64,000 nt of DNA, taken from IMG/VR virus record IMGVR_UViG_3300017593_000751, positions 1 through 64,000 of that record; one strand, 5' to 3'. Source of the stretch: a virus. Positions within the stretch are counted from its first letter, which is position 1. Each line of letters starts with the position of its first letter. The notes beneath the pieces are model-generated. The model was given only the letters and a program-made list of their open reading frames with translations. It ran no database searches and had not been told where the DNA came from. Positions 1 through 64,000 of this stretch are shown here, piece after piece. A program made the position numbers and the translations under genes.

Positions 1-142
1 AATCCTCAGGGTCTTTGTTCCGAACGGGGCTGAGTACGCCTATACCATGAAGGGCCAGATATTCCTCCGCATCCTCCCGCCACTCCAAATGGCGCGGCTC
101 TTTCGTAATGGTTCCGCAAAGGTAAACAAGAGGTTTGTTCAT
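1..142 (-). CDS. Nucleoside 2-deoxyribosyltransferase-like protein, partial (3' end off window)
   Basis: The minus-strand frame starts at an ATG at 142 and is open to the edge, giving 47 residues. It begins MNKPLVYLCGTITKEP and continues through a WRxxAEEYL helix and a GVLSPVRNKDPED segment. This spacing is typical of the first Rossmann-like half of nucleoside 2-deoxyribosyltransferase/DUF4406 proteins, which phages use in nucleotide salvage. An upstream ATG at 153 is followed by a stop after five codons, so 142 is preferred. A GGGGGAGAA stretch lies upstream. The catalytic glutamate region is outside the window, so the family call rests on the N-terminal motif only. Confidence 0.55.
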   Translation of the reverse strand, partial: MNKPLVYLCGTITKEPRHLEWREDAEEYLALHGIGVLSPVRNKDPED

Positions 143-174
143 ACCAAACCTTCCATTTCTCCCCCTTCCCAAGC

Positions 175-501
175 TCAATCTTTTTTCCCCTCTTTCACCA
201 AAGCAGCCAGAATCACGGCATAGTTGATAATGTCCAACACAGTGTCCTCGACCTTTTCATCTTCCACCAGCAAATTGCCAGCAGTGGCAAAAGTGGCCAA
301 TCGGCTAATCTTGTCGCACAAACGGACCAACACGCCTTCTTCCACGGAACATAGCCTCAAAACGGCACACAAACGAAAATTGGCGAAAGGGTCTTGGTCG
401 TCCCCCCTTTGCCCCGCGTAGTCGTGGTTCTTGCGGGCCATCAATTCCCTCGCCCGCTTGCACATCCCCGCATGATAATCAATCAGCTCTTTTCGATTCA
501 C
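175..501 (-). CDS. DUF1599-like / nucleotide-modification-associated small protein
   Basis: This 108-residue protein has the pattern ARKNHDYAG...DPFANFR...VRLCDKISRL...VEDTVLDIINYAVI, which resembles DUF1599 and the small all-alpha nucleotide-associated phage proteins next to nucleotide-modification genes. A GTG start at 501 overlaps the stop of the upstream gene (GTGA) and has GGAG six bases before it. An alternative GTG at 519 adds six residues but lacks a good ribosome binding site. Its neighbour is the deoxyribosyltransferase-like gene, so a role in nucleotide metabolism is inferred, not shown. Confidence 0.65.
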   Translation of the reverse strand: MNRKELIDYHAGMCKRARELMARKNHDYAGQRGDDQDPFANFRLCAVLRLCSVEEGVLVRLCDKISRLATFATAGNLLVEDEKVEDTVLDIINYAVILAALVKEGKKD

Positions 502-875
502 GGCCTGCTCCAATACCACTTGCCTTTACTTTTCCGCAGCAAGTCCCCTTCGTTCAATCGCCACTCCGTTATCCGCTCGCCAAACGGTCCTAAATCGTCC
601 ACTATGGCCGTAACCCGCTGGCCGTGCCAAGCGGAAGGAAACACATCACTACGAAGCTCACACTCGCATATCTCCAACTTCTCCAACAAAGCTGAAACCA
701 CGATAGGGGAGCTGCCGCAGAACCGTTCAGCCTTATAGCCCACCAAATAAATATCCGGCTCGTATTCCAACAGATGAATGAACCATCCCAAGAAGTCGCG
801 GAATACACGGGTGAACACCGTGGCCCCCCGCCGGTATCTTTCTCTGTCAACGGCCTCCGAAGCTTTTGTTGACAT
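498..875 (-). CDS. Hypothetical protein
   Basis: This is a 125-residue protein of unknown function. The start at 875 has a strong AGGAGGA site. The N-terminus is basic (RERYRRGATVFTRVFRDFLGWF) and is followed by mixed alpha/beta sequence with two close cysteines (ICECEL). It is the first gene after two TATAAT boxes and is translationally coupled by a GTGA overlap to the DUF1599-like gene. No family was recognised. Confidence 0.65.
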   Translation of the reverse strand: MSTKASEAVDRERYRRGATVFTRVFRDFLGWFIHLLEYEPDIYLVGYKAERFCGSSPIVVSALLEKLEICECELRSDVFPSAWHGQRVTAIVDDLGPFGERITEWRLNEGDLLRKSKGKWYWSRP

Positions 876-896
876 GGCCTAGTCCTCCTACACCCT

Positions 897-921
897 ATTA
901 TATGGCCGGCGTCTTATTATA
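897..921 (-). promoter_or_regulatory. Two -10-like TATAAT boxes, no -35
   Basis: Read on the minus strand, TATAAT occurs at 916-921 and again at 897-902, just upstream of the gene starting at 875. No TTGACA-like box lies 16-18 bases further upstream, where the protease gene ends. The same -10-only pattern recurs before other left-block genes or gene groups. Confidence 0.45.
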
Positions 922-924
922 CGA

Positions 925-2247
925 CTAGACCAACTCCGCCGAAGCCGTGCCAGCTAAACTAAAGCCCGTAATCTCGCCGTCCTTTATGGCCTGCCAAAGC
1001 TCTTCGTACTTCTCAGGGACGTACACCGACAGATACCAATCGCCTTTGCGGACCTTGTGGCCGCTCTTGAGTGTGTCAGTTTCAGCTAAAAAGCACTCTA
1101 TCACCACAAGGTCCACGGGGCTGCCCTGGTGCATTATCTTCATCCTGCCTTTGGAGCGGATTCGCCAGTCCTTCAACGCCTTCCATAGCTCTTTTATATC
1201 GTCCACGAAATCACCCTGGCCGTCCACCTTTCGCGGACTGCCCAGCCCATACACCGGACCGGCCACAATGCGCTCCTCTTCGCTCTTGATAAACGAAGTC
1301 GCGGCCTTCTTGGGCTTGGTGGCCTCTTCCAAACTGGTTTTATAGCCATGTTCCTTCAGCCAAGCCCGGGCCTTGGCCGGAGTGAACTTGTTGGCGTCGA
1401 AGCGGATGCTTTGGAGCTTGGCCTTGCCGTTCTTTATGCCCCAGATAGCATGAATGCCTTGGCCGAACTTGTTGTTCTCACGGCGGAAATCGTCGAACTG
1501 CTTCGGGTCGAGCTGTCTCGCCGCATGTTCGCGGGGATAAGGCTTGCTGACGAAAGTAACGGGAGGAAGGCTGGTTTCCTCTTCTTCGGGTTCTTCGTGG
1601 GCTTCATCTTCTTTAGGCTCTTGGGCGTCATCGGACAAGCTGTCGTCCCTTTGGCCCAGTCTCTTGGCCAGCTCCGCCACTTCTTCGTCCGATAAGTCAG
1701 CTGTCTTTTTCCTCGGTAGCAGCACCAAATCGTACAAAGGCAATACCGGCGGCTCCATCCCTTCGGCATCTCGGCGGACCACTGCCGGCAGGCCGGTCTC
1801 GGCGGCCACCAACTCGGCCACCCGCTTCTCAATCTCGAAGGATATCTCATCACCGAACTGGTCGCTGTCCACGCGGACGTCCACCGTTCGGGCCGAACGT
1901 GGGCCAGCCACATAGGCCCCGGCCAAAGACACGGCGGCCGGGCGGATGACGATGGAAGGCAATTCCTCTACGTCCACGCCCCTTAGCCTCTTTCGGGCCA
2001 GCTTGCGGTCCAGCTCGCCGAGGGGCCATTCCTCGCCGCGTTTGGCCAACTCGGCGGAAATGACTTGATATGTCTCCAACAGCTCGCGCCGCCCGATGGA
2101 CTTCACCACGCCGACCTTGCCGGCGGCCAGACTGTCCCGCCAATTGCTTGCGGCCCTCCATAGCTGCTCGGCCCGGTGGCGGAGGTCTTTCAACTCACTA
2201 CTACTGAGCGACGCTACGTTGCCAACGCTAACGTCCTCTAGTCTCAT
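925..2247 (-). CDS. XkdF-like prohead protease / head-maturation protein
   Basis: This 440-residue protein has two recognisable parts. Residues about 240-310 (YPREHAARQLDPKQFDDFRR...GIHAIWGIKNG...SIRFDANKFTPAKARAWLKEH) match a domain common in phage head-module proteins. Residues about 325-440 match the XkdF putative phage serine protease domain (IVAGPVYGL..., a histidine in IMHQG, a serine in ITGFSLAG near the end). An acidic linker separates the first half. XkdF-type proteins are thought to process the prohead during capsid assembly. It lies directly downstream of the gp7-like head gene, as expected. The proposed catalytic pair is read from motif position only. Confidence 0.75.
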   Translation of the reverse strand: MRLEDVSVGNVASLSSSELKDLRHRAEQLWRAASNWRDSLAAGKVGVVKSIGRRELLETYQVISAELAKRGEEWPLGELDRKLARKRLRGVDVEELPSIVIRPAAVSLAGAYVAGPRSARTVDVRVDSDQFGDEISFEIEKRVAELVAAETGLPAVVRRDAEGMEPPVLPLYDLVLLPRKKTADLSDEEVAELAKRLGQRDDSLSDDAQEPKEDEAHEEPEEEETSLPPVTFVSKPYPREHAARQLDPKQFDDFRRENNKFGQGIHAIWGIKNGKAKLQSIRFDANKFTPAKARAWLKEHGYKTSLEEATKPKKAATSFIKSEEERIVAGPVYGLGSPRKVDGQGDFVDDIKELWKALKDWRIRSKGRMKIMHQGSPVDLVVIECFLAETDTLKSGHKVRKGDWYLSVYVPEKYEELWQAIKDGEITGFSLAGTASAELV

Positions 2248-2266
2248 AATGCTTCACCTTCCCAAT

Positions 2267-3706
2267 TTATTCTCCGGGTTTGACTATTTCTTCTCTCACG
2301 GGTCTCCAAGTGCAACGGCAGTTATGAACCACGAAGCCCTTGGCCACATAGCTTTCATCTTCTTCCACAGACAGATTGTAAAGCGTTATCGGGCGGGAGG
2401 GCTTAGAAACAGAAACAGAGGATATCGGAAGAAGGTCAAACCTAATCTCTTTTTCTTCTACCAGGAACTTCACCTTATCCCCAGCTTCAACCTCCCTCGC
2501 CCTTCGCCACTGCCCGTTTACCAACACGGGGTGGTCCGCCGTCAATTGAAGCTTCTTTCTCTTCATACTCCTCACGCCCAAAGACAAGGTAACAACCTCC
2601 GGTCTCTGTCGCGGCGTTCGGTGTACCTGGACCACTCGGCGGAATCTGCCTTTATGAGTTAAAACCAACTCTCCTATTCCAATCTTGCCTATCCCTTTCC
2701 AACCGTCCGCCGTATAGACAGGAGTTCCGAAATATGTCAGACAATTAACGTGAACAGGAATTATCCCATCCGCCTCTGCTATATTCCAAACGTGCCCATC
2801 ATAGCCCAGGCAAACAATACAGGCGTCCGCGCTGGACTCAAACTGCACGCGGGTCAACTTGGCCTCTCTGTACCCCGCCAGAGTCCCGGCCGAAACTGCG
2901 GTAGCCGTCTCCGTTCGAGCTATCATCTCCGCCCGATACCGCCGCATCTTCCGCCGCTGGCGCATAAGCTCGCGCTGGAGGCGGGCTCTGCGGGCCGGGG
3001 TCAGGCCCCCTCGCATGGAGGCATAACGCTCAGTCCACCTCTCTTCCACCCTCTCCAATGCCTTTATCTGTGGCCTATTCAGCCCCACCAAAGGTTCGCC
3101 GTCAGGCCCGGCCAGTCCGCGAATGTATCGCCCTATGGTCTCCATGCTCTGGCCGCGCTCAATCCCGCGAGCTATAACGTCGCGCAAGGCTTCCCGCGTG
3201 CTCTCGACAATGCGGGTAACTCTTTGCGCCGCGTTCTGTCTGGCCCATTCCACTGCATAACGATTTATCACTTCCCAAGAGGTCTTCCACTTGGCCAACT
3301 GAATCGCCCGGTCCATGCTCTGAGCATAGATGCTCATTTGCTGTCGGCCAAAAACCTGAGTGCCTTTATTAGTCAGGCAATTCCAATCCACCAAACGGGC
3401 GGTGATAGTATCGGGGTCCAGCTGTATCTTGTTTAGCTCTTGAGATTTTCGCAGCACGTCCGGCCCCAAATCAGAATATTCCGGCAGCCAAGGCCGGAGA
3501 TTTTCCATCAAGGACAAATCCGGCTCCATGCCTAAAATAAGCTGATGAACTACACCATACATCACGGCCTCGTCCATCAGCTTCAGCCAAGCGCGGACAG
3601 CCCGATAGAATCGCCGAACGTTGCGATTGTATATCTCCAACAGTCGGCGATGTGTTCGGGTTCTTCCACTCAGGGCTTTGCTTATGTCCATGAAAAACGA
3701 TGACAT
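2267..3706 (-). CDS. SPP1 gp7/Mu F-type head morphogenesis protein with an intein
   Basis: The precursor is 479 residues and would be 338 after intein removal. The N-terminal 320 residues are helical, and the conserved C-terminal part has the cysteine/histidine pattern FESSADACIVCLGYDG... followed by IPVHVN|CRCTWRPV, the usual HxNCRCTxxP ending of this family. A 141-residue intein (2321-2743) interrupts exactly that ending. The family acts at the portal/capsid interface during head assembly. The start at 3706 has a weak ribosome binding site; a Met five codons later is possible. Confidence 0.85.
   Translation of the reverse strand: MSSFFMDISKALSGRTRTHRRLLEIYNRNVRRFYRAVRAWLKLMDEAVMYGVVHQLILGMEPDLSLMENLRPWLPEYSDLGPDVLRKSQELNKIQLDPDTITARLVDWNCLTNKGTQVFGRQQMSIYAQSMDRAIQLAKWKTSWEVINRYAVEWARQNAAQRVTRIVESTREALRDVIARGIERGQSMETIGRYIRGLAGPDGEPLVGLNRPQIKALERVEERWTERYASMRGGLTPARRARLQRELMRQRRKMRRYRAEMIARTETATAVSAGTLAGYREAKLTRVQFESSADACIVCLGYDGHVWNIAEADGIIPVHVNCLTYFGTPVYTADGWKGIGKIGIGELVLTHKGRFRRVVQVHRTPRQRPEVVTLSLGVRSMKRKKLQLTADHPVLVNGQWRRAREVEAGDKVKFLVEEKEIRFDLLPISSVSVSKPSRPITLYNLSVEEDESYVAKGFVVHNCRCTWRPVREEIVKPGE
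2321..2743 (-). mobile_element. Class 1 mini-intein in head morphogenesis protein
   Basis: Precursor residues 322-462 form a 141-residue intein. It begins with Cys (CLTYFGTPVYTADGWKGI), has the block B TxxH motif in LTADHPVLVNGQW, and ends with VVHN followed by a +1 Cys. These are the standard class 1 splicing residues. It is too short to hold a homing endonuclease. Removing it restores the family motif HVNCRCTW at the junction. Confidence 0.9.
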
Positions 3707-3723
3707 AACTAAAAGAGTTTAGC

Positions 3724-3930
3724 CTATTTTGTGTTCGTATTATTTGTGCCGGGCAAAGGCACCTCTTCGGCCCAGCCGAAAGCCTTCAACGCCGCTACAT
3801 AGGCTCTGGCCACTTCCCTGGCCTGCTTCTCCGCGCCCGGAGAATATGGCCAGACGAACACCTCTTGGAAGGCTGGAAGAAACAAGCCGACGGGCTCTTT
3901 GCTATCTCTGCTTTCCTTCTCCATCATCAT
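3724..3930 (-). CDS. Hypothetical protein
   Basis: This 68-residue protein starts at one of three consecutive ATG codons and has only a weak ribosome binding site. It has a hydrophobic middle (GLFLPAFQEVFVWPYSPG) and an amphipathic helix (EKQAREVARAYVAALKAFGWAEEV). It sits between a small basic gene and the head gene. No family was recognised. Confidence 0.5.
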   Translation of the reverse strand: MMMEKESRDSKEPVGLFLPAFQEVFVWPYSPGAEKQAREVARAYVAALKAFGWAEEVPLPGTNNTNTK

Positions 3931-3936
3931 ATTATC

Positions 3937-4074
3937 TCAACGTCCTGTTTGATACGTTCGCGGGGGCCGTACGGGCACCGCGCAAGGTGGCGGGCTCTTG
4001 GCCTTTCTTCTCGCCCTCTTGGTCAATACTTCCAACAGGCGAGCTAACCTTCGTTCTACCTTTCCGGCCTCCAT
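3937..4074 (-). CDS. Small basic, proline-rich protein
   Basis: This 45-residue frame starts with ATG at 4074 inside the end of the metallopeptidase gene and has a GGGAGG site at good spacing. The N-terminal half is a very basic helix (VERRLARLLEVLTKRARRKAK). The C-terminal half is rich in Pro and Arg and ends YQTGR. It fills the otherwise empty gap between two genes and stops seven bases before the next start. The function is unknown. Confidence 0.5.
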   Translation of the reverse strand: MEAGKVERRLARLLEVLTKRARRKAKSPPPCAVPVRPPRTYQTGR

Positions 4075-4901
4075 CCCGCCTCCCTGTCCGCTTTGTAAGC
4101 CTTGGCCCAAACGGCGGCCATGCGGTGCAAGTAAAAGTGAAGAGGGAAGTCCGTATCCACGTCCACGCCGGCGTCGGCCATCATCATATGGCCCAGCTCG
4201 TGCATCAAGACTTCCAGCGTTACATATCCGCTATCCAGACAACCGCTGGGCGAAACCCAAATCCTGGCCCGCTTTTCATCGCTTATCGGCTGGCACATGC
4301 CCCAACAGTCGCGGTCGCCTACCCAAGCCGGGGGGACGTCCTGGACATATAAATCCACGGTCCAGTCCTGAAGGCCCATGACCTCTTTGAACCAATAAAC
4401 TGCTTCGGCTCCCGATGCTTCCGTTAGCCCGCCCTTGTTCTTTCCTTCCGTTTCCGTTGCTTCCGTTTCCGTTGCTTCCGTTACTTCCGTTTCCTCTGTC
4501 TCTATAGCCTCTGTTGCTTCGGAAGGCCCTCCCCTCAACCGAACTGCTGATTCCCAACCGCCCCAGCCTTCCGGCGGAATCAACCTGCCCACCTCACCGG
4601 GGGCCACCGTGGCCACCGCCGTTACCGCCCGGAAATCAGGTGTGGGGGCAAAATAAAAAGGCAGCAATGCCCGCCCCTCCGAAGGCGGGGCGTCGGAATG
4701 GACCTCCACCAACCGAACCTCCTTTTCGTGGGGGAACCACCACACCTCCGTTATCTCGGGGACACAGGCACTGTCCACAGCCAATCTTTCGGCCAATTGG
4801 CGAATCCTCTCCCTGCCCCGAAAGGCCCCAACGGCCATAAGCCTCGCCCCTTCATCCCGCCTACCTTCTTTTCGTTCTTCACTCACCTTTTCGTCCTCCA
4901 T
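4056..4901 (-). CDS. Two-domain protein with HExxH zinc metallopeptidase domain
   Basis: From the ATG at 4901 this gives 281 residues; an ATG at 4838 with a nearby GGGGCGAGG is an alternative. The first domain (to about residue 120) contains EITEVWWFPHEKEVRLVEV and resembles a domain seen in other phage proteins, function unknown. A low-complexity Thr/Glu/Ala linker follows (repeats of TEATE and TETE). The C-terminal domain has VLMHELGHMMM, an HExxH zinc-peptidase motif, after a Cys-containing WGMCQPIS segment. It lies in the head module and may process or organise virion proteins. Confidence 0.7.
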   Translation of the reverse strand: MEDEKVSEERKEGRRDEGARLMAVGAFRGRERIRQLAERLAVDSACVPEITEVWWFPHEKEVRLVEVHSDAPPSEGRALLPFYFAPTPDFRAVTAVATVAPGEVGRLIPPEGWGGWESAVRLRGGPSEATEAIETEETEVTEATETEATETEGKNKGGLTEASGAEAVYWFKEVMGLQDWTVDLYVQDVPPAWVGDRDCWGMCQPISDEKRARIWVSPSGCLDSGYVTLEVLMHELGHMMMADAGVDVDTDFPLHFYLHRMAAVWAKAYKADREAGWRPER

Positions 4902-4904
4902 TAC

Positions 4905-4910
4905 ATTATA
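4905..4910 (-). promoter_or_regulatory. -10-like TATAAT box
   Basis: TATAAT on the minus strand overlaps the stop codon of the upstream gene and lies directly before the metallopeptidase start. If used, transcription would begin at or after the ATG at 4901, which would favour the ATG at 4838. No -35 box is visible. Confidence 0.3.
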
Positions 4911-5391
4911 GCATTCCCCCCTCCGCCGTGGAGCCGATGGACTCAAGCAAGCTGTTTCTTATCTCTTTCCAGCCTTCGCTCCCCTCGCCCACGGCTTGGG
5001 CTGGCACCTCTTGGCCGAAGATAGCTGACAGGCAACTGGCCGGCACCTCGCCGTCCTCGCCCAATATCGCCTCCAACTGTCCTAACAACACTCGGACAGC
5101 CCGGCGAAGTTGGGCCACTTCAGCTTGAAGCTCGCCGAACTCCGGGCGTTGAAGCATGGCCTGATAAGCATCGTAACCTTCGCCCAAGACGCGCAACAGT
5201 TCCGGGCCTACCAGAAGCACCTCCGGCTCGGCGTCCGGCGCAGCCCTGGCGGCTATCACCGTGTAAGGGTCCTCGCGGACAGCGGCCAAGATAGCGGGCA
5301 TTTTTTGGGCTAAGTTCTCAATGGCCACGTTTTTAGCCCTAATCTCTATTCGCGGGACGTTTGAAACGTTTTGAACGTTGATTTCATCCAA
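4906..5391 (-). CDS. Hypothetical coiled-coil protein
   Basis: This 161-residue protein overlaps the portal gene end through an ATGA junction. Residues about 85-120 form a heptad-rich helix (FGELQAEVAQLRRAVRVLLGQLE). The N-terminus (INVQNVSNVPRIEIRAKNV) is beta-rich. Its position after portal suggests a head or connector accessory protein, but no family was recognised. Confidence 0.6.
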   Translation of the reverse strand: MDEINVQNVSNVPRIEIRAKNVAIENLAQKMPAILAAVREDPYTVIAARAAPDAEPEVLLVGPELLRVLGEGYDAYQAMLQRPEFGELQAEVAQLRRAVRVLLGQLEAILGEDGEVPASCLSAIFGQEVPAQAVGEGSEGWKEIRNSLLESIGSTAEGGML

Positions 5392-6910
5392 TGCTGTCTG
5401 TCTCCTCTACTTCGGCTTCTTTAGCTTCGGCCACCTCACGCTCCAGTTTGTTCAGTCTTTCGTCCACGGCTTGCTGAAGGGCCTGGACCTGGCGGACAAG
5501 CTCATCCTCCCTTTCTTCCATATCCCAAGCTTTTTCAGTCTCTATGCTCTCTATTGGCACCAACGTATTCTTCATATAGTACTGGTCGCCGCCTTCGTAG
5601 TCATCCAAGCCCAATCTCCTACGAGCGTCGTTAGGTGTAACAATACCGTGCTCTATCTGCCTGATTAGTCTATCGGTCAAACGGTCCTCATTCTCTTGGA
5701 CCAAGGCGCTCTTGTCAAACTCAATGCGATACTCCACCTCACCGGTGGGCTGCAAGTCAGACCACTTGGGCAGATAGAAGTTTTCCAGGCACGCCTCTAT
5801 CCGCCTCACTTTCGGCACGATGGTATCGCGGTGGAAGGCTTCTATCTGGAGGGCGTAGTTATCATACTTGGCGTGTTCTAACAGCCCCACCATCACGGGC
5901 GGCACGCCCAGAGCGGCCAAGATAGCCTGGCGGTTCTCCCGCCTGCCCTCCAAGAACTCCACGTCCTTGGGATTGAGTGAAATGGTCTGCCACTTGAGGT
6001 TTTTGCCCAGGATAAGCACCTGCCGGCCCTTGCCGGACAGAAAAGACTTTATCTGCTTACCCAAAGAGCGCATTTCGTAAGGCGTGATGGGCTTGTCTGT
6101 CTGAAGTATTCCCTCCGGTGTAATGCCGTGCTCAAAGAAGTCCAGATTCCATTGGGCCATTTGCTTGTCTTGACGCACATCGTCAATGGCTGGCTGGACA
6201 CTGCCCAACCCGAACCAATCGTTCAAGGGATGGAAATAACGGAAGGGAACGATTTCGTCCGGGCTGAAGTACTCTTTCTTGGCTCCTTTCTTGGTCTGGA
6301 AAACATACCTCTCTACTCCACGACCGTCCTTACGCGGTTCGGGCGTCAGGCGGTCGGGGCGAATAAGCCATAGCTCGGAGGGCTGGACTTGTTCATCCAC
6401 CACGGCCTCGCCCAGCTTCTTCTCGCGTTCTTCGTACACCACCTCCAAATAGGCCATGCCGCAGGTTTCGAGATAAATAACAAGGGCCTCCAACAGCTCA
6501 AGCCCTGTCATGGAATCATTGGGCCGGCGAAGCAGGCGGACGGCGGGATGGCCCGTCTTCTCCTTCTTCTCGCCAGTCTCCACGTTTATCTCATACAGCT
6601 TCGGCTCCAAAGGGGCGATGGTGGCGGCTATGGCGAAGATTCCGGCATAGGCCCATACATGGTCGGTGTAAAGCTTGACCCATTCTTCTGTATTCGCCGG
6701 CACTCGCACACGTTCGCCGTAGGCGAACAAGTCCTGAACGGCCACGGCAGCCGCACGGCTGGCCTTGGCGAAGAGATAATCGGTTTGTTCGGCTATCGGT
6801 GAGTTCTCGCCCAGCAACAGCTCTTTCAGCTCGCCCAACGGTATAGTTGAAACAGCTCCCCCTGAGACGACCGGAGCGATTGCAGCCTCGTCGCCCTTGC
6901 GCTCGGCCAT
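5384..6910 (-). CDS. Phage portal protein (HK97 type)
   Basis: This 508-residue protein has the features of HK97-type portals: WVKLYTDHVWAYAGIFAIAA, HPAVRLLRRPND, GMAYLEVVYE, DEIVPFRYFHPLNDWFGLGSV, QAILAALGVPPVMVGLLE, and a late GIVTPNDARRRLGL motif. The portal dodecamer forms the DNA entry vertex and docks the terminase. A strong GGAGGAAACA site precedes the ATG. The C-terminal 50 residues are an acidic coiled coil. The order terminase, possible holin, portal, head protein runs leftwards as in many phages. Confidence 0.95.
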   Translation of the reverse strand: MAERKGDEAAIAPVVSGGAVSTIPLGELKELLLGENSPIAEQTDYLFAKASRAAAVAVQDLFAYGERVRVPANTEEWVKLYTDHVWAYAGIFAIAATIAPLEPKLYEINVETGEKKEKTGHPAVRLLRRPNDSMTGLELLEALVIYLETCGMAYLEVVYEEREKKLGEAVVDEQVQPSELWLIRPDRLTPEPRKDGRGVERYVFQTKKGAKKEYFSPDEIVPFRYFHPLNDWFGLGSVQPAIDDVRQDKQMAQWNLDFFEHGITPEGILQTDKPITPYEMRSLGKQIKSFLSGKGRQVLILGKNLKWQTISLNPKDVEFLEGRRENRQAILAALGVPPVMVGLLEHAKYDNYALQIEAFHRDTIVPKVRRIEACLENFYLPKWSDLQPTGEVEYRIEFDKSALVQENEDRLTDRLIRQIEHGIVTPNDARRRLGLDDYEGGDQYYMKNTLVPIESIETEKAWDMEEREDELVRQVQALQQAVDERLNKLEREVAEAKEAEVEETDSIG

Positions 6911-6953
6911 TGTTTCCTCCTGATTTTATAGCTAAGTCGCCCGAAAGACAAAA

Positions 6954-7283
6954 CTATGGGCGAACGTCTCTCTTGATTTGAGTTTCCAGTTCGCTTTGTT
7001 TCAGGGCCGCCCTGTCCACAGAAGCCTCGTTGAAAACATACACCACTGCGGTCAGGACCATGCCCAAAACGGTCCCCGCCCGCAAGATAATCTCGGCCAC
7101 GCGGTCGCCGTTTTCATAGCCCAAGGCCGTGACCAACAGGGCAACTTCGGTGCCCAACGTGGTCAAGAACTTGCGAGACAGGAACTTACGAATAAAAGAC
7201 TTCCAGTTGACCCGAACCTTCACATCTACGGTCACCTCGTTCTTCTTCGGGCCTCTCTTCTTCGGCTCTTTCTTCTTCGGCAT
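6954..7283 (-). CDS. Small membrane protein, possible holin
   Basis: From the ATG at 7283 (GGAGGAGCGTGAA upstream) this is 109 residues; an ATG at 7298 lacks a site. The N-terminus is strongly basic (KKKEPKKRGPKK) and is followed by two hydrophobic segments (TLGTEVALLVTALGY and ILRAGTVLGMVLTAVVYVF). The second ends FNEASVDRA, like some phage holins. It sits between terminase and portal. A holin role is inferred from topology only. Confidence 0.6.
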   Translation of the reverse strand: MPKKKEPKKRGPKKNEVTVDVKVRVNWKSFIRKFLSRKFLTTLGTEVALLVTALGYENGDRVAEIILRAGTVLGMVLTAVVYVFNEASVDRAALKQSELETQIKRDVRP

Positions 7284-7336
7284 TTCACGCTCCTCCAATA
7301 AATAAGATAAATCAGAACAAGGGCCTTATGCCTTTT

Positions 7337-9283
7337 CTATCCTCCCACCAAGGCCGAAACCACGCCACTGGCCGAACTGCTGCCAGCAAAGGCGTACACC
7401 ACGGCGTCGGCAAAGTCGGGACTGTGGCCCATGCGCTTGATAATCTCTTTCTTGCTTTCCACCTGAATTGTTCTATCGCTGGCCGTTACGGAATAGCGGA
7501 TATCGCCCAGCTCGTTGATAAGCTCGTCCAAGTCGGGCAGTTGTATCATGCCCCTCTCCAACAAAGACCTTAGCTCCCAATACCATTGTGCTCTCTTGTT
7601 CAAGAACCCTTCATCGTCCGCCCGCTCACCGCCAATCATAGCCTGAACCGGATAACTAAGATGAGCCAACTGGTCAAACACGCCCTTGCCTATACCCACG
7701 GCGTCTATCTTGATTAGGCTGGGCCTGAACTTGTCCGCCAGGGCGGCTATCTTGGCCGTGGTCAGCATGGTGTCCGGGTCGCCCGGTTCGGCCAGCACCA
7801 CGTCCCCCCGGAAACCTCGCCTACGAACCACAACGGTCTTGTCGGAGCCTCCGGCGGCTATGTCCACGCCGAACTCTACGGGCCGGCCCGGCGGAACCCG
7901 CCGCCTCCTGGCCGCTTCCAGCCAAGGGGCGATATAGATGCAAGTATAGTCCACGGCAGCCGACCAGTCGCCCTCCAGGAACCGCCTAACCCAATCAGGG
8001 TCGTGACTGTGCTCGGCCCGCAGGTCTTCTTCATACTCAGGATGAAGATTAGCTGCATTGTCCCTCACGCTAGAACGGATAAAGATATGATTCGGCAGCT
8101 GCTGGTCCACGAAGGTCGTTTTCACCCAGCCCATAGAAGGGTTGCAAGTGGCCGCCACTCTCGGCGGAGGATATTCCATCTTGCCGGTGGCGGCGTTACG
8201 GCACTTGACTCGCGGGACGCGGGTGCCCAGGAATCGATACAGCTTTTCCGGCACATCTGTAACCTCATCGATATAAACCGCGTTCAGCTCCAAGCTCTTG
8301 ACCACTGAAAACGGGTCGCCGGCCGACGGCGAGCTGGGCCGAAGGCCGCCATAAACGATGCGACTGCCATTTACCAAGTCAATATAGTTTTCTTGCTGAT
8401 TATGAGCTACAACTAGACCGGGAATGCTCAAAACCCATTCGCGGAGGGTCAAGTAAGTGGTCTTTTTGAATGCCGCCAGCTCGTAGCGGAAGATTCCCAC
8501 ACGGTTGCCGTGCCAAGCCAAGCACATGCGGAGGGCGTCGTTGACCAGCCAGGCCGAGTTATGAGTTGGAACCATGGACTCGCCGACCAAGAACAGCCCG
8601 GTCGGATTGTCAACGGTGATGCAACGCATGGGCCGAGGCTCAACCTCTTCGCAGGACCGGATAAAGCTAAACACCCCGTCGGTTCCCGAAGAATTATTGG
8701 CCCCCAGCCGAACCCCTAAAGGGCAAGGGCCGCCGGACGGTTCCTTCTTCCCCAAGACTAAAGGGGCGGCTACGGGGACGGCGTGGTTGGGCAGCCCTTT
8801 ATCTGTTTTCAACGTCCTAGCTATCTCTTCCGTAGTTCGTATTGCCCCCGTCGGCAAGGGAGGCGAACCATAACGTCCGGCCTTTGCTTTAGTTTTTCTC
8901 CTTCTCTTTTCATCACAGCAACAGGTCAAAGCCCTCCGCTCTCTGTAATCAAACGTCCACCACTGATGGTCGGCGCAGGCAAACAAAACCGAGCCGTCAT
9001 CAAACTCCAATCGAAAACTCCGGGGGCGAAGCTCAACAGGATGGGCCTTCAACACACGACAAGGCTTGCCCAACTCGGACAAAACGAGGTCCCCATCCTT
9101 CAAGTCCCCCATCGTAGTCCACCCGGTTGGAGTAGGAACAGGAGTAGCCAAATCTAGCATCTTCCCGCCAGCGACCGCCCCACCATATAAAATATGCTTT
9201 TCCTTGGCTAAGTGCGCGCGGACCTGGTTCGGGAAGGGTGTCCAAGGGATAACGATGCGTTTCTCTTTCGTTGGTTCAATCAA
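7337..9283 (-). CDS. Terminase large subunit with class 3 intein
   Basis: The precursor is 648 residues and would be 447 after splicing, a normal TerL size. The ATPase has the P-loop GGAVAGGK|SAWL (interrupted by the intein) and a Walker B at AVYIDEVTD. The RNase H-like nuclease domain has aspartates in GVDIAAGGSDKT, IKIDAVGIG and SPDFADAVVYA. TerL powers DNA packaging and cuts the concatemer. The only start in range is a TTG at 9283, with GGAGGT about 17 bases upstream, so the exact start is uncertain. The Walker A is only complete after protein splicing. Confidence 0.95.
   Translation of the reverse strand: MIEPTKEKRIVIPWTPFPNQVRAHLAKEKHILYGGAVAGGKMLDLATPVPTPTGWTTMGDLKDGDLVLSELGKPCRVLKAHPVELRPRSFRLEFDDGSVLFACADHQWWTFDYRERRALTCCCDEKRRRKTKAKAGRYGSPPLPTGAIRTTEEIARTLKTDKGLPNHAVPVAAPLVLGKKEPSGGPCPLGVRLGANNSSGTDGVFSFIRSCEEVEPRPMRCITVDNPTGLFLVGESMVPTHNSAWLVNDALRMCLAWHGNRVGIFRYELAAFKKTTYLTLREWVLSIPGLVVAHNQQENYIDLVNGSRIVYGGLRPSSPSAGDPFSVVKSLELNAVYIDEVTDVPEKLYRFLGTRVPRVKCRNAATGKMEYPPPRVAATCNPSMGWVKTTFVDQQLPNHIFIRSSVRDNAANLHPEYEEDLRAEHSHDPDWVRRFLEGDWSAAVDYTCIYIAPWLEAARRRRVPPGRPVEFGVDIAAGGSDKTVVVRRRGFRGDVVLAEPGDPDTMLTTAKIAALADKFRPSLIKIDAVGIGKGVFDQLAHLSYPVQAMIGGERADDEGFLNKRAQWYWELRSLLERGMIQLPDLDELINELGDIRYSVTASDRTIQVESKKEIIKRMGHSPDFADAVVYAFAGSSSASGVVSALVGG
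8558..9160 (-). mobile_element. Class 3 intein in the terminase P-loop
   Basis: Precursor residues 42-242 (201 aa) form the intein. The first residue is Met, not Cys or Ser. It begins MLDLATPVPTPTGWTTMGDL. Block B has ADHQWW, block F has MRCITVDNPTGLFL, and the end is VPTHN followed by Ser. Non-nucleophilic first residue plus the Trp/Cys/Thr set (B:12, F:4, G:5) defines class 3 inteins, which use the block F Cys as first nucleophile. No LAGLIDADG pair is seen; the central part looks like a small or decayed endonuclease region. Confidence 0.88.
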
Positions 9284-9291
9284 CTTAGCCG

Positions 9292-9738
9292 TTATCCAGC
9301 ACCTCCTCCGGCTTCAAGAACCGACAAACCAATAGCCCCAATACAACCAACAAAGGCTAACAACAGATAAAAGAGGAAAAGAACAAGCACCAAGCCGCCA
9401 ACAAAGGCCATTGTATAAGCCACTACACTAAAAAGCTTGGGCAACAGGCCCGGCCACTCGGGATTCTCGCCGCAGTACGGGCACTTCTTGGCCCCCGGCA
9501 AGACCCTCTCTTGACAATGATAACAAGGATACCTGCCTTCACGGTCCAACATATCCTTCGGCCCCCAAGTATAGCCGAAAAGTTTGTGTATCCAAAAATC
9601 GGCCCCGCTTCGCGGATTCCAGCCCCCGGACCTTCTGTACTCGCCCAGCCGCCGTATTTGCTGGGCCTTCTTCGATTGAGAAGGTCTCTGCGGGTTTGGT
9701 GCCGCCTTCGTCGGTTCCTGTCTCATCGGAAGTAACAT
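9292..9738 (-). CDS. Zinc-ribbon membrane protein
   Basis: This 148-residue protein has a basic N-terminus, a CYHC...CPYC zinc ribbon at about 72-90, and one long or two short hydrophobic segments from about 100 (LFSVVAYTMAFVGGLVLVLF and onwards to AIGLSVL). It lies directly upstream of terminase. An AAAGGAGC site precedes the ATG at 9738. The function is unknown; small membrane proteins here could act in lysis. Confidence 0.6.
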   Translation of the reverse strand: MLLPMRQEPTKAAPNPQRPSQSKKAQQIRRLGEYRRSGGWNPRSGADFWIHKLFGYTWGPKDMLDREGRYPCYHCQERVLPGAKKCPYCGENPEWPGLLPKLFSVVAYTMAFVGGLVLVLFLFYLLLAFVGCIGAIGLSVLEAGGGAG

Positions 9739-9755
9739 TTGATTTCAGCTCCTTT

Positions 9756-10172
9756 CTAAACCCATTCCAACCAAACCATCAACTCCTCTACATCATCCCA
9801 AGACAAAACAACCCGCCCTCTTTGCTCCCCCTCCTTGTCTCCCTGAAGAAACTCCAACACCACGCCAGCCTCAGAGGGAGCACGCCCAAACGTCACCTTC
9901 GCCTCTCCGTTACTAAACGACAAAACGTCCCCGCTTGATTCCTTTTCCTGCTCCCGCCACACCTTCGCGGCCACGGCCCTAGCCATAGCTATTGTTATTG
10001 CTTCGCCCAGCTCCCTATGCGAAGCCTCAAAAACTTCGTCAGTCTCCTCATCCCACACGCGACAGAAATGGCCGTCCTCACTACGGCCCGTCTCCCATCT
10101 CTTGAATCGTTGGCGAAGGTCGGCCAAGGCTTCTGCGGCCAACTTGCCCAGCTCTTTAGCTTTCTTGGCCAT
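9756..10172 (-). CDS. Small protein with beta-hairpin/helix module
   Basis: This 138-residue protein has a GAGG site before the ATG. Residues 20-70 read FKRWETGRSEDGHFCRVW...EASHRELGEAITIAMARAV, a hairpin followed by a helix that recurs in other small proteins on both arms (for example at 36516 and 37942). The C-terminus ends VVLSWDDVEELMVWLEWV, a second recurring strand/helix signature. The function is unknown. Confidence 0.6.
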   Translation of the reverse strand: MAKKAKELGKLAAEALADLRQRFKRWETGRSEDGHFCRVWDEETDEVFEASHRELGEAITIAMARAVAAKVWREQEKESSGDVLSFSNGEAKVTFGRAPSEAGVVLEFLQGDKEGEQRGRVVLSWDDVEELMVWLEWV

Positions 10173-10194
10173 TGCTCATCCCTCAAAACAAAAA

Positions 10195-10303
10195 GAGTGT
10201 GGTGGCGCGACCTTTGCGCTCCAACAGTTCCAGCAGTTGTTATTTTCACATCCGTCATAAGCGCCGTTAGGCATTGTCCTGCCTCTCCTGCGCCACCACA
10301 CTC
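10195..10303 (-). ncRNA. Intergenic stem-loop with 14-bp perfect arms
   Basis: GAGTGTGGTGGCGC at 10195-10208 is perfectly complementary to GCGCCACCACACTC at 10290-10303. The 81 bases between contain a further GCGCT/AGCGC pair. The element fills the only sizeable gap between the genes at 10172 and 10310. There is no T-run typical of a terminator. It may be a processed or regulatory RNA structure; the type is uncertain. Confidence 0.4.
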
Positions 10304-10309
10304 CCGTCC

Positions 10310-10570
10310 TCAAAACACACCACGTTCCCTGCCAGTAACATAATTGACCGCCCAAATAGACGCCCGGGGCTTAGGCGGCAACTTGCGGGCCAGCCATTGC
10401 TTGTCAACCTTCTCCACTTCACTGACGGCCCCGGCTAAGGTCCTCGCCCTACCAACAAGCGTCCTGCCGTCCTCCATCTCTACCGTAACGGTGTACCTTC
10501 CGCCGCGGTTGGCAACGGCCCAGTCCTTAACCTTCCCGCTCAGTCGGCTTAGCTTCTCGCTTAGGTTCAT
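10310..10570 (-). CDS. Hypothetical protein
   Basis: This 86-residue protein overlaps the upstream gene by 44 bases and has a GAGGTGGCGG stretch before its ATG. It is basic, with a beta-rich middle (RYTVTVEMEDGRTLVGRARTL) followed by a helix (AGAVSEVEKVDKQWLARKL). The layout resembles the strand/helix small-protein family in this genome. The function is unknown. Confidence 0.55.
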   Translation of the reverse strand: MNLSEKLSRLSGKVKDWAVANRGGRYTVTVEMEDGRTLVGRARTLAGAVSEVEKVDKQWLARKLPPKPRASIWAVNYVTGRERGVF

Positions 10571-10778
10571 CCGCCACCTCGGCCCAAGTGTGATATTCCA
10601 CTTCTACCAAGTTATCTACTGACATCCTCAACACGACTGTATGACTCCGCTCCAAAGCCTCCGGCAATAGCCTGATTGCAGTAGCCCCGCCGTCCTGTCC
10701 TACGATGATAATCTCCCTCGGCCCACCATGGTCATCTAGCTTACAATTTACGACACGAATATTAGAGATTTTAGTCAT
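10527..10778 (-). CDS. Hypothetical protein
   Basis: This 83-residue protein has a clean GGGAGGAAGG site and overlaps the metallopeptidase gene end by four bases. It contains strands (NIRVVNCKLDD, REIIIVGQDGGATAIRLLPEAL) and an acidic/basic tail. The function is unknown; tight coupling suggests co-expression with its neighbours. Confidence 0.55.
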   Translation of the reverse strand: MTKISNIRVVNCKLDDHGGPREIIIVGQDGGATAIRLLPEALERSHTVVLRMSVDNLVEVEYHTWAEVADEPKREAKPTEREG

Positions 10779-11314
10779 CCTTCCTCCCCTTCCTGGTCTT
10801 CCTGGCCCAACAGCTTGGGGGTCTTATCCTTCCGTTTCTGAGCCTCCAAGGCAGCTCTAGCGAACCGCTCCAGTTCATACCGCCACAAGCCGTGTCTGGC
10901 CACCACCTCGGAGAACTCCTCCACGTCGTGCTTGCGGATGCACCAGGCCGGTCTGCCGTCGTCCGTGGTCTCCGGCTCGCCATAATCGTCCAGCTTCACC
11001 GAACAATGACAAAGCTCATGGTCCAACAAAGCCGCCTTTTGCTCACGGGAGAAGTCAGCCTCGTGCCACACCTCATCATTTAGCTCTATCACAAAATCAA
11101 AGCCGTGAAGCTGCTTATCCAACGGGCCGACCTTGCGGGCCTTGGCCAGCTTGAGCAAGCCTTCTCGCGTTGGCCGCCAGCCCCGCCGCCAGGCCAAGAC
11201 TATCTTCGCCTCGGCCAAGTGCGGATGATAAGCCGCCCGCAACTCCTCCAACAGCCCATAAACTTCCCGGCCCTCTTCCGTATCAGGCTGAATCACTTCG
11301 ACGTTTGCACTCAT
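10775..11314 (-). CDS. Putative metallopeptidase (HExxH)
   Basis: This 179-residue protein has LLDHELCHCSV, an HExxH zinc motif, and a downstream conserved KHDVEEFSEVVARHGLW that supplies the likely third ligand or structural residues. This pattern matches the putative phage/plasmid metallopeptidase family. The helix with EGREVYGLLEELRAAYHPHL at the start also fits. AGGAGAGG precedes the ATG. It is the first gene after a TATAAT box. The substrate is unknown. Confidence 0.75.
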   Translation of the reverse strand: MSANVEVIQPDTEEGREVYGLLEELRAAYHPHLAEAKIVLAWRRGWRPTREGLLKLAKARKVGPLDKQLHGFDFVIELNDEVWHEADFSREQKAALLDHELCHCSVKLDDYGEPETTDDGRPAWCIRKHDVEEFSEVVARHGLWRYELERFARAALEAQKRKDKTPKLLGQEDQEGEEG

Positions 11315-11331
11315 TTGCCTCTCCTCGTTAT

Positions 11332-11337
11332 ATTATA
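11332..11337 (-). promoter_or_regulatory. -10 TATAAT box (possible TTGAGT -35)
   Basis: The minus strand reads TATAAT 18 bases after TTGAGT, upstream of the metallopeptidase gene at 11314. This is the only left-block example with a plausible, though weak, -35. Confidence 0.45.
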
Positions 11338-11365
11338 CCGTGTTCCCGCTTCCGAACTCAACTCT

Positions 11366-12250
11366 TCAATTGTCTTGTAGCTTTATTCCCAACCACGGCG
11401 GCTTACCCGTCATACCCCATACCTTCAGCGCCAAGAGGTCGTACATCCATCGACCGGACAGCGAACCGGGCGTCCTACCCGCCCACCACCGTCCTGGGGT
11501 GCCTCCCCACAACACCGCGGCCTCACACAAACGCCGAGCTGTTCCGAGCGCTCCTTCCCACTCTCCGAAGCTTATCCACCTCCCGCGAGAGCCGAACGAA
11601 TAAGGATGAAGGTAGGGCAACAAACAAACATCCCACTTCAACCGATGAGCCTCCACGGCCCAACTCAACAACCTATCGCCCAAGCCCGGGCCATAAAACT
11701 CCCAAGCCAACCAATCAACATGAGACAACAAGACCTCTTCCACCATTCCGTTGGCTTCGTCTATCGTGATACAAGGACTTAGCTTAGTTTCAAAAGTCCA
11801 AGGAGCTATACTGCAAACCCCCGGGCTGACTCCTTCGTCCCTGATAGCATCGCACATGTCGGCCACCAGGACCAACAGCTTGCGGAACTCCTGGGCCGTC
11901 TGGCCGGACTGCTCATTGTCTATAACCGCGACGAAACCGCCTTGCTTCTTGATATTCTTGGCCATCCTGCCGGCCTCTTGCGGCGTTCTCGGCCAGATGG
12001 TATGAACCGTCTCCAACTGGTCGCCGGGATATCTCGGCATGAGCACGGCAGCCCCATGAAGCAACGTAGGTCGGCCGTGCTTGCCGAAGTCGTCCCTGAC
12101 CGCCATAAGCTCCGGCAGACCATATTTCTTCCCGTAACCTTCGGACAACCGCCAGACATCGGCCATATCCACGTCGCCGTCGCCGTCCAAATCGCCGCGG
12201 GAGACTATCCGAAACCCGCAACGCTCTAAAATCTCTTTCTTCCGGCTCAT
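11366..12250 (-). CDS. Dockerin-like calcium-loop protein with a TIM-barrel-like domain
   Basis: This 294-residue protein starts inside the stop of the previous gene (ATGA). Residues 18-33 (RGDLDGDGDVDMADVW) form an EF-hand-like calcium loop of the dockerin type I pattern. The rest is rich in aromatic and acidic residues (VDWLAWEFYGPGLG, GRWISFGEWEGALG) and looks like an alpha/beta barrel of the glycosidase kind, but no family or catalytic pair was identified. A role in adhesion or glycan binding on the virion is possible; this is inference. Confidence 0.6.
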   Translation of the reverse strand: MSRKKEILERCGFRIVSRGDLDGDGDVDMADVWRLSEGYGKKYGLPELMAVRDDFGKHGRPTLLHGAAVLMPRYPGDQLETVHTIWPRTPQEAGRMAKNIKKQGGFVAVIDNEQSGQTAQEFRKLLVLVADMCDAIRDEGVSPGVCSIAPWTFETKLSPCITIDEANGMVEEVLLSHVDWLAWEFYGPGLGDRLLSWAVEAHRLKWDVCLLPYLHPYSFGSRGRWISFGEWEGALGTARRLCEAAVLWGGTPGRWWAGRTPGSLSGRWMYDLLALKVWGMTGKPPWLGIKLQDN

Positions 12251-12831
12251 GCTTCTTGGCCAAGCTCAATCGCAGCTATCGCCCCGTCCAACCAATCCCG
12301 TAGTCTGCGGGCGTCTTGAACACTTAGATATAAACTCTCATCGCCTCCGGTCAGTGGCACCAACTCTATTTCGTCCGACCGCTGGCGGAGAGCAACCTTC
12401 GTAGTGTTTTCGTCTACTATTTCCAAATCGTACATCTGCGACCCTGCCTTCAGGCCCAGACGCTTCGCCAATCCCAAAGCGAACTCAAAGACCTCTCGCG
12501 GAGCAACGAGTTCATAGTCCGTTCTAGTTGACGGCGCTAGGCTGCCCTGCCCGTCCTCCAACCTAAGCAAATAGTCCACCCGCCACCCCACCACGGACTG
12601 CAAGCGAGTCCAAAACATCACGGGGAAGAAGTCCTCCCGACACTCCCCGCGAGCGGTCATCCGGCCTTCCTCTTTGTCCGCCACGCCCAACAGCCACAAC
12701 GTAAACCGCTTCGCCCAATCAAAAGGCATTACGACTTCCCAATCGTTCCCGCTCTCCCCCCCACCAGATGGGATGGAGTACATGGGGGTTGCGGGACTCA
12801 TCGAAGAACCATCTAGCACCAGCGAAGTCAA
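12247..12831 (-). CDS. Small protein with repeated strand/helix signatures
   Basis: The longest reading starts with TTG at 12831, overlapping the upstream TGA, and gives 194 residues. An ATG at 12729 (GGGAAG upstream) gives a shorter form starting MPFDWAKRFTLWLLG. Two copies of the strand/helix signature are visible (PFDWAKRFTLWLLG and LSVQDARRLRDWLDGAI). Similar modules occur in genes at 14130 and 26036. The function is unknown. Confidence 0.5.
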   Translation of the reverse strand: MTSLVLDGSSMSPATPMYSIPSGGGESGNDWEVVMPFDWAKRFTLWLLGVADKEEGRMTARGECREDFFPVMFWTRLQSVVGWRVDYLLRLEDGQGSLAPSTRTDYELVAPREVFEFALGLAKRLGLKAGSQMYDLEIVDENTTKVALRQRSDEIELVPLTGGDESLYLSVQDARRLRDWLDGAIAAIELGQEA

Positions 12832-13256
12832 TCATAGCCGTCTGTAACTCCTCGTAACACCTTGCCCAAGAGCCAACCGAGCTCCTCAGCGGTCTCTTTG
12901 GCAACCGTAACCGTTCGCCCGTCTATCAATTTAGGCGTCTTTGACCACCAATTGGACTGGTCCGACCACAGAGAAAAGGTCGCCACAACGCCGGAACCGC
13001 CGCCCGCCTCAGACCAACGCATCAGAGCGGTTTGTCCTTGCTCGTCCGGCTCGTTTTTGAATATCAAAACGCCCCTCCGCTTCTCCCCTGACAACCAAGC
13101 CGACAACGCGGCCACCTGCCCTGATTGCAATTCTAACCGCAGCCCGCGCCAAGCATGGTGAGAAACGGAGGCGGTCTTATCCGCTCGGCTCAAGTCCCAC
13201 AGAGCGCCTGCAAATTCCATATTGCCTAACACCACTTTGATTCTTGATTCAACCAT
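12828..13256 (-). CDS. Hypothetical protein of the strand/helix family
   Basis: This 142-residue protein has a GGGAGAG site before the ATG at 13256. It is beta-rich (IKVVLGNMEFAGALWDLS, SGVVATFSLWSDQ) with helices near VAALSAWLSGE and ETAEELGWLLGKVL. The pattern is like its neighbours, suggesting divergent paralogues. The function is unknown. Confidence 0.55.
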   Translation of the reverse strand: MVESRIKVVLGNMEFAGALWDLSRADKTASVSHHAWRGLRLELQSGQVAALSAWLSGEKRRGVLIFKNEPDEQGQTALMRWSEAGGGSGVVATFSLWSDQSNWWSKTPKLIDGRTVTVAKETAEELGWLLGKVLRGVTDGYD

Positions 13257-13259
13257 CGC

Positions 13260-13571
13260 TCACTCTCCCTTCGCCCCTTTTGGCAACTTCACCGCCCACG
13301 CAAATACGAGCCGGCCCAGCTTAGCGTACACTTCCACAAACTTGGGCTTCTCAAAAGTCCGAGGCACGTTGCGTTTGGACAGCTGTTCGTCAAGGACGCC
13401 GTTCTCCGCCCACTTCCGCAAGCGTTGTGTGACGTCGATTTGGGCTGCGACGATTGCCGCAGTGCGAGTATTGGCCCGGACCGCTGGCCTCGGCAGGCCC
13501 AAATGCGGGCACCACGCCCTCCAACAATCTTCCTCCTTCCAAACCTCAATGCCCAGACCTGTCCAATTCAT
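13260..13571 (-). CDS. HicB-like small protein
   Basis: In this 103-residue protein the first 50 residues (GIEVWKEEDCWRAWCPHLGLPRPAVRAN, then TRTAAIVAAQIDVTQRL) follow the HicB layout of two strands, a conserved P-x-L-G turn and a helix. No HicA-like toxin gene is adjacent, so an antitoxin role is not supported. It may simply use the same fold as the other small proteins in this genome. Confidence 0.5.
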   Translation of the reverse strand: MNWTGLGIEVWKEEDCWRAWCPHLGLPRPAVRANTRTAAIVAAQIDVTQRLRKWAENGVLDEQLSKRNVPRTFEKPKFVEVYAKLGRLVFAWAVKLPKGAKGE

Positions 13572-13918
13572 CCCTTTGCCTTCACTTCCTTCACTTCCTT
13601 CAATTCCTCAAACAGAGCCCTCACCCTAGCCTGCGCCTCCTTCGGCCAGCGGTCTAGTTGGCCGACAAAATCACGCATTCGTGCGCCAGGCCCGCCAGCC
13701 CAACGCACGAGCAGGTGCCATTGGTCACAACAACAGCAACGGAGTGGCTTGGGCGGGTCTATACCTTGCTCCTCCTCTTCCCACGACAGATAAACATAGA
13801 ACTCGTCGAAAGGGAAGCCCCAATAATCGTGGTCATCATGACAGGACTGACAATGCCGCTCTCGCCCATCCTCATCTATCCACGCCTCCCGCTCAGCATC
13901 CCAATACGGGGCGGTCAT
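13568..13918 (-). CDS. Cysteine-rich putative zinc-binding protein
   Basis: This 116-residue protein has HCQSCHDDH near residue 22 and LRCCCCDQWH near residue 60, together forming a plausible zinc site. The C-terminus is a charged helix ending in KEVKEVKAKG. It overlaps both neighbours by four bases, indicating one transcription unit. The function is unknown. Confidence 0.55.
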   Translation of the reverse strand: MTAPYWDAEREAWIDEDGRERHCQSCHDDHDYWGFPFDEFYVYLSWEEEEQGIDPPKPLRCCCCDQWHLLVRWAGGPGARMRDFVGQLDRWPKEAQARVRALFEELKEVKEVKAKG

Positions 13919-14133
13919 TCACCCTTCCTTTCATCATCTACAACATCAAACCACTGTCTCGCGGCGTGGACGTTCGCCCAAGACAAGTCCGTAAACAACA
14001 AGTCTATCACGTCTCCATAATCATAAATGATTTGCACCTCGACACCATGTTCTCGTTTGCGCAACCGAAGCTTTTTGATTCCGTCAATCAAGTTCAAAGA
14101 GCTAGTTGTGTCCACTCCACCCATTTCATTCAT
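13915..14133 (-). CDS. Hypothetical protein
   Basis: This 72-residue protein has a GAGGAAAATAG site before the ATG. It contains a basic strand (IKKLRLRKREHGVEVQIIYD) and ends with LLFTDLSWANVHAARQWFDVV, the strand/helix signature seen in neighbouring genes. The function is unknown. Confidence 0.5.
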   Translation of the reverse strand: MNEMGGVDTTSSLNLIDGIKKLRLRKREHGVEVQIIYDYGDVIDLLFTDLSWANVHAARQWFDVVDDERKGE

Positions 14134-14510
14134 CTATTTTCCTCTCCGGTCAATAAATCCGCCAAACGCGCCGCCCCCGCCATGCCAAACACAACCGTTT
14201 CCGATTCCTCTACCAAATCCCTTCGGATTGACCTCCGCCACCTTATCGTCCACGGCCTCCAACCATAGGTCACAAACCAATCCTCATAAAATCCTTTTTG
14301 CCACCACACACAAGCCCTACCAGTCTTACTGACCATAACCAACGAGCGCTCATCATTCCAAGCCCTCTCCAAAAGCCACGAGCGCATTCGTTCGGCCCAC
14401 TCAAAGCTTATCTCTATGGCCTCACCGTCCCGCCACAAAGGATGAGACAAGAACCAACCCTTGTCCGTTCTGGTCCAGGAGCCATTGAATATCTCAAACT
14501 GCATCATCAA
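14130..14510 (-). CDS. Strand/helix family protein
   Basis: This 126-residue protein is tryptophan-rich. It contains EIFNGSWTRTDKGWFLSHPL and then ISFEWAERMRSWLLERA, the recurring strand/helix signature, with a second one near VVFGMAGAARLADLLTG. It overlaps the sliding-clamp gene by four bases. The function is unknown. Confidence 0.5.
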   Translation of the reverse strand: MMMQFEIFNGSWTRTDKGWFLSHPLWRDGEAIEISFEWAERMRSWLLERAWNDERSLVMVSKTGRACVWWQKGFYEDWFVTYGWRPWTIRWRRSIRRDLVEESETVVFGMAGAARLADLLTGEENR

Positions 14511-15946
14511 TCAACCCTCTCCATCGGCATCACCACATAAATTATATCCGCCCCGGCAACAATTACCCAAGGCTTCCGCTCCGGCTCCTCCGGCCCCAAA
14601 ACCTCCACCTTTTCCCGGCCCGCCTTGGCCAAGGCGGAGAAGATGCTCTGCAAAAAGGCAGCATTGAATCCCGAAGCCACCTTCCCCCCCTTCATCTCCA
14701 CAGCCGGCATGGAGGCCCAAACCTTGGAATCGCCGGGATAACTTTTAACCTCGCGGCTCAAGAACAGCTCACCATCCGAAAAGGACACATCCACATAAAA
14801 CGTATCAGCCTCCGCCGCCCTCATCTGCTTGACTATTAGTTCAACCGCCTCTTTCGTCGGCTCTACTTCCAGCCCCCACCGATAAGCCGAAGCCTCCAAA
14901 CTCTCCGGCTTATCGGGGATAAAAGGCTTCCAATCCGGGAAGCCGCCCACCGGCGAACAACCCACGAGAAGAACGGCCTCCCCGAACTCACCGGAAGTCT
15001 CAAACCTCACATAATCCCAGGCTGCGGGCGACATCTCCGGCACCTGGTTTTCCTTCACCTCTTCGCCCCGAAGCTTTTTCCTGCCGTTCGCCAGCTCAGG
15101 GCGAAAACAGCTCACTTCACAGCTGTCCCCGCCAAAGGCTGAAACGACCTTGCCTTTCCTGGGGGCCAGCCGGGCCAAGAGACTAAAAGCCGAAGGAGGC
15201 ACCAAATAAGGCTTTTCCAACAGTTTGACTGTCTCTTTTGCTTCGTCCTCCGGCATAGTAGCAACGGCCTCTTCTATCCGCGATGTTGCTATAACATGCC
15301 CTTCGGTGGCCACCAGCCTTATCTCGCCGGGATAAAAGGCTATGCGGTTCAAGGCATATCTTGTGCCCACATCGGCACAAAAGTCCTTGACTACCTCAAA
15401 AGCCCGCAGCAAAGAGGCCGTGCCTGTGTGGACAACGCCGCCGGCGGCATCATCACTTAGCTGCACGGGCGAAGGATAATCGCCGGGGTCCAGACTTTCC
15501 AATGTCGCGCCTGCCTTGGCCTTGCTGCCCTTGCGTGGCTTCGATAGCTTCAAAAGAGCCTTGCTTTCACTGACATCTTCCGCAGGCCCGATGGACAAAA
15601 ACCCAACCTCTTTCGGTTTGTCTGGTCCTCTAAAAACCAGCTCAATTGGCCCATCGGCCCGGCCCAAGGCAGCCACCAAACGGCGAGCCGGCACCAGCAA
15701 AACCTTTGGTGCTTTCTCGCCGGCCTGGCGGACAACCACCGGCATTGTTAGCTCCAATGTAACCTCTAAATCAGTCGCCCTCAGCCGCAGCTTCGCCTCT
15801 TTGTGCAAAGCCTCCAAGTAAACACAAGACAAGACGGGCTTCGGAGTAGAACGTGGGACCACATAGTCCAACAAGCCCGCGGCCGCCTTCAATGCCTGCC
15901 CGTTGACTACTACCTTGGTCGCTTGAGAATCAATACCTTCGGTCAT
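14507..15946 (-). CDS. DNA polymerase III beta-type sliding clamp (late-arm copy)
   Basis: At 479 residues this is longer than the usual 360-380. Beta-clamp hallmarks include VLSCVYLEALHKEAKLRLRA and ATDLEVTLEL in domain 1, FCADVGTRYALNRIAFYP and LVATEGHVIATSRIE in domain 2, and the C-terminal YVVMPMERVD, equivalent to the YxVMPMRL end of DnaN. A 100-residue excess lies mostly in the middle and third domain. GGGAG precedes the ATG. It is separated from the polymerase gene by 13 kb and lies in the leftward block, so a role beyond replication is possible. Confidence 0.85.
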   Translation of the reverse strand: MTEGIDSQATKVVVNGQALKAAAGLLDYVVPRSTPKPVLSCVYLEALHKEAKLRLRATDLEVTLELTMPVVVRQAGEKAPKVLLVPARRLVAALGRADGPIELVFRGPDKPKEVGFLSIGPAEDVSESKALLKLSKPRKGSKAKAGATLESLDPGDYPSPVQLSDDAAGGVVHTGTASLLRAFEVVKDFCADVGTRYALNRIAFYPGEIRLVATEGHVIATSRIEEAVATMPEDEAKETVKLLEKPYLVPPSAFSLLARLAPRKGKVVSAFGGDSCEVSCFRPELANGRKKLRGEEVKENQVPEMSPAAWDYVRFETSGEFGEAVLLVGCSPVGGFPDWKPFIPDKPESLEASAYRWGLEVEPTKEAVELIVKQMRAAEADTFYVDVSFSDGELFLSREVKSYPGDSKVWASMPAVEMKGGKVASGFNAAFLQSIFSALAKAGREKVEVLGPEEPERKPWVIVAGADIIYVVMPMERVD

Positions 15947-15966
15947 TTCAATCTCCCTTCTGTTTC

Positions 15967-15972
15967 ATTATA
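15967..15972 (-). promoter_or_regulatory. -10-like TATAAT box before the clamp gene
   Basis: The minus strand reads GGCATATAATGAAAC 20 bases upstream of the clamp ATG. No -35 box is visible at 16-18 bases. The flanking GGCATATAATG matches the -10 context of the right-arm promoters. Confidence 0.5.
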
Positions 15973-16024
15973 TGCCACAAACGGAGAAGCCCTTCAAATA
16001 GACAGCTTTATCGGGCCTCCCTCA

Positions 16025-16101
16025 GTCGTTAGCAATTCGGCGCGGCGCTCGAAGTCCGCTTCGAGAGCCCAAGCGTTTGAGGCTGGCCTGCTTCTAACGA
16101 C
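16025..16101 (-). ncRNA. 77-nt stem-loop structure upstream of the clamp gene
   Basis: On the minus strand GTCGTTAG at the 5' end pairs perfectly with CTAACGAC at the 3' end, enclosing 61 bases. Inside, CTCGAAG-cgga-CTTCGAG forms a perfect 7-bp hairpin and AAGC/GCTT a short one. The gap 15947-16106 holds no gene. The size is tRNA-like, but there is no T-loop or acceptor, so it is not called a tRNA. Confidence 0.4.
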
Positions 16102-16106
16102 CAACG

Positions 16107-16370
16107 CTAGGGCCGCAAACCGCCGCCGCGCTCTTTATCTTCGTTTCCTTCTCTGATTTTCCGCCACCGCCTCTTCCGCCTATCGTAGGCGAACACGACC
16201 GTCTTGACGAATGGCCGCGACATGGCCTGCAAGAACGTATCAACGGCCCGTTGAGCATTCCGCCGGCTCGCGTAGCCCTCGCCGCTGTCGGCCATGATGC
16301 GGCCATTCCGGGCCACCGCCCGCCAGCGCCACAAGCCGTCGGCGGAGGATTTGTAGATTTCAATCTTCAT
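16107..16370 (-). CDS. DUF1508/YegP-like small basic protein
   Basis: This 87-residue protein has WRWRAVARNGRIMADSGEGY followed by SRRNAQRAV, which closely matches the YegP/DUF1508 repeat (strand, strand, helix). The C-terminus is highly basic. It is paralogous to the C-terminal half of the next gene upstream. Family members have no firmly known function. Confidence 0.7.
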   Translation of the reverse strand: MKIEIYKSSADGLWRWRAVARNGRIMADSGEGYASRRNAQRAVDTFLQAMSRPFVKTVVFAYDRRKRRWRKIREGNEDKERGGGLRP

Positions 16371-16801
16371 CTGACTCGCCTCGGCAAAGTCTGCCAGCCA
16401 GTCATGCTCCCCTTGTCATCCTTGAAAACTATTTTCAACCGGGGCAATTTCATATACGAGATAAATCGCTTCAGCGCTTGCAATGCACCGCGGCGCGTTA
16501 TGTATGTTTCGTCGCTAGCGGCCAACACCTGACGGTTGCGGGCAACGGCCCGCCAGCCCCATGAGCCGCTAGGGTACTGGTAAACCTCAATCTCGCAGCC
16601 GCCGCAGCCGTCGTTGGTTTGCAACAATTCTCTCACGGCCCCCGTGGCTTCGTCCAACACCTCCCAAGCGGACCTCAACGACAACTCCGCAATATCCTGT
16701 TTGCCCCACTCCAGCTCCATAGATGCGTTGAAGATACGGTCCGCAGCCGCGCTGGCTTGATGGTATGCGGTTACTAAAGCTTTTCTCTTCTCAAATGTCA
16801 T
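16367..16801 (-). CDS. YegP/DUF1508-like protein with helical N-terminus
   Basis: The start at 16801 (GAGAGG upstream) is preferred over ATGs at 16822 and 16840, giving 144 residues. The first 75 residues are helical. The rest has SGSWGWRAVARNRQVLAASD then ETYITRRGALQALKRF, matching the YegP-like repeat of its downstream paralogue. The function is unknown. Confidence 0.65.
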   Translation of the reverse strand: MTFEKRKALVTAYHQASAAADRIFNASMELEWGKQDIAELSLRSAWEVLDEATGAVRELLQTNDGCGGCEIEVYQYPSGSWGWRAVARNRQVLAASDETYITRRGALQALKRFISYMKLPRLKIVFKDDKGSMTGWQTLPRRVR

Positions 16802-16802
16802 A

Positions 16803-17135
16803 TCAGTCCTCTCTTTCGTCATTCCCGCCCATCCGGCCAAGAACCTTTTGACTTGCCCTTTCCGCCTGCCTTTTCATGTCCTCACAAACCGCAAGCACCA
16901 ACTTCCCGCCGCAGGAATGTTCCTTGTCCGCTCCCCGAGCTCCCTCAATTATCAATTCCATCGCCTGTAGCAAACACGCACGGGCTTGGTCGGGGTCGGT
17001 GAAGTCGAAAATCCCGCCCTCGTGCCCCACCAATTGGTTCCCTTTACTCGTCCCCGCGACCACCAGAACGAGCCTTATATCATGACCCTCTAATCGCTTG
17101 TTTTCGAACCAAGCTTTGAACTCTTGAAATGTCAT
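16803..17135 (-). CDS. Hypothetical protein
   Basis: This 110-residue protein has an AAGGAAG site before the ATG. It is alpha/beta, with IRLVLVVAGTSKGNQ and a helix with two cysteines (EHSCGGKLVLAVCEDMKRQ). The function is unknown. Confidence 0.55.
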   Translation of the reverse strand: MTFQEFKAWFENKRLEGHDIRLVLVVAGTSKGNQLVGHEGGIFDFTDPDQARACLLQAMELIIEGARGADKEHSCGGKLVLAVCEDMKRQAERASQKVLGRMGGNDERED

Positions 17136-17169
17136 CGCCGGCTTCCTTCTTTTTGACTCAACCTCCGCC

Positions 17170-17490
17170 TTACATCGCGGGCATTACACCGTCTGTCGGA
17201 TGTCGCGGGATGCTGTACGGCCACGTCGAGCCGTCATACTCGCCGATAGCGATAACCTTGGTTGGCGTCCAAGCCCAAACGGGAGGGCACTCAATCAACC
17301 CGAGGCCCTCATCAAACTCGTAATCCAACCAGCCTTGGGCCTCCTCCCAAGACAGCAGCTTCCCTTTAGGCATCTCGTCGTAACGGGGCACGGCATCCTC
17401 ATTACAAGCTCCATCCATTCTGCCGATAACGACGCCCTCAATCGGCTCGCCATCGGCCTCTCTCAAAATCCATTCCTTGAGGTTCGCCAC
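17170..17490 (-). CDS. Hypothetical protein
   Basis: This 106-residue protein starts with GTG at 17490, behind GAAAGGAAA. It is acidic with a tryptophan-rich middle (LLSWEEAQGWLDYEFDEGLG). The function is unknown. Confidence 0.5.
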   Translation of the reverse strand: MANLKEWILREADGEPIEGVVIGRMDGACNEDAVPRYDEMPKGKLLSWEEAQGWLDYEFDEGLGLIECPPVWAWTPTKVIAIGEYDGSTWPYSIPRHPTDGVMPAM

Positions 17491-17502
17491 GATGCTTTCC
17501 TT

Positions 17503-18009
17503 TCATCTCCGACCCATCGGCCTGAGGCCGAACGCACTTATCCGGCCCTCTATTCGCAGCCCCTGCGGTGTAACGCAGGACCGCCAGGCAGGCAACTCAA
17601 ATCGCCAGCGCAGGCGATTCCAACCCTTGAGGCTGGGGAGTCCCTCCGTCGCCTCTAACGTTGCCTTTGTGCCACGCGGGAAGATGAGGGCCCGCAAGAC
17701 TCGCGGGTCGTCAAGTATTTGTTTCGATACATCGGTGACGCGCCCGCTGTCGGTCGGGAAACCCAAGATGACGCATTGGGAGCCGTCGAGTGACGCCAGT
17801 GCAGGCACCAAGACGGTCTCGCGGGGCATTTTATCCCAACGAATCAACGCAACGACCCAGGTGAACAAATGGACCTCGTATATGTTGCCCTTGTCGTCGT
17901 AAGCGTAGCCGTCCGCCTGCACGGCACCCTGCAAGAAGGGCAGGACATGTTCGGTGATTGCCGCTCTTGCCCGGCGAATGAATTGTTTTCTAATGCTGAC
18001 CTGTTTCAT
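17503..18009 (-). CDS. Hypothetical protein, paralogue of the right-arm gene at 24547
   Basis: In this 168-residue protein residues 115-145 (ALIFPRGTKATLEATEGL and GWNRLRWRFEL) align with EFFFPQGTRAGLEEWMSL and GWGRLSWSYGY in the right-arm protein. The shared core is a FPxGT turn and helix, then an alternating strand. AAGGAGC precedes the ATG. The 3' third has strong hairpin potential but still aligns as protein. Confidence 0.6.
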   Translation of the reverse strand: MKQVSIRKQFIRRARAAITEHVLPFLQGAVQADGYAYDDKGNIYEVHLFTWVVALIRWDKMPRETVLVPALASLDGSQCVILGFPTDSGRVTDVSKQILDDPRVLRALIFPRGTKATLEATEGLPSLKGWNRLRWRFELPAWRSCVTPQGLRIEGRISAFGLRPMGRR

Positions 18010-18110
18010 GTCGTCAGCGCTCCTTCGGTTTCACAATCCTCTCGGCGGCTCCCGACCAGCTAACTGGCCACGTAATCCATTCCGTGAGGTTAACCTTGGT
18101 GCTTGCTTTC

Positions 18111-18575
18111 TTACAGCGTTGCTGGAGTCCTTTCGTCCGCCTTCAAAACCGCCATGATGAACGCGGCGTCAATATCACCAAACCAAACACAACGCCCCTC
18201 TTTCTCTTCGGCCCAAATCACCTTCTCGAAATAGTCGCCACTCCAAGTCAAAACAAGTCTCCTCCTCTGCGCGTTAAGCGAAGGTTCGTACTCTTTATGC
18301 ACCGACCAACCGCTACCGCGAGGCTGAATCCACACGCCCCTCTCACTGATATAATTCATAGCCCAATCGCGCAGTAGGGCGAGCGCTACCGACGGCTCAA
18401 TCACATACGTAGGGAGCCGCTCAAATGATTCCAAAGAGACTACCAGCATCCAACCTTTTCCTTCAACCCGAGACAGCTTCGCCTCCGGCGGGGCAGGCGT
18501 CACCAACGGCACAACCGGATTGCCCATCTTTTCAATGGCCGCCTTGCCGTCCTTCGATTCCCAGTTTTTCAACAT
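18111..18575 (-). CDS. Hypothetical protein of the strand/helix family
   Basis: The ATG at 18575, just after the stop of the upstream gene, gives 154 residues; longer upstream extensions of this frame are antisense-like and basic. It has SVALALLRDWAMNYISERGVW, RLVLTWSGDYFEKVIWAEEK and DIDAAFIMAVLKAD, the last like the recurring strand/helix signature. The function is unknown. Confidence 0.55.
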   Translation of the reverse strand: MLKNWESKDGKAAIEKMGNPVVPLVTPAPPEAKLSRVEGKGWMLVVSLESFERLPTYVIEPSVALALLRDWAMNYISERGVWIQPRGSGWSVHKEYEPSLNAQRRRLVLTWSGDYFEKVIWAEEKEGRCVWFGDIDAAFIMAVLKADERTPATL

Positions 18576-18580
18576 GCCAA

Positions 18581-19192
18581 CTATTTCCTTTCCGCCCACC
18601 GCCGATACCCCGCAGGCCCTCGGCGGTACAATTCGGCCATTTGCTCCGGCGTGGAAGCGCCGACCCTCGGCGCGTAGTATTCCAGCCAGGCCCGAACCAG
18701 CCGCCGGCACTGGGCCACGTCGTACGGGTCCACCGTCTCGCCGGTCAGGCGCATCACGTCCTCGGCCCATATCGGCGTCACCTGGAACTCGCCCCGCTCG
18801 CCGGCAGGACCGACCACGCCGCGCCGGCAGCGCGGGTCTTGGCCGTAGCGGGACTCGCGCCAGTGAATCAGCTTAACCGCCCTATCCCAAACGTCCACCA
18901 CTGGCCGAGAACCCAGCTGCCACAAACTGTCTGATGACGAAGAAAACGAAACGGGGTTATTCGTCTGTCCTGCCTTCTTCATTAGGGCTTCAAGGCGGGT
19001 TATACGTTTTTCTAATCGGGCCAAACGCTCCTCAAATTGGCCCAAACAATATCCCAAGGTCGCCCCCACCGCCGAAAGCACTAAAAACCCCGCGACTGTT
19101 TTGGGCCAAAAACCTGAACCTTTCCTTGGAGCCTCAAGCGGTTCAAACGGCGAAGGGTCATGCGGGATGTTCTTCTTGCCCGCAGCGACCAT
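18581..19192 (-). CDS. Membrane-anchored lytic-transglycosylase-like protein
   Basis: This 203-residue protein has a transmembrane helix at about 34-50 (AGFLVLSAVGATLGYCLG), a coiled coil at 52-75, and a C-terminal lysozyme-fold-like domain with WRESRYGQDPRCRRG, GPAGERGEFQVTPIW and a tyrosine helix. The glutamate in ESRYGQD is the expected catalytic residue of transglycosylase-type lysozymes. It could be the lysis enzyme or a virion muramidase. It overlaps the next upstream gene by 35 bases. Confidence 0.65.
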   Translation of the reverse strand: MVAAGKKNIPHDPSPFEPLEAPRKGSGFWPKTVAGFLVLSAVGATLGYCLGQFEERLARLEKRITRLEALMKKAGQTNNPVSFSSSSDSLWQLGSRPVVDVWDRAVKLIHWRESRYGQDPRCRRGVVGPAGERGEFQVTPIWAEDVMRLTGETVDPYDVAQCRRLVRAWLEYYAPRVGASTPEQMAELYRRGPAGYRRWAERK

Positions 19193-19394
19193 TTCCTTCT
19201 CCTTTCTTCAAATCCAACCAACCCGCATCCAACACTTGCTTCACGGCCTCCCATAAACGCTTTGCAGTGGCATAGTACATGTTGGGGTTCCCGCGGAGCC
19301 TAACCCCGCAAGAATACCAGCCATTCTCGTAAGACAACTCCCATTCATCACAGCAGCTTTTAAGGCGTTGAAAAGCTTCTTCGTCAATCATCAT
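19158..19394 (-). CDS. Small protein with WELxxxxGYxC hairpin/helix module
   Basis: This 78-residue protein contains CCDEWELSYENGWYSCGVRL and then AKRLWEAVKQVLDAGWL. This resembles the module in the right-arm gene at 35827 (WELYRHKSKGYACGIK). A GAGGGTGAG stretch precedes the ATG at 19394. The function is unknown. Confidence 0.6.
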   Translation of the reverse strand: MMIDEEAFQRLKSCCDEWELSYENGWYSCGVRLRGNPNMYYATAKRLWEAVKQVLDAGWLDLKKGEGNGRCGQEEHPA

Positions 19395-19411
19395 TTCTTC
19401 GTCTCACCCTC

Positions 19412-19417
19412 ATTATA
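19412..19417 (-). promoter_or_regulatory. -10-like TATAAT box
   Basis: The minus strand reads GGGTATAATGAGGGTGAG just upstream of the gene starting at 19394. There is no clear -35. It overlaps the stop end of the preceding gene. Confidence 0.45.
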
Positions 19418-19661
19418 CCCGCCGGGACTTCAACCACCTCGGCAGATTCCAGATATACAAGCCAGCTATAGCTAAAGCCATGACGGTCATGCCTATCCCA
19501 TCCCAACCCAAGCCGATAGAATACACCAACCAAGGCACTTGGATAGCCAAACCGAATAAAGGAGCCCACCAGAACCGACGGGCGTGGAAAGCCCTGTCCA
19601 GAATCGTCAAAGGCAGCAGAATCAAGCTCAAAATGCTCAGCCAACTCACAGGTCTTCCCAT
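19413..19661 (-). CDS. Small multi-spanning membrane protein
   Basis: This 82-residue protein has three hydrophobic segments (SWLSILSLILLPLTIL, WWAPLFGLAIQVPWLVYSIG, GMTVMALAIAGLYIW) and a basic C-terminus. Its ATG lies inside the end of the upstream gene. It may be a lysis or membrane protein; the lytic-transglycosylase-like gene is nearby. Confidence 0.55.
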   Translation of the reverse strand: MGRPVSWLSILSLILLPLTILDRAFHARRFWWAPLFGLAIQVPWLVYSIGLGWDGIGMTVMALAIAGLYIWNLPRWLKSRRV

Positions 19662-20341
19662 TCGTATTGCTTCGGCTGGTCTGGCGAAGGTGCTTCCCCC
19701 TCCTTCTTCTCCCGCTTAGCTGGTTTGGCAACCTTGGTGGTCTTGGCAACCTTGGCAACCTTGGCGGAACTGGCGGCTTTCTCCGCCTTCCCCGCCCGTT
19801 CCTCCGCCCTGGCCAATAGCTTCTTCAACCTTTCGTTCTCTTCCACGACAGCGTAGATGTCAAAGTCCGATTTGACCGCGTGAACACCAGGAAATCGAGT
19901 TTCAAAAACGACAGGGCGTTCCTTGTCCACATGAAGGCCCTTGCCGGCCAATCTCTCCCACGTAGGGGCCAGCTGGGCGAAGGTGGTGGGGCTTTTCTTG
20001 AGCATGTCCAAAAAGAACCTGCCCGGCCCATAGGCTTGGAGGGCTTCCATCATCTGCTCGAAGATGGACTCATCTGGCAGAGACTTGTCCTCAGGCTTGC
20101 CTTTGGCTGCGCGAATCTCGGCCAACCTCATCAATTCCTTGGTCTTACCCCTTCCCGGCCCCCCGGCCCATCCCTTCTGGAATCCGCTATACCGTTTAGG
20201 CTGTTCAGACAAGGACTTATCGTTGTTCTCCTGAACCGAAGAAGAACCGGAAGACCCTTCCGAAACGGGCTGTTCAGATGGGGATTTAGCCGTGTTGGAA
20301 ACCGGCCTCCGCCTTTTTTTATTTTCTTTTTTTCTGGTCAT
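19646..20341 (-). CDS. DUF5681-like protein, possible small terminase
   Basis: This 231-residue protein has a basic/low-complexity N-terminus, then YSGFQKGWAGGPGRGKTKEL, which matches the FKKGxSGNPGGR-type motif of DUF5681 phage proteins often found as small-terminase candidates. The C-terminus has a coiled coil and an alanine/lysine repeat (AKVAKVAKTTKVAKPAK). It lies in the late block upstream of terminase but 10 kb away. The small-terminase role is a guess. Confidence 0.5.
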   Translation of the reverse strand: MTRKKENKKRRRPVSNTAKSPSEQPVSEGSSGSSSVQENNDKSLSEQPKRYSGFQKGWAGGPGRGKTKELMRLAEIRAAKGKPEDKSLPDESIFEQMMEALQAYGPGRFFLDMLKKSPTTFAQLAPTWERLAGKGLHVDKERPVVFETRFPGVHAVKSDFDIYAVVEENERLKKLLARAEERAGKAEKAASSAKVAKVAKTTKVAKPAKREKKEGEAPSPDQPKQYEWEDL

Positions 20342-20430
20342 TCCGAAGGCTTTGCTTCACTCTTTTTCTGATAGAGCTTATTAGCCCAATAAACCGCAGC
20401 TGCCTTGATTCCCTTGGCCGCTCGGCTCAT
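20338..20430 (-). CDS. 30-residue helical peptide, translationally coupled
   Basis: The ATG at 20430 has AAAAGG just upstream, and the TGA stop overlaps the ATG of the next gene (ATGA). It reads MSRAAKGIKAAAVYWANKLY then QKKSEAKPSE. The same frame is open upstream into the previous gene, with closely spaced cysteines (GCCDDDPSELDCE), so a longer form with a non-ATG start is possible. Coupling on both sides supports expression. Confidence 0.45.
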   Translation of the reverse strand: MSRAAKGIKAAAVYWANKLYQKKSEAKPSE

Positions 20431-20462
20431 CACCTTTTCGGCCTCTTGTCTTGTTTCGCAAT

Positions 20463-20795
20463 CTAGCTCGGAAGGGTCATCATCACAGCAACCCCTGTCC
20501 CCCAAACGTGTGCGATAACTTTTCCAGCCTCTCCGCCTTGGCGAACGACGGACAAATCAGGAAATATCTCCGAGACTACGGACACCTCGGAGTCGTCGTA
20601 CAAAACCTCTGGCTTGGCTTCTTCCCCGTCCGGCATGAACCCGGCCCGCAACTCTTCGGCCTGTTCCAACACCCGCATCGTAACAGTGTAATCCTCCAGC
20701 TGACATAGCTCCACCAAAAGCACACCCTTTACACCCACCACATGGCGGACATACCTAAAGACCTCACGGTCATCTATTAGCTCTAACTTTTCCAT
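20463..20795 (-). CDS. Hypothetical protein, first gene of the leftward block
   Basis: The ATG at 20795 (AGGGAGAAAGCAG upstream) gives 110 residues; the frame is open further upstream through the inverted repeat, but that part has no start with a site. It has MEKLELIDDREVFRYVRHVV, VLLVELCQLEDYTVTMRVLE and acidic stretches. Being promoter-proximal, it may be regulatory, but no DNA-binding motif is seen. Confidence 0.55.
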   Translation of the reverse strand: MEKLELIDDREVFRYVRHVVGVKGVLLVELCQLEDYTVTMRVLEQAEELRAGFMPDGEEAKPEVLYDDSEVSVVSEIFPDLSVVRQGGEAGKVIAHVWGTGVAVMMTLPS

Positions 20796-20817
20796 TCTGC
20801 TTTCTCCCTTCGCTCTT

Positions 20818-20823
20818 ATTATA
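20818..20823 (-). promoter_or_regulatory. -10-like TATAAT box of the leftward block
   Basis: The minus strand reads CCATATAATAAGAGCG, 23 bases before the first leftward gene. At 16-18 bases upstream there is no TTGACA-like box (AAAGGC). Confidence 0.5.
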
Positions 20824-20898
20824 TGGACGTTGCGGCGAGGGCCTTTGCTTTGACTTTGGCAGGACACACGAAGCCACTGCCTAGACCAAACCAGAAAA

Positions 20899-20984
20899 CC
20901 GCCATATTTGCCCTGTAAGGCGTTTTCTGACCCAAATGGTATCCATCTACCACCTGGGCCGAGAAAACGCCTCCTGCGGCCAGC
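20899..20984 (-). repeat. 86-bp inverted repeat, left copy
   Basis: This sequence, read on the minus strand, matches 60315-60400 read on the plus strand at about 79 of 86 positions. It includes GGCCGCAGGAGGCGTTTTCT and GGATACCATTTGGG. It lies at the divergence point of the two transcription blocks. The mate lies at the convergence point. Confidence 0.85.
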
Positions 20985-21194
20985 TGGGCGGCCTGCTGGG
21001 CAAACCAACGGACGGGGCGGCTCAACAAATCAGACCTTTCGTTTCCCAATAGTCATTTTCAGGGCTGATTCCCTTCGCCGAACGGCCAGCAACCTCAGCC
21101 GAGATTCCCACGGCCACCTTTGACCTTTCCTTCCCTTGTTTTTAGCTCTTTTCAACGGCCCTTTGACAAAGGACCACGGCCACCGGGCCTTTCA

Positions 21195-21400
21195 TTGACA
21201 TAACTTGTTGCCTCCCAAAGAGAAACGTCTATAAGCGATGTTTTTATTTTTCGTTTGACGTAAGTCTTTGGCCTCCAAAGAGAAGCACTTTCAGAAAGTC
21301 CCTCAAAACGGCATTAGGTGCCGTTTTTCGTTCCTTTTTATTTTTCGTTTGACGTAAGTTGTTGGCTCCCTTGGGGAAGCACTTTCAGAAAGTCCTTCAC
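21195..21400 (+). repeat. Three direct repeats, TTGACRTAA type
   Basis: Copies begin with TTGACATAAC at 21195, TTGACGTAAG at 21255 and TTGACGTAAG at 21349. The second and third share a preceding TTTTTATTTTTCGT and a trailing GCACTTTCAGAAAGTCC; all share a GTTGSCTCCCAAAGAGAA-like middle. None has a -10 at promoter spacing. They could be binding sites for an initiator or a regulator. Confidence 0.7.
21305..21328. terminator. Rho-independent terminator
   Basis: AAAACGGCA-ttagg-TGCCGTTTTT forms a perfect stem with a T-run on the plus strand and an A-run on its 5' side, so it can act in both directions. It separates the second and third direct repeats. Confidence 0.7.
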
Positions 21401-21542
21401 GAGGGACTTTCCGACTATATGTTTATTAATATATACTGTTTAAACCACTATACTAGTTTAAATTAGTTTAAATCAGTTTAAACTAGTTTAAAGAAGCAAC
21501 ATAAAGTCGGAAAGTCCTTCACGAGGTATTTTCTGAAAGTGC
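21379..21542. repeat. 37-bp inverted repeats flanking an AT-rich core
   Basis: The arms are 21379-21415 and 21506-21542, matching at about 31 of 37 positions as inverted copies (GCACTTTCAGAAAGTCC... and ...TTTCTGAAAGTGC). The 90 bases between are very AT-rich and contain the iterons. Each arm also contains a smaller internal palindrome around GAAAGTCC. Confidence 0.75.
21438..21492. repeat. GTTTAAA iterons (five, four at exact 10-bp period)
   Basis: GTTTAAA starts at 21438, 21456, 21466, 21476 and 21486. The last four are spaced exactly 10 bases, one helical turn. The first is a perfect GTTTAAAC palindrome. An adjacent TTATTAATATATACT would melt easily. This is the layout of replication-initiator binding sites. 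Confidence 0.8.
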
Positions 21543-21694
21543 AACCTTATGGCTCCCATCACGTTGCGTTTTTGCTTGTCCCTCCTTTTTTGTTTTTGCC
21601 TTTCGGAACACCAAATCCGGGCGTACAATGAAAGCGAAGAAGGGAACAAACGCCCGTTGGTTTTTAGCTTGACCTAGCTAAAGGAAAGCAAAAG

Positions 21695-22579
21695 ATGAAA
21701 CGAAGAGGGAAGCGGCCGTTGGTGTCAAGAGTACGTTCCTTCCGTTTAAGCTTGGAAGAACTGGAAGCCTTGGTGGCAGGAGAGGCCGTGAGCTTCAACT
21801 TCAAGCTGCTTCCTCCGAAGGAATTGGACCTAGCAGGAAAACAAGAAGAACAAGAGGCTCCGCCCGTGTCATCCGCGTCGGAAGAAATAGAAATGCCTGA
21901 GATAGTCAAAGTGAGCGTTGATAAGCTCATTTGCACTTGGAATCAACACGCCTACGTTGTTCGAGCTAATAACCAGGGCGAAAGCCGGAACCGGCCGTTC
22001 CCTGAAGAAAAACGACGGGACGAAGCGACCATGACTTTGTTGCGAGAGGCCATCCAACAAGTAGGACTGAAGAAACTCATAACTCAAATGAAGCTTTATT
22101 TTCAAGTCTGCGAACGGGGCGAGCATTTATTCGAGGGCAAAAATCTGGCCTATGCCAGCTTGGATAGCTGGGCCGAGCGGGTCTTGGCAGCTCATCGCAA
22201 GGGAAAGAAGCTATGGTGGCAGACGAAGGACCTAAAGGGCCGGCCGTTGAAGACGCGAAGCGTCAATCCCGAACTCACGCGACAAGTGGCCGATGCTTTT
22301 GCCAAGCGGTTCCTCGGCAGAGAACATTACGGAAGGCTGAAGAACCCGTCCACCGAGTACGAGCGGTTCTGCGAGGCCGCCAGACGTATAGCTCTTTTCG
22401 CCGAGAAGACGGGCAGGAAGGTGGAGGATGCCATTCGCCTGCTGTTAGACTGCCTGGAGTCCGCCAGGTTTGACTATGTTCGGCCCGGTCACTTGGCCTC
22501 CGACCACACCTGGCGCGTGCTGATGCCCCAGTACATCGACCGGCTTTACGGCTACGAAAACCGGCCTAGGACATCGTAA
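21695..22579 (+). CDS. Possible replication initiator or helicase loader
   Basis: This 294-residue protein is the first gene right of the iteron region, with AAAGGAAAG before its ATG. The N-terminus is basic, residues 45-65 are acidic, then VDKLICTWNQHAYVVRA, helical regions, and a C-terminal CLESARFDYVRPGHLASDHTW followed by RVLMPQYIDRLYGY. That end resembles the C-terminal helical domain of phage replisome-organizer and loader proteins. The replication genes lack a separate helicase loader, which fits, but the assignment is inference from position and pattern. Confidence 0.55.
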   Translation: MKRRGKRPLVSRVRSFRLSLEELEALVAGEAVSFNFKLLPPKELDLAGKQEEQEAPPVSSASEEIEMPEIVKVSVDKLICTWNQHAYVVRANNQGESRNRPFPEEKRRDEATMTLLREAIQQVGLKKLITQMKLYFQVCERGEHLFEGKNLAYASLDSWAERVLAAHRKGKKLWWQTKDLKGRPLKTRSVNPELTRQVADAFAKRFLGREHYGRLKNPSTEYERFCEAARRIALFAEKTGRKVEDAIRLLLDCLESARFDYVRPGHLASDHTWRVLMPQYIDRLYGYENRPRTS

Positions 22580-22692
22580 GTTCTTATGAGACAAAGAATA
22601 ATAATTTTTCATTTTTTTCTTGTTTTCGTCCTTGACTAAAACCGATAGAGGCATATAATGCTAGTGTGATGAGAACGAGAAAGGAGAACGGG
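22575..22692 (+). promoter_or_regulatory. Promoter with duplicated leader (first copy)
   Basis: TTGACT at 22632-22637 and TATAAT at 22654-22659 are 16 bases apart, a clear sigma70-type promoter. The surrounding 115 bases, from CGTAAGTTCTT through a T-rich stretch to the ribosome binding site AAAGGAGAACGGG, are nearly the same as 56484-56600. The 5' part may act as a weak terminator for the preceding gene. Confidence 0.85.
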
Positions 22693-23022
22693 ATGAAACA
22701 GGCAACAGCACTTCCAGCGTGGGCAAAGGTCGGCACTGTCCTCCATTATTCTTGGGGCTGGGAACAAACGAATTGCGAGTTCTACGAGGTCGTGGCCGTT
22801 CGCGGTTCGCAGGTCATCATCCGGGAGATAGCGGCCAAGCAGGTCGGCCCCTGGGCTTTCATGAGCACATACGTCGTTCCTGAGCCCGGCAAGTTTATCG
22901 GCCCTGAGATGCGAAAGAAGGCTCAGGACTTCGGCGTGCGGATGAAGTTCGGAACGGCCGGGCCCATAAGCCCCGAGGAATTGGCCGCTGGCAGGAGCTT
23001 CTATTGCTCCTGGTATGCGTAG
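22693..23022 (+). CDS. Hypothetical protein
   Basis: The start at 22693 follows AAAGGAGAACGGG; 109 residues. The middle is beta-rich (GTVLHYSWGWEQ, FYEVVAVRGSQVIIREIAAK), like a small SH3-type barrel, and it ends with AAGRSFYCSWYA. Its leader is shared with the gene at 56601. The function is unknown. Confidence 0.6.
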   Translation: MKQATALPAWAKVGTVLHYSWGWEQTNCEFYEVVAVRGSQVIIREIAAKQVGPWAFMSTYVVPEPGKFIGPEMRKKAQDFGVRMKFGTAGPISPEELAAGRSFYCSWYA

Positions 23023-23042
23023 AAGCTGGAAAGGGGACCGAG

Positions 23043-23330
23043 ATGAAACAAATTGAAGCCCTTCTAGACGCTTGTTCCGAATTCGTTCTCAAGGACCAGC
23101 TGGCCGGATTTGTCCGGTCTGAGTTGGCCGTGCGAGACGACGCCAAGCACGGCCTAACCGACGAATCCGACGGCTGGATGCCGGGGCCGGCGGACACGCC
23201 GCTGAACCAGATAGATTGGGCCAACCTGCGGACCGTCGGCGACCTGCGGGAGATGGTCCGCAAGCTGGACGATGTGGGCTTGGCCGCCCTCAAGGCCACC
23301 CTTGAAGCCCGCGGGGTGAAGGTGATATGA
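23043..23330 (+). CDS. Hypothetical protein
   Basis: The start at 23043 follows AAAGGGGACC; 95 residues. It has an N-terminal helix (MKQIEALLDACSEFVLKDQL) and a C-terminal helix pair (DLREMVRKLDDVGLAALKAT). The function is unknown. Confidence 0.55.
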   Translation: MKQIEALLDACSEFVLKDQLAGFVRSELAVRDDAKHGLTDESDGWMPGPADTPLNQIDWANLRTVGDLREMVRKLDDVGLAALKATLEARGVKVI

Positions 23331-23395
23331 TGAAAATGAGACCTGTTGTTTTCAATCGGGCCGTGACAACTGGAGTCGTCAAAGCCACAGAATGA
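23330..23395 (+). CDS. Possible 21-residue peptide
   Basis: An ATG overlapping the previous stop starts MKMRPVVFNRAVTTGVVKAT E and runs to a TGA just before the next gene's ribosome binding site. AAGG lies upstream. The frame exactly fills the gap, but the peptide is too short to support by composition. Confidence 0.25.
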   Translation: MKMRPVVFNRAVTTGVVKATE

Positions 23396-23408
23396 AAGGA
23401 GCTTCGGA

Positions 23409-23912
23409 ATGACCCGTTACTATCCTCACCCGCCGACTCTGGCGGACAACGAAGCGGAAGACCTTGGTTGCATAGCTGAAATGGTGGCTTGGGCCGCGGA
23501 AGAGATGGGTTTGCGGGCTGATTGGTATTACAGCCAGTCCAGCGAAGCCGTGTACGTCGTTGTGTGGCCCGACGTTCCACCGGACGAAGAGGGAGTGGAC
23601 GATACAGAGGTGACTGTCCGCATCGCCGAGCACGAGCCGAAGCCGTGGAACGGGGGCGGCAGTTTTGAGGTCGGCTCGTTCCGCGAAGGCTGGGGCCATC
23701 CGGTTCCGGCCCATCGCGCCACAGACGGCGATTGGCGGGCCGCCGTGAGGTGGCTGGCCAAACGGTTTGACGCGAAGGTTCCGCCAGCGGTCGCGGAACG
23801 CCTGGAAAGCCGATGGTGCCCCGCCTGTCGGCGATGGGTAGAGCCTGACGGTCGTTTGGAGGCCGCGGGCGTGTATAGCGTTTGCCCTCATTGCGGGGAA
23901 AGAATAAAATGA
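23409..23912 (+). CDS. Zinc-ribbon protein
   Basis: This 167-residue protein has an AAAGGAGC site before the ATG. The C-terminus has a zinc ribbon (RWCPACRRWV...YSVCPHCGERIK). The N-terminal 120 residues are alpha/beta (LGCIAEMVAWAAEEMGLRAD, SEAVYVVVWPDVP). The function is unknown; it is part of the early small-gene cluster. Confidence 0.6.
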   Translation: MTRYYPHPPTLADNEAEDLGCIAEMVAWAAEEMGLRADWYYSQSSEAVYVVVWPDVPPDEEGVDDTEVTVRIAEHEPKPWNGGGSFEVGSFREGWGHPVPAHRATDGDWRAAVRWLAKRFDAKVPPAVAERLESRWCPACRRWVEPDGRLEAAGVYSVCPHCGERIK

Positions 23913-24157
23913 ACAAGGACAGGATTTACAAATGCTTAGCCCGCTGGGTGGTTTTGCTGGCTAGGGAACACGGTTCAGGATATGGAGCCGAAGGGTTGGG
24001 GCCAGCGATATGTGAACTCGCCGAGTCGATAGACCAAAACCGGTGGTGCGAGGCTGCTGAATTTCTTGAAAAGAGTCGTCCCTTGCTCCCGAAGGGTTCT
24101 GATTCGTTTGTGGACGAATTCGTTGCGGCGTTGGAAGGTTTGGGGGAGGAGAGTTAA
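23909..24157 (+). CDS. Hypothetical helical protein
   Basis: The start at 23909 overlaps the previous stop and follows GGGGAAAG; 82 residues, mostly helical (IYKCLARWVVLLAREHG, CEAAEFLEKSRPLL, FVDEFVAALEGL). The function is unknown. Confidence 0.5.
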   Translation: MNKDRIYKCLARWVVLLAREHGSGYGAEGLGPAICELAESIDQNRWCEAAEFLEKSRPLLPKGSDSFVDEFVAALEGLGEES

Positions 24158-24159
24158 AC

Positions 24160-24375
24160 ATGGCGTGCTGGCAGATACAAACGGAAATGGGCTTTGATTA
24201 CGACCTTATCTGGGCCAACTCCGTGCCCAGGGCTCTGGACATTTGGGCGCAGCGTCGGGGGTTTGCCAACTGGAAGGAAATGAACGAGCGCCAGGGCTTT
24301 CGGGGAGATGATTACAAAGTGATTGGTTTTCGTATAATCTTGGGGACGGCGAGAAAGGACGAGAAAGGAGACTGA
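24160..24375 (+). CDS. Hypothetical protein
   Basis: This 71-residue protein follows GGGGGAGGAGAG, a strong site. It has a WANSVPRALDIWAQRRGF region and a basic, strand-like end (DYKVIGFRIILGTARK). The function is unknown. Confidence 0.55.
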   Translation: MACWQIQTEMGFDYDLIWANSVPRALDIWAQRRGFANWKEMNERQGFRGDDYKVIGFRIILGTARKDEKGD

Positions 24376-24376
24376 A

Positions 24377-24535
24377 ATGGCTAAGACGACGAAGAGGAGA
24401 CAAGCAAAGAAGGAAGGCAAGCATATTTGTTGCGGTCAGGAAATGGCCCTGTATCCCCGAGCCCGCGGGATTGGGGCCTTGCCTTTCGTTCGCCTCTGCC
24501 ACAAGTGCGGGCGATGGTTTGAAGTGGCGGAATAA
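24377..24535 (+). CDS. 52-residue zinc-finger-like protein
   Basis: The ATG at 24377 follows GAAAGGAGACTG. The N-terminus is basic (KTTKRRQAKKEGKH). CC at about 18-19 and CHKC at about 41-44 could form a zinc site. Such small zinc proteins are common in phage early regions. The function is unknown. Confidence 0.5.
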   Translation: MAKTTKRRQAKKEGKHICCGQEMALYPRARGIGALPFVRLCHKCGRWFEVAE

Positions 24536-24546
24536 GGGGACAGACG

Positions 24547-25119
24547 ATGAAAACAGACAATCAATCTTCGACTCTTTCAGCCCGCGAACAATTCCTGTCC
24601 TTGGCCCGACAAGAACTGCAAAAGCAGCTAGAACGCCCCAATACGGTCTATTGGAAGGAGCCGGAGATAGAGCTTTCGGGGCCTTATCCCAGGTCGGGCA
24701 AAGGCGGCCTGTTGAGCGGATGGGGGCCGGTTCGGGACTTGCTGCGGATTCGCCTTGAGGTTGAGCTGACTTTTCGCGTACCGTTGAAGCTGCTGAAGAC
24801 GGGTGCGGTGTTGAAACCAGCTACTTGTTCGGACGGCTCAGCTTGGCTGGAGCTGGAAGGCCCTTGTGGTGGCGAAGGCGACGGGACTGACCTGATAGGA
24901 ACCGTTCTGGACGGCGAGGATGAGCTGTCGGAGTTCTTCTTCCCGCAGGGCACCCGGGCTGGCCTGGAGGAGTGGATGTCTTTGGAGAACGTTTGCGGAT
25001 GGGGCCGACTATCGTGGAGCTACGGATATAATCCATTAGAGACCTCGGCGCGGATGTGTGGCGAAGGGCCATATGTTCTTTGCCGAGCGGTCGTTTGGGC
25101 GGAAGGAAAGCAGCGATGA
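24547..25119 (+). CDS. Hypothetical protein, paralogue of left-arm gene at 17503
   Basis: This 190-residue protein shares the FPQGTRAGLEEW then GWGRLSWSYGY region with FPRGTKATLEAT then GWNRLRWRFEL of the left-arm protein, and both have an N-terminal helix with several Arg or Gln. AAGGGGACAG precedes the ATG. The function is unknown. Confidence 0.6.
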   Translation: MKTDNQSSTLSAREQFLSLARQELQKQLERPNTVYWKEPEIELSGPYPRSGKGGLLSGWGPVRDLLRIRLEVELTFRVPLKLLKTGAVLKPATCSDGSAWLELEGPCGGEGDGTDLIGTVLDGEDELSEFFFPQGTRAGLEEWMSLENVCGWGRLSWSYGYNPLETSARMCGEGPYVLCRAVVWAEGKQR

Positions 25120-25832
25120 CTAGATTTGACTTGGGCGGGGCGGTGGAGGCATGGAAGAAGGCGGCGGAAAGCATGGATGAAAATGGCATGCTTCCTCCTC
25201 ACAACTGCCATCGCTGCGGCAAGCCACTCAATGCCGATGGCAACCGTCCGGCGGAACTGTATTTGGGTACCTACACTGGATTGTGCACCGCCTGTATGAA
25301 TGCTTCGCCTTACGAAGTCAAACGTTTGATTTCGGGGGCCAAGTTGATGTCTCATCCGCCACACCTGCCCTCTTGGAGGCGAAGTCGGGAGGAGTTTATT
25401 TGGTTTGAGGACTGCCCCGACAAGTGTATCAAGGGCGTTGTCCCCGGTACTTGGGGCGGGTGGAGCAACTATCCGAAGCAGTGCCCAACGTGCCTTGCTC
25501 GGCATGAGAACCATCCCGAAGTGCGGCGGTATAAGGAAGACCAGAAAAAGCTAAGGGCTGTCCAGTACTACTGGCGTTCCCGGATGATAGCTGAATATGA
25601 ACGAAGGCTAAAGAAGGCGGGATACGAGGGGGGCGAAATTGAAGAAGGCTCTTCACCGGAGGAATGCCCTATCCTTTCCGGTGTGTTGCGGGACGGCCCA
25701 CCCCCGCCCGAAAAGCCGGAATTGCCCGTCTTTCCGGCAGGCTGGGCCAAGGCGTCGGAAGTGGCCTTGACCATGTTGATAGAGGCGGGTTTGGTGCCGC
25801 CGGGGCGGTTTAACTTTAGAAAGGGGAAGTGA
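25116..25832 (+). CDS. Multi-zinc-finger protein
   Basis: The start at 25116 follows AAGGAAAGCAGCG and overlaps the previous stop; 238 residues. Pairs HNCHRCGK, GLCTACMN, FEDCPDKC and KQCPTCLARH indicate two zinc sites. A basic coiled coil follows (RRYKEDQKKLRAVQYYWRSR). The C-terminus is proline-rich then helical. The layout suggests nucleic-acid or protein binding; the function is unknown. Confidence 0.6.
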   Translation: MTRFDLGGAVEAWKKAAESMDENGMLPPHNCHRCGKPLNADGNRPAELYLGTYTGLCTACMNASPYEVKRLISGAKLMSHPPHLPSWRRSREEFIWFEDCPDKCIKGVVPGTWGGWSNYPKQCPTCLARHENHPEVRRYKEDQKKLRAVQYYWRSRMIAEYERRLKKAGYEGGEIEEGSSPEECPILSGVLRDGPPPPEKPELPVFPAGWAKASEVALTMLIEAGLVPPGRFNFRKGK

Positions 25833-26035
25833 TGGTTTATGTGTCACAACACAAGTTGAAGTTTCGCACTAAAAGTTGGTGGGGACATCTTTACGCTCGT
25901 GTTCTTGATGATGGAGAAGGTGGGGAGTGGATAGCAATAAGAGACGGTAGATATGACATTGAAACCGTTTTGAGCTTCAGACAAGCCCGCCGTTTGGCCA
26001 AGTGGCTGTTGAAAGTAGCCGGGGAGGGTTCATAG
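25829..26035 (+). CDS. Single-module strand/helix protein (repeat unit 1)
   Basis: This 68-residue protein ends TVLSFRQARRLAKWLLKVAGEGS. The same module appears twice more in the next gene, and the DNA of all three is visibly similar. It overlaps the previous stop (GTGATG). This is the first of three tandem units made by duplication. Confidence 0.65.
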   Translation: MMVYVSQHKLKFRTKSWWGHLYARVLDDGEGGEWIAIRDGRYDIETVLSFRQARRLAKWLLKVAGEGS

Positions 26036-26455
26036 ATGACAAAAAGAAGGAAGAAGAAGACGATATCTTTACCTACGATTCACATCTGTTGTGATTCTGG
26101 AAGTTTGAGTGCGACTGGTTTTGGCGACGAAGGGGTGGCTTTGGCAATAATTGGTTCCTGGGCTTCTATTGAGGTGGACTTGGTTCGTCAACAAGCCCGC
26201 CGTTTGGCTAGGTGGCTGTTGAGGACAATAGGGGAGGATTCACAGAAGATGAAGAGAAGGAAAGAGAAGACGATAGTGGCTCCTGCCCTCCACATTTGTT
26301 GCGAAGGCGGTTCTTTACACACAAGAAGTTTTGATGGCGAAGAAGTAACTCTTTCCTTGGCCAACCCTTGGGTTTCTCTTGAAGTAGATATTGCTCCTTC
26401 CCAAACCCGTCGCTTGGCCAAGTGGCTGTTGAGGACGGTCGGGGATGAAAAATAG
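26036..26455 (+). CDS. Fused two-module strand/helix protein (repeat units 2 and 3)
   Basis: This 139-residue protein has two near-repeats: KRRKKKTISLPTIHICCDSG...QARRLARWLLRTIGED and KRRKEKTIVAPALHICCEGG...QTRRLAKWLLRTVGDE. Where unit 1 ends in GGGTTCATAGATGACAAAA, unit 2 has GGATTCACAGAAGATGAAG, so a TAG stop became CAG and fused units 2 and 3. The start directly follows the stop of unit 1. The function is unknown. Confidence 0.65.
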   Translation: MTKRRKKKTISLPTIHICCDSGSLSATGFGDEGVALAIIGSWASIEVDLVRQQARRLARWLLRTIGEDSQKMKRRKEKTIVAPALHICCEGGSLHTRSFDGEEVTLSLANPWVSLEVDIAPSQTRRLAKWLLRTVGDEK

Positions 26456-26489
26456 TTATCTGTTCCCCGTCAGGAATGAAACAGGACCA

Positions 26490-26495
26490 TATAAT
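26490..26495 (+). promoter_or_regulatory. -10-like TATAAT box
   Basis: CATATAATGAAACGAAAGGAG precedes the gene at 26516. The context is the same as at the strong promoters, but no TTGACA-like -35 box is present. Confidence 0.4.
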
Positions 26496-26515
26496 GAAAC
26501 GAAAGGAGAAGCAAG

Positions 26516-27193
26516 ATGGCACTAACGCAAGAACAGTTGGCCGAGTATCGCAAGCGGTGCGAGATGTTCGGCGTGGATGAGAAGGGCAGGCCCGGTTGGG
26601 ACCCTAAGACCGAGGAGTGCCAAGCATGCAAGGTTGAAGAGCCCGACCTTTACGAAGCCTGCAAGACCGAGTGTGAGCCTTTGATGAAAAGTGTCTCCGC
26701 TCCTCCCCAAGAGGACCAAGCGGAGGACGAAAGGCTCGCCCCTGTAGCGGATGAGGCCGTGGAGCCTATTATCAAGGATGAGGTTGAGACCCCAACGGCC
26801 CAAGAAGAGGCTCAAGAAGACCAAACAGAAGAGCCTGAAGAGCCCGAAGAGCCTGAGGCTGAACCCGTCGAAGAAGTTGAGGAGGCCGAGGGTTCGGATG
26901 TGGACGACGAAGAGACCACACAAGAGTCCGCGCAAGAGACTGCGCAAGAGACTACCAAGCGGCCCAAACGGGCCAAGGCCGTCCTGGCCGCCGTGGTCAA
27001 TGTGATTATGTCACAACAGGGCGAGTTCAGGGCTAGGGAAGTGGCCGAGCAAGTGGTGAGGCAGACCGGGTGCACTGAGGTAACAGCCACCACGCGAGTC
27101 AACTTCGCTCTCTCTTTCGGGCGACTGTATGGCGTGGTCGAACGCACGAGATGGGGAACGTATCGTTGGGTAGGAGCCGAAAAGAACCAATAG
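26516..27193 (+). CDS. Acidic protein with N-terminal cysteine motif and C-terminal winged-helix-like domain
   Basis: This 225-residue protein has Cys pairs at about 15-50 (RKRCEM, EECQACK, YEACKTECE), then a long Glu/Pro-rich acidic linker (TEEPEEPEEPEAEPVEEVEE), then a domain with NVIMSQQGEFRAREVAEQVV, RQTGCTEVTATTRVNFALS and a wing-like TRWGTYRWVG. The C-terminal part looks like a small DNA-binding fold. It immediately precedes the clamp and polymerase genes. Confidence 0.6.
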   Translation: MALTQEQLAEYRKRCEMFGVDEKGRPGWDPKTEECQACKVEEPDLYEACKTECEPLMKSVSAPPQEDQAEDERLAPVADEAVEPIIKDEVETPTAQEEAQEDQTEEPEEPEEPEAEPVEEVEEAEGSDVDDEETTQESAQETAQETTKRPKRAKAVLAAVVNVIMSQQGEFRAREVAEQVVRQTGCTEVTATTRVNFALSFGRLYGVVERTRWGTYRWVGAEKNQ

Positions 27194-27205
27194 GAGCTAA
27201 ATGGA

Positions 27206-28246
27206 ATGGACAGAAAGAAACTGATGAATGAGTTGGTCAAGGTCTATCCCGCCGTGGACGCTCGCGCTGTAACGGAGGAGATGAAGTGCTTCCGTTTTGC
27301 AGGCCGGCGGGTAGTGGCCAGCAACGGCAACGTGGCCGTATGGGCCGAGCTGCCGGAGGACACCGGCATTGACGGCCTGGTGCCTGCCGAGAAGTTCTTC
27401 CACCTGCTGTCCGACTTGCGGGAGGACGAGCTGGAGATTGAGCAGAAGGACAATGAGCTTCATATCACCTGCGGACGATGTAGGGCCAGATACAAGATTC
27501 GCCCCCATGAGGGCGGATTCCTGGACTCATTGAAGGTAGAGGTTCCCGACGATGCTTGGCGTCCTTGGCCTGAGAAGATGGACGAAGGCTTGAAACTCTG
27601 CCGGTTCGCGGCCTCCCGCGACGCCAGTCAGGGAGCCTTGTGTGGAGTCCATGTGGACGACGAGGGCCTAGTTGCCACCGACTCTTATCGTATCGTCGGG
27701 TATTCCGGCGCACGGCTGCCGGAAGGCTGGGAGCCTCTTACGCTGTCTCAAGACTTGCTGGACGTGCTGGCCAAGCAGGGCGAAGCGGTCGAATCCTGGG
27801 CCGTGGTGGACGGGACGGTGTATTTGAGCTTGGGGTCCACCAAAATCGGGGCCAGGCTGCTGGCCAGCGAGTTCCCTGCGGGGGCCAGGCAGTTCTTGGC
27901 CCAGGCGGCGGAGTTGCCCGAAGAGGTGGAGCTGCCTCAAGAGCTTATCGAGGCCGTCCGCCGGCATGGGGACCAGATGTCCGACGTGCCGGACCTGGAC
28001 CGCGAGATTACAGTGTTGCTGGGGGAAGGCAAGCTGACAATCTCCAGTTCCGATGGTGTGCTGTATGAGCTGTCGGAAGACCTGGACCTGCCCGACTCGG
28101 CCACCAAGGTATCGTTCAAGGTCAATCCCAGCTTCTTGGCCGATGTTCTGGGCCTGACGCGGAAAATGGCCTACGGGGCCGACAAGCGCATGGTGGCTTT
28201 CAAGGCAGAGGATTTTACTTATCTGACGGCGGTAGAGTGGGTATAG
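27206..28246 (+). CDS. Beta-type sliding clamp (replication copy)
   Basis: This 346-residue protein shows the bacterial beta-clamp layout: CRFAASRDASQGALCGVHVD and LVATDSYRIVGYSG in the second domain, VSFKVNPSFLADVLGLTRKM in the third, and the end AEDFTYLTAVEWV in place of the usual YLVMPMRL. Domain 1 is divergent. It is directly upstream of and overlaps the polymerase gene, so it is most likely the processivity factor for that enzyme. Confidence 0.75.
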   Translation: MDRKKLMNELVKVYPAVDARAVTEEMKCFRFAGRRVVASNGNVAVWAELPEDTGIDGLVPAEKFFHLLSDLREDELEIEQKDNELHITCGRCRARYKIRPHEGGFLDSLKVEVPDDAWRPWPEKMDEGLKLCRFAASRDASQGALCGVHVDDEGLVATDSYRIVGYSGARLPEGWEPLTLSQDLLDVLAKQGEAVESWAVVDGTVYLSLGSTKIGARLLASEFPAGARQFLAQAAELPEEVELPQELIEAVRRHGDQMSDVPDLDREITVLLGEGKLTISSSDGVLYELSEDLDLPDSATKVSFKVNPSFLADVLGLTRKMAYGADKRMVAFKAEDFTYLTAVEWV

Positions 28247-30729
28247 AATTGGCACGGTCTTTTCACTTTGACGCGGGTGAAATCCTGGACCGTCCGGCGG
28301 CCCCCGTCCGTGACTGTACTTCCTGCGGGTTGTTCCGGCATTGCCGCAGCCCACGAATGCCCACCAGCGGCGAGGGTCGTTTGGGCATCTTCGTGGTGGC
28401 CGAAGCCCCCGGCGAGGTCGAGGACAAGCAGAACACTCAACTAGTCGGCCCCGCTGGCCAATTCCTGCGGGAACAAATGGAAGCCGTGGGGCTGGACCTG
28501 GACCGGGATTGTTGGCGGCAGAACGTGGTCCGTTGTCGCCCTCCGGGGAACCGTGAGCCTGCCAAAGAAGAGATAGAAGCCTGCCGCCGACTGTTGGAAG
28601 AGGACATCCGACAACGCAAGCCCGACCTTATCATTGCCTTCGGGACGGTGGCTATGGCTGGAGTGCTTTATGATGCTCCTTTCGTTCCGACAGCCGTAAA
28701 GATGCACGAGCGCATCCTGCCCAGTCCTTTGTGGGGCTGCTGGGTAGCTTGCGGCTACCATCCCTCTTGGTATCTCCACGAAGAAGGCAGACACGACCAT
28801 TTGATGCGGCGGTTTCTGGAGAAGGTTCTGAAATGGCTGGAGGACCACGAATATCAAGACCCGCGATTGGACGAGGACGATTTTCAGCTGGTGGAAGATT
28901 TGGAGCAGGTGCGGGAGGTATTGAGGCGGGCTTCAGAATCAAAAACGCCGGTGGCCGTGGACTTCGAGACCAACTGCCTCAGCCCGTGGCAGCAGGGGGC
29001 CAAGCTGTTGACGGTGGGCTTGACTGATTCCGAAGATACAGGTTGGTGTGTTCCCGTTGAACACATAGGCGCTCGTTGGTCCCCGAAAGAATTGGAAGAA
29101 GTCAAACGTCTGTTGGCCGAGTTTTTAGCCAGCCCCGCTCCCAAGGTCATTCAGAACTGGGCTTCAATGGAAGAACCTTGGAGCGTGGTTCATCTGGGCA
29201 CGTCCATAAACAACGTCATCGGCGATACGATGGTACGCGAGCACGTTCTGGACAATCGCCGGGGCGTCTGCGGCCAGGAGTTTCAAACCTATGTTCGTTA
29301 TGGCACGACTTACAAAAGCGAAGTGAACCGGGTGGACCTGGCCCGGACTCCCTTGGACTTGGTGGCCCGATACAACGTATTGGACTGCCGTTACATGTTG
29401 AGGTGGTACAAGGACCAAGAGCGCGAATTCGACGCCGACGAAACCGGCGACCTTCGCAGGGCGTGTAGCTTGTTTCATGAATCCCTGCCTGTTATGGCCC
29501 GGTGCAAGGTTCGAGGGATAAAGCTGGACCTTTCGGTATTGGACAGGTTGGAAAGGAAGGTCAAGGCCGAGCAGCAACGTGAGCAGAAGGCCATGAACGC
29601 GGCCTGTTTGAAAAGGTTCCGACAACGCTATGGCCGCCGCTGGAAGCCGGGGAGTAATCGTGATAAGCAGCTCTTGTTTTATGGTCTGCTCGGCCTGAAG
29701 CCCACAAGGCTGACCAATAAAGGCATCGATTGGACCAACCCGCTTCATTGTTCTACGGATGAAGAGTCCTTGCTCAACTTGTTGGAGCAAGTGGAGCCTG
29801 ACGGGCCGGAGGCGGCTTTGATTCGTTTGTGCCTGCGGGGTTCGGAGCTGACCAAGCTGGGCGGAGAGATAGCCAATCTGCGGCGCATGGCCGATGACAA
29901 TGGTTATGTTCATCCTTCTTTTCATTTACACGTCGCCGAGAGCTACCGGTCGTCCTCCAGCGACCCCAACTTCCAAAACATTCCGGTCAGAGACCCGGAA
30001 ATGGCCGAGGTGAGAAAAGCTTTCGTGCCGCGGCTGGACTGGTTGATGGAGTTGGACTTTTCCGGCAATGAGGTCCGGGCCATAGCCTGCGCCTCGCGGG
30101 ATGAAAGACTGATATACAACATCGCCCACGACGTGGACTATCACCGGCATTACGCGGCTTTGCTGTTCGCCAAACCGGAAGAGGAAATCACGAAACAGGA
30201 GCGTTATTTGGGCAAGAACCAGTTCGTGTTCCCTCAATTCTATGGTTCATACTGGAAGAGCATAGCCAACAAGAATCCGCAATGGCCCATTGAACGGGTA
30301 CGAAAGGTGGAGGAAAAGTTTTGGAGGGATTTGCCCGGCGTGCGGGAATGGCAGGAAAGGAAACAGGAGGAGTACCGCCGACTGGGCTATGTCCGACTGA
30401 TGACCGGGTTCCGCGTCCATTGGGGCAAGCACGGCCCGTTGACGCGGAACCAAATCTGCAATATTCCCATACAAGGCCCTGCCTTTCATCGTTTGTTGGC
30501 CGTTATGATAAAGGTGGAGGCGGAAATGAACCGCAGGGGATTGCGGAGCATGGTAATAGGACAGATTCACGACTCCATCGTTTCCGACATAGCAGACGAT
30601 GAATTGGAAGAGGTGATAGAATTGCAAAGGACCATAGCCACACAGCCGATTTGGGATTGGGATAAGGCCGTGCCTTGGGAGGTGGAGGTCAAAGTAGGGC
30701 CGAACCTGTTGGAGATGGAAGTGATATGA
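28237..30729 (+). CDS. Uracil-DNA glycosylase / family A DNA polymerase fusion
   Basis: This is an 830-residue protein. Residues 20-200 form a family 4 UDG-like domain: cysteines 27, 30, 100 and 116 for an iron-sulfur cluster, AEAPGEVED (55-63), NVVRCRPPGNREP and HPSWYL (175-180). Residues 235-410 form a 3'-5' exonuclease (VDFETN, YNVLDCRYML). Residues 560-830 form the polymerase: motif A LMELDFSGNEVR, motif B KQERYLGKNQFVFPQFYGS, motif C IGQIHDSIVSD (HDS instead of HDE). The start is GTG, overlapping the clamp stop. SPO1-type phages are known to have a similar N-terminal UDG-like domain. Confidence 0.9.
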   Translation: MGIELARSFHFDAGEILDRPAAPVRDCTSCGLFRHCRSPRMPTSGEGRLGIFVVAEAPGEVEDKQNTQLVGPAGQFLREQMEAVGLDLDRDCWRQNVVRCRPPGNREPAKEEIEACRRLLEEDIRQRKPDLIIAFGTVAMAGVLYDAPFVPTAVKMHERILPSPLWGCWVACGYHPSWYLHEEGRHDHLMRRFLEKVLKWLEDHEYQDPRLDEDDFQLVEDLEQVREVLRRASESKTPVAVDFETNCLSPWQQGAKLLTVGLTDSEDTGWCVPVEHIGARWSPKELEEVKRLLAEFLASPAPKVIQNWASMEEPWSVVHLGTSINNVIGDTMVREHVLDNRRGVCGQEFQTYVRYGTTYKSEVNRVDLARTPLDLVARYNVLDCRYMLRWYKDQEREFDADETGDLRRACSLFHESLPVMARCKVRGIKLDLSVLDRLERKVKAEQQREQKAMNAACLKRFRQRYGRRWKPGSNRDKQLLFYGLLGLKPTRLTNKGIDWTNPLHCSTDEESLLNLLEQVEPDGPEAALIRLCLRGSELTKLGGEIANLRRMADDNGYVHPSFHLHVAESYRSSSSDPNFQNIPVRDPEMAEVRKAFVPRLDWLMELDFSGNEVRAIACASRDERLIYNIAHDVDYHRHYAALLFAKPEEEITKQERYLGKNQFVFPQFYGSYWKSIANKNPQWPIERVRKVEEKFWRDLPGVREWQERKQEEYRRLGYVRLMTGFRVHWGKHGPLTRNQICNIPIQGPAFHRLLAVMIKVEAEMNRRGLRSMVIGQIHDSIVSDIADDELEEVIELQRTIATQPIWDWDKAVPWEVEVKVGPNLLEMEVI

Positions 30730-30769
30730 TTCCAAGTCGGACAAGGTTCGCTTTCTGAAAGGAGACATC

Positions 30770-31699
30770 ATGGGCTTATACCAACGTGTCAGACCTAAAA
30801 CCTTCGACGAAGTGTTCGGCAACGAGGCCGCTGTGGCGGCTCTTCGCCGAGCCGTTTCCAGCGAACGGCGAGCCCACGCCTATTTGCTGAGCGGGCCGAG
30901 CGGGTGCGGCAAGACCACCTTGGCCCGGATAGCAGCCCGCGAGTTCGGCTGCGCCGAGATGAACATCCACGAGATAAACGCGGCCAGTAGTCGTGGTATA
31001 GACATGGCCCGCGAGTTGGAGCGCCGCACTTTGTCCGCCCCTCTCGGCGGCGGGAACCGCGCAATCATCCTGGATGAGGCCCACAGCCTCACCCGCGATG
31101 CTTCAAACGCCTTGTTGAAGGTCTTAGAGGACATCCCGGACTGGTGCTATTACTTTCTTTGCACCACCGAACCAGCCAAGCTTCTGCCCACCATTCGCAC
31201 GCGGTGCGAACCTATTGAAGTTCGTCCTTTGTCGGAAGAACAGTTACTTGAGCTATTGGTTAGCGTGATTGAGCGAGGCGAAGCCTCCGACCCTGGGGAT
31301 GATGTGCTGGATGAAATAGCGACAAATGCCAATGGCTGTCCCCGACGGGCCTTGGTCTTGCTGGAGCAGGTGGACGGGCTGCCGGAGGACCAGGCTTTGA
31401 AGCTGGTTCGGAGCTACGAAGCTTCGGAGCGCGAGGTGATAGACTTGTGCCGGGCCGTTTTGAAAGGCCAATGGCAAGAGGCGGTCAAGGTGTTCAAGGG
31501 CCTGCCCGATAGAGACCCGGAAAAGATACGCCGAGCTATATTGGGCTATCTTCGGGGGGCTTTGCTCAAGGCCCGCAAAACAGCTGATGCTATCCTGTTG
31601 GTGGAAAAGATAGAAGAATTGACTGAACCGACCTACGACAGCGGGGAGGCCGGATTGTTAGCTATGATTTTTCGAGCTTGTCGGGTGGAAACGGCTTGA
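30770..31699 (+). CDS. Clamp loader ATPase (DnaX/gp44-like)
   Basis: This 309-residue AAA+ protein has Walker A GPSGCGKTTL, Walker B AIILDEAH, sensor 1 CTTE, the arginine finger SRC-type motif in TIRTRCEPIEV, sensor 2 GCPRRALVLLE, and a helical collar domain. It would load the clamp onto primed DNA. GAAAGGAGACATC precedes the ATG. No second subunit was recognised in the window. Confidence 0.9.
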   Translation: MGLYQRVRPKTFDEVFGNEAAVAALRRAVSSERRAHAYLLSGPSGCGKTTLARIAAREFGCAEMNIHEINAASSRGIDMARELERRTLSAPLGGGNRAIILDEAHSLTRDASNALLKVLEDIPDWCYYFLCTTEPAKLLPTIRTRCEPIEVRPLSEEQLLELLVSVIERGEASDPGDDVLDEIATNANGCPRRALVLLEQVDGLPEDQALKLVRSYEASEREVIDLCRAVLKGQWQEAVKVFKGLPDRDPEKIRRAILGYLRGALLKARKTADAILLVEKIEELTEPTYDSGEAGLLAMIFRACRVETA

Positions 31700-31704
31700 A
31701 ACGA

Positions 31705-31710
31705 TATAAT
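31705..31710 (+). promoter_or_regulatory. -10-like TATAAT box before the SSB gene
   Basis: CGATATAATAAGG lies 40 bases before the SSB start and just after the clamp-loader stop. No -35 box is present at 16-18 bases. Confidence 0.35.
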
Positions 31711-31750
31711 AAGGTGAGGACAGAGACCACGATTCCGAAAGGAGATGAAC

Positions 31751-32911
31751 ATGAGCAGGAGAGCGCGAGATAGACGCGACAGGCGACAGGCCCGCAGGGA
31801 AGCCTACGAGCGGGACAAGGCTCAGGCCAAGGCCGAGGGTTCGTTGGGCCGGAAAAGCCCGCTGAAACCCGAGGCCGAGCTGGAAGAGTTGGGGGTGAAG
31901 CAGTTCCGGCCCGTGTTGGGCAAGAACGAATCGGAGCACACCTTTGCCGTCCGTTTGCTGCCCTTCCATCAAGACGACCCGGACCGGCTGGGCTTCCCTC
32001 TCTATATCCACTACGGAGTGGGGCCGGAAGGCGATGCTTTTCTGTGTCCTGTGATGCAAAGCGAGGTGTTCCGCGAGTTCGGGATGGAGGTGCCCGAAGT
32101 CTGGCGGGATGCGCGGTGTCCCGTGTGCGAAGAGTACGAGCGCGAGCTGGAGCGATACAAGAAGGTCCGCGATGAGCTGGGCGAGGAGGACCGAAAGAAG
32201 GCTTATGCCAAGGTGTCTCGCTATGCCCCTTACACTGGCGGGTTCACGGCCAAGAAGCCCAAGTCGATGCTGGTGTTCCTGGTGGACGCCAGCAGCCCGG
32301 AGGCCGAGGCCGAGGGAGTTCAGGTATATCTAATGCCCTATTGGTCCGTTTATGTCCAAGGTGTTTTGGAGCAAGGCGAGGACCCCGACACCGGCGAGTT
32401 TGTGGACCTTCAAGACCCGGAAGAAGAGATGGTCTTCTTCTTCAAGCGAATCGGCACGGGGCAGACGGACACCAAATACTTCGGGTATCGCACCAAGCGA
32501 AAGCCTTGGCGAGTGGAGGATTGGGAAGACATCGTGGACTCCGTGCCCCGCGTAATGGACGTGCTGCATTTTGCCAGCTACGACGAAATCATGGAGGCCA
32601 TGTCCGGGGTGCCCGTTGAGGAGTCGGACGGGGGGAACGAAGTTAATGGGGAGGACGTAGAAGAAGGCCCCGTTGAGGATGAACCCTCTTATCGGGCTGA
32701 ACGGCGGTCTGGGGGACGGCGAAGGCCCCGGTCTGCCGAAGATGATGAGAAAGAGCTAGAAGAGGAGCCGCCCAAACCGCCCCGGCGGGATAAGGACGAC
32801 GACGAAACCGAGTTGGCCAAACGGGTAGAACGGCTGCGCCGGAAGCGGGAAGAGCTTCGCCGACAGGCCCGCCGGCGGGCGGAAGAAGACGACCCGGACG
32901 TGCCCTTCTGA
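31751..32911 (+). CDS. gp32-like single-stranded DNA-binding protein
   Basis: The ATG at 31751 has GGAG six bases before it; the ATG at 31745 abuts the site. It has 386 residues. The basic N-terminal tail (RRARDRRDRRQARREAYERD) matches the cooperativity region of gp32-like SSBs. A zinc site is visible as YIHYG...DAFLCPV...ARCPVCEEY (His, three Cys). The C-terminus is acidic and ends DDPDVPF, like protein-interaction tails of SSBs. It coats ssDNA for replication and recombination. Confidence 0.85.
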   Translation: MSRRARDRRDRRQARREAYERDKAQAKAEGSLGRKSPLKPEAELEELGVKQFRPVLGKNESEHTFAVRLLPFHQDDPDRLGFPLYIHYGVGPEGDAFLCPVMQSEVFREFGMEVPEVWRDARCPVCEEYERELERYKKVRDELGEEDRKKAYAKVSRYAPYTGGFTAKKPKSMLVFLVDASSPEAEAEGVQVYLMPYWSVYVQGVLEQGEDPDTGEFVDLQDPEEEMVFFFKRIGTGQTDTKYFGYRTKRKPWRVEDWEDIVDSVPRVMDVLHFASYDEIMEAMSGVPVEESDGGNEVNGEDVEEGPVEDEPSYRAERRSGGRRRPRSAEDDEKELEEEPPKPPRRDKDDDETELAKRVERLRRKREELRRQARRRAEEDDPDVPF

Positions 32912-32976
32912 TGCTAAGCCCACTATGTCACGGCGGGCTGGCGTTGGCGTTTGCAAGGAAGAGGAATAGGCTATGA
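32911..32976 (+). CDS. Possible 21-residue peptide between SSB and UvsY-like gene
   Basis: The ATG overlaps the SSB stop (TGATG) and the TGA overlaps the next start (ATGA). It reads MLSPLCHGGLALAFARKRNRL. This precise coupling at both ends hints at translation, perhaps only to carry ribosomes across the gap. Confidence 0.25.
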   Translation: MLSPLCHGGLALAFARKRNRL

Positions 32977-33527
32977 CCCCCGAACAAGAGTTGGAGTATA
33001 ATCAGCTTCAGTCTTGCCTCCATATCAATCTTCACGGCCTTCACGAAGACGCCCAAGGCCAGCCGGAGTTGGCTTTCCGGGCTGGCGAATTGGCCGCCGA
33101 GTTGAAGGCCGCGGCCAAACGCGCCAAGTTGAACTATGAAGAGGTGGCGGCTAGCGTGGAGATGGAGGTAAGGAGCGGCCCTGAGGATTTCGGGCTGAAG
33201 AAGGTTACGGAGTCCACTATCGCCTCTGTGGTCACGAAGCATCCCGACGTTTTATCGGCCCGCAAGGCCCAGATAGAAGCGGAACGGGACGCGGACTTGG
33301 CCGCGGCCCTGGCCAATGCCTTTGAGCATCGCCGCTCCATGCTCAAGTCGGAGGTGGAGTTGTATGTAAACAACTATTGGGGCGATGTAGAAGTGAAAGA
33401 ACGAGACATGCGAAGGAACGAAACGGCTTCGCGGGTAAAGGCAGCTGAAGATAAAGAGGCCGAAATTGAAGCCAAGCGGCGGGAACGGCGGGGAGTGAAA
33501 CGGAGGCGGAAGGGGGTGACTGAATGA
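32973..33527 (+). CDS. UvsY-like recombination mediator candidate
   Basis: This 184-residue protein has LKKVTESTIASVVTKHPDVL then SARKAQIEAERDADLAAALA and HRRSMLKSEVELYVNNYW, which fits the helical pattern of UvsY-type mediators in other phages. The C-terminus is a basic coil. It lies between SSB and recombinase genes, the expected place for a loader of the recombinase. The call rests on pattern and position. Confidence 0.55.
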   Translation: MTPEQELEYNQLQSCLHINLHGLHEDAQGQPELAFRAGELAAELKAAAKRAKLNYEEVAASVEMEVRSGPEDFGLKKVTESTIASVVTKHPDVLSARKAQIEAERDADLAAALANAFEHRRSMLKSEVELYVNNYWGDVEVKERDMRRNETASRVKAAEDKEAEIEAKRRERRGVKRRRKGVTE

Positions 33528-34699
33528 AAAGACGAAGGTCGGCAAAACAGGCAAGGGGAACGGCGGAGAGCCTTCATCGCCAGGACTTGCCGCCCTGCCG
33601 GTATTTTCTGAGCACAGGCTCAACTCTGCTGGACTTGGCCATTTCCGACCGCTACCCCGGCGGTGTAGGCTCCGGCCGGACCACGCAGATTATCGGCGAC
33701 CACTCCACCGCCAAGACCGTCATCGTCAAGGAGATTTTAGGGGCTGCCCAACGGCTGGGCGGCTACGCGGTGGAAGAGGACGCGGAATACACGCCGGACT
33801 TTCTGCGGGCGGAACTGTTCGGCCTCCACGTGGGCAAATGGGCGGATGAGGCCGTACAGGCCGAGGCCCGCAACATGCCCATATATGAGGCTGTTCGCAT
33901 CGAGAAGGACTATTGCTACCGCAACCCCGAAAGCATAGAGGCCGTATTCGACGAAGAGATTGGCCCACTTTGTCAACTGGTGGAGGGGCGATTGGGCGAG
34001 GGGGCGAAGGCCAAGCAGGTTGAGCCTTTGCCCAAGCCCTTGGCTATCGGCGTGGACACCTTCACGGCCCTGCCCAGCAGGACAGAGAAGGGCGAAGCCT
34101 TGGACGAAAGGAGCTATCGGGCGGAGAGGGCCAAGCGCATGAGTGCTGGCTTCCGCAAGTGGCTGGCCCCTATGGCCCGGAACGATGTGGCCTTGATAGC
34201 CGTGGACCACATCAGAGACAATATCGGCGTCATGTTCGGCCCGAAATGGACCACCAGCGGCGGCAAGGCCCTTCAGCAATACGCCAGCACGCGCATCTTT
34301 CTCGCGCAGGCCGGCGATTTGAAGAACCGGGCAGGTAGGACAGTAGGGGTGAAAATCAAGGCCAAGGTGGTCAAAAACAAGATAGCGCCGCCGGGACGGG
34401 AGACCTTCTTTTATGTACTGTTTGATTATGGAATAGACGACATCCGGGGCAACTTGGAATGGCTGGCCGAGCAGGCCCAGGCCGGAATTGAAACAGCGCT
34501 GGGGAAGTCGGGGGCCTGGTGGTCCTGGCGAGGCGAAAAGCTGGGCCAAGGAATAGAGGGGGCCATCGAGGCCGTGGAGAGGGCCGGATTGGAAAAGGAG
34601 CTGGAGGCCGAGGTGGCGCGGGTCTGGCAAGTGGTCTATGAAGGCCCGGGGAGGGCGAGGAAAAGACGGCATGGCCAAGAGGCGCAAGAAGAAGTCTAA
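33524..34699 (+). CDS. RecA/UvsX-like recombinase
   Basis: This 391-residue protein has a RecA core with P-loop GDHSTAKTV, a glutamate pair in YAVEEDAEYTPDFL, Walker B GVDTFTALPS, and the L1/L2-type segment VDHIRDNIGVMFGPKWTTSG then GKALQQYASTRIFL. The P-loop has Ala where GxxxxGKT would have Gly. A C-terminal acidic/basic extension follows. It would pair homologous DNA during phage recombination-dependent replication. Confidence 0.88.
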   Translation: MKRRRSAKQARGTAESLHRQDLPPCRYFLSTGSTLLDLAISDRYPGGVGSGRTTQIIGDHSTAKTVIVKEILGAAQRLGGYAVEEDAEYTPDFLRAELFGLHVGKWADEAVQAEARNMPIYEAVRIEKDYCYRNPESIEAVFDEEIGPLCQLVEGRLGEGAKAKQVEPLPKPLAIGVDTFTALPSRTEKGEALDERSYRAERAKRMSAGFRKWLAPMARNDVALIAVDHIRDNIGVMFGPKWTTSGGKALQQYASTRIFLAQAGDLKNRAGRTVGVKIKAKVVKNKIAPPGRETFFYVLFDYGIDDIRGNLEWLAEQAQAGIETALGKSGAWWSWRGEKLGQGIEGAIEAVERAGLEKELEAEVARVWQVVYEGPGRARKRRHGQEAQEEV

Positions 34700-35084
34700 G
34701 CTTCAAAGGGCCAAGGAAAATCCTGCCTCTAGATACTGGCGGAACAAGGCGGATGAGGCTTGGAGAAAGGCGGTCTTGACAAGGGATGGTTATCGTTGCG
34801 TTGTTTGCGGGACAGACCGCAATCTTCAGGTCCATCATCTGTTTAGTAGAGGCCGGGCGGATACACGGCACGAAGTTTCAAACGGGATAACGTTGTGCTC
34901 AGCGCATCATAAGTGGAGTCGGGAGATTAGCCCTCATAAGGGACCGGTGGCTTTCTTTCTGTGGCTCCAGAAGAACCGTCCTGACCAATGGGAATGGCTG
35001 AAAAAACATGTAGCTGAACCTGAAAATTACAAGCCTGATTTTCGGGAGACATATAATAGACTGAGGGCAAACGAAGATGGGTAG
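34671..35084 (+). CDS. HNH endonuclease
   Basis: The ATG at 34671 has GAGGAAAAG upstream and overlaps the recombinase end; 137 residues. The core is CVVCGTDRNLQVHHLFSRG, then SNGITLCSAHHKW: the two CxxC/CxxH zinc pairs and the HH...N...H catalytic set of HNH nucleases. The N-terminus is basic. It could be a free-standing homing-type nuclease or a repair nuclease. No intron is seen around it. Confidence 0.85.
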   Translation: MAKRRKKKSKLQRAKENPASRYWRNKADEAWRKAVLTRDGYRCVVCGTDRNLQVHHLFSRGRADTRHEVSNGITLCSAHHKWSREISPHKGPVAFFLWLQKNRPDQWEWLKKHVAEPENYKPDFRETYNRLRANEDG

Positions 35085-35088
35085 TGGG

Positions 35089-35215
35089 TCAAGAATGAAA
35101 TCACCTCGTTTTTCGTGGGCCACCCGGAGCGTTGCCCCTCCCATCTTAGTAGAAACAAGCGGGTTTGTGGGCCAGGGTCAGAATCGCCCCGTCTTTTGTG
35201 GGTCATAAAGAGCAT
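35089..35215 (+). repeat. Degenerate direct repeat of about 55 bp
   Basis: Two copies run GGGTCAAGAAT...CGTTTTTCGTGGGCCA...GAGCGTTGCCCC and GGGTCAGAAT...CGTCTTTTGTGGGTCA...GAGCATCGCCCC. The gap 35085-35336 contains no convincing gene. The origin is unknown. Confidence 0.5.
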
Positions 35216-35231
35216 CGCCCCAATCCGAGGA

Positions 35232-35330
35232 ATAATAGTTTCGGTCAGGTAAGGCATGGTCAGGTGAGGTTGGGCGGGGTATGGTGAGGCAAGGTCGGGT
35301 CCGGTGTGGTGTGGTAAGGTGAGGTAAGGT
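35232..35330 (+). repeat. G/T-rich short-repeat tract (GGTAAGGT/GGTGAGGT)
   Basis: About 100 bases consist of irregular units such as GGTAAGG, GGTGAGG, GGTCAGG and TGTGGTGTGG, with almost no C. It lies between the HNH gene and a nuclease fragment. The repeats are too irregular and lack spacers, so this is not a CRISPR array. The strand asymmetry is striking. Confidence 0.6.
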
Positions 35331-35336
35331 TTGGCG

Positions 35337-35486
35337 ATGAAAGAAGCTATCCTGAAAAGGCAAGGTTGGACCGTCATCAGACTGCATTGGCGAGACATAG
35401 AACAAGATGTTCAAGCTTGTGTAGATAAGATTTTGGCGGCAATTCCAGCGAAGTCTGCGTATAATAGACTGGTCGGCAAAGATTGA
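35337..35486 (+). pseudogene. Truncated PD-(D/E)xK-type (DUF559/Vsr-like) nuclease fragment
   Basis: This 49-residue frame reads LKRQGWTVIRLHWRDIEQDV then QACVDKILAAI, which matches only the last strand/helix of DUF559/Vsr-like nucleases. An in-frame TAA nine bases upstream of the ATG, and the G/T-rich tract before it, mean the catalytic part is absent. AAGG lies before the ATG, so it could still be expressed. Confidence 0.5.
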
Positions 35487-35487
35487 A

Positions 35488-35643
35488 AACCAAAGATTGC
35501 CCGCCTGAGGCGCGGGGAGCGCCTCGTTGGCAGCCTGTGCTGGCTCAATATTGGCCGGTCCCAATCGGAGAGGGTAGGCGGCGACGCGACGCCGAACGGC
35601 GGCGGCAGCCCGGCTGGGGAAACCGGGCAGGCGGGCATGACAT
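35488..35643 (+). ncRNA. Structured RNA-like element, copy A
   Basis: An outer stem pairs GCCCGCC (35499-35505) with GGCGGGC (35630-35636). A second stem GAGGCGC/GCGCCTC lies at 35507-35525. The terminal hairpin is CCCGG-CTGGGGAAA-CCGGG (35609-35627). The element starts AACCAAAGATTGCCCG, repeated in copy B. Stems change but pairing is kept between copies. Confidence 0.7.
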
Positions 35644-35647
35644 TGAC

Positions 35648-35805
35648 AACCGAAGATTGCCCGTCCGGGGCACGGCAGGTGCCCGGTGGCGCTGCCCGAG
35701 GCCACAGAGGCCCGAACTGCCTGCCGCGAGAGTGAAGCAATGCTGCCCGCTCGAGCGCGGCATTGCGGGCAGGGGACTCGGCTGGGGAAACCGAGCGGAT
35801 GGACA
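35648..35805 (+). ncRNA. Structured RNA-like element, copy B
   Basis: It starts AACCGAAGATTGCCCG. The outer stem CCGTCC (35661-35666) pairs with GGATGG (35797-35802). The second stem is GGGCAC/GTGCCC (35668-35684). An internal GCAATGC/GCATTGC stem is perfect. The terminal hairpin is CTCGG-CTGGGGAAA-CCGAG (35777-35795). It directly precedes the gene at 35827. Confidence 0.7.
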
Positions 35806-35826
35806 CAAGATAAGAGGAGACAGACA

Positions 35827-36078
35827 ATGGCGAAGGCCAAAACTGACCTTGAGGCGGTTCGGATTTTGTTGGCACAATGCCTTGAATGGGAATTGTACCG
35901 GCACAAAAGCAAGGGATATGCGTGCGGCATCAAACACAAAGGTGAATGGCTTTATGCTTGCGGTCGTCAATTGAGGTTTGCAATCGCCGCCGCTTTGGAC
36001 GCGGCGGGGCTGAATCCGGGCGGGCAAGCGAAGGAGAGGATGAATGGCAACGGAGAAATCATTAGTAGAAAAGCTTAA
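35827..36078 (+). CDS. Small protein with WELYxxxSKGYxC module
   Basis: The ATG at 35827 follows AGAGGAGACAG; 83 residues. It reads CLEWELYRHKSKGYACGIKH then GEWLYACGRQLRFAIAAALD, a hairpin then helix module found in several other small genes on both arms. The length and shape resemble phage alpha/beta sandwich (ABA-type) small proteins. The function is unknown. Its leader contains copies A and B of the RNA-like element. Confidence 0.6.
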   Translation: MAKAKTDLEAVRILLAQCLEWELYRHKSKGYACGIKHKGEWLYACGRQLRFAIAAALDAAGLNPGGQAKERMNGNGEIISRKA

Positions 36079-36316
36079 GGTCATCTCTAAAGACTACGAC
36101 CGGCTTAGAGAAGTCCTGACCGCTCGCGTCGATGGTATGAACGAAAAGAACACTATTGGTCGGTTTGAAGATTCGGGTGTGTTGAGGATTGAAACCATTA
36201 TTTCGGGCGCCACTGTGTATCTCTCTGAGACCGGTCAAGCCCAGCTTGTCCGCTTCATCTGCCGTGCGCGGGGCTGGCAAGTTCCGCCGGAAATTGTGGA
36301 GGAGGAGGAGAAATGA
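36044..36316 (+). CDS. Hypothetical protein
   Basis: This 90-residue protein has its ATG inside the end of the previous gene after GGAGAGG. It has a helix (EKLKVISKDYDRLREVLTAR) then strands (GVLRIETIISGATVYLSETG) and a helix. The function is unknown. Confidence 0.55.
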   Translation: MATEKSLVEKLKVISKDYDRLREVLTARVDGMNEKNTIGRFEDSGVLRIETIISGATVYLSETGQAQLVRFICRARGWQVPPEIVEEEEK

Positions 36317-36519
36317 CTTGGTTCATCCTCGCTGCCTTGGTGTACCTCGTCGGCTTCGTCGTGGCCTTCGTCCTGACCGTCGGAGAGGACTTCGGATGGA
36401 AGGATGCCGCCCTGTTCGCGTTGTGGTGGCCGATAGTGGCAGCGGTCTTGATTGTGTTGTTCGTAGATGAAACCATAAGACAAGTATGCAGCAAACGGCG
36501 GAAGGAGAACAACCGATGA
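36313..36519 (+). CDS. Small membrane protein with two transmembrane helices
   Basis: This 68-residue protein has WFILAALVYLVGFVVAFVLT and LFALWWPIVAAVLIVLFV as hydrophobic segments, with a basic C-terminus (CSKRRKENNR). GAGGAGGAGAA precedes the ATG. The function is unknown. Confidence 0.6.
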   Translation: MTWFILAALVYLVGFVVAFVLTVGEDFGWKDAALFALWWPIVAAVLIVLFVDETIRQVCSKRRKENNR

Positions 36520-36752
36520 CAAAGCAAACAGAGCGAATAAATACGTTTGGCTTGTTGGCCCAACTCCGGCGGATGAACACAGAATGGCACTTGGGGTATA
36601 GTCCGCGAGAGGGCCATTATTGCCACGTCTGGCTCCCGGCGGCGCTCGGCGGAAACTATTTGGCGTCGGGCCGAGACAAAATCATGGGCAGGGCAATCAA
36701 GCAAGCTCTTGTCGAAGTAGAACGCATCAGGCAGGCGGAAACAGGAGGATAA
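36516..36752 (+). CDS. Small protein with hairpin/helix module
   Basis: The start at 36516 follows AAGGAGAACAACC and overlaps the previous stop; 78 residues. It begins INTFGLLAQLRRMNTEWHLG, then EGHYCHVWLPAALGG and GRAIKQALVEVERI. The gene at 37942 has the same layout (NTLNLLAKLRREHEFWELYR...YFCRIW...GEAIQEALEGV), so they are paralogues. The function is unknown. Confidence 0.6.
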   Translation: MTKQTERINTFGLLAQLRRMNTEWHLGYSPREGHYCHVWLPAALGGNYLASGRDKIMGRAIKQALVEVERIRQAETGG

Positions 36753-36755
36753 CCA

Positions 36756-36905
36756 ATGACCAGGCCAGCAAGGAACGGAAGCGGTCGCGGACGTGGCCAG
36801 CCCGGCGGAGGACGCCGGGGCAGGAACACCGGCCCATGCCGCCGAGGTGGCCCCGGCTACGGTCGAGGCGGCGGTCGTGGTAAGGGTACCGGAAGGCAAG
36901 GATAG
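36756..36905 (+). CDS. 49-residue RGG-box protein
   Basis: The ATG at 36756 has GGAGG ten bases before it. The peptide is about half glycine and arginine, with GSGRGRGQPGGGRRGRN and RRGGPGYGRGGGRGKGTGRQ. RGG-type sequences bind RNA or other nucleic acids in known proteins. It is immediately followed by copy C of the structured element. The function is unknown. Confidence 0.5.
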   Translation: MTRPARNGSGRGRGQPGGGRRGRNTGPCRRGGPGYGRGGGRGKGTGRQG

Positions 36906-36954
36906 GTATCATCCGAGGCCACGTGGCCTTTGCCCTGAACGCCTCGCCTGCGGG

Positions 36955-37080
36955 CGACGGCTAGGGGCAAGCCCGCCCGGATTGATTGACGTGGAAGAGT
37001 GCAGGGCGCGGCGGCGGGAGGAATCACCGACCGCCAAAACGCCCACGGGAACCGCCGAGGGGTAAGGCGGCGGGCGGGCA
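36955..37080 (+). ncRNA. Structured RNA-like element, copy C
   Basis: The outer stem GCCCGCCCG (36971-36979) pairs with CGGGCGGGC (37071-37079). The terminal hairpin is CCGCC-GAGGGGTAA-GGCGG (37052-37070). A 5' hairpin with TTGCCC/GGGCAA arms precedes it. The hairpin loop is nine bases with central GGGG, as in copies A, B and D. It lies in the gap before the gene at 37108. Confidence 0.65.
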
Positions 37081-37107
37081 AGGCAGGACGGAAAGGAGAC
37101 TACAAAA

Positions 37108-37566
37108 ATGACAAGAGTATCAGACTTCTTTAGATGGTGGCAGGCGCTTGACCAATGCCTGCCCGACGGTTGGTGTCTGAGGGCGGGCATCAATGGGGAC
37201 GACGGCCATTGGTTTTACACATGCTGCGCCAAGCCGCAATTGACTCGCCCTATCGCAACATGCGCTGGCAGCCCTGTTGAAGCGGCCAATAAGGCCGTCT
37301 GGGCGTCTCAACAGGAAGAAACTTGGTGGGAGGCACTCAGCCGCCTTTTCCCTGACGGATGGTGTATTTCAAGGTACATCACTTCACAAAACGACGTACT
37401 CTACGGATTCGCTGATTTCCGCTATTACCCGGCGCAGACCACCAGTGGCCGCACGCCCGCTGAGGCCATAATTGGCGCGATTGACGCGCGAATTGATGAG
37501 CTGAAACAAGAGAAGGAATGCCGGGAGGCCCGAGAGATTGCCAGGAAAATAGCTAGGTGGCTGTAA
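37108..37566 (+). CDS. Tandem two-module small protein
   Basis: This 152-residue protein has an internal repeat: WWQALDQCLPDGWCLRAGIN...SPVEAANKAVWAS and WWEALSRLFPDGWCISRYIT...TPAEAIIGAIDARI. Each unit is helix, strand pair, helix, like phage ABA-type domains. AAAGGAGACTAC precedes the ATG. The end is a basic coil. The function is unknown. Confidence 0.65.
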   Translation: MTRVSDFFRWWQALDQCLPDGWCLRAGINGDDGHWFYTCCAKPQLTRPIATCAGSPVEAANKAVWASQQEETWWEALSRLFPDGWCISRYITSQNDVLYGFADFRYYPAQTTSGRTPAEAIIGAIDARIDELKQEKECREAREIARKIARWL

Positions 37567-37655
37567 CCAAAGGCAACCCCGCCCGGACGTAAGGGAAGAG
37601 GCGGTTGCTAGCGCCGCGGGAGTCCCCGAGGGGTACGGGGACGGGCGGGAATGGG
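37565..37655 (+). ncRNA. Structured RNA-like element, copy D
   Basis: It begins AACCAAAGG as in copy A. The outer stem CCCGCCC (37578-37584) pairs with GGGCGGG (37643-37649). The terminal hairpin is GTCCCC-GAGGGGTAC-GGGGAC (37622-37642). It is shorter than the other copies but keeps the nine-base GGGG loop next to the outer stem. It lies before the gene at 37727. Confidence 0.65.
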
Positions 37656-37726
37656 CTGAATGGCCGGAGGTATAGACGATGGCGAGAGGCAGCCCAATGC
37701 ATCAATCTATTGAAAGGAGGACAGCA

Positions 37727-37942
37727 ATGCCTGATGTTCAAACGAACTTAGCCGTGGCCAAAGAGGGCCTTTCGCAGGCGTTATACAAAACGCACAAAGC
37801 ATCGGAATGGATGTCTGGAAGAGTGCGAAGCTATCGGGTCGCCCTTGACGCGGTGAGCGAGGCCTTCCGGGCAGCAGAAACAGCGATGATAGCTTTAGGC
37901 CAAGTTCGGAAAGTTTTGCAAACAGTGAGTAAGGATAAATAA
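37727..37942 (+). CDS. Small helical protein
   Basis: The ATG at 37727 follows GAAAGGAGGACAG, a strong site, and is preferred to upstream in-frame ATGs; 71 residues. It is almost entirely helical (LAVAKEGLSQALYKTHKASE, VSEAFRAAETAMIALGQVRK). The function is unknown. Confidence 0.6.
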   Translation: MPDVQTNLAVAKEGLSQALYKTHKASEWMSGRVRSYRVALDAVSEAFRAAETAMIALGQVRKVLQTVSKDK

Positions 37943-38247
37943 TGGCCAAAAGACCAAACACGCTGAATCTACTGGCCAAGCTAAGACGGGAGCACGAGTT
38001 TTGGGAGCTCTACCGCGTCTTTTCCCGTTACTTCTGCCGCATTTGGGAAAGTGGCCGCGTATTTAAAGGTCATGGCGATTTGATGGGCGAGGCGATTCAG
38101 GAGGCGTTGGAAGGGGTGAAATCCTGGCGGGGGTGCGCAGAACAATCAGGGAACTCGCGGCGCAAAACGGCGAAAACAGCTCGCCGAGCGGACCAACGGC
38201 GGTATGAGAAAACAAGGAAGGGGACGAAAACAAAGACGAAGGAGTAG
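37942..38247 (+). CDS. Small protein with hairpin/helix module and basic tail
   Basis: This 101-residue protein begins PNTLNLLAKLRREHEFWELY, then RYFCRIWESGRVFKGHGDL and GEAIQEALEGVKSW, a paralogue of the gene at 36516. The C-terminal 35 residues are rich in Arg and Lys. The start overlaps the previous stop. The function is unknown. Confidence 0.6.
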   Translation: MAKRPNTLNLLAKLRREHEFWELYRVFSRYFCRIWESGRVFKGHGDLMGEAIQEALEGVKSWRGCAEQSGNSRRKTAKTARRADQRRYEKTRKGTKTKTKE

Positions 38248-38250
38248 AAG

Positions 38251-38559
38251 ATGTCAGACAAAAACAAAGACCGCCAAATGACGGGCGAAGAAATGCTACG
38301 AGCGGTTGGTTGGGTCAAGCAATCGCAGGTAACTGAAAATCTGCATTGCGGTCAGCTTGCTTGCGAGTTTTGCCAAGGGCGAGGCTATGTGTACTCTATG
38401 CCGGATTCCGCCTACGAAGTCTTGGCAAAGGTGGCGGAGAGGTCTTGGGGCGACGCGGAGGTTTTATTGAACCGCCAGCGCTCCACTTCCGTTCTTGTTT
38501 GTCCTCGTTGTTTAGGCAAAGGGTGGACCAAGGCGGCGAAAATAGAGGAAAAGACATGA
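38251..38559 (+). CDS. DnaJ-type zinc-finger small protein
   Basis: This 102-residue protein has CEFCQGRGYVY and VCPRCLGKGW, two CxxCxGxG repeats as in the DnaJ zinc domain. AAGGAGTAG precedes the ATG. Such small proteins are common in phages; a similar one lies at 56947. The function is unknown. Confidence 0.65.
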   Translation: MSDKNKDRQMTGEEMLRAVGWVKQSQVTENLHCGQLACEFCQGRGYVYSMPDSAYEVLAKVAERSWGDAEVLLNRQRSTSVLVCPRCLGKGWTKAAKIEEKT

Positions 38560-38876
38560 AACCAATCCGCCAATGGTGCCAGGAAATCACGCGGTGGCGG
38601 GAACGGAAAGGTTTCCGAACCCCGCAATCGCTGGCCCCCGGCGAACGCGAGTTGATGCTGGGCAAGCTGATGCTGGTAGTTTCAGAACTGGCCGAGGCCG
38701 CCGAAGCCGTGCGGGACGGCGACCGCGCCAATTTCGCGGAGGAATTGGCGGATACGGCCATTAGGCTCTTTGATATTTGCGGGGCCTGCGAGATAGATTT
38801 GGAAACGGAGATTAAGGCCAAGATGAAGAAGAACGAATCCCGCCCGACAAGGCATGGGCGGGGGAGTGCTTTGTGA
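38556..38876 (+). CDS. MazG-like nucleotide pyrophosphohydrolase
   Basis: The start at 38556 follows GAGGAAAAG and overlaps the previous stop; 106 residues. It has LMLVVSELAEAAEAVRDGDR, NFAEELADTAIRLFDICGAC and KMKKNESRPTRHGRG, the ExxE...ExxD metal-binding helices and C-terminal motif of MazG/dUTPase-like all-alpha enzymes. It would hydrolyse nucleoside triphosphates and alter host stress signals or nucleotide pools. Confidence 0.8.
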   Translation: MKPIRQWCQEITRWRERKGFRTPQSLAPGERELMLGKLMLVVSELAEAAEAVRDGDRANFAEELADTAIRLFDICGACEIDLETEIKAKMKKNESRPTRHGRGSAL

Positions 38877-39979
38877 TGCTTGAAAGCCTATACATCCGAA
38901 ACTTCCAATCCCACGCTGATACTCTTGTTGAGTTCTCGCCCGGAGTAACGGTTATCGTAGGTTCTTCCAACGCGGGCAAGACCGCCATACTCCGCGCCCT
39001 GCGGTGGCTGGCGACCAATCGCCCCACCGGTCCCGGTATCGTTCGTAAAGGCAACGATGATAATTGCCGCGTCGTTCTTCGGTTGGATGACGGCACGAAG
39101 ATAGAACGCGCCCGCACGACGAAGAGTGCTGGCCATTATTCCTTGGTGCTCCCCGGCCGGAAGATGGTTCAATTTGAGGCCATGAAAGGGGCGGTTCCGG
39201 AGGCTGTGACTGATTCGCTGAACCTGGGCGAGTTGAACGTCCAGGCCCAAACCGCCGGGTTGTTCCTGGTATTGGACAGCCCCGGCAAGATAGCCCGGGC
39301 ATTGAACGATGCCGTGCATTTGGACGAGGCGGAGGCCGCCGCTTCGGCCGCTCAGGCCAGGGTTCGGCGATTGTCCGCCGAGAAGGCGGCGGAGCAAGGC
39401 CGGGCTGCGGAGCTGGACCGCGAGTTGGCCGTCTTCGCCAAGCTGCCTGATTATGAAGTTGGTGTGCGAAAGGCCGAAGAGCTAACTTCCCGCCTCCAAG
39501 AGCTAAAAACGAAGCTGGAAGGGCTGCGGGGATTGCTTCAAGACATCCGCGAGGTTTCCGAGGCCATTGAAAGAACGGCTCCGCCGAAAGAGCTGAGGCC
39601 CGCCGTGGCCAAGGCGGAGAAAGTAGCCGAAGCGCTTTTAGATAAGCTGGACCAATGGGGGGCGTTGGACGAGCTGACGGTAGAGATAAAGAGAGTTTGG
39701 ATAGAATTGACAAGAGCAACCCCGCCGAAAGGATTGGCGGAGGCTATTGATTCCGCGACCAAGCTGGACCGGGCCTTGTCCCGCCTGGACCGTGAAGCTC
39801 AAAGCATAAACAGCTTGCTGGACCAGCTGGCGAGAACGGAAGAAGTCCTGGATGACGCCAAGGACGCGGCGGAAAGCGCTCGTGATGAATATAATAAAGT
39901 GCGGGCGGAACTGACTCATTGCCCGACTTGTGGGCAAGAGCTGGACGCTGCGGCAAAGGAAAGGATGCTGGCGAAATGA
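38873..39979 (+). CDS. SbcC/Rad50/gp46-like ATPase, N-terminal half
   Basis: This 368-residue protein has Walker A GSSNAGKTAI (about 32-41), a Q-loop region ELNVQAQTAGLFLVLDSP, long coiled coils, and a zinc-hook CPTCG 14 residues before the end. It lacks the signature motif, Walker B and H-loop; these are in the gene at 41453. Together they would make one Rad50-type ATPase that works with the Mre11-like nuclease in DNA-end processing. The split falls at the hook tip. Confidence 0.85.
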   Translation: MMLESLYIRNFQSHADTLVEFSPGVTVIVGSSNAGKTAILRALRWLATNRPTGPGIVRKGNDDNCRVVLRLDDGTKIERARTTKSAGHYSLVLPGRKMVQFEAMKGAVPEAVTDSLNLGELNVQAQTAGLFLVLDSPGKIARALNDAVHLDEAEAAASAAQARVRRLSAEKAAEQGRAAELDRELAVFAKLPDYEVGVRKAEELTSRLQELKTKLEGLRGLLQDIREVSEAIERTAPPKELRPAVAKAEKVAEALLDKLDQWGALDELTVEIKRVWIELTRATPPKGLAEAIDSATKLDRALSRLDREAQSINSLLDQLARTEEVLDDAKDAAESARDEYNKVRAELTHCPTCGQELDAAAKERMLAK

Positions 39980-40974
39980 AGCTGCTTATCACAGGGGATT
40001 GGCACTTGAGAGCCTCTCGCCCGGAGAGGCGGACGGAAGAGGACTTCGCCGCCGTGTGCTTGGGCAAGGTGAATCAGGTCTTGGATATAGCGGAGAGGGA
40101 AGAGTGCAGATTGATAATTCAACCCGGCGACTTCTTCCACACGCCCAGACCAAGCGGAGAATTGGTGGTCGGGTTGATGGTATTGTTGAAACAACATGAT
40201 TTTCTCAGGCGGGCCGACCTATTGACAATACATGGCCAGCACGACTTGGCCTATCATTCAAAGGCCGCTCGTGAGAGTAGTATGTTGCGGATATTGGACG
40301 TCGGGGGGCTTTTGTGGCTTCTTGATTACCGGGAAGTGGACGAAAAGAAGGGCAATAATAATCTGATTGAAGATTTCACAGTGAGCACCGTAACGACGGA
40401 AGTATGCATCCGCGGCGCGGGTTGGGGGCAAGAACCCCCACCTCCGCCAGAAGAACATTACGATTGCAAGGTTCTAGTAGCCCACGCAATGGTGGGCGAC
40501 AAGAAGCTTTGGCCTAGCCAGGAATTGACCGGCCCCGCTGATTGGGTTCGGAAGCATCCCGGCTATGACCTTTATGTGTTGGGCGACTATCACTACCCTT
40601 TCATGGAGAAGGTAGGCGACGCGCTCGTAGTCAATGCTGGCGTCCTGATTCGTCAACAATACTCGGAGCGCGAATTGAATCACCGCCCTCAGGTGGTGGC
40701 GTACGATACGGAGACTCGAAAGACCAAGACGATATATCTGGACGTGGCCCCTGCGGAGAAGGCTTTCTCTCCGCCTTCGGCCAGGTCGGAAAAGGCCGAA
40801 CAGTTCGAAGAGTTCACGCGACGTTTGCAAGAACAGGGCAAGGTCGGCGTGGACTTCGAGAGCAACCTGCAAGCCTTCTTGGAGGCGTACGAAACCCCGC
40901 CAAAGGTCCGCGAGGCCGTCTGGCAGGCCGTGAAAGAGGCGAAAGAAACGAAGGAGACTAGACGTGGCGGATAG
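39976..40974 (+). CDS. SbcD/Mre11/gp47-like nuclease
   Basis: The start at 39976 overlaps the previous stop; 332 residues. Metallophosphoesterase motifs are GDWHL, QPGDFFH, IHGQHDL, VAHAM and LGDYHYP. A C-terminal helical region (AEQFEEFTRRLQEQGKVGVD) would bind the Rad50 coils. It lies between the two ATPase halves. Confidence 0.88.
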   Translation: MKLLITGDWHLRASRPERRTEEDFAAVCLGKVNQVLDIAEREECRLIIQPGDFFHTPRPSGELVVGLMVLLKQHDFLRRADLLTIHGQHDLAYHSKAARESSMLRILDVGGLLWLLDYREVDEKKGNNNLIEDFTVSTVTTEVCIRGAGWGQEPPPPPEEHYDCKVLVAHAMVGDKKLWPSQELTGPADWVRKHPGYDLYVLGDYHYPFMEKVGDALVVNAGVLIRQQYSERELNHRPQVVAYDTETRKTKTIYLDVAPAEKAFSPPSARSEKAEQFEEFTRRLQEQGKVGVDFESNLQAFLEAYETPPKVREAVWQAVKEAKETKETRRGG

Positions 40975-41251
40975 TGAGCAAAACGAGCTTAGAAAAGACC
41001 TAGCACGGGTCAAAGAGGCCAAGGCCAAGTTAGAAGAAGCTGAGCGGCGGGTGGAGCAATTGAAGGGCAAGCGGGCCGCATTGTTGGACCGTCTGAAGAA
41101 TGAGTTCGGCTTCTCCAATCCGGCCGAGGCGGAGGGCCGCGTAGAAGAGATGGAAGCAGAGATTATGGACTTGGAAGGACAGCTGAAGGACGAATTGGAA
41201 CGGATAGACGACCTGTTGAAAGAGATGGAGGAACAAATCGATGAGGCTTAG
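40964..41251 (+). CDS. Coiled-coil protein between split Rad50 halves
   Basis: This 95-residue protein starts with GTG after AAGGAGACTAGAC. It is nearly all heptad-like (LRKDLARVKEAKAKLEEAER, EGRVEEMEAEIMDLEGQL). Similar short coil proteins are found next to gp46/gp47 genes in other phages. It could supply part of the coiled coil. Confidence 0.6.
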   Translation: MADSEQNELRKDLARVKEAKAKLEEAERRVEQLKGKRAALLDRLKNEFGFSNPAEAEGRVEEMEAEIMDLEGQLKDELERIDDLLKEMEEQIDEA

Positions 41252-41453
41252 ATGTCCGAAGTGCGGTGAAACTAATATAGATGCTACTTTTACTTGGGGC
41301 GGGGAGTACGAATGCCCCAAATGTGGGGAGGAATGGCAAATTGATTTGGTGGAGCTGGCCGCTCAGGCCACAAGGGCCTTGGTAAATATAGACCATTCCT
41401 TGGTTCAATTGAACCGGAACCTGCAAGCCTTGTTGCGAAAAATTGACCACTGA
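41241..41453 (+). CDS. Zinc-ribbon plus coil protein between split Rad50 halves
   Basis: This 70-residue protein has RLRCPKCGETN and YECPKCGEEWQ, a CxxC...CxxC ribbon, and then a helix with hydrophobic heptads (SLVQLNRNLQALLRKI). GGAGGAAC precedes the ATG. Both flanking genes are tightly coupled. A role with the Mre11/Rad50 complex is inferred from position. Confidence 0.55.
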   Translation: MRLRCPKCGETNIDATFTWGGEYECPKCGEEWQIDLVELAAQATRALVNIDHSLVQLNRNLQALLRKIDH

Positions 41454-42082
41454 TGTCTGTTGAGCTAATATCTCGCGTGGAGGCCCACAAGACCAGATTG
41501 GCCGAGATGAAGGCCGTTTACGGTCGATTGAAGGCCATGCGGGGCGAGGCTGTCAAACGGGCTTCGGACTTGGCCCGTCAGGAGAAAGACGCTGAGGCCG
41601 CCCATTCCATCATCGTTGAGGTTTTGAGGGCCACTCAAGAAGAAACGGTAGGCTTGGTCAATGAGCTGGTCTCTTTGGCCTTGGCCGCCGTCTATGGGCC
41701 GGAATACTCTTTTGAGCTGGAGTTCTCCATCCGCCGCAACCAAAGCGAGGCCACTCCTTGGGTACTTCGGAACGGCGAAAGGTTCAGTCCGCGAGAAGAG
41801 GTCGGAGGCGGCATATTGGATATATGCTCTCTGGCCTTGAGGCTGGCCTTGTGGAGCCTGAAGGTTCCGCGGACCGCCCCTGTGTTCATTCTGGACGAAC
41901 CGGCCAAGTGGCTTTCGGCGGACAAGCAGGCAGCCTTCGGCAGGCTGCTGAAAGAAGTAAGTGAAAAGCTGGGGGTGCAAATCATCGTGGTTTCGCACTC
42001 TCGCGGTATAATAGAGTGTGGCGACAAGACGTATGAGGTCAGGATAGAAAAGGGAATCAGTCAAGTGGAGTTGGTCAAGTGA
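41453..42082 (+). CDS. SbcC/Rad50/gp46-like ATPase, C-terminal half
   Basis: This 209-residue protein begins with a coiled coil, then the ABC signature-like GGGILDICSLALRLA, Walker B PVFILDEPAKWLS and H-loop IVVSHSRG. It lacks Walker A and a zinc hook, which are in the gene at 38873. It ends with a beta strand as in Rad50 ATPase lobes. Confidence 0.85.
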   Translation: MSVELISRVEAHKTRLAEMKAVYGRLKAMRGEAVKRASDLARQEKDAEAAHSIIVEVLRATQEETVGLVNELVSLALAAVYGPEYSFELEFSIRRNQSEATPWVLRNGERFSPREEVGGGILDICSLALRLALWSLKVPRTAPVFILDEPAKWLSADKQAAFGRLLKEVSEKLGVQIIVVSHSRGIIECGDKTYEVRIEKGISQVELVK

Positions 42083-42099
42083 GCACAGGAGAAGGAAAC

Positions 42100-42447
42100 A
42101 TGAAGAAGGTCCAGATTTTAGCTGTTCTTTTGGTTCTGTTGCCAGTGTTGGCCGGTGGATGTGCTCAACCCCCTCCGGCGGTCAAGGCTGCCCTTTACAC
42201 GGCCCAGCTGTCTCTGGAGGCCACGGCCCAGGAGGCCGCAGCCGGCGAGAAGGGCATTTGGAAGGTGCCCGACGACGCGACGGTCGAGGAAAAGCTGGCC
42301 ATTCGAGAGCGGCAGGTGGTCGAATGTGTCAAGACGATGGAGCAGGCCAGCAAGAACCTCAAGGTTGTGGTCTCTTGGTTCCGACAAGACCACTCGGGCC
42401 TTTCCACAAACGACAGCTCTTTCAATTCTTCTGGCGGAGGGAGGTAA
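42100..42447 (+). CDS. Predicted lipoprotein
   Basis: The start at 42100 follows GGAGAAGGAAAC; 115 residues. The signal is MKKVQILAVLLVLLPVLAGGC with a lipobox LAGGC. The rest is helical (KAALYTAQLSLEATAQEAAA). It would be exported and lipid-anchored in the host envelope. The role (lysis, exclusion or other) is unknown. Confidence 0.7.
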   Translation: MKKVQILAVLLVLLPVLAGGCAQPPPAVKAALYTAQLSLEATAQEAAAGEKGIWKVPDDATVEEKLAIRERQVVECVKTMEQASKNLKVVVSWFRQDHSGLSTNDSSFNSSGGGR

Positions 42448-42449
42448 GG

Positions 42450-42535
42450 CGGCGGGCCGGCGGCGGGGCGGTCTTTGCTCCTTTCTCCCGCCCCGCCTGC
42501 CGGCCGGTTTGTCTTGGGAAAATGAAAACCAAAGG
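42450..42535 (+). terminator. Long GC-rich hairpin after the lipoprotein gene
   Basis: GGCCGGCGGCGGGGCGG (from 42457) pairs with CCGCCCCGCCTGCCGGCC, with a short pyrimidine loop (TCTTTGCTCCTTTCT), followed by GGTTTGTCTT. It could be a terminator or an mRNA-stabilising stem. The gap contains no gene. Confidence 0.45.
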
Positions 42536-42543
42536 AGATAGAC

Positions 42544-42927
42544 ATGGGCAAGAATAAGCTATCTTTGGAAGAAGTAGAGGAAAAGCTGTCCGAGACCGTG
42601 ACTCAATTGGTGGAGGACCATCTGGGCGAGGAAATGGCGGGCGTGCTTCAGCCTCTTATCCCGGCCGCTGTCCGGCTGGCTGCGGAAAAGGGAGTCGAGG
42701 CCGCCGTTGATGCTTTGCAAAATCTGGCCAGGGAAGACCCGTACTTGAGTTTCAGCGTACTGATTCAAGCGGCCACGCCGGAGCAGAGGCGGACGATTAT
42801 GGAGCAGGCCCGCGTGGCCGCCGTACAGGCTGTGGCCAGGCGATTGGGCTCGGAGGACCGGTTGTGGGAAGTTTTGGCAATAGCTTTAAAAGTGGCTGCT
42901 TCGCTGCTGGCCTTGTTGTTGGTCTAG
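42544..42927 (+). CDS. Tail-anchored membrane protein
   Basis: This 127-residue protein is helical and acidic at first (KLSLEEVEEKLSETVTQLVE), then Ala-rich, and ends with one transmembrane helix (LAIALKVAASLLALLLV). AAAGGAGATAGAC precedes the ATG. Its end overlaps the next gene by 64 bases in another frame. The function is unknown. Confidence 0.55.
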   Translation: MGKNKLSLEEVEEKLSETVTQLVEDHLGEEMAGVLQPLIPAAVRLAAEKGVEAAVDALQNLAREDPYLSFSVLIQAATPEQRRTIMEQARVAAVQAVARRLGSEDRLWEVLAIALKVAASLLALLLV

Positions 42928-43406
42928 TAGCTCTACTCGTTTTGGTAGGCTGTCGGCCCCAAACGGACGTAAAGGCAGATACGCACGTGGACGTGCAGCC
43001 TCCGCGTGTGGAGGTCAAGCCGGGCGCAATCACCGCCACCATGCCCGTGGAAGCTACGGCGTTCAAGCGGAACGAATCTTTGAACCAGGACCAGACCACC
43101 GGGGGCTGGGGCATAAACATCGGCAAGGTGGAGATAGACGGGCTGTCCCTGGCCCTGGTACTCCTATTGGCCGGTATTTGCCTTCTCTTGTATGGCAGGC
43201 ACAGAAAGGCGATGACCACGGTGGACATGTTCGTAAAGGCCGTTGAAGAGACCGTTGAAGAAAACGAAGAAAGCTCGCGGCTCCCGGAAAAGCTTCGCCT
43301 CATGGCCCTGAGCCGGGGCGTGGAAGGCTTCTTGCGTTCCCGCATCCGCAAGGTCCGCAAGGTCCGTAAGGCTGATAAGACTGACAAGAGAAAGGAAAGC
43401 AAATGA
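42864..43406 (+). CDS. Lipoprotein-like membrane protein, embedded start
   Basis: The GTG start at 42864 follows GGAGGACCGG inside the previous gene; 180 residues. The N-terminus has a signal ending LLVLVGC, a lipobox. A second hydrophobic segment is SLALVLLLAGICLLLYG, followed by a basic cytoplasm-like tail (RSRIRKVRKVRKADKTDKRK). This overlap of two membrane genes recalls lysis cassettes, but the order does not match Rz/Rz1. Confidence 0.6.
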   Translation: MGSFGNSFKSGCFAAGLVVGLVALLVLVGCRPQTDVKADTHVDVQPPRVEVKPGAITATMPVEATAFKRNESLNQDQTTGGWGINIGKVEIDGLSLALVLLLAGICLLLYGRHRKAMTTVDMFVKAVEETVEENEESSRLPEKLRLMALSRGVEGFLRSRIRKVRKVRKADKTDKRKESK

Positions 43407-44290
43407 AGGTTCTAGTAGCCGGACCATACGTGGGCGAATTGGGCTGGGAGCTGTTCAGCTGGCAGCCGATGGTCCGCCGCGTTTGGCTGGACAATAAGCC
43501 GGACAAAACCATCGTGTACACGCGCCCGGGCCGGCGGTTGTTCTATCGCTTCGCTGACGAAGTGCGAGACCAAAAGCTGCCCGACCACGAAGCTGAATGC
43601 CTAGCTTGGCACGACTTGGACAAGTATATGGATGAGTTTACCGGGGCTATCAGGGCCGTCCAGGAGCAGGCCAAACAGGAGTTCAAGGGCCACAACATAG
43701 TGTTCTTCGGCTATCCTGCCTTGAAACAGTTGAACCGGCCCTACTACGCCCAAGGCGCGCCGGACTTGCTGTACGGTGAGCAGAAGCGGGCGGAGGAATT
43801 GCTGGCCGAACATAATAACGTGGTGGTCCTGTGTGTGCGGGATAGGGCCATGAGTGATTATCGCAACTGGCCTTACGAAGAGTGGGCGGCACTGGGGCGG
43901 TATTTAGCCGCTGGCGGTTGGTCGGTGGTGTATCTGGGGCGAATCCGCGACATGGTGAGGTGGAATGTGTTGATGAGCGGGGTCTTGACTTCGCCCCAAC
44001 GCGAGGGAGTGGTCATAGACCTGACCAACCGAACCTCTTTAGACGATTGCTTGTCTGTGATGAGCAGGGCCAGGCTCGCGGTAGGCGGTTCTTCCGGCCT
44101 GCTTCACTTGGCCAGTCGATGCGGGCTGGACCATCTGGTTTGGGGTGCCCCTTCCGCCCGTTCTCGATACGCTGAAACCAACTGGTTCGGTGCCCACTTC
44201 AAGTTCTTGTCTGTGGGTTGGCAACCTAAGTGGGAAGATATAGCTTCCGAAGCGGAGCATTATCTGGAAAAAGGAGCCTTCCGGCCATGA
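43403..44290 (+). CDS. GT9-like glycosyltransferase
   Basis: This 295-residue protein has VGELGWELFSWQPMVR at the start, a central WPYEEWAALGRYLAAGGWSV, then RTSLDDCLSVMSRARLAVGG and SSGLLHLASRCGLDHLVWG, typical of heptosyltransferase-like GT-B enzymes. It is the first gene of a glycan operon and overlaps the previous stop (ATGA). The acceptor is unknown. Confidence 0.7.
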   Translation: MKVLVAGPYVGELGWELFSWQPMVRRVWLDNKPDKTIVYTRPGRRLFYRFADEVRDQKLPDHEAECLAWHDLDKYMDEFTGAIRAVQEQAKQEFKGHNIVFFGYPALKQLNRPYYAQGAPDLLYGEQKRAEELLAEHNNVVVLCVRDRAMSDYRNWPYEEWAALGRYLAAGGWSVVYLGRIRDMVRWNVLMSGVLTSPQREGVVIDLTNRTSLDDCLSVMSRARLAVGGSSGLLHLASRCGLDHLVWGAPSARSRYAETNWFGAHFKFLSVGWQPKWEDIASEAEHYLEKGAFRP

Positions 44291-45051
44291 AGAAGGCCAG
44301 GGTACTCATAACGTTTGATGATGGTTTGTATAGTCATAGATTGGCGGCGGAAGCCTTGGCGGAGCGTGGACTGAGAGGGGCGTTCGCCGTGATAACGTCC
44401 CGCATAGGTCGGCCCGGAGCGCTGACTGGCTTGGACGTTTTGAACATGGCCCATCAGGGGCATTTCATCTGCAATCATTCCGCCCGCCACAAGTGGGCTG
44501 GCAGGGGAGAGCCTAAGCCGGGCCGAAAGGCTTATTCCAGGGCGGAAATAACCAAGGATTATCTGGAGGGATTGCGTTGGGGGCGGAAGCTGGCCGAATC
44601 CGATAGCGTGCCTGCCAATGTCCGCGATAATATCCGCATGGACTATCTGTGCGTTCCTTACGGTACGGCCAACGTGTTCGGGCCGGAGCATTTGCGGGAA
44701 CTGCTGGGCCATTTCCGTTGGATACGCCTGACCGTGGGGGCACCGAACCCTGCTGACAAGGCTAGCTGGATAGCGGAGGGGGGCAAGCGCATCTATCCCG
44801 GCGACTATCGCGGGCCGGTCATCGGCATTTCCGCCGCCGCGGATGCTCGATATCCTGACCGCATCAGGGAGACCTTGGAAACGGCGATAAAGGTTGGGGG
44901 GTTGGCGGTGTTGTTATATCATGATGTAGCTCATATATTGGGCAGGGGACAAGACGTCACTTGGGAGCAATTTGAGTCCGACTTGGACTTTATGAAGGAA
45001 CGAAAAGAGGCGGGACTGTTGGAAACCGTCTTGCCGCCCGATATACGATGA
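44287..45051 (+). CDS. NodB-type polysaccharide deacetylase
   Basis: The start at 44287 overlaps the previous stop; 254 residues. Motif 1 is ITFDDG, motif 2 is NHSARHK (HxxxH), and a CVPYG segment gives motif 3. A late LLYHDVAH supplies the catalytic histidine region. These enzymes remove N- or O-acetyl groups from polysaccharide using a metal. It acts in the glycan pathway of this operon. Confidence 0.8.
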   Translation: MKKARVLITFDDGLYSHRLAAEALAERGLRGAFAVITSRIGRPGALTGLDVLNMAHQGHFICNHSARHKWAGRGEPKPGRKAYSRAEITKDYLEGLRWGRKLAESDSVPANVRDNIRMDYLCVPYGTANVFGPEHLRELLGHFRWIRLTVGAPNPADKASWIAEGGKRIYPGDYRGPVIGISAAADARYPDRIRETLETAIKVGGLAVLLYHDVAHILGRGQDVTWEQFESDLDFMKERKEAGLLETVLPPDIR

Positions 45052-45143
45052 GTCATAGAACAGCACACAACAAGAGCCGTCGTAGGCGCAAGGTAGGCAG
45101 AAAGAAGCGCAGGGCCAGAAGGAAAGCGAAAGGGAAGCCATGA
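45048..45143 (+). CDS. 31-residue Arg/Lys-rich peptide
   Basis: The ATG overlaps the deacetylase stop and the TGA overlaps the next ATG, so it is translationally coupled on both sides. It reads MSHRTAHNKSRRRRKVGRKK then RRARRKAKGKP, more than half basic. It is probably a nucleic-acid-binding peptide; the function is unknown. Confidence 0.55.
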   Translation: MSHRTAHNKSRRRRKVGRKKRRARRKAKGKP

Positions 45144-45919
45144 TATATGCTCTAGCTATTTCAACTCGCGGAGAGGAACGAATCAACTTATTGAGGACTT
45201 GGCTGCCCTCTTTGCTTCGCCAAACGCTCAAGCCTGATTTGATTTTGCTGGTGAACAACAACGACGCCATATCGGACATGGACTTGTTGAACATGGTATC
45301 AAAGGACCATCGCCCGCGTCTGCCCATAGAGGTCAGGAGCAACGTGGACCGCACGCCCAGCGACGCCGCAGGTTCGCAGCTGGCCTTGGAGGTTCTTGGC
45401 GAAGCCTATCCCGTCATCGTCAAATGGGATGATGATTTGGTGCCTATGGTGGACGATTGCATGGAGAGGTTGGTTTCGTTGGTTTACGCGGGCTTCGCCG
45501 CAGCCGGGGGGATGTACTATCGGCTGCTGGACAAAGCCAGGTCGTTGATGGGGCCGAACGGTCCTGCCTCTGGCGACAAGAACGATAATCATCTTCAGTT
45601 CTTCCGGTGGTCCGGTCATCATACGTTGATTCGCAGAAGGCACCTGTATTCGTCCTTCGCCTACGATGCTCGGCTCGCCCGCGAAATCGGCGGGTTCTGC
45701 GTAGAGTATTCACAGCTCAGCTATCGTCACGAAACGGACTTCACCCTTCGTTTGAATAAAGCTCGGCCCGGTTTGGTGGTGGATACCGCGGCGGAGGCTT
45801 TACACTTGGTGGCCCAAGGTGGGGTCCGCGAGTTCTCGCGGGCTTGTTACCAGGAAATGGCCAAAAAGGACCAGGCCCTCTTTCAAAAACGAATGAAGGC
45901 CGAAGGAATCAAGGTATAG
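45140..45919 (+). CDS. GT2-like glycosyltransferase
   Basis: This 259-residue protein has a GT-A start (MIYALAISTRGEERINLLRT), LLRQTLKPDLILLVNNND, and the metal-binding VKWDDDLVP. A RHETDFTLRL motif late in the protein fits the ED-type catalytic region. It adds a sugar from a nucleotide donor. The donor is unknown. Confidence 0.75.
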   Translation: MIYALAISTRGEERINLLRTWLPSLLRQTLKPDLILLVNNNDAISDMDLLNMVSKDHRPRLPIEVRSNVDRTPSDAAGSQLALEVLGEAYPVIVKWDDDLVPMVDDCMERLVSLVYAGFAAAGGMYYRLLDKARSLMGPNGPASGDKNDNHLQFFRWSGHHTLIRRRHLYSSFAYDARLAREIGGFCVEYSQLSYRHETDFTLRLNKARPGLVVDTAAEALHLVAQGGVREFSRACYQEMAKKDQALFQKRMKAEGIKV

Positions 45920-45928
45920 GAGACCACG

Positions 45929-47038
45929 ATGTATCTAGCCGTGTTGGTCAGTCCGGAGAACCCTTGCCCACCTACCGCCTACGGAGGGGCGGAGCGGCGG
46001 GCGGCCATTATCGTGGAACGGCTTTTAGAGCAAGGCCATGCTGTGGATTTGTACTGCGGGCCGAACAGCCGACAACACGCCACGCGGCGGTTCTTGGCGT
46101 CGTCGCCTTCTATGAGCAAACAAGAGGAATATCTACGGGAATTGTTTAGATTAAGCTGTCTAAACTTCCGCTACGATTGCTGCATTGACTTAACGCCTCA
46201 TCATATAGTTAGCTCCCTCGGCTGCCCCCCTTACCTTTCCTCGGCTGACTTGGAAAAGCCTTATCCCGTTGTCAGCATCATGGGCGGGGACCCGCTGAAG
46301 AAGTATCCGCACGATGAGGTTCGTAACCGCGTCTATGTCAGTAGAGAGTTCGCCGAGTTCTGCGGCTGTCCGGACCATCCGGTGCTTCATAACGTGGTTC
46401 ACCCCGCTCCCGAGGCTATTCCCCTGGGCAAGGGCGGGGGCGGATATGCCCTATATGTGGGCGTGGTTCGCCCGGAGAAGGGCGTGTTAGAAGCTGAACG
46501 GGCTTGCGCTTCCGTAGGGATTCCGCTGAAGGTGGCGGGGCCGATTAGGGACTTTGATTACTGGGACCGCTTCCGCGACCGCGTGGAATATCTAGGGATA
46601 TTGCCGAACAACGATGAAGTCCGCAGCGAGGTGTTCGGCAAGGCGGACGTGTTCGTATATGCTCCGTTGTGGTGCGATGCTGGCCCCTTGGCCCCGATGG
46701 AAGCCATGCTTTACGGGACGCCCGTGGCCGGCTTCGCTGTGGGCGGATTGGCCAGTGATGTGGAGGACGGCGTGGGGGGCTGGCTGGTGAGGGAAGGAAT
46801 CTTCGCCGAGGCGAAGCTGATGGAAGGCCCTCCAAACGCCAACGTCCGTACCAAAGAGGCCACGCGGCTTGAAATGTCGGCTGAGACAATACAGAGGCTG
46901 GCCGACGCAATAGAAAAGGCTTTGTTGGTAGAAAGGAAAGGAGTAAGGGAGAGCATCTTGCCGAAGGTTGACCCGGAGCGGCATGTTGCCCAATTGATGC
47001 GGTTGGTGACCCGGGCCGCTAAAGGGGAGGAGTGGTAA
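45929..47038 (+). CDS. GT4-family glycosyltransferase
   Basis: This 369-residue protein has CPPTAYGGAERRAAIIVERL at the N-terminus, YALYVGVVRPEKGVLEAERA at the start of the donor domain, and PLAPMEAMLYGTPVAGFAVG with the ExxxxGxP motif. These are typical of retaining GT-B family 4 enzymes. AGGAGACCACG precedes the ATG. Confidence 0.85.
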   Translation: MYLAVLVSPENPCPPTAYGGAERRAAIIVERLLEQGHAVDLYCGPNSRQHATRRFLASSPSMSKQEEYLRELFRLSCLNFRYDCCIDLTPHHIVSSLGCPPYLSSADLEKPYPVVSIMGGDPLKKYPHDEVRNRVYVSREFAEFCGCPDHPVLHNVVHPAPEAIPLGKGGGGYALYVGVVRPEKGVLEAERACASVGIPLKVAGPIRDFDYWDRFRDRVEYLGILPNNDEVRSEVFGKADVFVYAPLWCDAGPLAPMEAMLYGTPVAGFAVGGLASDVEDGVGGWLVREGIFAEAKLMEGPPNANVRTKEATRLEMSAETIQRLADAIEKALLVERKGVRESILPKVDPERHVAQLMRLVTRAAKGEEW

Positions 47039-47041
47039 TAC

Positions 47042-47884
47042 ATGGCAAAGACGATTTGGTTTACTGGGTTGCCCTGTTCAGGCAAAACGACCATTGCCAA
47101 GGCCCTTCAGAGACTAGTCGGCGGGTGTCTATTAGATGGGGATGAAGTAAGGCTCAGCCCTTTGAGCTTCGACGCCGACTTCTCGCCAGAAGGACGACGA
47201 AAACACCTAAGGCGAGTGGCCTATGTGGCCAAGCTATTGAACGACCACGGAGTCAACGTATTTGCTGCCTTTGTTTCACCTTCGGAATCCGTCCGCCAAG
47301 AGGTCCGAGATATTATTGGGGCTTCGCGGTTCCGGCTTGTGTATGTAAACACTCCAGCGGAGATTTGTGAACAGCGCGATACACGAGGGCTGTGGGCCAA
47401 GGCCCGGCGGGGTGAAATCAAAAACTTTACCGGCGTTGATGCCCCCTACGAAGCCCCGACCAAAAATATGAGGGAAGAAAACACGGAGAGATGTTCGGCG
47501 GAGGAAATAGCCAATAGGCTATATCACGTTTATTTTTATCCTTACCATCATCCCGCTTCTTTGTTCATAGGCCGCTTCCAGCCCTTCCATGAAGGGCACG
47601 AAAAGCTTATCCGGTCAGTGTTGGACGAAGGGCGGGACGTGGTGGTGGCCGTTCGTGATACAAGATTGGACGAAGACAACCCCTATACCGCGCAGGAACG
47701 CGTGGAAATGGTCAAAGAACGATTCGCCGCTGAGATATATCAGGAAAGGCTTCGCGTTATCGTCATGCCCGACATTGACGAAGTTTGTTACGGCAGGCGC
47801 GTGGGCTGGCGGGTAAGGGAGATTCGTCTGGACCCGGAGACAGAGGCCATTAGTGCCACAAAAATAAGGGAGAGACAGAAATGA
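47042..47884 (+). CDS. Adenylylsulfate kinase / HIGH-type nucleotidyltransferase fusion
   Basis: This is a 280-residue protein. Residues 1-165 are APS kinase: P-loop GLPCSGKTT (9-17), LLDGDEVR (30-37), SPEGRRKHLRRVAYVAKLL (48-66), DTRGLWAKARRGEIKNFTG (113-131). Residues 170-280 are a NadM-like nucleotidyltransferase: FIGRFQPFHEGHEKLI (175-190) with the HxGH motif, DNPYTAQERVEMV, and ISATKIR (270-276). APS kinase makes PAPS, the sulfate donor. The second domain could be NMN adenylyltransferase or a cytidylyl/ATP-sulfurylase-like activity. Confidence 0.85.
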   Translation: MAKTIWFTGLPCSGKTTIAKALQRLVGGCLLDGDEVRLSPLSFDADFSPEGRRKHLRRVAYVAKLLNDHGVNVFAAFVSPSESVRQEVRDIIGASRFRLVYVNTPAEICEQRDTRGLWAKARRGEIKNFTGVDAPYEAPTKNMREENTERCSAEEIANRLYHVYFYPYHHPASLFIGRFQPFHEGHEKLIRSVLDEGRDVVVAVRDTRLDEDNPYTAQERVEMVKERFAAEIYQERLRVIVMPDIDEVCYGRRVGWRVREIRLDPETEAISATKIRERQK

Positions 47885-48645
47885 CTAGATATGCCTATTA
47901 CGTTTATCTGCCCGACCCGCGCCAACGATACGCCTTTGACGATGTAGGGACCAAAGCTCTCCGAAGTCTGTCTTTACACTGCCCCGGTACGGAAGTAGTT
48001 CTTCTTTGTTGGGAACCTCCTCCTTCGGCTTTGTTGGCTGCCTCAAAAGCTGGCAGAGCCACAACGATAATTTGGGGGTGGGACCGTAAACTGTTGATGG
48101 CGGAGAAAATAACGCGGCTGGCAGAGTTCCCTTGGAAAAAAGGCGATGAGGTTTTCGTGATAGATTTGGACGTGTTAGTGCAAGACAACCTGTTCGCGGC
48201 CTTCCATCAATATCCGGATGCTGACGTGTTCGTAACGACGCGGTTTTACGAATACGAGCATCCCATCAATGCAGGAGTGTGGGGGTTCCGTTTCAATGAC
48301 CGGACGAACGCCTTTTTAAAACATTACGCCGACCAAGCGTTTGACCCGACTTGGCCTCCTTTCCGGTCTTATCAAGAAAAGTTCGGACATCTGGAGGACC
48401 GGGGTTGGTGGTGTGACCAAGACTATTTGTGTGCTCTTTGGCGTGAGGTCAAAGCGAATCGGCCTACGCCCGGCGACGTTCGCATAGTGGATTTAGGGCC
48501 GAAATATAATTGGTGTCCTAGTCAACAAGACTTGGGGGGAACGAAAAAGGACATAGAAGATATCCTGAGTAAGGTAGGAAACAAAGAGTATAAAGCCCTC
48601 CATTTCAAGGGGGTAATCAAATGGATAATGCCAGACCCAAAGTAA
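47881..48645 (+). CDS. GT8-like glycosyltransferase
   Basis: This 254-residue protein has EVFVIDLDVLVQDNL, a DxD metal site in the GT8-like position, after a KLLMAEKITRL helix, and NAGVWGFRFND. The start overlaps the previous stop. The donor and acceptor are unknown. Confidence 0.65.
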   Translation: MTRYAYYVYLPDPRQRYAFDDVGTKALRSLSLHCPGTEVVLLCWEPPPSALLAASKAGRATTIIWGWDRKLLMAEKITRLAEFPWKKGDEVFVIDLDVLVQDNLFAAFHQYPDADVFVTTRFYEYEHPINAGVWGFRFNDRTNAFLKHYADQAFDPTWPPFRSYQEKFGHLEDRGWWCDQDYLCALWREVKANRPTPGDVRIVDLGPKYNWCPSQQDLGGTKKDIEDILSKVGNKEYKALHFKGVIKWIMPDPK

Positions 48646-49382
48646 TTGATATTGAAAAACACTCTCAGGTAGTCAAGGTCGTGGTTCTGGCCCAGTTCGG
48701 CGAGAGGGCGGGCGTTTTAGAACCAACCCTGTCAGACGCGAGGCTGGCCTTCCCCAGGGCCAAGGTTGTGTTATTCTCGGACCGTAAAGCTCCTGTCCCT
48801 CCCGGCGTTGACGAATACCGATATGTGCCTCCCATAAAGGAGCTAGGAGGAAAGGACCATCCCCGTTATGGCTATCGAATGAATGACTATTACAAAATAA
48901 AAGGGCTGTTGACCACAGACGACGGCTCCCGTCCTGGAGTGGCGGTGGCTTTGGATGCAGACATGGAAATAGCCTTTTTCTCGGCTTTCCGTACGATAGG
49001 CTTTTTAGCTCATCGTTTTGGTTTGGTCCTGCCTTCCAACCCCCGTGGCACCGCCGTCCGAGACACTTTGACAGGGGCGGATTCAGACAAAAAGGTGGAC
49101 AATCCGTACTATTACGGGCCGGCGGTCAACATGACGCCCATCGCATTTGATTGGGGCAACGAGCGGGCGGAGCAATTGCTGAACACCTATTTGGACGAAA
49201 TGCTCAGCCGTCCGGTTCGCGGTCCTCTAGCCATGTGGCGGGCTATTTGCAAGACCGGCTTTATGCCTTGCCTGTTGCCTCCGCAATGGTGCGTGTGTGC
49301 GGAGAACGTCGGCATAGGCGGAGAGATTTGTTTGCATGTAGGACACGGGAAAGTAAGGGCATATTATAGCGGGGAGAAGTGA
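48621..49382 (+). CDS. GT-A-like glycosyltransferase
   Basis: This 253-residue protein is similar in layout to the previous gene: VVVLAQFGERAGVLEPTLSD, VVLFSDRKAPVP, YRMNDYYKIKGLL, then VAVALDADMEIAFF with a DxD. The C-terminus has several cysteines. It overlaps the previous gene by 25 bases. It is probably another sugar transferase. Confidence 0.6.
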   Translation: MDNARPKVIDIEKHSQVVKVVVLAQFGERAGVLEPTLSDARLAFPRAKVVLFSDRKAPVPPGVDEYRYVPPIKELGGKDHPRYGYRMNDYYKIKGLLTTDDGSRPGVAVALDADMEIAFFSAFRTIGFLAHRFGLVLPSNPRGTAVRDTLTGADSDKKVDNPYYYGPAVNMTPIAFDWGNERAEQLLNTYLDEMLSRPVRGPLAMWRAICKTGFMPCLLPPQWCVCAENVGIGGEICLHVGHGKVRAYYSGEK

Positions 49383-50098
49383 TGAAAGTCATAGTTGCCG
49401 CGTCAATTGGTAAGTGCGCTTCCACCGCCGGATTCAATCTATTGCGGCGGATGTTGATGCGCGTGGGCTCGGTCCTGTCCGGCCCTTGGAGACATTCGGA
49501 CACGCCTTCGCCCCGAACGTTCCGCTCTTGGCTGGCGGGGAACAAGCGGGTTTTTCGGTTTGACCCCCGTTGCGATTTCAACTTGGTCAAGGTGCACCAA
49601 TACGATGTAGAGCTGGCCGAAGCCGCCTCTTTTGTCCTTCTTCAAACGCGGACCTTGTATGACGTCATGGCCTCCGAGAAGCGGGAGAACGGCCCGGGGT
49701 ATTGGCAAGACCTTGACGAGTTCCGCGAACATGTGGAATGGAAGATAGACATTTATAAACAGTGGAGACCTCAAGCTAATGTCGTAATTCCCTATTGGTT
49801 ATGGCGAAGAGGGCCGACTTTTTGTGCCAAAGGTTTGGCCGGGGCCTTGGCCAGAACTCTGGATTTGCCTTTTGAGGCCTTAGATTGGAGAGGAGCGCTG
49901 CGATTTGTGGAAGACCTCCACGCTGGCCGGGCCAACGAAAAAGGCTCGTTGTGGTCGCCAAGGATGAACCGCGTCGGCGGAGTAGAGGGTACCGGACAAA
50001 AGGAACTCACCGATGCGGAGAAACAAGTGATAGAAACCGTGGCCAACGAATACGAAAGGACAGCCCGTGAAGATATTGATGGTCTTGGCACACCCTGA
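49382..50098 (+). CDS. Sulfotransferase-like protein
   Basis: From the ATG at 49382 (GGGGAGAAGTG) it has 238 residues. VIVAASIGKCASTAGFNLLR resembles the 5' PAPS phosphate-binding loop (PxSGTTxL). SFVLLQTRTLYDVMASEKRE fits the 3' phosphate-binding strand and helix (RnPxDxxxS). The C-terminal RMNRVGGVEGTGQKELTDAE fits the end of the family. With the APS kinase gene two genes away, sulfation of a glycan is a consistent role. Confidence 0.6.
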   Translation: MKVIVAASIGKCASTAGFNLLRRMLMRVGSVLSGPWRHSDTPSPRTFRSWLAGNKRVFRFDPRCDFNLVKVHQYDVELAEAASFVLLQTRTLYDVMASEKRENGPGYWQDLDEFREHVEWKIDIYKQWRPQANVVIPYWLWRRGPTFCAKGLAGALARTLDLPFEALDWRGALRFVEDLHAGRANEKGSLWSPRMNRVGGVEGTGQKELTDAEKQVIETVANEYERTAREDIDGLGTP

Positions 50099-50684
50099 CG
50101 ATGAAGTCATCTTCGGTTGGCCCATCCTCCAGGGGACACGGAAAGGCTGGCCTTATTCGGTTCATCAAACCAGCCTGCTTGTTTGTAGCAGCGACCGTCA
50201 TAACCCGGACCGTCAATGGTGCGCCCGGAGAACGGAAGGGCTGTTGGCTCTAAGCGAGTGGTTGGGTATTGAAGTCTCTTTCCTGGACTACAATAGTGAG
50301 TTCTACCGATTGGAGAGTCGAAAGGGGAGCCTGGCCAGGTTCCGGGAAGAAGTTGAGGAAAGGATAAGAGAAAACAACCCCGACATTTGTTTCACTCACA
50401 ACCCTTTCGGCGAGTACGGCCATATGGACCATATTCTCGTTCATAACGTCGTGGCTGGTTATTTTCACCGGCCTGTATGGTACACTGATATTGTTCAAGC
50501 CTCCAATTGGAGTCGGAAGGTCCCCCGAAGCCAAGCCGCCCGCGACCGATGGTTCGGACGTAAAGTATTTGAAGCGGAGCTTAACGAAGAATGGGCAGCC
50601 AAAGCCCAGGAGTTCTATTTGAAGATAGGTTGCTGGACGTGGGACCGGCCTATTGTACGAAGGGCTTCTGTCTGTGAGGTATGA
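50067..50684 (+). CDS. PIG-L family deacetylase
   Basis: A GTG start at 50067 follows AAAGGACAGCCC; 205 residues. It has AHPDDEVIF, the zinc-binding HPDDE, and FTHNPFGEYGHMDHILVHN, the second metal motif. The family removes acetyl groups from N-acetylglucosaminyl compounds. It overlaps the sulfotransferase-like gene by 32 bases. Confidence 0.85.
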   Translation: MKILMVLAHPDDEVIFGWPILQGTRKGWPYSVHQTSLLVCSSDRHNPDRQWCARRTEGLLALSEWLGIEVSFLDYNSEFYRLESRKGSLARFREEVEERIRENNPDICFTHNPFGEYGHMDHILVHNVVAGYFHRPVWYTDIVQASNWSRKVPRSQAARDRWFGRKVFEAELNEEWAAKAQEFYLKIGCWTWDRPIVRRASVCEV

Positions 50685-50687
50685 CCA

Positions 50688-51134
50688 ATGAAAGAAGAAT
50701 TTAGTGATGTAGCGATGAGAGACAGATGGAGGCGAATTGCCCGGCGGCTGCGGGGCTCCTCCGTCTTGGATATAGGCTGTTCCTACGGTGACGGTGCGGA
50801 TTTCGTACCCGAAGGGATGAGCTACGAGGGCATAGACATAGACAAGAGTGGCGGGCGTCTGCCCAAAGAGGTTTGGCCCCGCCGCGCTGCTCCGAATCGG
50901 ACCTTTCGCGTCGCCGACTTCCGACAATACGTTCTAGGTCGGCACTGGGACACTATCGTGGTCTTGGAGGTCTTGGAACACTACGAGGACGGCAGAGGGT
51001 GGGCGCAGCGGCTCAAAGCCTTCTGTAATAGATTGATAATTTCAGTTCCAGAAAACAGGCGCGGGGCCGGGGAGGAACGCAACGGCCATGTGCTGCAAGG
51101 ACTGACGATTGAGGACTTCCCCGGGTTTCATTGA
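50688..51134 (+). CDS. Class I methyltransferase, cut by an in-frame TGA
   Basis: This 148-residue frame has SSVLDIGCSYGDGADF (SAM loop), YEGIDIDKS and VLEVLEHYEDGRGW. It stops at a TGA at 51132, but the same frame continues for 19 codons (FDGNGYSMFLVWDKDEEKE) to a TGA at 51194 that overlaps the next ATG. The extension looks like the last strands of the fold. The TGA may be a nonsense mutation or a readthrough site. GAGG precedes the ATG. Confidence 0.7.
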   Translation: MKEEFSDVAMRDRWRRIARRLRGSSVLDIGCSYGDGADFVPEGMSYEGIDIDKSGGRLPKEVWPRRAAPNRTFRVADFRQYVLGRHWDTIVVLEVLEHYEDGRGWAQRLKAFCNRLIISVPENRRGAGEERNGHVLQGLTIEDFPGFH

Positions 51135-51190
51135 TTTGACGGTAACGGGTATTCCATGTTTTTGGTTTGGGACAAGGACGAGGAAAAAGA

Positions 51191-51679
51191 ATGAAATCAT
51201 CAAAACCGCTCCTATGGTGTGATTTAGATGGTACACTGAACGACTACGACGAAATAGTCTTCAAATATGCTAAAGGTCAAGCCATTTCGTCTGACTTTCA
51301 TTTAGCTCATGTAATGAAAGCCCTGCCCCGCGACGGGGCGAGAGAGGCCCTTGAGGCTTTCCACGACCAAGGGTGGCACATAAATATCTTTACTTCCCGT
51401 GGGTTCCCCGACGCCGAAAAGCTTACTGCGGATTGGCTCAACCTGCATGGGTTCGTCTTTGACGAAATCCAATGCGTAGGTTCAATGAGGGCCAAGCCCT
51501 GCGCCTTGGAAGAAGGCTCCCCCGATTTGTTTATCGACGATTTCATGACGGGGCAAGAATACCGGACCCCGACCTTTCTGGTTGATGTGTATCTTGCATG
51601 CTTGAACACGGGGGTAGAAGTGGTGGTGTTCCGCAACAATTGGCACGATATAGTTAGAAGGATTCTGAGTGTTTCGTAG
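51191..51679 (+). CDS. HAD-superfamily phosphatase-like protein
   Basis: The start at 51191 overlaps the extension stop of the previous frame and follows AGGAAAAAG; 162 residues. Motif I is LLWCDLDGTLND, a FTSRG threonine region gives motif II, and DLFIDDFM gives motif IV. It resembles 5' nucleotidase or HAD proteins of nucleotide or sugar-phosphate pathways. The substrate is unknown. Confidence 0.75.
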   Translation: MKSSKPLLWCDLDGTLNDYDEIVFKYAKGQAISSDFHLAHVMKALPRDGAREALEAFHDQGWHINIFTSRGFPDAEKLTADWLNLHGFVFDEIQCVGSMRAKPCALEEGSPDLFIDDFMTGQEYRTPTFLVDVYLACLNTGVEVVVFRNNWHDIVRRILSVS

Positions 51680-51689
51680 GGAGAAAGAC

Positions 51690-52265
51690 ATGAGCTTTCG
51701 TTACAGCCCGGACTGGTACGAAAATGTATATCATGCGGCCAAAAAAGAAGACCCCAGCTATAAACCGCCCGAGATAGGCGACCATCCCGACAGAGACCTA
51801 GCTTGTCTGACCGCCGCCAGGCTCCGACCCGAGCACGAAGTCCTCATTCTTGGTTGTGGCGGGGGAAACAATCTAGTCCAGCTGGCCAAGATTTATCCCG
51901 AGGTCAAAAAGATAACGGCCATTGATTTCGCCCCCTCCGCTGTAAGATATTGTAAGTTTCACTTCCCTTACATCCGGGCGGAGGTGGCCGATTGTTCCGA
52001 CCTGCCTTTTGACGACGATTCGTTTGACCGTGTTCTTTGTATGGACCTGACAGAGCATTTGCCGTTTGACCTGTACTTATTTACCTTGTTCGAGTCCCGT
52101 CGGGTTCTTCGTCAAGGAGGCAAACTCATTCTACTCCCGGGGATGACACGAAGACCGGAGCACATCAACCTTCTTCCGCTCAAGGTCATTGAGTTTCATT
52201 TGGTCAAGATGAGGTTTCGCATTGAACAAAACAACGGTATATGGATTATCGCTGTCAAGCCGTGA
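51690..52265 (+). CDS. Class I SAM-dependent methyltransferase
   Basis: The ATG at 51690 follows AGGGAGAAAGAC; 191 residues. It has VLILGCGGGNNLVQLAKIYP (SAM loop), ITAIDFAPSAVRYCK, ADCSDLPFDDDSFDRVLCMD and an ARRVLRQGG-like helix (ESRRVLRQGGKLILLPG). It is probably a glycan or small-molecule methyltransferase. Confidence 0.85.
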   Translation: MSFRYSPDWYENVYHAAKKEDPSYKPPEIGDHPDRDLACLTAARLRPEHEVLILGCGGGNNLVQLAKIYPEVKKITAIDFAPSAVRYCKFHFPYIRAEVADCSDLPFDDDSFDRVLCMDLTEHLPFDLYLFTLFESRRVLRQGGKLILLPGMTRRPEHINLLPLKVIEFHLVKMRFRIEQNNGIWIIAVKP

Positions 52266-52471
52266 AGATTTTCAACTGCCAAATAAAACGCCCGCGAGGC
52301 CATTGCCGAGCTTGCCGCCGAAATGTAGCTCTCACCCTTCGCGGTCTTGTCTGGCGACACGGATATAATAAATCAGGCAGGCCGCCGTGTCCCGGCTCCG
52401 GCACGCCCGCCTTGTCTATCAAGCCCAGGTGGAGGCCCCTATGGACAGGCGACGACTCCGAAGCATCTTGA
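52262..52471 (+). CDS. Small zinc-binding protein (CxxC ... HGxxxxGxPCPGSG)
   Basis: The GTG at 52262 overlaps the previous stop (GTGA); 69 residues. It contains GHCRACRRNVALTLRGLVWR and HGYNKSGRPPCPGSGTP, a pattern common in small actinophage-type zinc proteins. The 3' end overlaps the primase start. No good ribosome binding site is seen, so coupling is likely. Confidence 0.55.
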   Translation: MKIFNCQIKRPRGHCRACRRNVALTLRGLVWRHGYNKSGRPPCPGSGTPALSIKPRWRPLWTGDDSEAS

Positions 52472-53370
52472 CTGGCCTGAAGATAGAACATCGGGACTCC
52501 CGACGAGCTATAAACATCTGCTGTCCTTTCTGTCGCGGACGAACCCGGGGATTGCCCGATGACCGCTTCCGCTTGGGCATTTTTCCGGAATCCCTCCGCT
52601 ATTATTGCTTCCGCTGTCATCGCGTGGGTGGGTTGTTTGAAGTCTTGGAAGCCATAGCCGGTGTAACTGAAGCGGAGTTTCGGCGGCTGGTTGGAGGCCG
52701 GGCAAGAGAAGAGGGCGGAAGCTTGGCAGCCCGCATCCGCGCCAAGCTGTTCGGCGAAGAGGCGGAGGACCAAGAGGCCCCGCCGGTGTCCATGCCGGAA
52801 GGGCTGTCTGTATCTGAGGCCGCAAAGCAATACCCGGAGGTTCGCCGTTTCTTGCGGATTCGCCGGCTGTCAATAGACACATGCGAAGCCTACGGAGCTA
52901 TTTATACGGGCCGACTCGGCCCGAACGCTTATAGACTGGCCTGGCCGGTCCGCCGGGATGACGGCACCTTGGCCGCTTGGCAGGGCCGTGACGTAACGGG
53001 CAAGCTGAAGGCCAAGTATCATACCGAAGGACAAGTTAGCTCTATTTTGTATTGGGCCAAGGAATATGACCCCGCCGAGCCTTTATACATCGTGGAGGGC
53101 GTGTTTGATTGTTGGCGGATGGGGTGGAATGCGGCGGCCAGTTTTACCAATCGTCTTAGCACGGCCCAGACAAGGCGGCTGTTGTCTCTCCAGCCTGCCC
53201 CAGCAGCCGTCATAATAGCTTGGGATTGGGATAGTTGGCATAAGGCCAAGGAGGCGGCCAGACAATTGGCCCCGTTGGTCCGGGCTGGCGCGGTTCGCTT
53301 GCCGGAAGGCGAGGACCCGGACAGTCTGGGGGCGGAGGCTGTGCGGAATCTGGAGGTGTGGTGGGCGTGA
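52441..53370 (+). CDS. DnaG/gp61-type primase
   Basis: The ATG at 52441 follows GGTGGAGG; 309 residues. A zinc finger is formed by NICCPFCRGRTRG and YYCFRCHRVGG. A Toprim domain has LYIVEGVFDCWRM and AVIIAWDWDSWHKA. The zinc-finger plus Toprim layout is that of phage primases that start Okazaki fragments. The helicase gene follows. Confidence 0.85.
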   Translation: MDRRRLRSILTGLKIEHRDSRRAINICCPFCRGRTRGLPDDRFRLGIFPESLRYYCFRCHRVGGLFEVLEAIAGVTEAEFRRLVGGRAREEGGSLAARIRAKLFGEEAEDQEAPPVSMPEGLSVSEAAKQYPEVRRFLRIRRLSIDTCEAYGAIYTGRLGPNAYRLAWPVRRDDGTLAAWQGRDVTGKLKAKYHTEGQVSSILYWAKEYDPAEPLYIVEGVFDCWRMGWNAAASFTNRLSTAQTRRLLSLQPAPAAVIIAWDWDSWHKAKEAARQLAPLVRAGAVRLPEGEDPDSLGAEAVRNLEVWWA

Positions 53371-53591
53371 TTCGCCAGCCTAAAATAGGACAAAGGGTTC
53401 GCCTGTACTACGCCAAACGTTATGCTTGGCTTATGCCTTATCACGGCTGCGAAGGCAAGATAGTGGCCGTGGCTAGAGGCCCGGGACCTATCGACGCTGC
53501 CGTGAAGGTTCAAGGGAAATGCGTAATCGTTCCGCGAGGCAATTTGATACTGTTGGATAAAAGACGGGAGAGAAGGGCCAAGTTGTTTTGA
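53367..53591 (+). CDS. KOW/SH3-like small basic protein
   Basis: A GTG at 53367 overlaps the primase stop; GTGs at 53358 and 53361 are alternatives. It has 74 residues with a beta-barrel-like pattern (KIGQRVRLYYAKRYAWLMPY, CEGKIVAVARGPG, AAVKVQGKCVIVPRGNLILL) and a basic end. It lies between primase and helicase, so a replisome accessory role is possible. Confidence 0.55.
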   Translation: MIRQPKIGQRVRLYYAKRYAWLMPYHGCEGKIVAVARGPGPIDAAVKVQGKCVIVPRGNLILLDKRRERRAKLF

Positions 53592-55039
53592 AAGAACTCC
53601 GCCAACTCAACCAACATCTTCAAGACAGCTTTTTACGGCTGGCCATTACGGACACCGACTTCCTGGCCCTCGTGGCGGGCCGCGTGGACCCCGCGCTGTT
53701 CGGCTCGGAGGTCACGGAAGAGGTCTGCCGTATCTGCTATGACTTCTTCGCCCAGTTCGGCGAGGCCCCCAAGGACCACTTCCACGATGAGCTAGTCCGC
53801 CGATTGGCCCGCATGCCGGAGGAAAAGCGGGAACTGTACGTCCGCTATGCCTCCAAACTGGCGGGCATGCGGCAACCTAGCCGTAGTTATGTTTTGAGGC
53901 GTATCAGCGATTGGGTAGGCTACCGCGAGAGGGAGTATGCCCTGGAGCGGGCGGCGGAGGCACTAGAACGCGGGGACGTGGCCGAGCACGACCTGATAAT
54001 CCGCCGGGCCTTGGAAGCGGGGCTGCCGGAAGAAGATGTCGGCCTGGACTACCTGAAAGACCACTCGGGCATTTGGTTCCGGGAGCGCGAAGAGCCGATG
54101 ATGCCCACGGGCATCGGGGCTTTGGATAAGCTTATTCATGGTTACTGGAGGGGCCAGCTTGTTGTATGTTTAGCAGGTTACAAGGCCGGCAAGACCTGGT
54201 GGATGATTCATACCTGTCTAACGGCCTTGAAAAAAGGACTGAACGTGGTCCACATCAGCCATGAGGTGGACCAAGAGGAGATGGAGATAAGGCTTGACAT
54301 GGCCTTGACCGCCAGGACAACGGACGAAGATTTGGAGGGGCGAGAATACACCTTCGAGGTCTTGAACGAAGAGACTGGGCGAACCGAGCTGAAGAAACGA
54401 AAGTATCGCTGGCTATGGAAAGACCCCAACCGCATCAGTCAAGCAAGAAAGGCTTTGTCCAAACGGGGAGGTCGTTTGTTCGTGAAGAAATACCCGATGG
54501 GCCAGTGCACCCCTGCGGACGTGGAAGCCTATTTGAGCTACTTGGAGGCTTCTCAGGGTTTCGTCCCCGACCTTATCTCCATAGACTATATTGACATCAT
54601 GGACTTGTCCAAGCTGGACAAACGAGAACTGAGACACCAGCTCAATCAGGGCTATATCTGGGCGAAGGGCTTGGCCGACCAGAAACAGGCCGTGGTGATT
54701 ACGGTCAGTCAGGTTCGCAGGGAGGCCGTACAGAAGCGATGGGTCTCCATGAAGGACGTAGCGGAGGACGCCCGCAAGGCCGGCAACTGCGATATCATGC
54801 TCGCCATTGGCAAAGGACCGGAAGAAATAAAGAGAGGCCTGGCCGGCGTCATGGTCCTGGCCAATCGAAGCGGCAGACAGGATTGTGGCTGTATGGTGAG
54901 CCAGAACTACAACGTGGGGCGGTTCTGCCTGGCCAGTTGGATAGGTGAGCACGAGCGCGAGAACGACCAACAAGTATGTGATGAAGTGACGAAGAAAGCG
55001 GGCCGGAAGAAAAGGACCAAAGATGGGGCTGCCCGATGA
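53588..55039 (+). CDS. DnaB/gp41-type replicative helicase
   Basis: This 483-residue protein starts with TTG at 53588. It has an N-terminal helical domain, then MPTGIGALDKLIHGYWRGQL, P-loop AGYKAGKTWW, VVHISHEVD, the Walker B region LISIDYIDIMD, VVITVSQVRRE, and MLANRSGRQD-like motif 4. A 30-residue charged insertion lies after the first catalytic motif. It unwinds the fork with the primase. Confidence 0.9.
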   Translation: MKELRQLNQHLQDSFLRLAITDTDFLALVAGRVDPALFGSEVTEEVCRICYDFFAQFGEAPKDHFHDELVRRLARMPEEKRELYVRYASKLAGMRQPSRSYVLRRISDWVGYREREYALERAAEALERGDVAEHDLIIRRALEAGLPEEDVGLDYLKDHSGIWFREREEPMMPTGIGALDKLIHGYWRGQLVVCLAGYKAGKTWWMIHTCLTALKKGLNVVHISHEVDQEEMEIRLDMALTARTTDEDLEGREYTFEVLNEETGRTELKKRKYRWLWKDPNRISQARKALSKRGGRLFVKKYPMGQCTPADVEAYLSYLEASQGFVPDLISIDYIDIMDLSKLDKRELRHQLNQGYIWAKGLADQKQAVVITVSQVRREAVQKRWVSMKDVAEDARKAGNCDIMLAIGKGPEEIKRGLAGVMVLANRSGRQDCGCMVSQNYNVGRFCLASWIGEHERENDQQVCDEVTKKAGRKKRTKDGAAR

Positions 55040-56498
55040 ACAACTAGCCCGAGAATTGTTGGCCGACGAGGGGTTCCGCGCTCCGCCCATGTCTCATCAG
55101 GCGGTGGGCGTGGTTTGGGCGGCCTCGCTGGAACGGCCCAGGGCCGCCTTGTGGTTCGACATAGGCACCGGCAAAACGCTTACCGCCCTCTTTGCCAACC
55201 AGTTTTGGGGCTTCCATCGGCTGTTGATAGTATGCCCGAACTGTGTGGTGGAAACTTGGGCCGAAGAAATCCGCGACAAGACGCCGTGGAAGGCCGTCAC
55301 TCTAACCGGACCCGGCGAAGAACGCCGGCGCTTGTTGTTCAGCGGCAAATCCGGCTTGTACGTCGTGAACTACGAAGGGCTGAAGGTGCTTTTCACCAAG
55401 CGAAGAAAGAACAAATGGACCATCAACCCGAAGGAGCTGAAAGCGACAGTAGCGGAGGCTCGTTTGGACTCTGTGGTCTTTGATGAAAGCCAGTGCCTTT
55501 CCAGCCCGCGAACACTTCAAACAAGGATAGCCGCCGAGCTGGCCCGTCAGGCCGATAAAGTCCTCTTGTTGACAGGCACGCCGACCAGTCGGGGCGAGGA
55601 CGATATATGGAGTCAGTTCCGCGTGATGGACGCCTCCTGGACGGCCAAGCATCTGGGCCGAACGCTGGACGGGTTCCGCAACCGCTGGATGGAGCCGGCT
55701 CAATGGGCTTGGATAACGACAAGACGGGGGCAGCGGCGAAAGATACCCACGCGTTGGCAGGTCAAGCCGAATTTGCGAGACCAACTCTACGACATCCTCG
55801 GCCAACGGGCTTTGCGATACAGCCGCGAAGAATGCTTCGACCTGCCGGAACGTTCCTACACCACGCGATACTGCTATCTGACGGCTGAACAAGACGAAGC
55901 CATTGAAGAGCTGATAAACCGCTACGATGAAGATGAAGCCATGCTCCTGGCCACCAAGCTGGCCCAGGTGCCCGGAGGCACGCTGATAGAAGACCATGAA
56001 GCCCGACACTTCGTCCCCAACCCCAAGCTCGATTTGCTTATGGAAGTGCTGCGGGAGATAGGCGACCGAAAGGCCGTTGTGTATCATAGCTACGTCGAAG
56101 AGGGACGGCTTATTGAGGCACGTCTTCAACAGGAAGGCATTGGCTTCGCTTCTTTGCGGGGCGAGGTGCCGCCAGCGGAACGCGAGGCCGGACTACGCCG
56201 CCTGCGGGAAGACCCGCAATGCCGCGTGCTGGTGGCCCATCCGAAGAGCGGCGGGGTGGGCATCAACCTGCAACATATAAACGTGTCCATATTTTATTCC
56301 AACGGCACCAGCGGGGCCGCCGTCCGCGCCCAGGCAGAAGGGCGAACCTGGCGGGCTGGGCAGAAGAGCAAATGCCTGTACATCGACCTCGTGGCTGTGG
56401 GCAGTTTGGACGAGCTGCGGCTGGAAAGGCTCCGCGACCAAACCGAGGTGATGCAAAAGGCTTTGGAATACGTGCGGGAGCGGCGTAAGTCTTTGTGA
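55023..56498 (+). CDS. SNF2/DEAD-like helicase
   Basis: This 491-residue protein has Q-like motif MSHQAVGVVWA, Walker A DIGTGKTLT, motif Ib-like LIVCPNCVVETWAEEI, Walker B VVFDESQ, TGTPTSRG, and second-lobe motifs KAVVYHSYVEEGRL, HPKSGGVGINLQ and RAQAEGRTWRAGQ. This is a SF2 SNF2-type ATPase typical of phages, perhaps used in origin remodelling or recombination. It overlaps the helicase gene by 17 bases. Confidence 0.9.
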   Translation: MGLPDEQLARELLADEGFRAPPMSHQAVGVVWAASLERPRAALWFDIGTGKTLTALFANQFWGFHRLLIVCPNCVVETWAEEIRDKTPWKAVTLTGPGEERRRLLFSGKSGLYVVNYEGLKVLFTKRRKNKWTINPKELKATVAEARLDSVVFDESQCLSSPRTLQTRIAAELARQADKVLLLTGTPTSRGEDDIWSQFRVMDASWTAKHLGRTLDGFRNRWMEPAQWAWITTRRGQRRKIPTRWQVKPNLRDQLYDILGQRALRYSREECFDLPERSYTTRYCYLTAEQDEAIEELINRYDEDEAMLLATKLAQVPGGTLIEDHEARHFVPNPKLDLLMEVLREIGDRKAVVYHSYVEEGRLIEARLQQEGIGFASLRGEVPPAEREAGLRRLREDPQCRVLVAHPKSGGVGINLQHINVSIFYSNGTSGAAVRAQAEGRTWRAGQKSKCLYIDLVAVGSLDELRLERLRDQTEVMQKALEYVRERRKSL

Positions 56499-56600
56499 GA
56501 CAAAGAATAATAATTTTTCATTTTTTCTTGTTTTCGGCCTTGACTAAAGCCGACAGAGGCATATAATGTAAGTGTGATGAAGATGAGAAAGGAGAACGAG
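56484..56600 (+). promoter_or_regulatory. Promoter with duplicated leader (second copy)
   Basis: TTGACT (56540-56545), 16 bases, TATAAT (56562-56567). From CGTAAGTCTTTG to the ribosome binding site it matches 22575-22692 closely. The 5' TCTTTG-tgaga-CAAAGA hairpin before AATAATAATTTTT may terminate upstream transcription. Confidence 0.85.
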
Positions 56601-56945
56601 ATGACGGCAGGCAAGAAGGTCAGCAAGAAGAAATGGGCCAAGTGGTGCGTGGAACTCATTCGTGAAGGTCGGATGACCATTGACCGCGTGCCCTCCGCCG
56701 TTCAGGATTTGGTAAGACGCCAGCTCGCCGCGGACAGTCGGCAGGCTGGCGTTGTTCTTGAAGGGACGGTCAGACGGGAGACCGCCAAGGCCGTCCTGCT
56801 CAAAGTCGTCTCCGGGCAGCTGGAAGGCCAAGAGGTCTGGCTGCCCCTCAGCCAGATTCGTTGCCTGGCCGAAACGGACCTGCCTTCTGGCGTGGTCCGC
56901 AAGTACGAAGTGCCCGTGTGGCTGGCCGAGAAGAAAGGAGCTTGA
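56601..56945 (+). CDS. Small protein with WLPxSQI/VPVWLAEKKG end
   Basis: The ATG at 56601 follows AAAGGAGAACGAG; 114 residues. The N-terminus is basic and helical. The C-terminus reads GTVRRETAKAVLLKVVSGQL, EVWLPLSQIR and YEVPVWLAEKKGA, a pattern common in small proteins of phages and mobile elements. The function is unknown. Confidence 0.65.
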   Translation: MTAGKKVSKKKWAKWCVELIREGRMTIDRVPSAVQDLVRRQLAADSRQAGVVLEGTVRRETAKAVLLKVVSGQLEGQEVWLPLSQIRCLAETDLPSGVVRKYEVPVWLAEKKGA

Positions 56946-56946
56946 G

Positions 56947-57420
56947 ATGACAGTACGAACCTGCGAACGTTGTAGAGGGACGGGGGTGAGCTGTTTCGGG
57001 GACACCTGCCGCCTCTGCGGCGGGACCGGAAAGATGGAGCCGCCGGACGTGAAGGCTATCATTGAAGCCATTACCACGACCCGTGGGGCCTCCGAAGGCA
57101 AACGACGGTTCCGGGCCTCCAAGCCCAAGGAGGGCGGGCCGCGGGCCTATTACGTCTGGCGGCTCGCCCGCTTTCACGGCGGGGCCGACGTGTCCATGCC
57201 CATCTGGGCGGAGACGTTGATAGAGGGCGACCCGTTCGAGCCTGAGCTGGATGCTTTGGCCAGCGAGGTCGCCAAGATTGTTTTCGGCACTGACAAGGCC
57301 GCAGCCTATCGATGGGCGAACGCTTTAGGGCACGACCTGCCGGTGCCGAACGGCCTGCCCGCATCGGCCTATTCCGGAGGGCCGGTTCACGACGGTTTAG
57401 CTGACGTTTTGGAAGGCTGA
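56947..57420 (+). CDS. DnaJ-like zinc-finger protein
   Basis: The ATG at 56947 follows AAAGGAGCTTGAG; 157 residues. CERCRGTGVSCFGDTCRLCG and GTGK give two CxxCxGxG-type repeats. The rest is alpha/beta with GGPRAYYVWRLARFHGG and an Ala-rich helix. The function is unknown. Confidence 0.6.
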   Translation: MTVRTCERCRGTGVSCFGDTCRLCGGTGKMEPPDVKAIIEAITTTRGASEGKRRFRASKPKEGGPRAYYVWRLARFHGGADVSMPIWAETLIEGDPFEPELDALASEVAKIVFGTDKAAAYRWANALGHDLPVPNGLPASAYSGGPVHDGLADVLEG

Positions 57421-57422
57421 CC

Positions 57423-57497
57423 ATGCCCCCGACCGCCCCACGGGGCGGGAGGGGATGTGGCCAGCGTAGGACTGGTCAAAAGAAGAAAGGAGAATAA
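57423..57497 (+). CDS. 24-residue basic peptide
   Basis: The ATG follows GGAAGG and overlaps the previous stop region; the TAA lies one base before the next ATG. It reads MPPTAPRGGRGCGQRRTGQK then KKGE. Its first bases also form a CCGCCCC/GGGGCGG hairpin. Expression is uncertain. Confidence 0.35.
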   Translation: MPPTAPRGGRGCGQRRTGQKKKGE

Positions 57498-57498
57498 G

Positions 57499-58065
57499 AT
57501 GAAGTACGAGTTCAAGGTCGGGCAGAAGGTCGTTCTGGAGCGCTGCGGCCAGCCCCGCCAAGTGGTTTCCATCCGCAAGGTGTGGAAGAACGGTGTGGTG
57601 GAGTTGGAGACGGGGGACGGCCACCGTGGCGCATTGTACAACCCGAACGGCAGCCCGCGCGGTCGGTGGGTTTTCGGGGACTATCGCATCCGACCCCTGC
57701 GTGACGACGAGACTGCCGAAGGCGTGGAGGCAGCCATTCGTGACAGGGAACAACTGGAGGTCATAAGGATAAAGCAACGAGAGAAGCACCACCAACAGGC
57801 GATAAACACTTGGTGGGAAGAAAAGGGCCTTGCAATCTGTAACCAAGCCTCCAACTTCAACGGCACGGAGACGGTGCGGTGGAAATCCGACGGTAGGACA
57901 TACGTCGGGCTCATCTATATCCGCCACCGCCGGGACTTCCGTTCTCCCTTCTTCGTTGGAATCCGGGGCTTCATGTGGAACGACAAGGGCGAATGTTTGG
58001 GCGGGTTCACCCGTGAAGGCTTTGGCGCGGACCTCAGGGAGGCTTTGTACGAGGCATGCCGTTGA
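57499..58065 (+). CDS. Hypothetical protein with strand/helix C-terminal module
   Basis: The ATG at 57499 follows AAAGGAGAATAAG; 188 residues. The N-terminus is SH3-like (FKVGQKVVLERCGQPRQVVS). A charged coil follows. The C-terminus reads TYVGLIYIRHRRDFRSPFFV then FGADLREALYEACR, like the recurring hairpin/helix module. The function is unknown. Confidence 0.6.
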   Translation: MKYEFKVGQKVVLERCGQPRQVVSIRKVWKNGVVELETGDGHRGALYNPNGSPRGRWVFGDYRIRPLRDDETAEGVEAAIRDREQLEVIRIKQREKHHQQAINTWWEEKGLAICNQASNFNGTETVRWKSDGRTYVGLIYIRHRRDFRSPFFVGIRGFMWNDKGECLGGFTREGFGADLREALYEACR

Positions 58066-58081
58066 GAAAGGAGCTGGACCA

Positions 58082-58360
58082 ATGGCCCGCAAGAGGATGA
58101 CGATTGAAGAGAAGGTGGCCCGGGCCGAGGCCCGCCGCATCAGCCGAATGGCCCGGTCCGCCATCCGGATTCTTGAACGCCGCGACGAGCGGCGGGGGTG
58201 CCCGTTCGAAGCGAGGATTCTCGCCAGTGAGATATACCGCCGGAACTTCTTCGCGTTTCGCGGCGCGGTCCAAGACCTGCTGTCTGCTGGCGAGGACCCG
58301 ACGACCATCCCGGCCAAGGTGGCCCGGATGTACGAAGAAGGCTTGTTGAAAAATAACTAA
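58082..58360 (+). CDS. Small basic helical protein
   Basis: The ATG at 58082 follows AAAGGAGCTGGACC; 92 residues, strongly basic (TIEEKVARAEARRISRMARS). The C-terminus is helical. It may bind nucleic acid; the function is unknown. Confidence 0.55.
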   Translation: MARKRMTIEEKVARAEARRISRMARSAIRILERRDERRGCPFEARILASEIYRRNFFAFRGAVQDLLSAGEDPTTIPAKVARMYEEGLLKNN

Positions 58361-58366
58361 AGCCCC

Positions 58367-58394
58367 TTGACAAAATGGCCGATGGGCATATAAT
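58367..58394 (+). promoter_or_regulatory. sigma70-type promoter
   Basis: TTGACA (58367-58372), 16 bases, TATAAT (58389-58394). The spacer shares CCGATGGGCA with the CCGAYAGAGGCA spacers of the two duplicated promoters, so it belongs to the same family. Confidence 0.85.
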
Positions 58395-58422
58395 GAGGGT
58401 GAACAAGAAAGGAGCAAGCCCG

Positions 58423-59028
58423 ATGAAGGAATGGCCAATCCTCTTTGAACGGCTGGGGGAGAACTCGGACACCCCACCTGACCCCGTGGATGTTTGGCGG
58501 GGCCAGGTGGACCTTGACGAGGAGGGGACGTATTGTCTAAGCTTTGATGACAATCGCCCCGTCCGCGTCAAGAAGTACGAGGTCCGCTTGGTTTCACTGC
58601 CCGACTGGCTGGACCCGAAGGAGTGGATTCGAGATGCAGTCACGTGGAAGTGGGTTTGGGGGTCCGGGGCCTCGCCGGAGTGGCCCGAGTCTTGGCAGAG
58701 GGGACTTGCCGGGATGGGCGAAGCGCCCAGGTATGCCTGTATTCAACTTCTCAAGACCTACAAGACCGGCCGCTTCCGCTCCGACTTCCGCCGCGCGTTG
58801 GCGGAGCATCTAGTTGAATGGCTAGAAACTCCAGTGGCCGAAAGGAAGTACGACTCGCCCTTCAGTCAGCGACAGTGGGTGTGTCTATGCAACGGCCACA
58901 TCCGAAGGCGGGCAAACCAGATTTCTTCCCAGTTATACTGGGACCGACGCCCTGTTGGCAAGCTGCCGAGCAAAGAAGAAGCTTACGCTCTCGTGGGAAC
59001 CGTGGGAACCACGTTGGAGAAGTGCTAA
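58423..59028 (+). CDS. Hypothetical protein
   Basis: The ATG at 58423 follows AAAGGAGCAAGCCC; 201 residues. It is rich in tryptophan (WVWGSGASPEWPESWQRGL) with a helical basic part (RSDFRRALAEHLVEWLE). No domain was recognised. Confidence 0.55.
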   Translation: MKEWPILFERLGENSDTPPDPVDVWRGQVDLDEEGTYCLSFDDNRPVRVKKYEVRLVSLPDWLDPKEWIRDAVTWKWVWGSGASPEWPESWQRGLAGMGEAPRYACIQLLKTYKTGRFRSDFRRALAEHLVEWLETPVAERKYDSPFSQRQWVCLCNGHIRRRANQISSQLYWDRRPVGKLPSKEEAYALVGTVGTTLEKC

Positions 59029-59039
59029 TGACTAACACA

Positions 59040-59103
59040 GAGACGCCCGGGCGCGACTTTCGTTCCTGTCAGACGTTCTCCTTTCCAAGCGCCCGGGCGT
59101 CTC
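59040..59103 (+). terminator. 15-bp perfect inverted repeat
   Basis: GAGACGCCCGGGCGC (59040-59054) and GCGCCCGGGCGTCTC (59089-59103) flank 34 bases. It lies between the gene ending at 59028 and the sigma-like gene at 59126. There is no T-run, so it may instead protect or process mRNA. Confidence 0.45.
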
Positions 59104-59125
59104 GCAGATAAGAAAGGACAACACA

Positions 59126-59725
59126 ATGACTACACAAGTCGCCCCCTCCGCCGTAGAGGCCCCGTCAATCCCGCCGTTCAGCCAGTTTGAACCGCTGGTC
59201 TGGCGGATGTCCAAGTTCTGCTGGGACAGGCTGCCAGTCCCCCGGCCCATGTCTCTGAACGACCTTTTCCAAGAGGGCTGGCTGGCCTACCAAAGGGCCG
59301 TCAATTGGTACGACCCCGGCCAAGGCACCAAGTTCATCACCTACTTTTGGTGGGCCTTACGCAAGCACTACGCCTGCATCCTCAACAAGGCGATGAAACA
59401 TCATGCCCATCCAAGCTCTGTTTGCTTCGTTGACGATTCCGGCAAAGAAATGGGACTGGAGCAAATCGCCGACCCCAACCCGCCTCAGCCGCGGTTCCCT
59501 CTGGCCGAAATGTTCCTGCACCGTCTAAGCCGAGAGGCTTTGCTGGTAGTCCGGGCCTTTCTTCAAGGCGGAGAGTTCGACGATTGGGAGGCTCGGCATT
59601 ACACACGCCTTTCCTCTGGACCTTTGCGGTTACGGCGAGTGATGAAGTTCCTCAAGGTCACCGACCCGAAAGCTGTCATGAACGAAATTGCCGCCGGCCT
59701 GCTGGGGCCGGAGGCTGTTTGTTAG
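59126..59725 (+). CDS. Sigma-factor-like protein (region 2)
   Basis: This 199-residue protein has residues 42-82 (SLNDLFQEGWLAYQRAVNWY, DPGQGTKFITYFWWALRKHY) that closely match sigma70 region 2 (DLxQEGxxGLxxAxxxYDxxxGxxFxTYAxxWIR). No convincing region 4 helix-turn-helix is seen. A region-2-only sigma is known for T4 gp55, which reads late promoters lacking a -35. AAAGGACAACAC precedes the ATG. Confidence 0.75.
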   Translation: MTTQVAPSAVEAPSIPPFSQFEPLVWRMSKFCWDRLPVPRPMSLNDLFQEGWLAYQRAVNWYDPGQGTKFITYFWWALRKHYACILNKAMKHHAHPSSVCFVDDSGKEMGLEQIADPNPPQPRFPLAEMFLHRLSREALLVVRAFLQGGEFDDWEARHYTRLSSGPLRLRRVMKFLKVTDPKAVMNEIAAGLLGPEAVC

Positions 59726-59743
59726 AGAAGGGGGGAAAGAAAA

Positions 59744-60082
59744 ATGAACACGGCGCGGACGTTCTTGGTTCCAAAGTTCATTGCTACCAGTACCGTAGAA
59801 TTGCGACGGGCCGTTTGGCGTGCGGTTTTTGACGCCTATCGGACGGGATGGGATTACGTCCGGTGGGAGCATGAATACGTTTCCGAATCCCGCGGTTGTC
59901 CGGCGGAGGGGCCGAAATTGCGGGATGGGGAAGAAGAGTTCATGTCCTGGAATAGCTCACCAATGGCCGTGAGCTACGCCGACATGAACTATCTTATCCG
60001 CGGCCACGGCCAACCTCCGCAGGACATAGCCCCCGACCTCTGTCCTTGCACAGAGGATGAGTTAAAGGAGCTAATTCAATGA
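59744..60082 (+). CDS. Hypothetical protein
   Basis: This 112-residue protein follows AAGGGGGGAAAG. It has a helix (TSTVELRRAVWRAVFDAYRT), a strand (WDYVRWEHEYVSES) and an acidic Cys-containing end (LCPCTEDELKELIQ). The function is unknown. Confidence 0.55.
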   Translation: MNTARTFLVPKFIATSTVELRRAVWRAVFDAYRTGWDYVRWEHEYVSESRGCPAEGPKLRDGEEEFMSWNSSPMAVSYADMNYLIRGHGQPPQDIAPDLCPCTEDELKELIQ

Positions 60083-60285
60083 ACTGTCTGATGCGAGCCT
60101 GGACGCCCGTCTGTTGGGTGGCCAGTGAACCGGCCCAACTTGCGGGCCTGTTGGTCCGACACCGGCGGAGTCGGCGATATGCTCTGGCCGACGAGGCCGG
60201 ACTGCGGACCGTGCCGCAAAGGTGGGCCGAGAAGATACACGCCGCTTTGGCCTGGGACCGGAAAACCTGTTGTGGCGGCATCTAA
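60079..60285 (+). CDS. Hypothetical protein, last gene of the rightward block
   Basis: This 68-residue protein overlaps the previous stop (ATGA) and has AAAGGAGC upstream. It has AQLAGLLVRHRRSRRYALAD and a Cys pair near the end (RKTCCGGI). It ends shortly before the 86-bp inverted repeat. The function is unknown. Confidence 0.5.
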   Translation: MNCLMRAWTPVCWVASEPAQLAGLLVRHRRSRRYALADEAGLRTVPQRWAEKIHAALAWDRKTCCGGI

Positions 60286-60314
60286 ACGGACTAACCGGCC
60301 CATTTCGCCGCCTG

Positions 60315-60400
60315 GCTGGCCGCAGGAGGCGTTTTCTCGGCCTAGGTGGTAGGTGGATACCATTTGGGCCGAAAAATGCCTTACAGGGCGAATATGGCGG
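60315..60400 (+). repeat. 86-bp inverted repeat, right copy
   Basis: It matches 20899-20984 in opposite orientation with about seven differences. It lies in the convergent gap 60286-60410 between the rightward block and the leftward tail genes. One reading frame (NALQGEYGG...) is open in both copies, but no gene is convincing. Confidence 0.85.
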
Positions 60401-60410
60401 TTCCGGCCAG

Positions 60411-60677
60411 CTAGAACAATCCTTCGGGGCAGCGGAAATCCGGGTCCTTCAAAGCCTCGTACAAGTCCACGCGGGCATTCGCCTGCAAGTCCACGCAGAA
60501 GGCCCGCAGGCCCGGCGGTTTGACCAATCGGGCGCAGGCCCGTCCGCAAGGGCTGGCCCGCATGCAGATAGAATAGCGGTGAAAAAAGGCAGCTTCCGCC
60601 TTCCCCTTGACAAATAAAGTGGCTATGGCCTCTCGATTGGAGGACGCGGAACGTCTAGAACGTTTCGGGCAGGTCAT
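60411..60677 (-). CDS. Small cysteine-containing protein
   Basis: This 88-residue protein's ATG overlaps the end of the upstream tail gene. It has YSICMRASPCGRACARLV and ends DPDFRCPEGLF, a pattern seen in small phage structural-region proteins with several Cys. GGTAGG precedes the ATG. It is the last gene of the leftward tail block here. Confidence 0.5.
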   Translation of the reverse strand: MTCPKRSRRSASSNREAIATLFVKGKAEAAFFHRYSICMRASPCGRACARLVKPPGLRAFCVDLQANARVDLYEALKDPDFRCPEGLF

Positions 60678-61174
60678 CCTACCGACACCGAAGCCGTGCA
60701 GCCGCTACAAGTGGCCGCGTCGCCGTTCAAACTAAAATTACCCGTGACGTGGCCGCCGGTGCAGCTCAAATCGTTAGTCACGTCGGTTATGCCACTAACG
60801 CAAGAACAAGAATTGTCGTCCCCGCCGAAGTACCGGTAGTGGTCGCCGGGGCCGAACCAACGGTCGATGTACGAGCACCAAGTCTGGTCGGCCTTGCAGT
60901 AATAGATATACAAGTCATACCGCCCGCCACTGCCGTCGTCCTTGGACCATCGCCAATAACAATAGTTGGTGTCGTCCGCAAAATCTTGGTAAGTGTAAGT
61001 TCCTGCCGCGTTTTGGCAATCGTTGCTGCAAGAGCTATTTACAGTCACCGACACCGTGGCGTCGGGCTGGTTGCCACTACAAGCCACGCAAGGCCCGCAA
61101 CAGCAGGCGGCGTCCATCGCCACCTTGCGGGAGGCGGTAAAAAGAATCCTGTCGTTGTAGAACATCACCGGCAT
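60674..61174 (-). CDS. Cysteine-rich tail-region protein
   Basis: From the ATG at 61174 it has 166 residues; a TTG at 61183 is an alternative. It contains AACCCGPCVACSG, many later cysteines and repeated aromatic/Gly stretches (FGPGDHYRYFGGDDNSCSCV). It is probably a disulfide- or metal-stabilised virion protein such as a tail tip or fibre part. No family was recognised. Confidence 0.6.
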   Translation of the reverse strand: MPVMFYNDRILFTASRKVAMDAACCCGPCVACSGNQPDATVSVTVNSSCSNDCQNAAGTYTYQDFADDTNYCYWRWSKDDGSGGRYDLYIYYCKADQTWCSYIDRWFGPGDHYRYFGGDDNSCSCVSGITDVTNDLSCTGGHVTGNFSLNGDAATCSGCTASVSVG

Positions 61175-61941
61175 TAAGTACAATCACTCCCCGTATGCCA
61201 AGTGCTCCAGCCTTGGTCGCTCTTGGCCGGCACCCAGACCTTGACGGTACGATATTGCAGCTTGAGGTCCGAAACGCGGATGTCCGAGACGACGATAAGC
61301 TCCTGGAATTGAAACGCCACCCAAGGGTTCAGCCTGGCGTCGGAGTCAATGAACATCCAGCCCTTGGCCCAGAAGTGGTCAGAGTTGGCCGGGTCCCCGC
61401 TCACGTCGCTGGCCACGGGGTCGCTACGGACAGGAAACAACGGAGAGTCCGAACCTTCCGGGTCATAGACGCCGTGGAAACAAGGCGGGGGCGTTTCACT
61501 CATGACGTACCGGGGCAAAGTGGGCGTGGAGCGGTCCTCCAGCTCGAAAACCACCACCCGCATCCCGTTGGGCAGGATGTGAGTATTGTCCGATTCCTCC
61601 GGCAAATTGACCACAGTAACAGTATCGGAGCGCGGGAAGGTCTCATCCGCCCAGACCAACAAGTCAGATTGGCTACCATCGGAACTGGCTATCTTCTGCC
61701 GAACGACGAAGTACCGGCAGTCGGAGTAGTCGCTGGGCTGGCTGGAGGCGTCTATCTTGCCTACCCACCATCGCCCGTGGTCTATCAAGGACAGATAGTC
61801 CCCCTCCGTTGTCTCAGTCAACTTGAGAGGGGGGCTGACGACCAGTCGCCGGCGGACGGCGCGAACAATCTTGTTCAAGTGCTCGGCCGACAAGGCGCGC
61901 TGGCCTGCGCGGAAGTCCTTGATGCTCTCGCGCTCTATCAT
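61174..61941 (-). CDS. Tail-region structural protein
   Basis: This 255-residue protein is beta-rich (DYLSLIDHGRWWVGKIDAS, VVVFELEDRSTPTLPRYVMS) with an N-terminal helix (FRAGQRALSAEHLNKIVRAV) that recalls phage baseplate or fibre proteins. It lies downstream of tape measure in the leftward block. The function is inferred from position. Confidence 0.6.
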   Translation of the reverse strand: MIERESIKDFRAGQRALSAEHLNKIVRAVRRRLVVSPPLKLTETTEGDYLSLIDHGRWWVGKIDASSQPSDYSDCRYFVVRQKIASSDGSQSDLLVWADETFPRSDTVTVVNLPEESDNTHILPNGMRVVVFELEDRSTPTLPRYVMSETPPPCFHGVYDPEGSDSPLFPVRSDPVASDVSGDPANSDHFWAKGWMFIDSDARLNPWVAFQFQELIVVSDIRVSDLKLQYRTVKVWVPAKSDQGWSTWHTGSDCT

Positions 61942-61949
61942 GTCAGGCC

Positions 61950-62720
61950 CTACCAGTTCTGCGGGTCAAGGTCGGAGAATATAGCATCGCTGAAGGGCGG
62001 GTTGCCTTTGCTATCCACCATACGATAGAACCCAGGAGGATTTGGGGGCTTCTTGGTATCACGCTCACGCCAGAAATGATTCCAGGTATGGTCCCTCTTG
62101 GCCCCGAACTTGTAGGTCAGAATAGTAACTGTATTGCCTTCGCTGTCCTTACCTTCTTGCAGGTCGGCCCCCAGGAAAAGCAACGTCTCAGCCGAGTAGG
62201 CATAACCCTTCAACGTTATGGTGTCGGAGTTGACCTTGCCCAAACAATTGAAGATATAATCCTTGCCGATTGCGGTGTCCTTGTCAGTCCTGCCGGTCAA
62301 AGTCAAAGTGACGTGGGGGAAAAGCTTGACGGCCCCCACGTTGTCCTCGGCCCGGACCGGCTCGTTGGTATCGGACCACTTGAAGCCCTCACCGAGCGTG
62401 ATTCCCTCGCCCCCGCCTTCCCACCTCTCCTCCCAGGTGTTCATGTCATTGTTCACCCAGTCGGGTTCGGTGGTGAAAGTGGCCCGGATGATAGCCGTCT
62501 TGGGGCCTCCGGTGGTGGGGTCGGCGTCGCCGGCGGGCGTTACGGTTACACCGGCACAGTACATGAAATTGAAGTCCGAGTGCTGGCGGCGCAAGAGGTC
62601 GCTGACCACGATGGTGCGGTCGCTCCAGGCACACCTATAAGTGCCTTGGGCCTCACCCCGGCGGTGATTGAACCGCTCTTCGTAGCCTTCCCACAAACGT
62701 TCCCAATCGGACTCCGCCAT
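61950..62720 (-). CDS. Tail-region structural protein
   Basis: This 256-residue protein is beta-rich (GVTVTPAGDADPTTGGPKTA, HVTLTLTGRTDKDTAIGKDY). It follows the tape measure gene directly, the usual place of distal tail or baseplate proteins. No family was recognised. Confidence 0.6.
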   Translation of the reverse strand: MAESDWERLWEGYEERFNHRRGEAQGTYRCAWSDRTIVVSDLLRRQHSDFNFMYCAGVTVTPAGDADPTTGGPKTAIIRATFTTEPDWVNNDMNTWEERWEGGGEGITLGEGFKWSDTNEPVRAEDNVGAVKLFPHVTLTLTGRTDKDTAIGKDYIFNCLGKVNSDTITLKGYAYSAETLLFLGADLQEGKDSEGNTVTILTYKFGAKRDHTWNHFWRERDTKKPPNPPGFYRMVDSKGNPPFSDAIFSDLDPQNW

Positions 62721-62724
62721 GTTT

Positions 62725-64000
62725 CTACTCCACCACTACGGGTTGGCCAATCTTTTCGTGAATCATCTTGAGCAACTTGTTGGTAATTTTCAGCTCCTTT
62801 ACTTCCGGCGATAGGGCGGCGGACTGGAGCCTCCGCCACAGGTCCGCCATGCCCATCCACCGCCCGCCTCGTGGGCTGAATCCCTTCATTATCTCTTGAA
62901 GCCGGGCCTCGAAGTACTCTTTCTCCACTCCGGTCATCCGGCCTACGTTGGTTATCTCTCGCAGCAGACGCCGCAAGGCGGCCGCCCTGCCTCCATATCT
63001 CGACCGGTAGATAACATCCATCATGCTGTCCAAGCGACGGCGGCGTTCTTGGAAACCCTCCATTTCAATCCTGTTCCGCTCAGCGGCGAGCCGCTCGGCC
63101 TTTTCTTTCATCCTCCTATTGAACTCGTCCTCCGCCTTGAGTCGTTGTTCATTTGCCCAGTCATAGATTTTGACCACATCCAAACCATACTTCTCGGCCA
63201 CTTCCAACATCTGGTCCCGCCATTGTTCAATTCGCAACAGGGCCTTTTCCAAATCGGTCCCCGCGAACCCGACAAACATTTCGGTTAGTATCCCCTCTCC
63301 TTTCCGCTCCATCCTTTTCTTCTTCCGCCACTTCTCCAACATGGCGTCCACTTCCGCCATTAACTTGGCCGTGGGAGAGAGCTTTCCTTTCGCCGTCCTC
63401 CGCCCGGCGATAATCTTGTCGTGGGCTTCGTAGAACCTCGCAATTGCTTCTTCTTCTCTCTTCTTGGCTTCTGTGTGCTGTCCCCACAATTTGAAAGCTT
63501 CTTCTATCGCCTCAGACAGCGACATCATACCAGGCACTTTGGCCATTTTGGCCAATCGAGTCGTCAACTCGGTAACAAGAAGAATCAGGGACACGACCAG
63601 CCCTTTGATGGAGCCGAGAATGACGAGAAGGCCCTTGAGGCCCTTTATCGCAGGTCGCAGAGCGGCCAATGCGGCTGTTAGCGCCGTAAAGGCCACGGCC
63701 CCTTTCTGCACAACGCTGGGCATTCCTTTCAACGTTCCCGTCAAATTGGAAAGCCAGTCCACCGCTTCTTTCAAGGCCGGTAAAAGGGCCTCCCCCAATT
63801 GAACCCCCAAGTCCTTGAACGCCTGCTTCAATTGATTCAACCGAAAAGCGAACGTTTTCGTGGTCTTGGCATAAGCCTCTTGAGACATCCCCGCGGCACT
63901 GGAAATCAGGGCCACATCCCTATAATAACCACTTAGGTCTTTAAGTGCGGCGGCCACACCTTTCAATCCGCGGATGTTGGGGAACAAAGCCGCCACCTGC
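62725..64000 (-). CDS. Tail tape measure protein, partial
   Basis: About 425 residues of the C-terminal part are present and the frame runs off the right edge. It has SQEAYAKTTKTFAFRLNQLK and FKDLGVQLGEALLPALKEAV, the characteristic tape measure motif, then hydrophobic segments (AFTALTAALAALRP, LLVILGSIKGLVVSLILLV) and long coiled coils. It sets tail length and helps DNA pass into the cell. Confidence 0.88.
   Translation of the reverse strand, partial: QVAALFPNIRGLKGVAAALKDLSGYYRDVALISSAAGMSQEAYAKTTKTFAFRLNQLKQAFKDLGVQLGEALLPALKEAVDWLSNLTGTLKGMPSVVQKGAVAFTALTAALAALRPAIKGLKGLLVILGSIKGLVVSLILLVTELTTRLAKMAKVPGMMSLSEAIEEAFKLWGQHTEAKKREEEAIARFYEAHDKIIAGRRTAKGKLSPTAKLMAEVDAMLEKWRKKKRMERKGEGILTEMFVGFAGTDLEKALLRIEQWRDQMLEVAEKYGLDVVKIYDWANEQRLKAEDEFNRRMKEKAERLAAERNRIEMEGFQERRRRLDSMMDVIYRSRYGGRAAALRRLLREITNVGRMTGVEKEYFEARLQEIMKGFSPRGGRWMGMADLWRRLQSAALSPEVKELKITNKLLKMIHEKIGQPVVVE

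Follow-up and report, generated by a model that had tools for sequence, protein, structure and literature searches.

Four copies of a GC-rich element in a phage replication block

What are the GC-rich sequences that recur between the replication and recombination genes of this phage, and do they act as RNA? The DNA analyzed here, which we refer to as the window, comprises the first 64 kb of a 73,277-bp viral record. Judged from its portal, terminase, replication, and recombination genes, the virus is an uncultured tailed phage. A sequence-only reading had described four copies of an element with a shared architecture, and our analysis bears this out with refined coordinates. The copies, A to D, are all on the + strand and point the same way as the genes; they are spread across 2.2 kb of a gene block for replication and recombination (polymerase, clamp loader, UvsX, and SbcC/D). 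Each lies within an intergenic gap and forms a GC island of ~72% compared to 46-59% in the flanks.

All copies share three parts: an outer GC helix of 6-9 bp, a middle that varies from 38 to about 115 nt, and a hairpin whose 5-bp stem closes a 9-nt loop of the form NNGGGGWAN. Total lengths are about 85-155 nt. In 4/4 copies, a single C links the hairpin to the 3' strand of the outer helix, so the earlier description of these two parts as directly adjacent has to be amended. The AACC[A/G]AAG lead reported for A, B, and D is present in all three, and C has no such lead.

Copy A (35488-35635; lead AACCAAAG) has a hairpin, CCCGG-CTGGGGAAA-CCGGG, at 35609-35627 and the C linker at 35628. Its outer helix pairs CCCGCCT (35500-35506) with AGGCGGG (35629-35635). 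The claim that the outer stem changes between copies while remaining paired holds, but the version given for A (CCCGCC/GGCGGG) does not, as the helix has 7 bp and its T-A pair uses the "extra" A. Copy B (35648-35802; lead AACCGAAG) starts 12 nt past A and has the outer helix CCGTCC (35661-35666)/GGATGG (35797-35802), the hairpin CTCGG-CTGGGGAAA-CCGAG (35777-35795), and the linker at 35796; A and B thus form a tandem and are 82% identical over 34 nt at their 5' ends. In copy C (36961-37079), the outer helix CCCGCCC (36972-36978)/GGGCGGG (37072-37078) can be extended to 9 bp, and the hairpin is CCGCC-GAGGGGTAA-GGCGG (37052-37070) with the linker at 37071. Copy D (37565-37649; lead AACCAAAG) is the shortest, and the AACC of its lead overlaps the TAA stop codon of the preceding gene; the copy has the outer helix CCCGCCC (37578-37584)/GGGCGGG (37643-37649), the hairpin TCCCC-GAGGGGTAC-GGGGA (37623-37641), and the linker at 37642. 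C and D are 94% identical over 16 nt in the 5' part and 78% identical over 41 nt at the 3' end.

No intrinsic terminator was found on the + strand in the A-D region, making readthrough into the next gene plausible. Upstream of the copies, no sequence is conspicuous as a dedicated promoter. ARAGORN detected no tRNA or tmRNA.

Pairing is conserved while the stem sequences change

Using a strict descriptor (5-bp hairpin, 9-nt NNGGGGWAN loop, and outer stem), we identified exactly A-D on the two strands of the window. Over the 73,277-bp record, the descriptor matched four times on the + strand and not on the − strand, compared to an average of 0.057 matches per Markov-resampled genome; because the descriptor was built from the four copies, this comparison is biased in their favor, and conditional tests are fairer. 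The sequence-only reading held that the hairpin stems differ between copies and yet always pair. Indeed, 20/20 hairpin cells are paired, and shuffling within the 3' arm with the loops fixed equaled this in only 31/200,000 trials. For the outer stem, the same type of shuffling matched the observed pairing in 3/200,000 trials.

Covariation against a null model, a test set beforehand, gave a concordant result. In alignment A6 (four copies and 45 columns, with the variable middle cut out by hand), 96.2% of the cells in 13 pairs are paired, and 0/500 shuffles were as good. Seven of the 13 pairs, i.e., all five in the hairpin and two in the outer stem, show changes on both sides. When the partner columns were slid by 1-3 positions, pairing fell to 35-52%. 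The split between A/B and C/D explains two of the hairpin pairs and, more generally, four sequences in two subfamilies provide few independent events, so the covariation support is good and not overwhelming. These results support that selection acted on pairing, not on sequence, in A-D, and that A-D are probably functional RNA. Only one G-U pair, of the kind that favors RNA over DNA, is present. We also considered a pseudoknot between the loop and either the 5' strand or an upstream TYGCCCC repeat; one possible covariation (the loop W with the base two before CCC) is insufficient to claim it.

Folding energies do not set the copies apart, with unremarkable minimum free energy z-scores of −0.15, −0.60, −1.35, and −0.81 and no excess over shuffled sequences. 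In the predicted ensembles, both helices are strongly supported in A and C. In B, only the outer helix is supported, and the hairpin is not favored in the unconstrained ensemble. D forms mainly the hairpin, with an outer helix probability of 0.19, and prefers a rival GGCAACC/GGTTGC fold. Enforcing the architecture places B 3.8 and D 2.6 kcal/mol above their respective minima.

A-D match no known RNA class and no other genome searched

The element had been said to belong to no recognizable RNA class, in agreement with our finding that Rfam 15 has no match at gathering scores in the window; at E ≤ 5, the region 35200-37800 returned implausible weak matches only. The homologues in related phages to which the sequence-only reading had looked for confirmation were not found. 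A covariance model (R2) searched against 34 full viral records matched this genome only. No A-D-like copy was present at the loci of relatives found via UvsX, polymerase, and SbcD, and the UvsX search of genome contigs returned distant relatives only. The element region had no blastn match in named phages or plasmids. Among the IMG/VR matches listed for the pattern GGCTGGGGAAACCG, none had the full architecture. Three further IMG/VR patterns gave matches that we rejected: four to AACCRAAG+CCCGYCC+GGGGWA, in coding sequence and judged to be chance; six to GAGGGGTA-N6-CGGGCGGG, none with the full architecture and one, in L226, resembling a T-arm context; and 26 to AACCRAAGATTGCCCG, all lacking both an outer stem and GGGGWA. 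Contig L128 carries a long folded insert in an intergenic region (18760-18870) that ends in a tRNA T-arm-like GGTTCGATTCC, and ARAGORN predicts no tRNA there. An omega/reRNA of TnpB was likewise considered and rejected, as the sole TnpB-type match in the record is below threshold (41250-41348, in a 77-aa frame resembling a zinc ribbon).

As no search returned a homologue, phylogenetic confirmation is limited to four paralogues of one genome. On the sequence evidence, A-D are an orphan motif, found in one genome in all searches, and a new example of a structured non-coding element in phages.

A-D may be intercistronic RNA elements acting on downstream small genes

Each copy had been placed just upstream of a small gene. 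This applies to B and C, while A precedes B, and the start of the gene after D is ambiguous. The gene directly after B (35827-36078, +; 83 aa) has its ATG 24 nt past the outer helix, with AGAGGAG upstream. The gene between C and D (37108-37566, +; 152 aa) has its ATG 29 nt past the outer helix, with AAAGGAG upstream. The gene after D (37679-37942, +) encodes 87 aa if it starts at 37679, which is 29 nt from D; the ATG at 37729, 79 nt from D, has a stronger Shine-Dalgarno sequence and is an equally good candidate. Thus, B and C lie between a stop codon and a Shine-Dalgarno sequence with a consistent spacing to the ATG, as does D in spacing if its gene starts at 37679. The genes after B and C have no family match, and none of the small genes beside A-D has a convincing PHROG or Pfam family; two of them were searched against named phages using blastn and tblastn and gave no match.

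The position in gaps, the common orientation, the GC islands, and a divergence that preserves structure are all consistent with an intercistronic RNA element. We tentatively favor, as quite possible, that A-D are a lineage-specific intercistronic RNA that works in cis, as a binding or processing site, for the small genes that follow; in this reading, transcription, the RNA form, and the role are all inferred. In this scenario, the long + strand operon transcript would contain four diverged copies of one element. Across the single C, the outer helix would stack on the hairpin with the GGGGWA loop, producing a rod on the 3' flank of a multiloop, the other arms of which would be free to vary. The recognized part would be the conserved loop, together with the AACCRAAG lead in A, B, and D. 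A protein or RNase would bind or cut the element just upstream of the Shine-Dalgarno sequence and could, in this way, jointly set how stable, or how well translated, the messages of the small genes downstream are. RNase III sites of T7 are intercistronic processing hairpins of phages. Like these sites, A-D are predicted to be structured RNA in the gaps between small genes of a polycistronic phage transcript, a short distance ahead of where ribosomes bind; they differ in their fixed GGGGWA loop and variable-size multiloop. If A-D are transcribed and factor bound, they would add a small structured RNA to the known phage motifs, one recognized from paralogous copies within a single genome, where comparison between genomes yields nothing. 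The put RNA of HK022 (PMC9378689) is a short structured cis-acting phage RNA that acts on RNA polymerase in a lambdoid early operon. Compared with put, A-D are similar in being short structured phage elements for which cis action is proposed, and dissimilar in that no promoter-proximal arrangement is evident and no Rfam match exists.

Possible but doubtful is that A-D are stand-alone structured non-coding RNAs, perhaps cut from the operon transcript and acting in trans, e.g., with a 49-aa RGG-rich protein. The conserved loop letters, the compact GC-rich fold, and the A/B tandem would suit such RNAs, as would the small RGG-type ORF with a good Shine-Dalgarno sequence between B and C. However, the middle and the length differ greatly between copies, no dedicated promoter is evident, and the link to the RGG ORF is one of proximity alone.

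We regard it as unlikely that A-D are a short palindrome of the MITE/REP type, mobile or duplicated, which spread among the small genes and is kept by mobility and not by an RNA role. The four copies, including one tandem pair, are indeed restricted to gaps between lineage-specific genes in an interval that is hypervariable among relatives. Nevertheless, the diverged copies still pair, unlike recent transposition products, no target site duplications were seen, and neither the rest of the genome nor any relative searched has a copy. The record contains neither a Y1 transposase (RAYT/TnpA; the hallmark of REP/IS200-like elements) nor a tyrosine integrase (PF00589) nor a reverse transcriptase (the hallmark of retrons and group II introns), which further weakens this explanation. 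A-D were accordingly not assigned to REP/IS200-like palindromes or to retron or group II intron RNA. Integron attC sites are diverged sites with a conserved fold beside small genes, and A-D are like them in having diverged, kept their fold, and adjoined small genes; we rejected this assignment because the RYYYAAC/GTTRRRY core boxes are absent by eye and no tyrosine integrase is encoded.

A structural site in single-stranded DNA, such as a replication, priming, or packaging signal, is improbable. The copies are within a replication/recombination gene block, and conservation of structure by itself cannot separate single-stranded DNA from RNA. But A-D share the orientation of the genes and are flanked by stop codons and ribosome sites, and four scattered copies over 2.2 kb would be unusual for a single origin.

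Very unlikely, finally, is that A-D, as multi-copy RNAs with a constant GGGGWA loop, join a dedicated small RNA-binding protein in a phage ribonucleoprotein system that is as yet undescribed and acts in trans on host or phage targets. The candidate for that protein would be the RGG peptide encoded at 36756-36905.

That 49-aa arginine/glycine-rich ORF lies between B and C and has a strong Shine-Dalgarno sequence; it may encode an RNA-binding protein. Just upstream of A (35331-35486), a 51-aa ORF resembles the C-terminal end of a DUF559/Vsr-type nuclease with a sub-cutoff match (E value, 6.6e-4) and is probably a homing endonuclease remnant.

The UvsX-SbcC interval carries different arrays in relatives

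Relatives differ greatly in what lies between UvsX and SbcC, a hypervariable interval. The nearest contig by UvsX is L126 (55%), followed by a group near 39%; by polymerase, it is L235 (51%), and by SbcD, L245 and L249. In L245, the interval holds a RuvC-like gene alone. In L235, it holds an HNH gene, a GGTNN pentamer array, and an HNH homing-type gene, and in L126, a RuvC-like gene, another ORF, a hairpin array, and a Transposase_20-like gene.

The L126 array (12280-12760) has seven perfect stem-loop units and one mismatched unit and is followed by a gene at 12779-13675. We identified a similar array of nine units in L222 (1058-1588; gene near 1605-2435) and, by eye, another in L223 (2660-3830; gene near 3840-4769). 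In L126 and L222, each unit is enclosed by a stem (8-12 bp); inside it, CA comes first and is followed by a TGTCACCC-like core with variable bases on either side. The stems mostly differ between units with compensatory changes. The arrays adjoin proteins with weak matches to Transposase_20, and an IS110-type PDB chain is a further match of the L126 protein. Stems that vary and yet always pair are a hallmark of the TIGR stem-loop arrays with TasA described by Faure et al. (2025) (PMC12045711). The L126 and L222 arrays fit the TIGR stem-loop architecture laid out in section 9 of PMC12045711. Together with L223, they are apparent TIGR-Tas loci of uncultured phages, with a TasA-like candidate encoded directly downstream.

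L126 has its array in the corresponding position; could A-D, then, be units of a TIGR array that have diverged? Despite the syntenic location and the multiple copies with variable, compensatory stems that always pair, as in the arrays of PMC12045711, we consider this extremely unlikely and rejected it, since inspection and a pattern scan of both strands found no two spacers of 8-12 nt between box C (CCA-like) and box D (UG) in any copy, the hairpin abuts the outer stem and leaves no room for spacer B, the unit length is irregular, and no Tas or Nop-domain protein was detected in the 73-kb, possibly incomplete record. Since PF01798 failed to detect even the TasA-like genes of L126 and L222, the informative searches are those with PF02371 and the Tas profile.

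Other repeats lie upstream of copy A in the window. Right after an HNH gene, the region 35084-35225 has four GTGGGYCA-N9-T(C/T)(G/A)CC(C/T)C repeats (35084-35221) with start spacings of 31, 52, and 31. They resemble a short degenerate TIGR-type dual-repeat array, with no Tas gene found in the record. GGTNN pentamer arrays follow an HNH gene at 35240-35335 in the window and at 17347-17407 in L235, conserved in place and pattern. These comparisons show that, in this phage group, different structured arrays, apparent TIGR-Tas loci included, repeatedly enter the region between UvsX and SbcC.

Elsewhere in the replication arm, the window encodes glycosyltransferases (GT9-like and GT1-like) and a polysaccharide deacetylase at 43403-47038. 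Two proteins of this phage, encoded at 14507-15946 (−) and 27206-28246 (+), match the DNA polymerase processivity factor family phrog_947.
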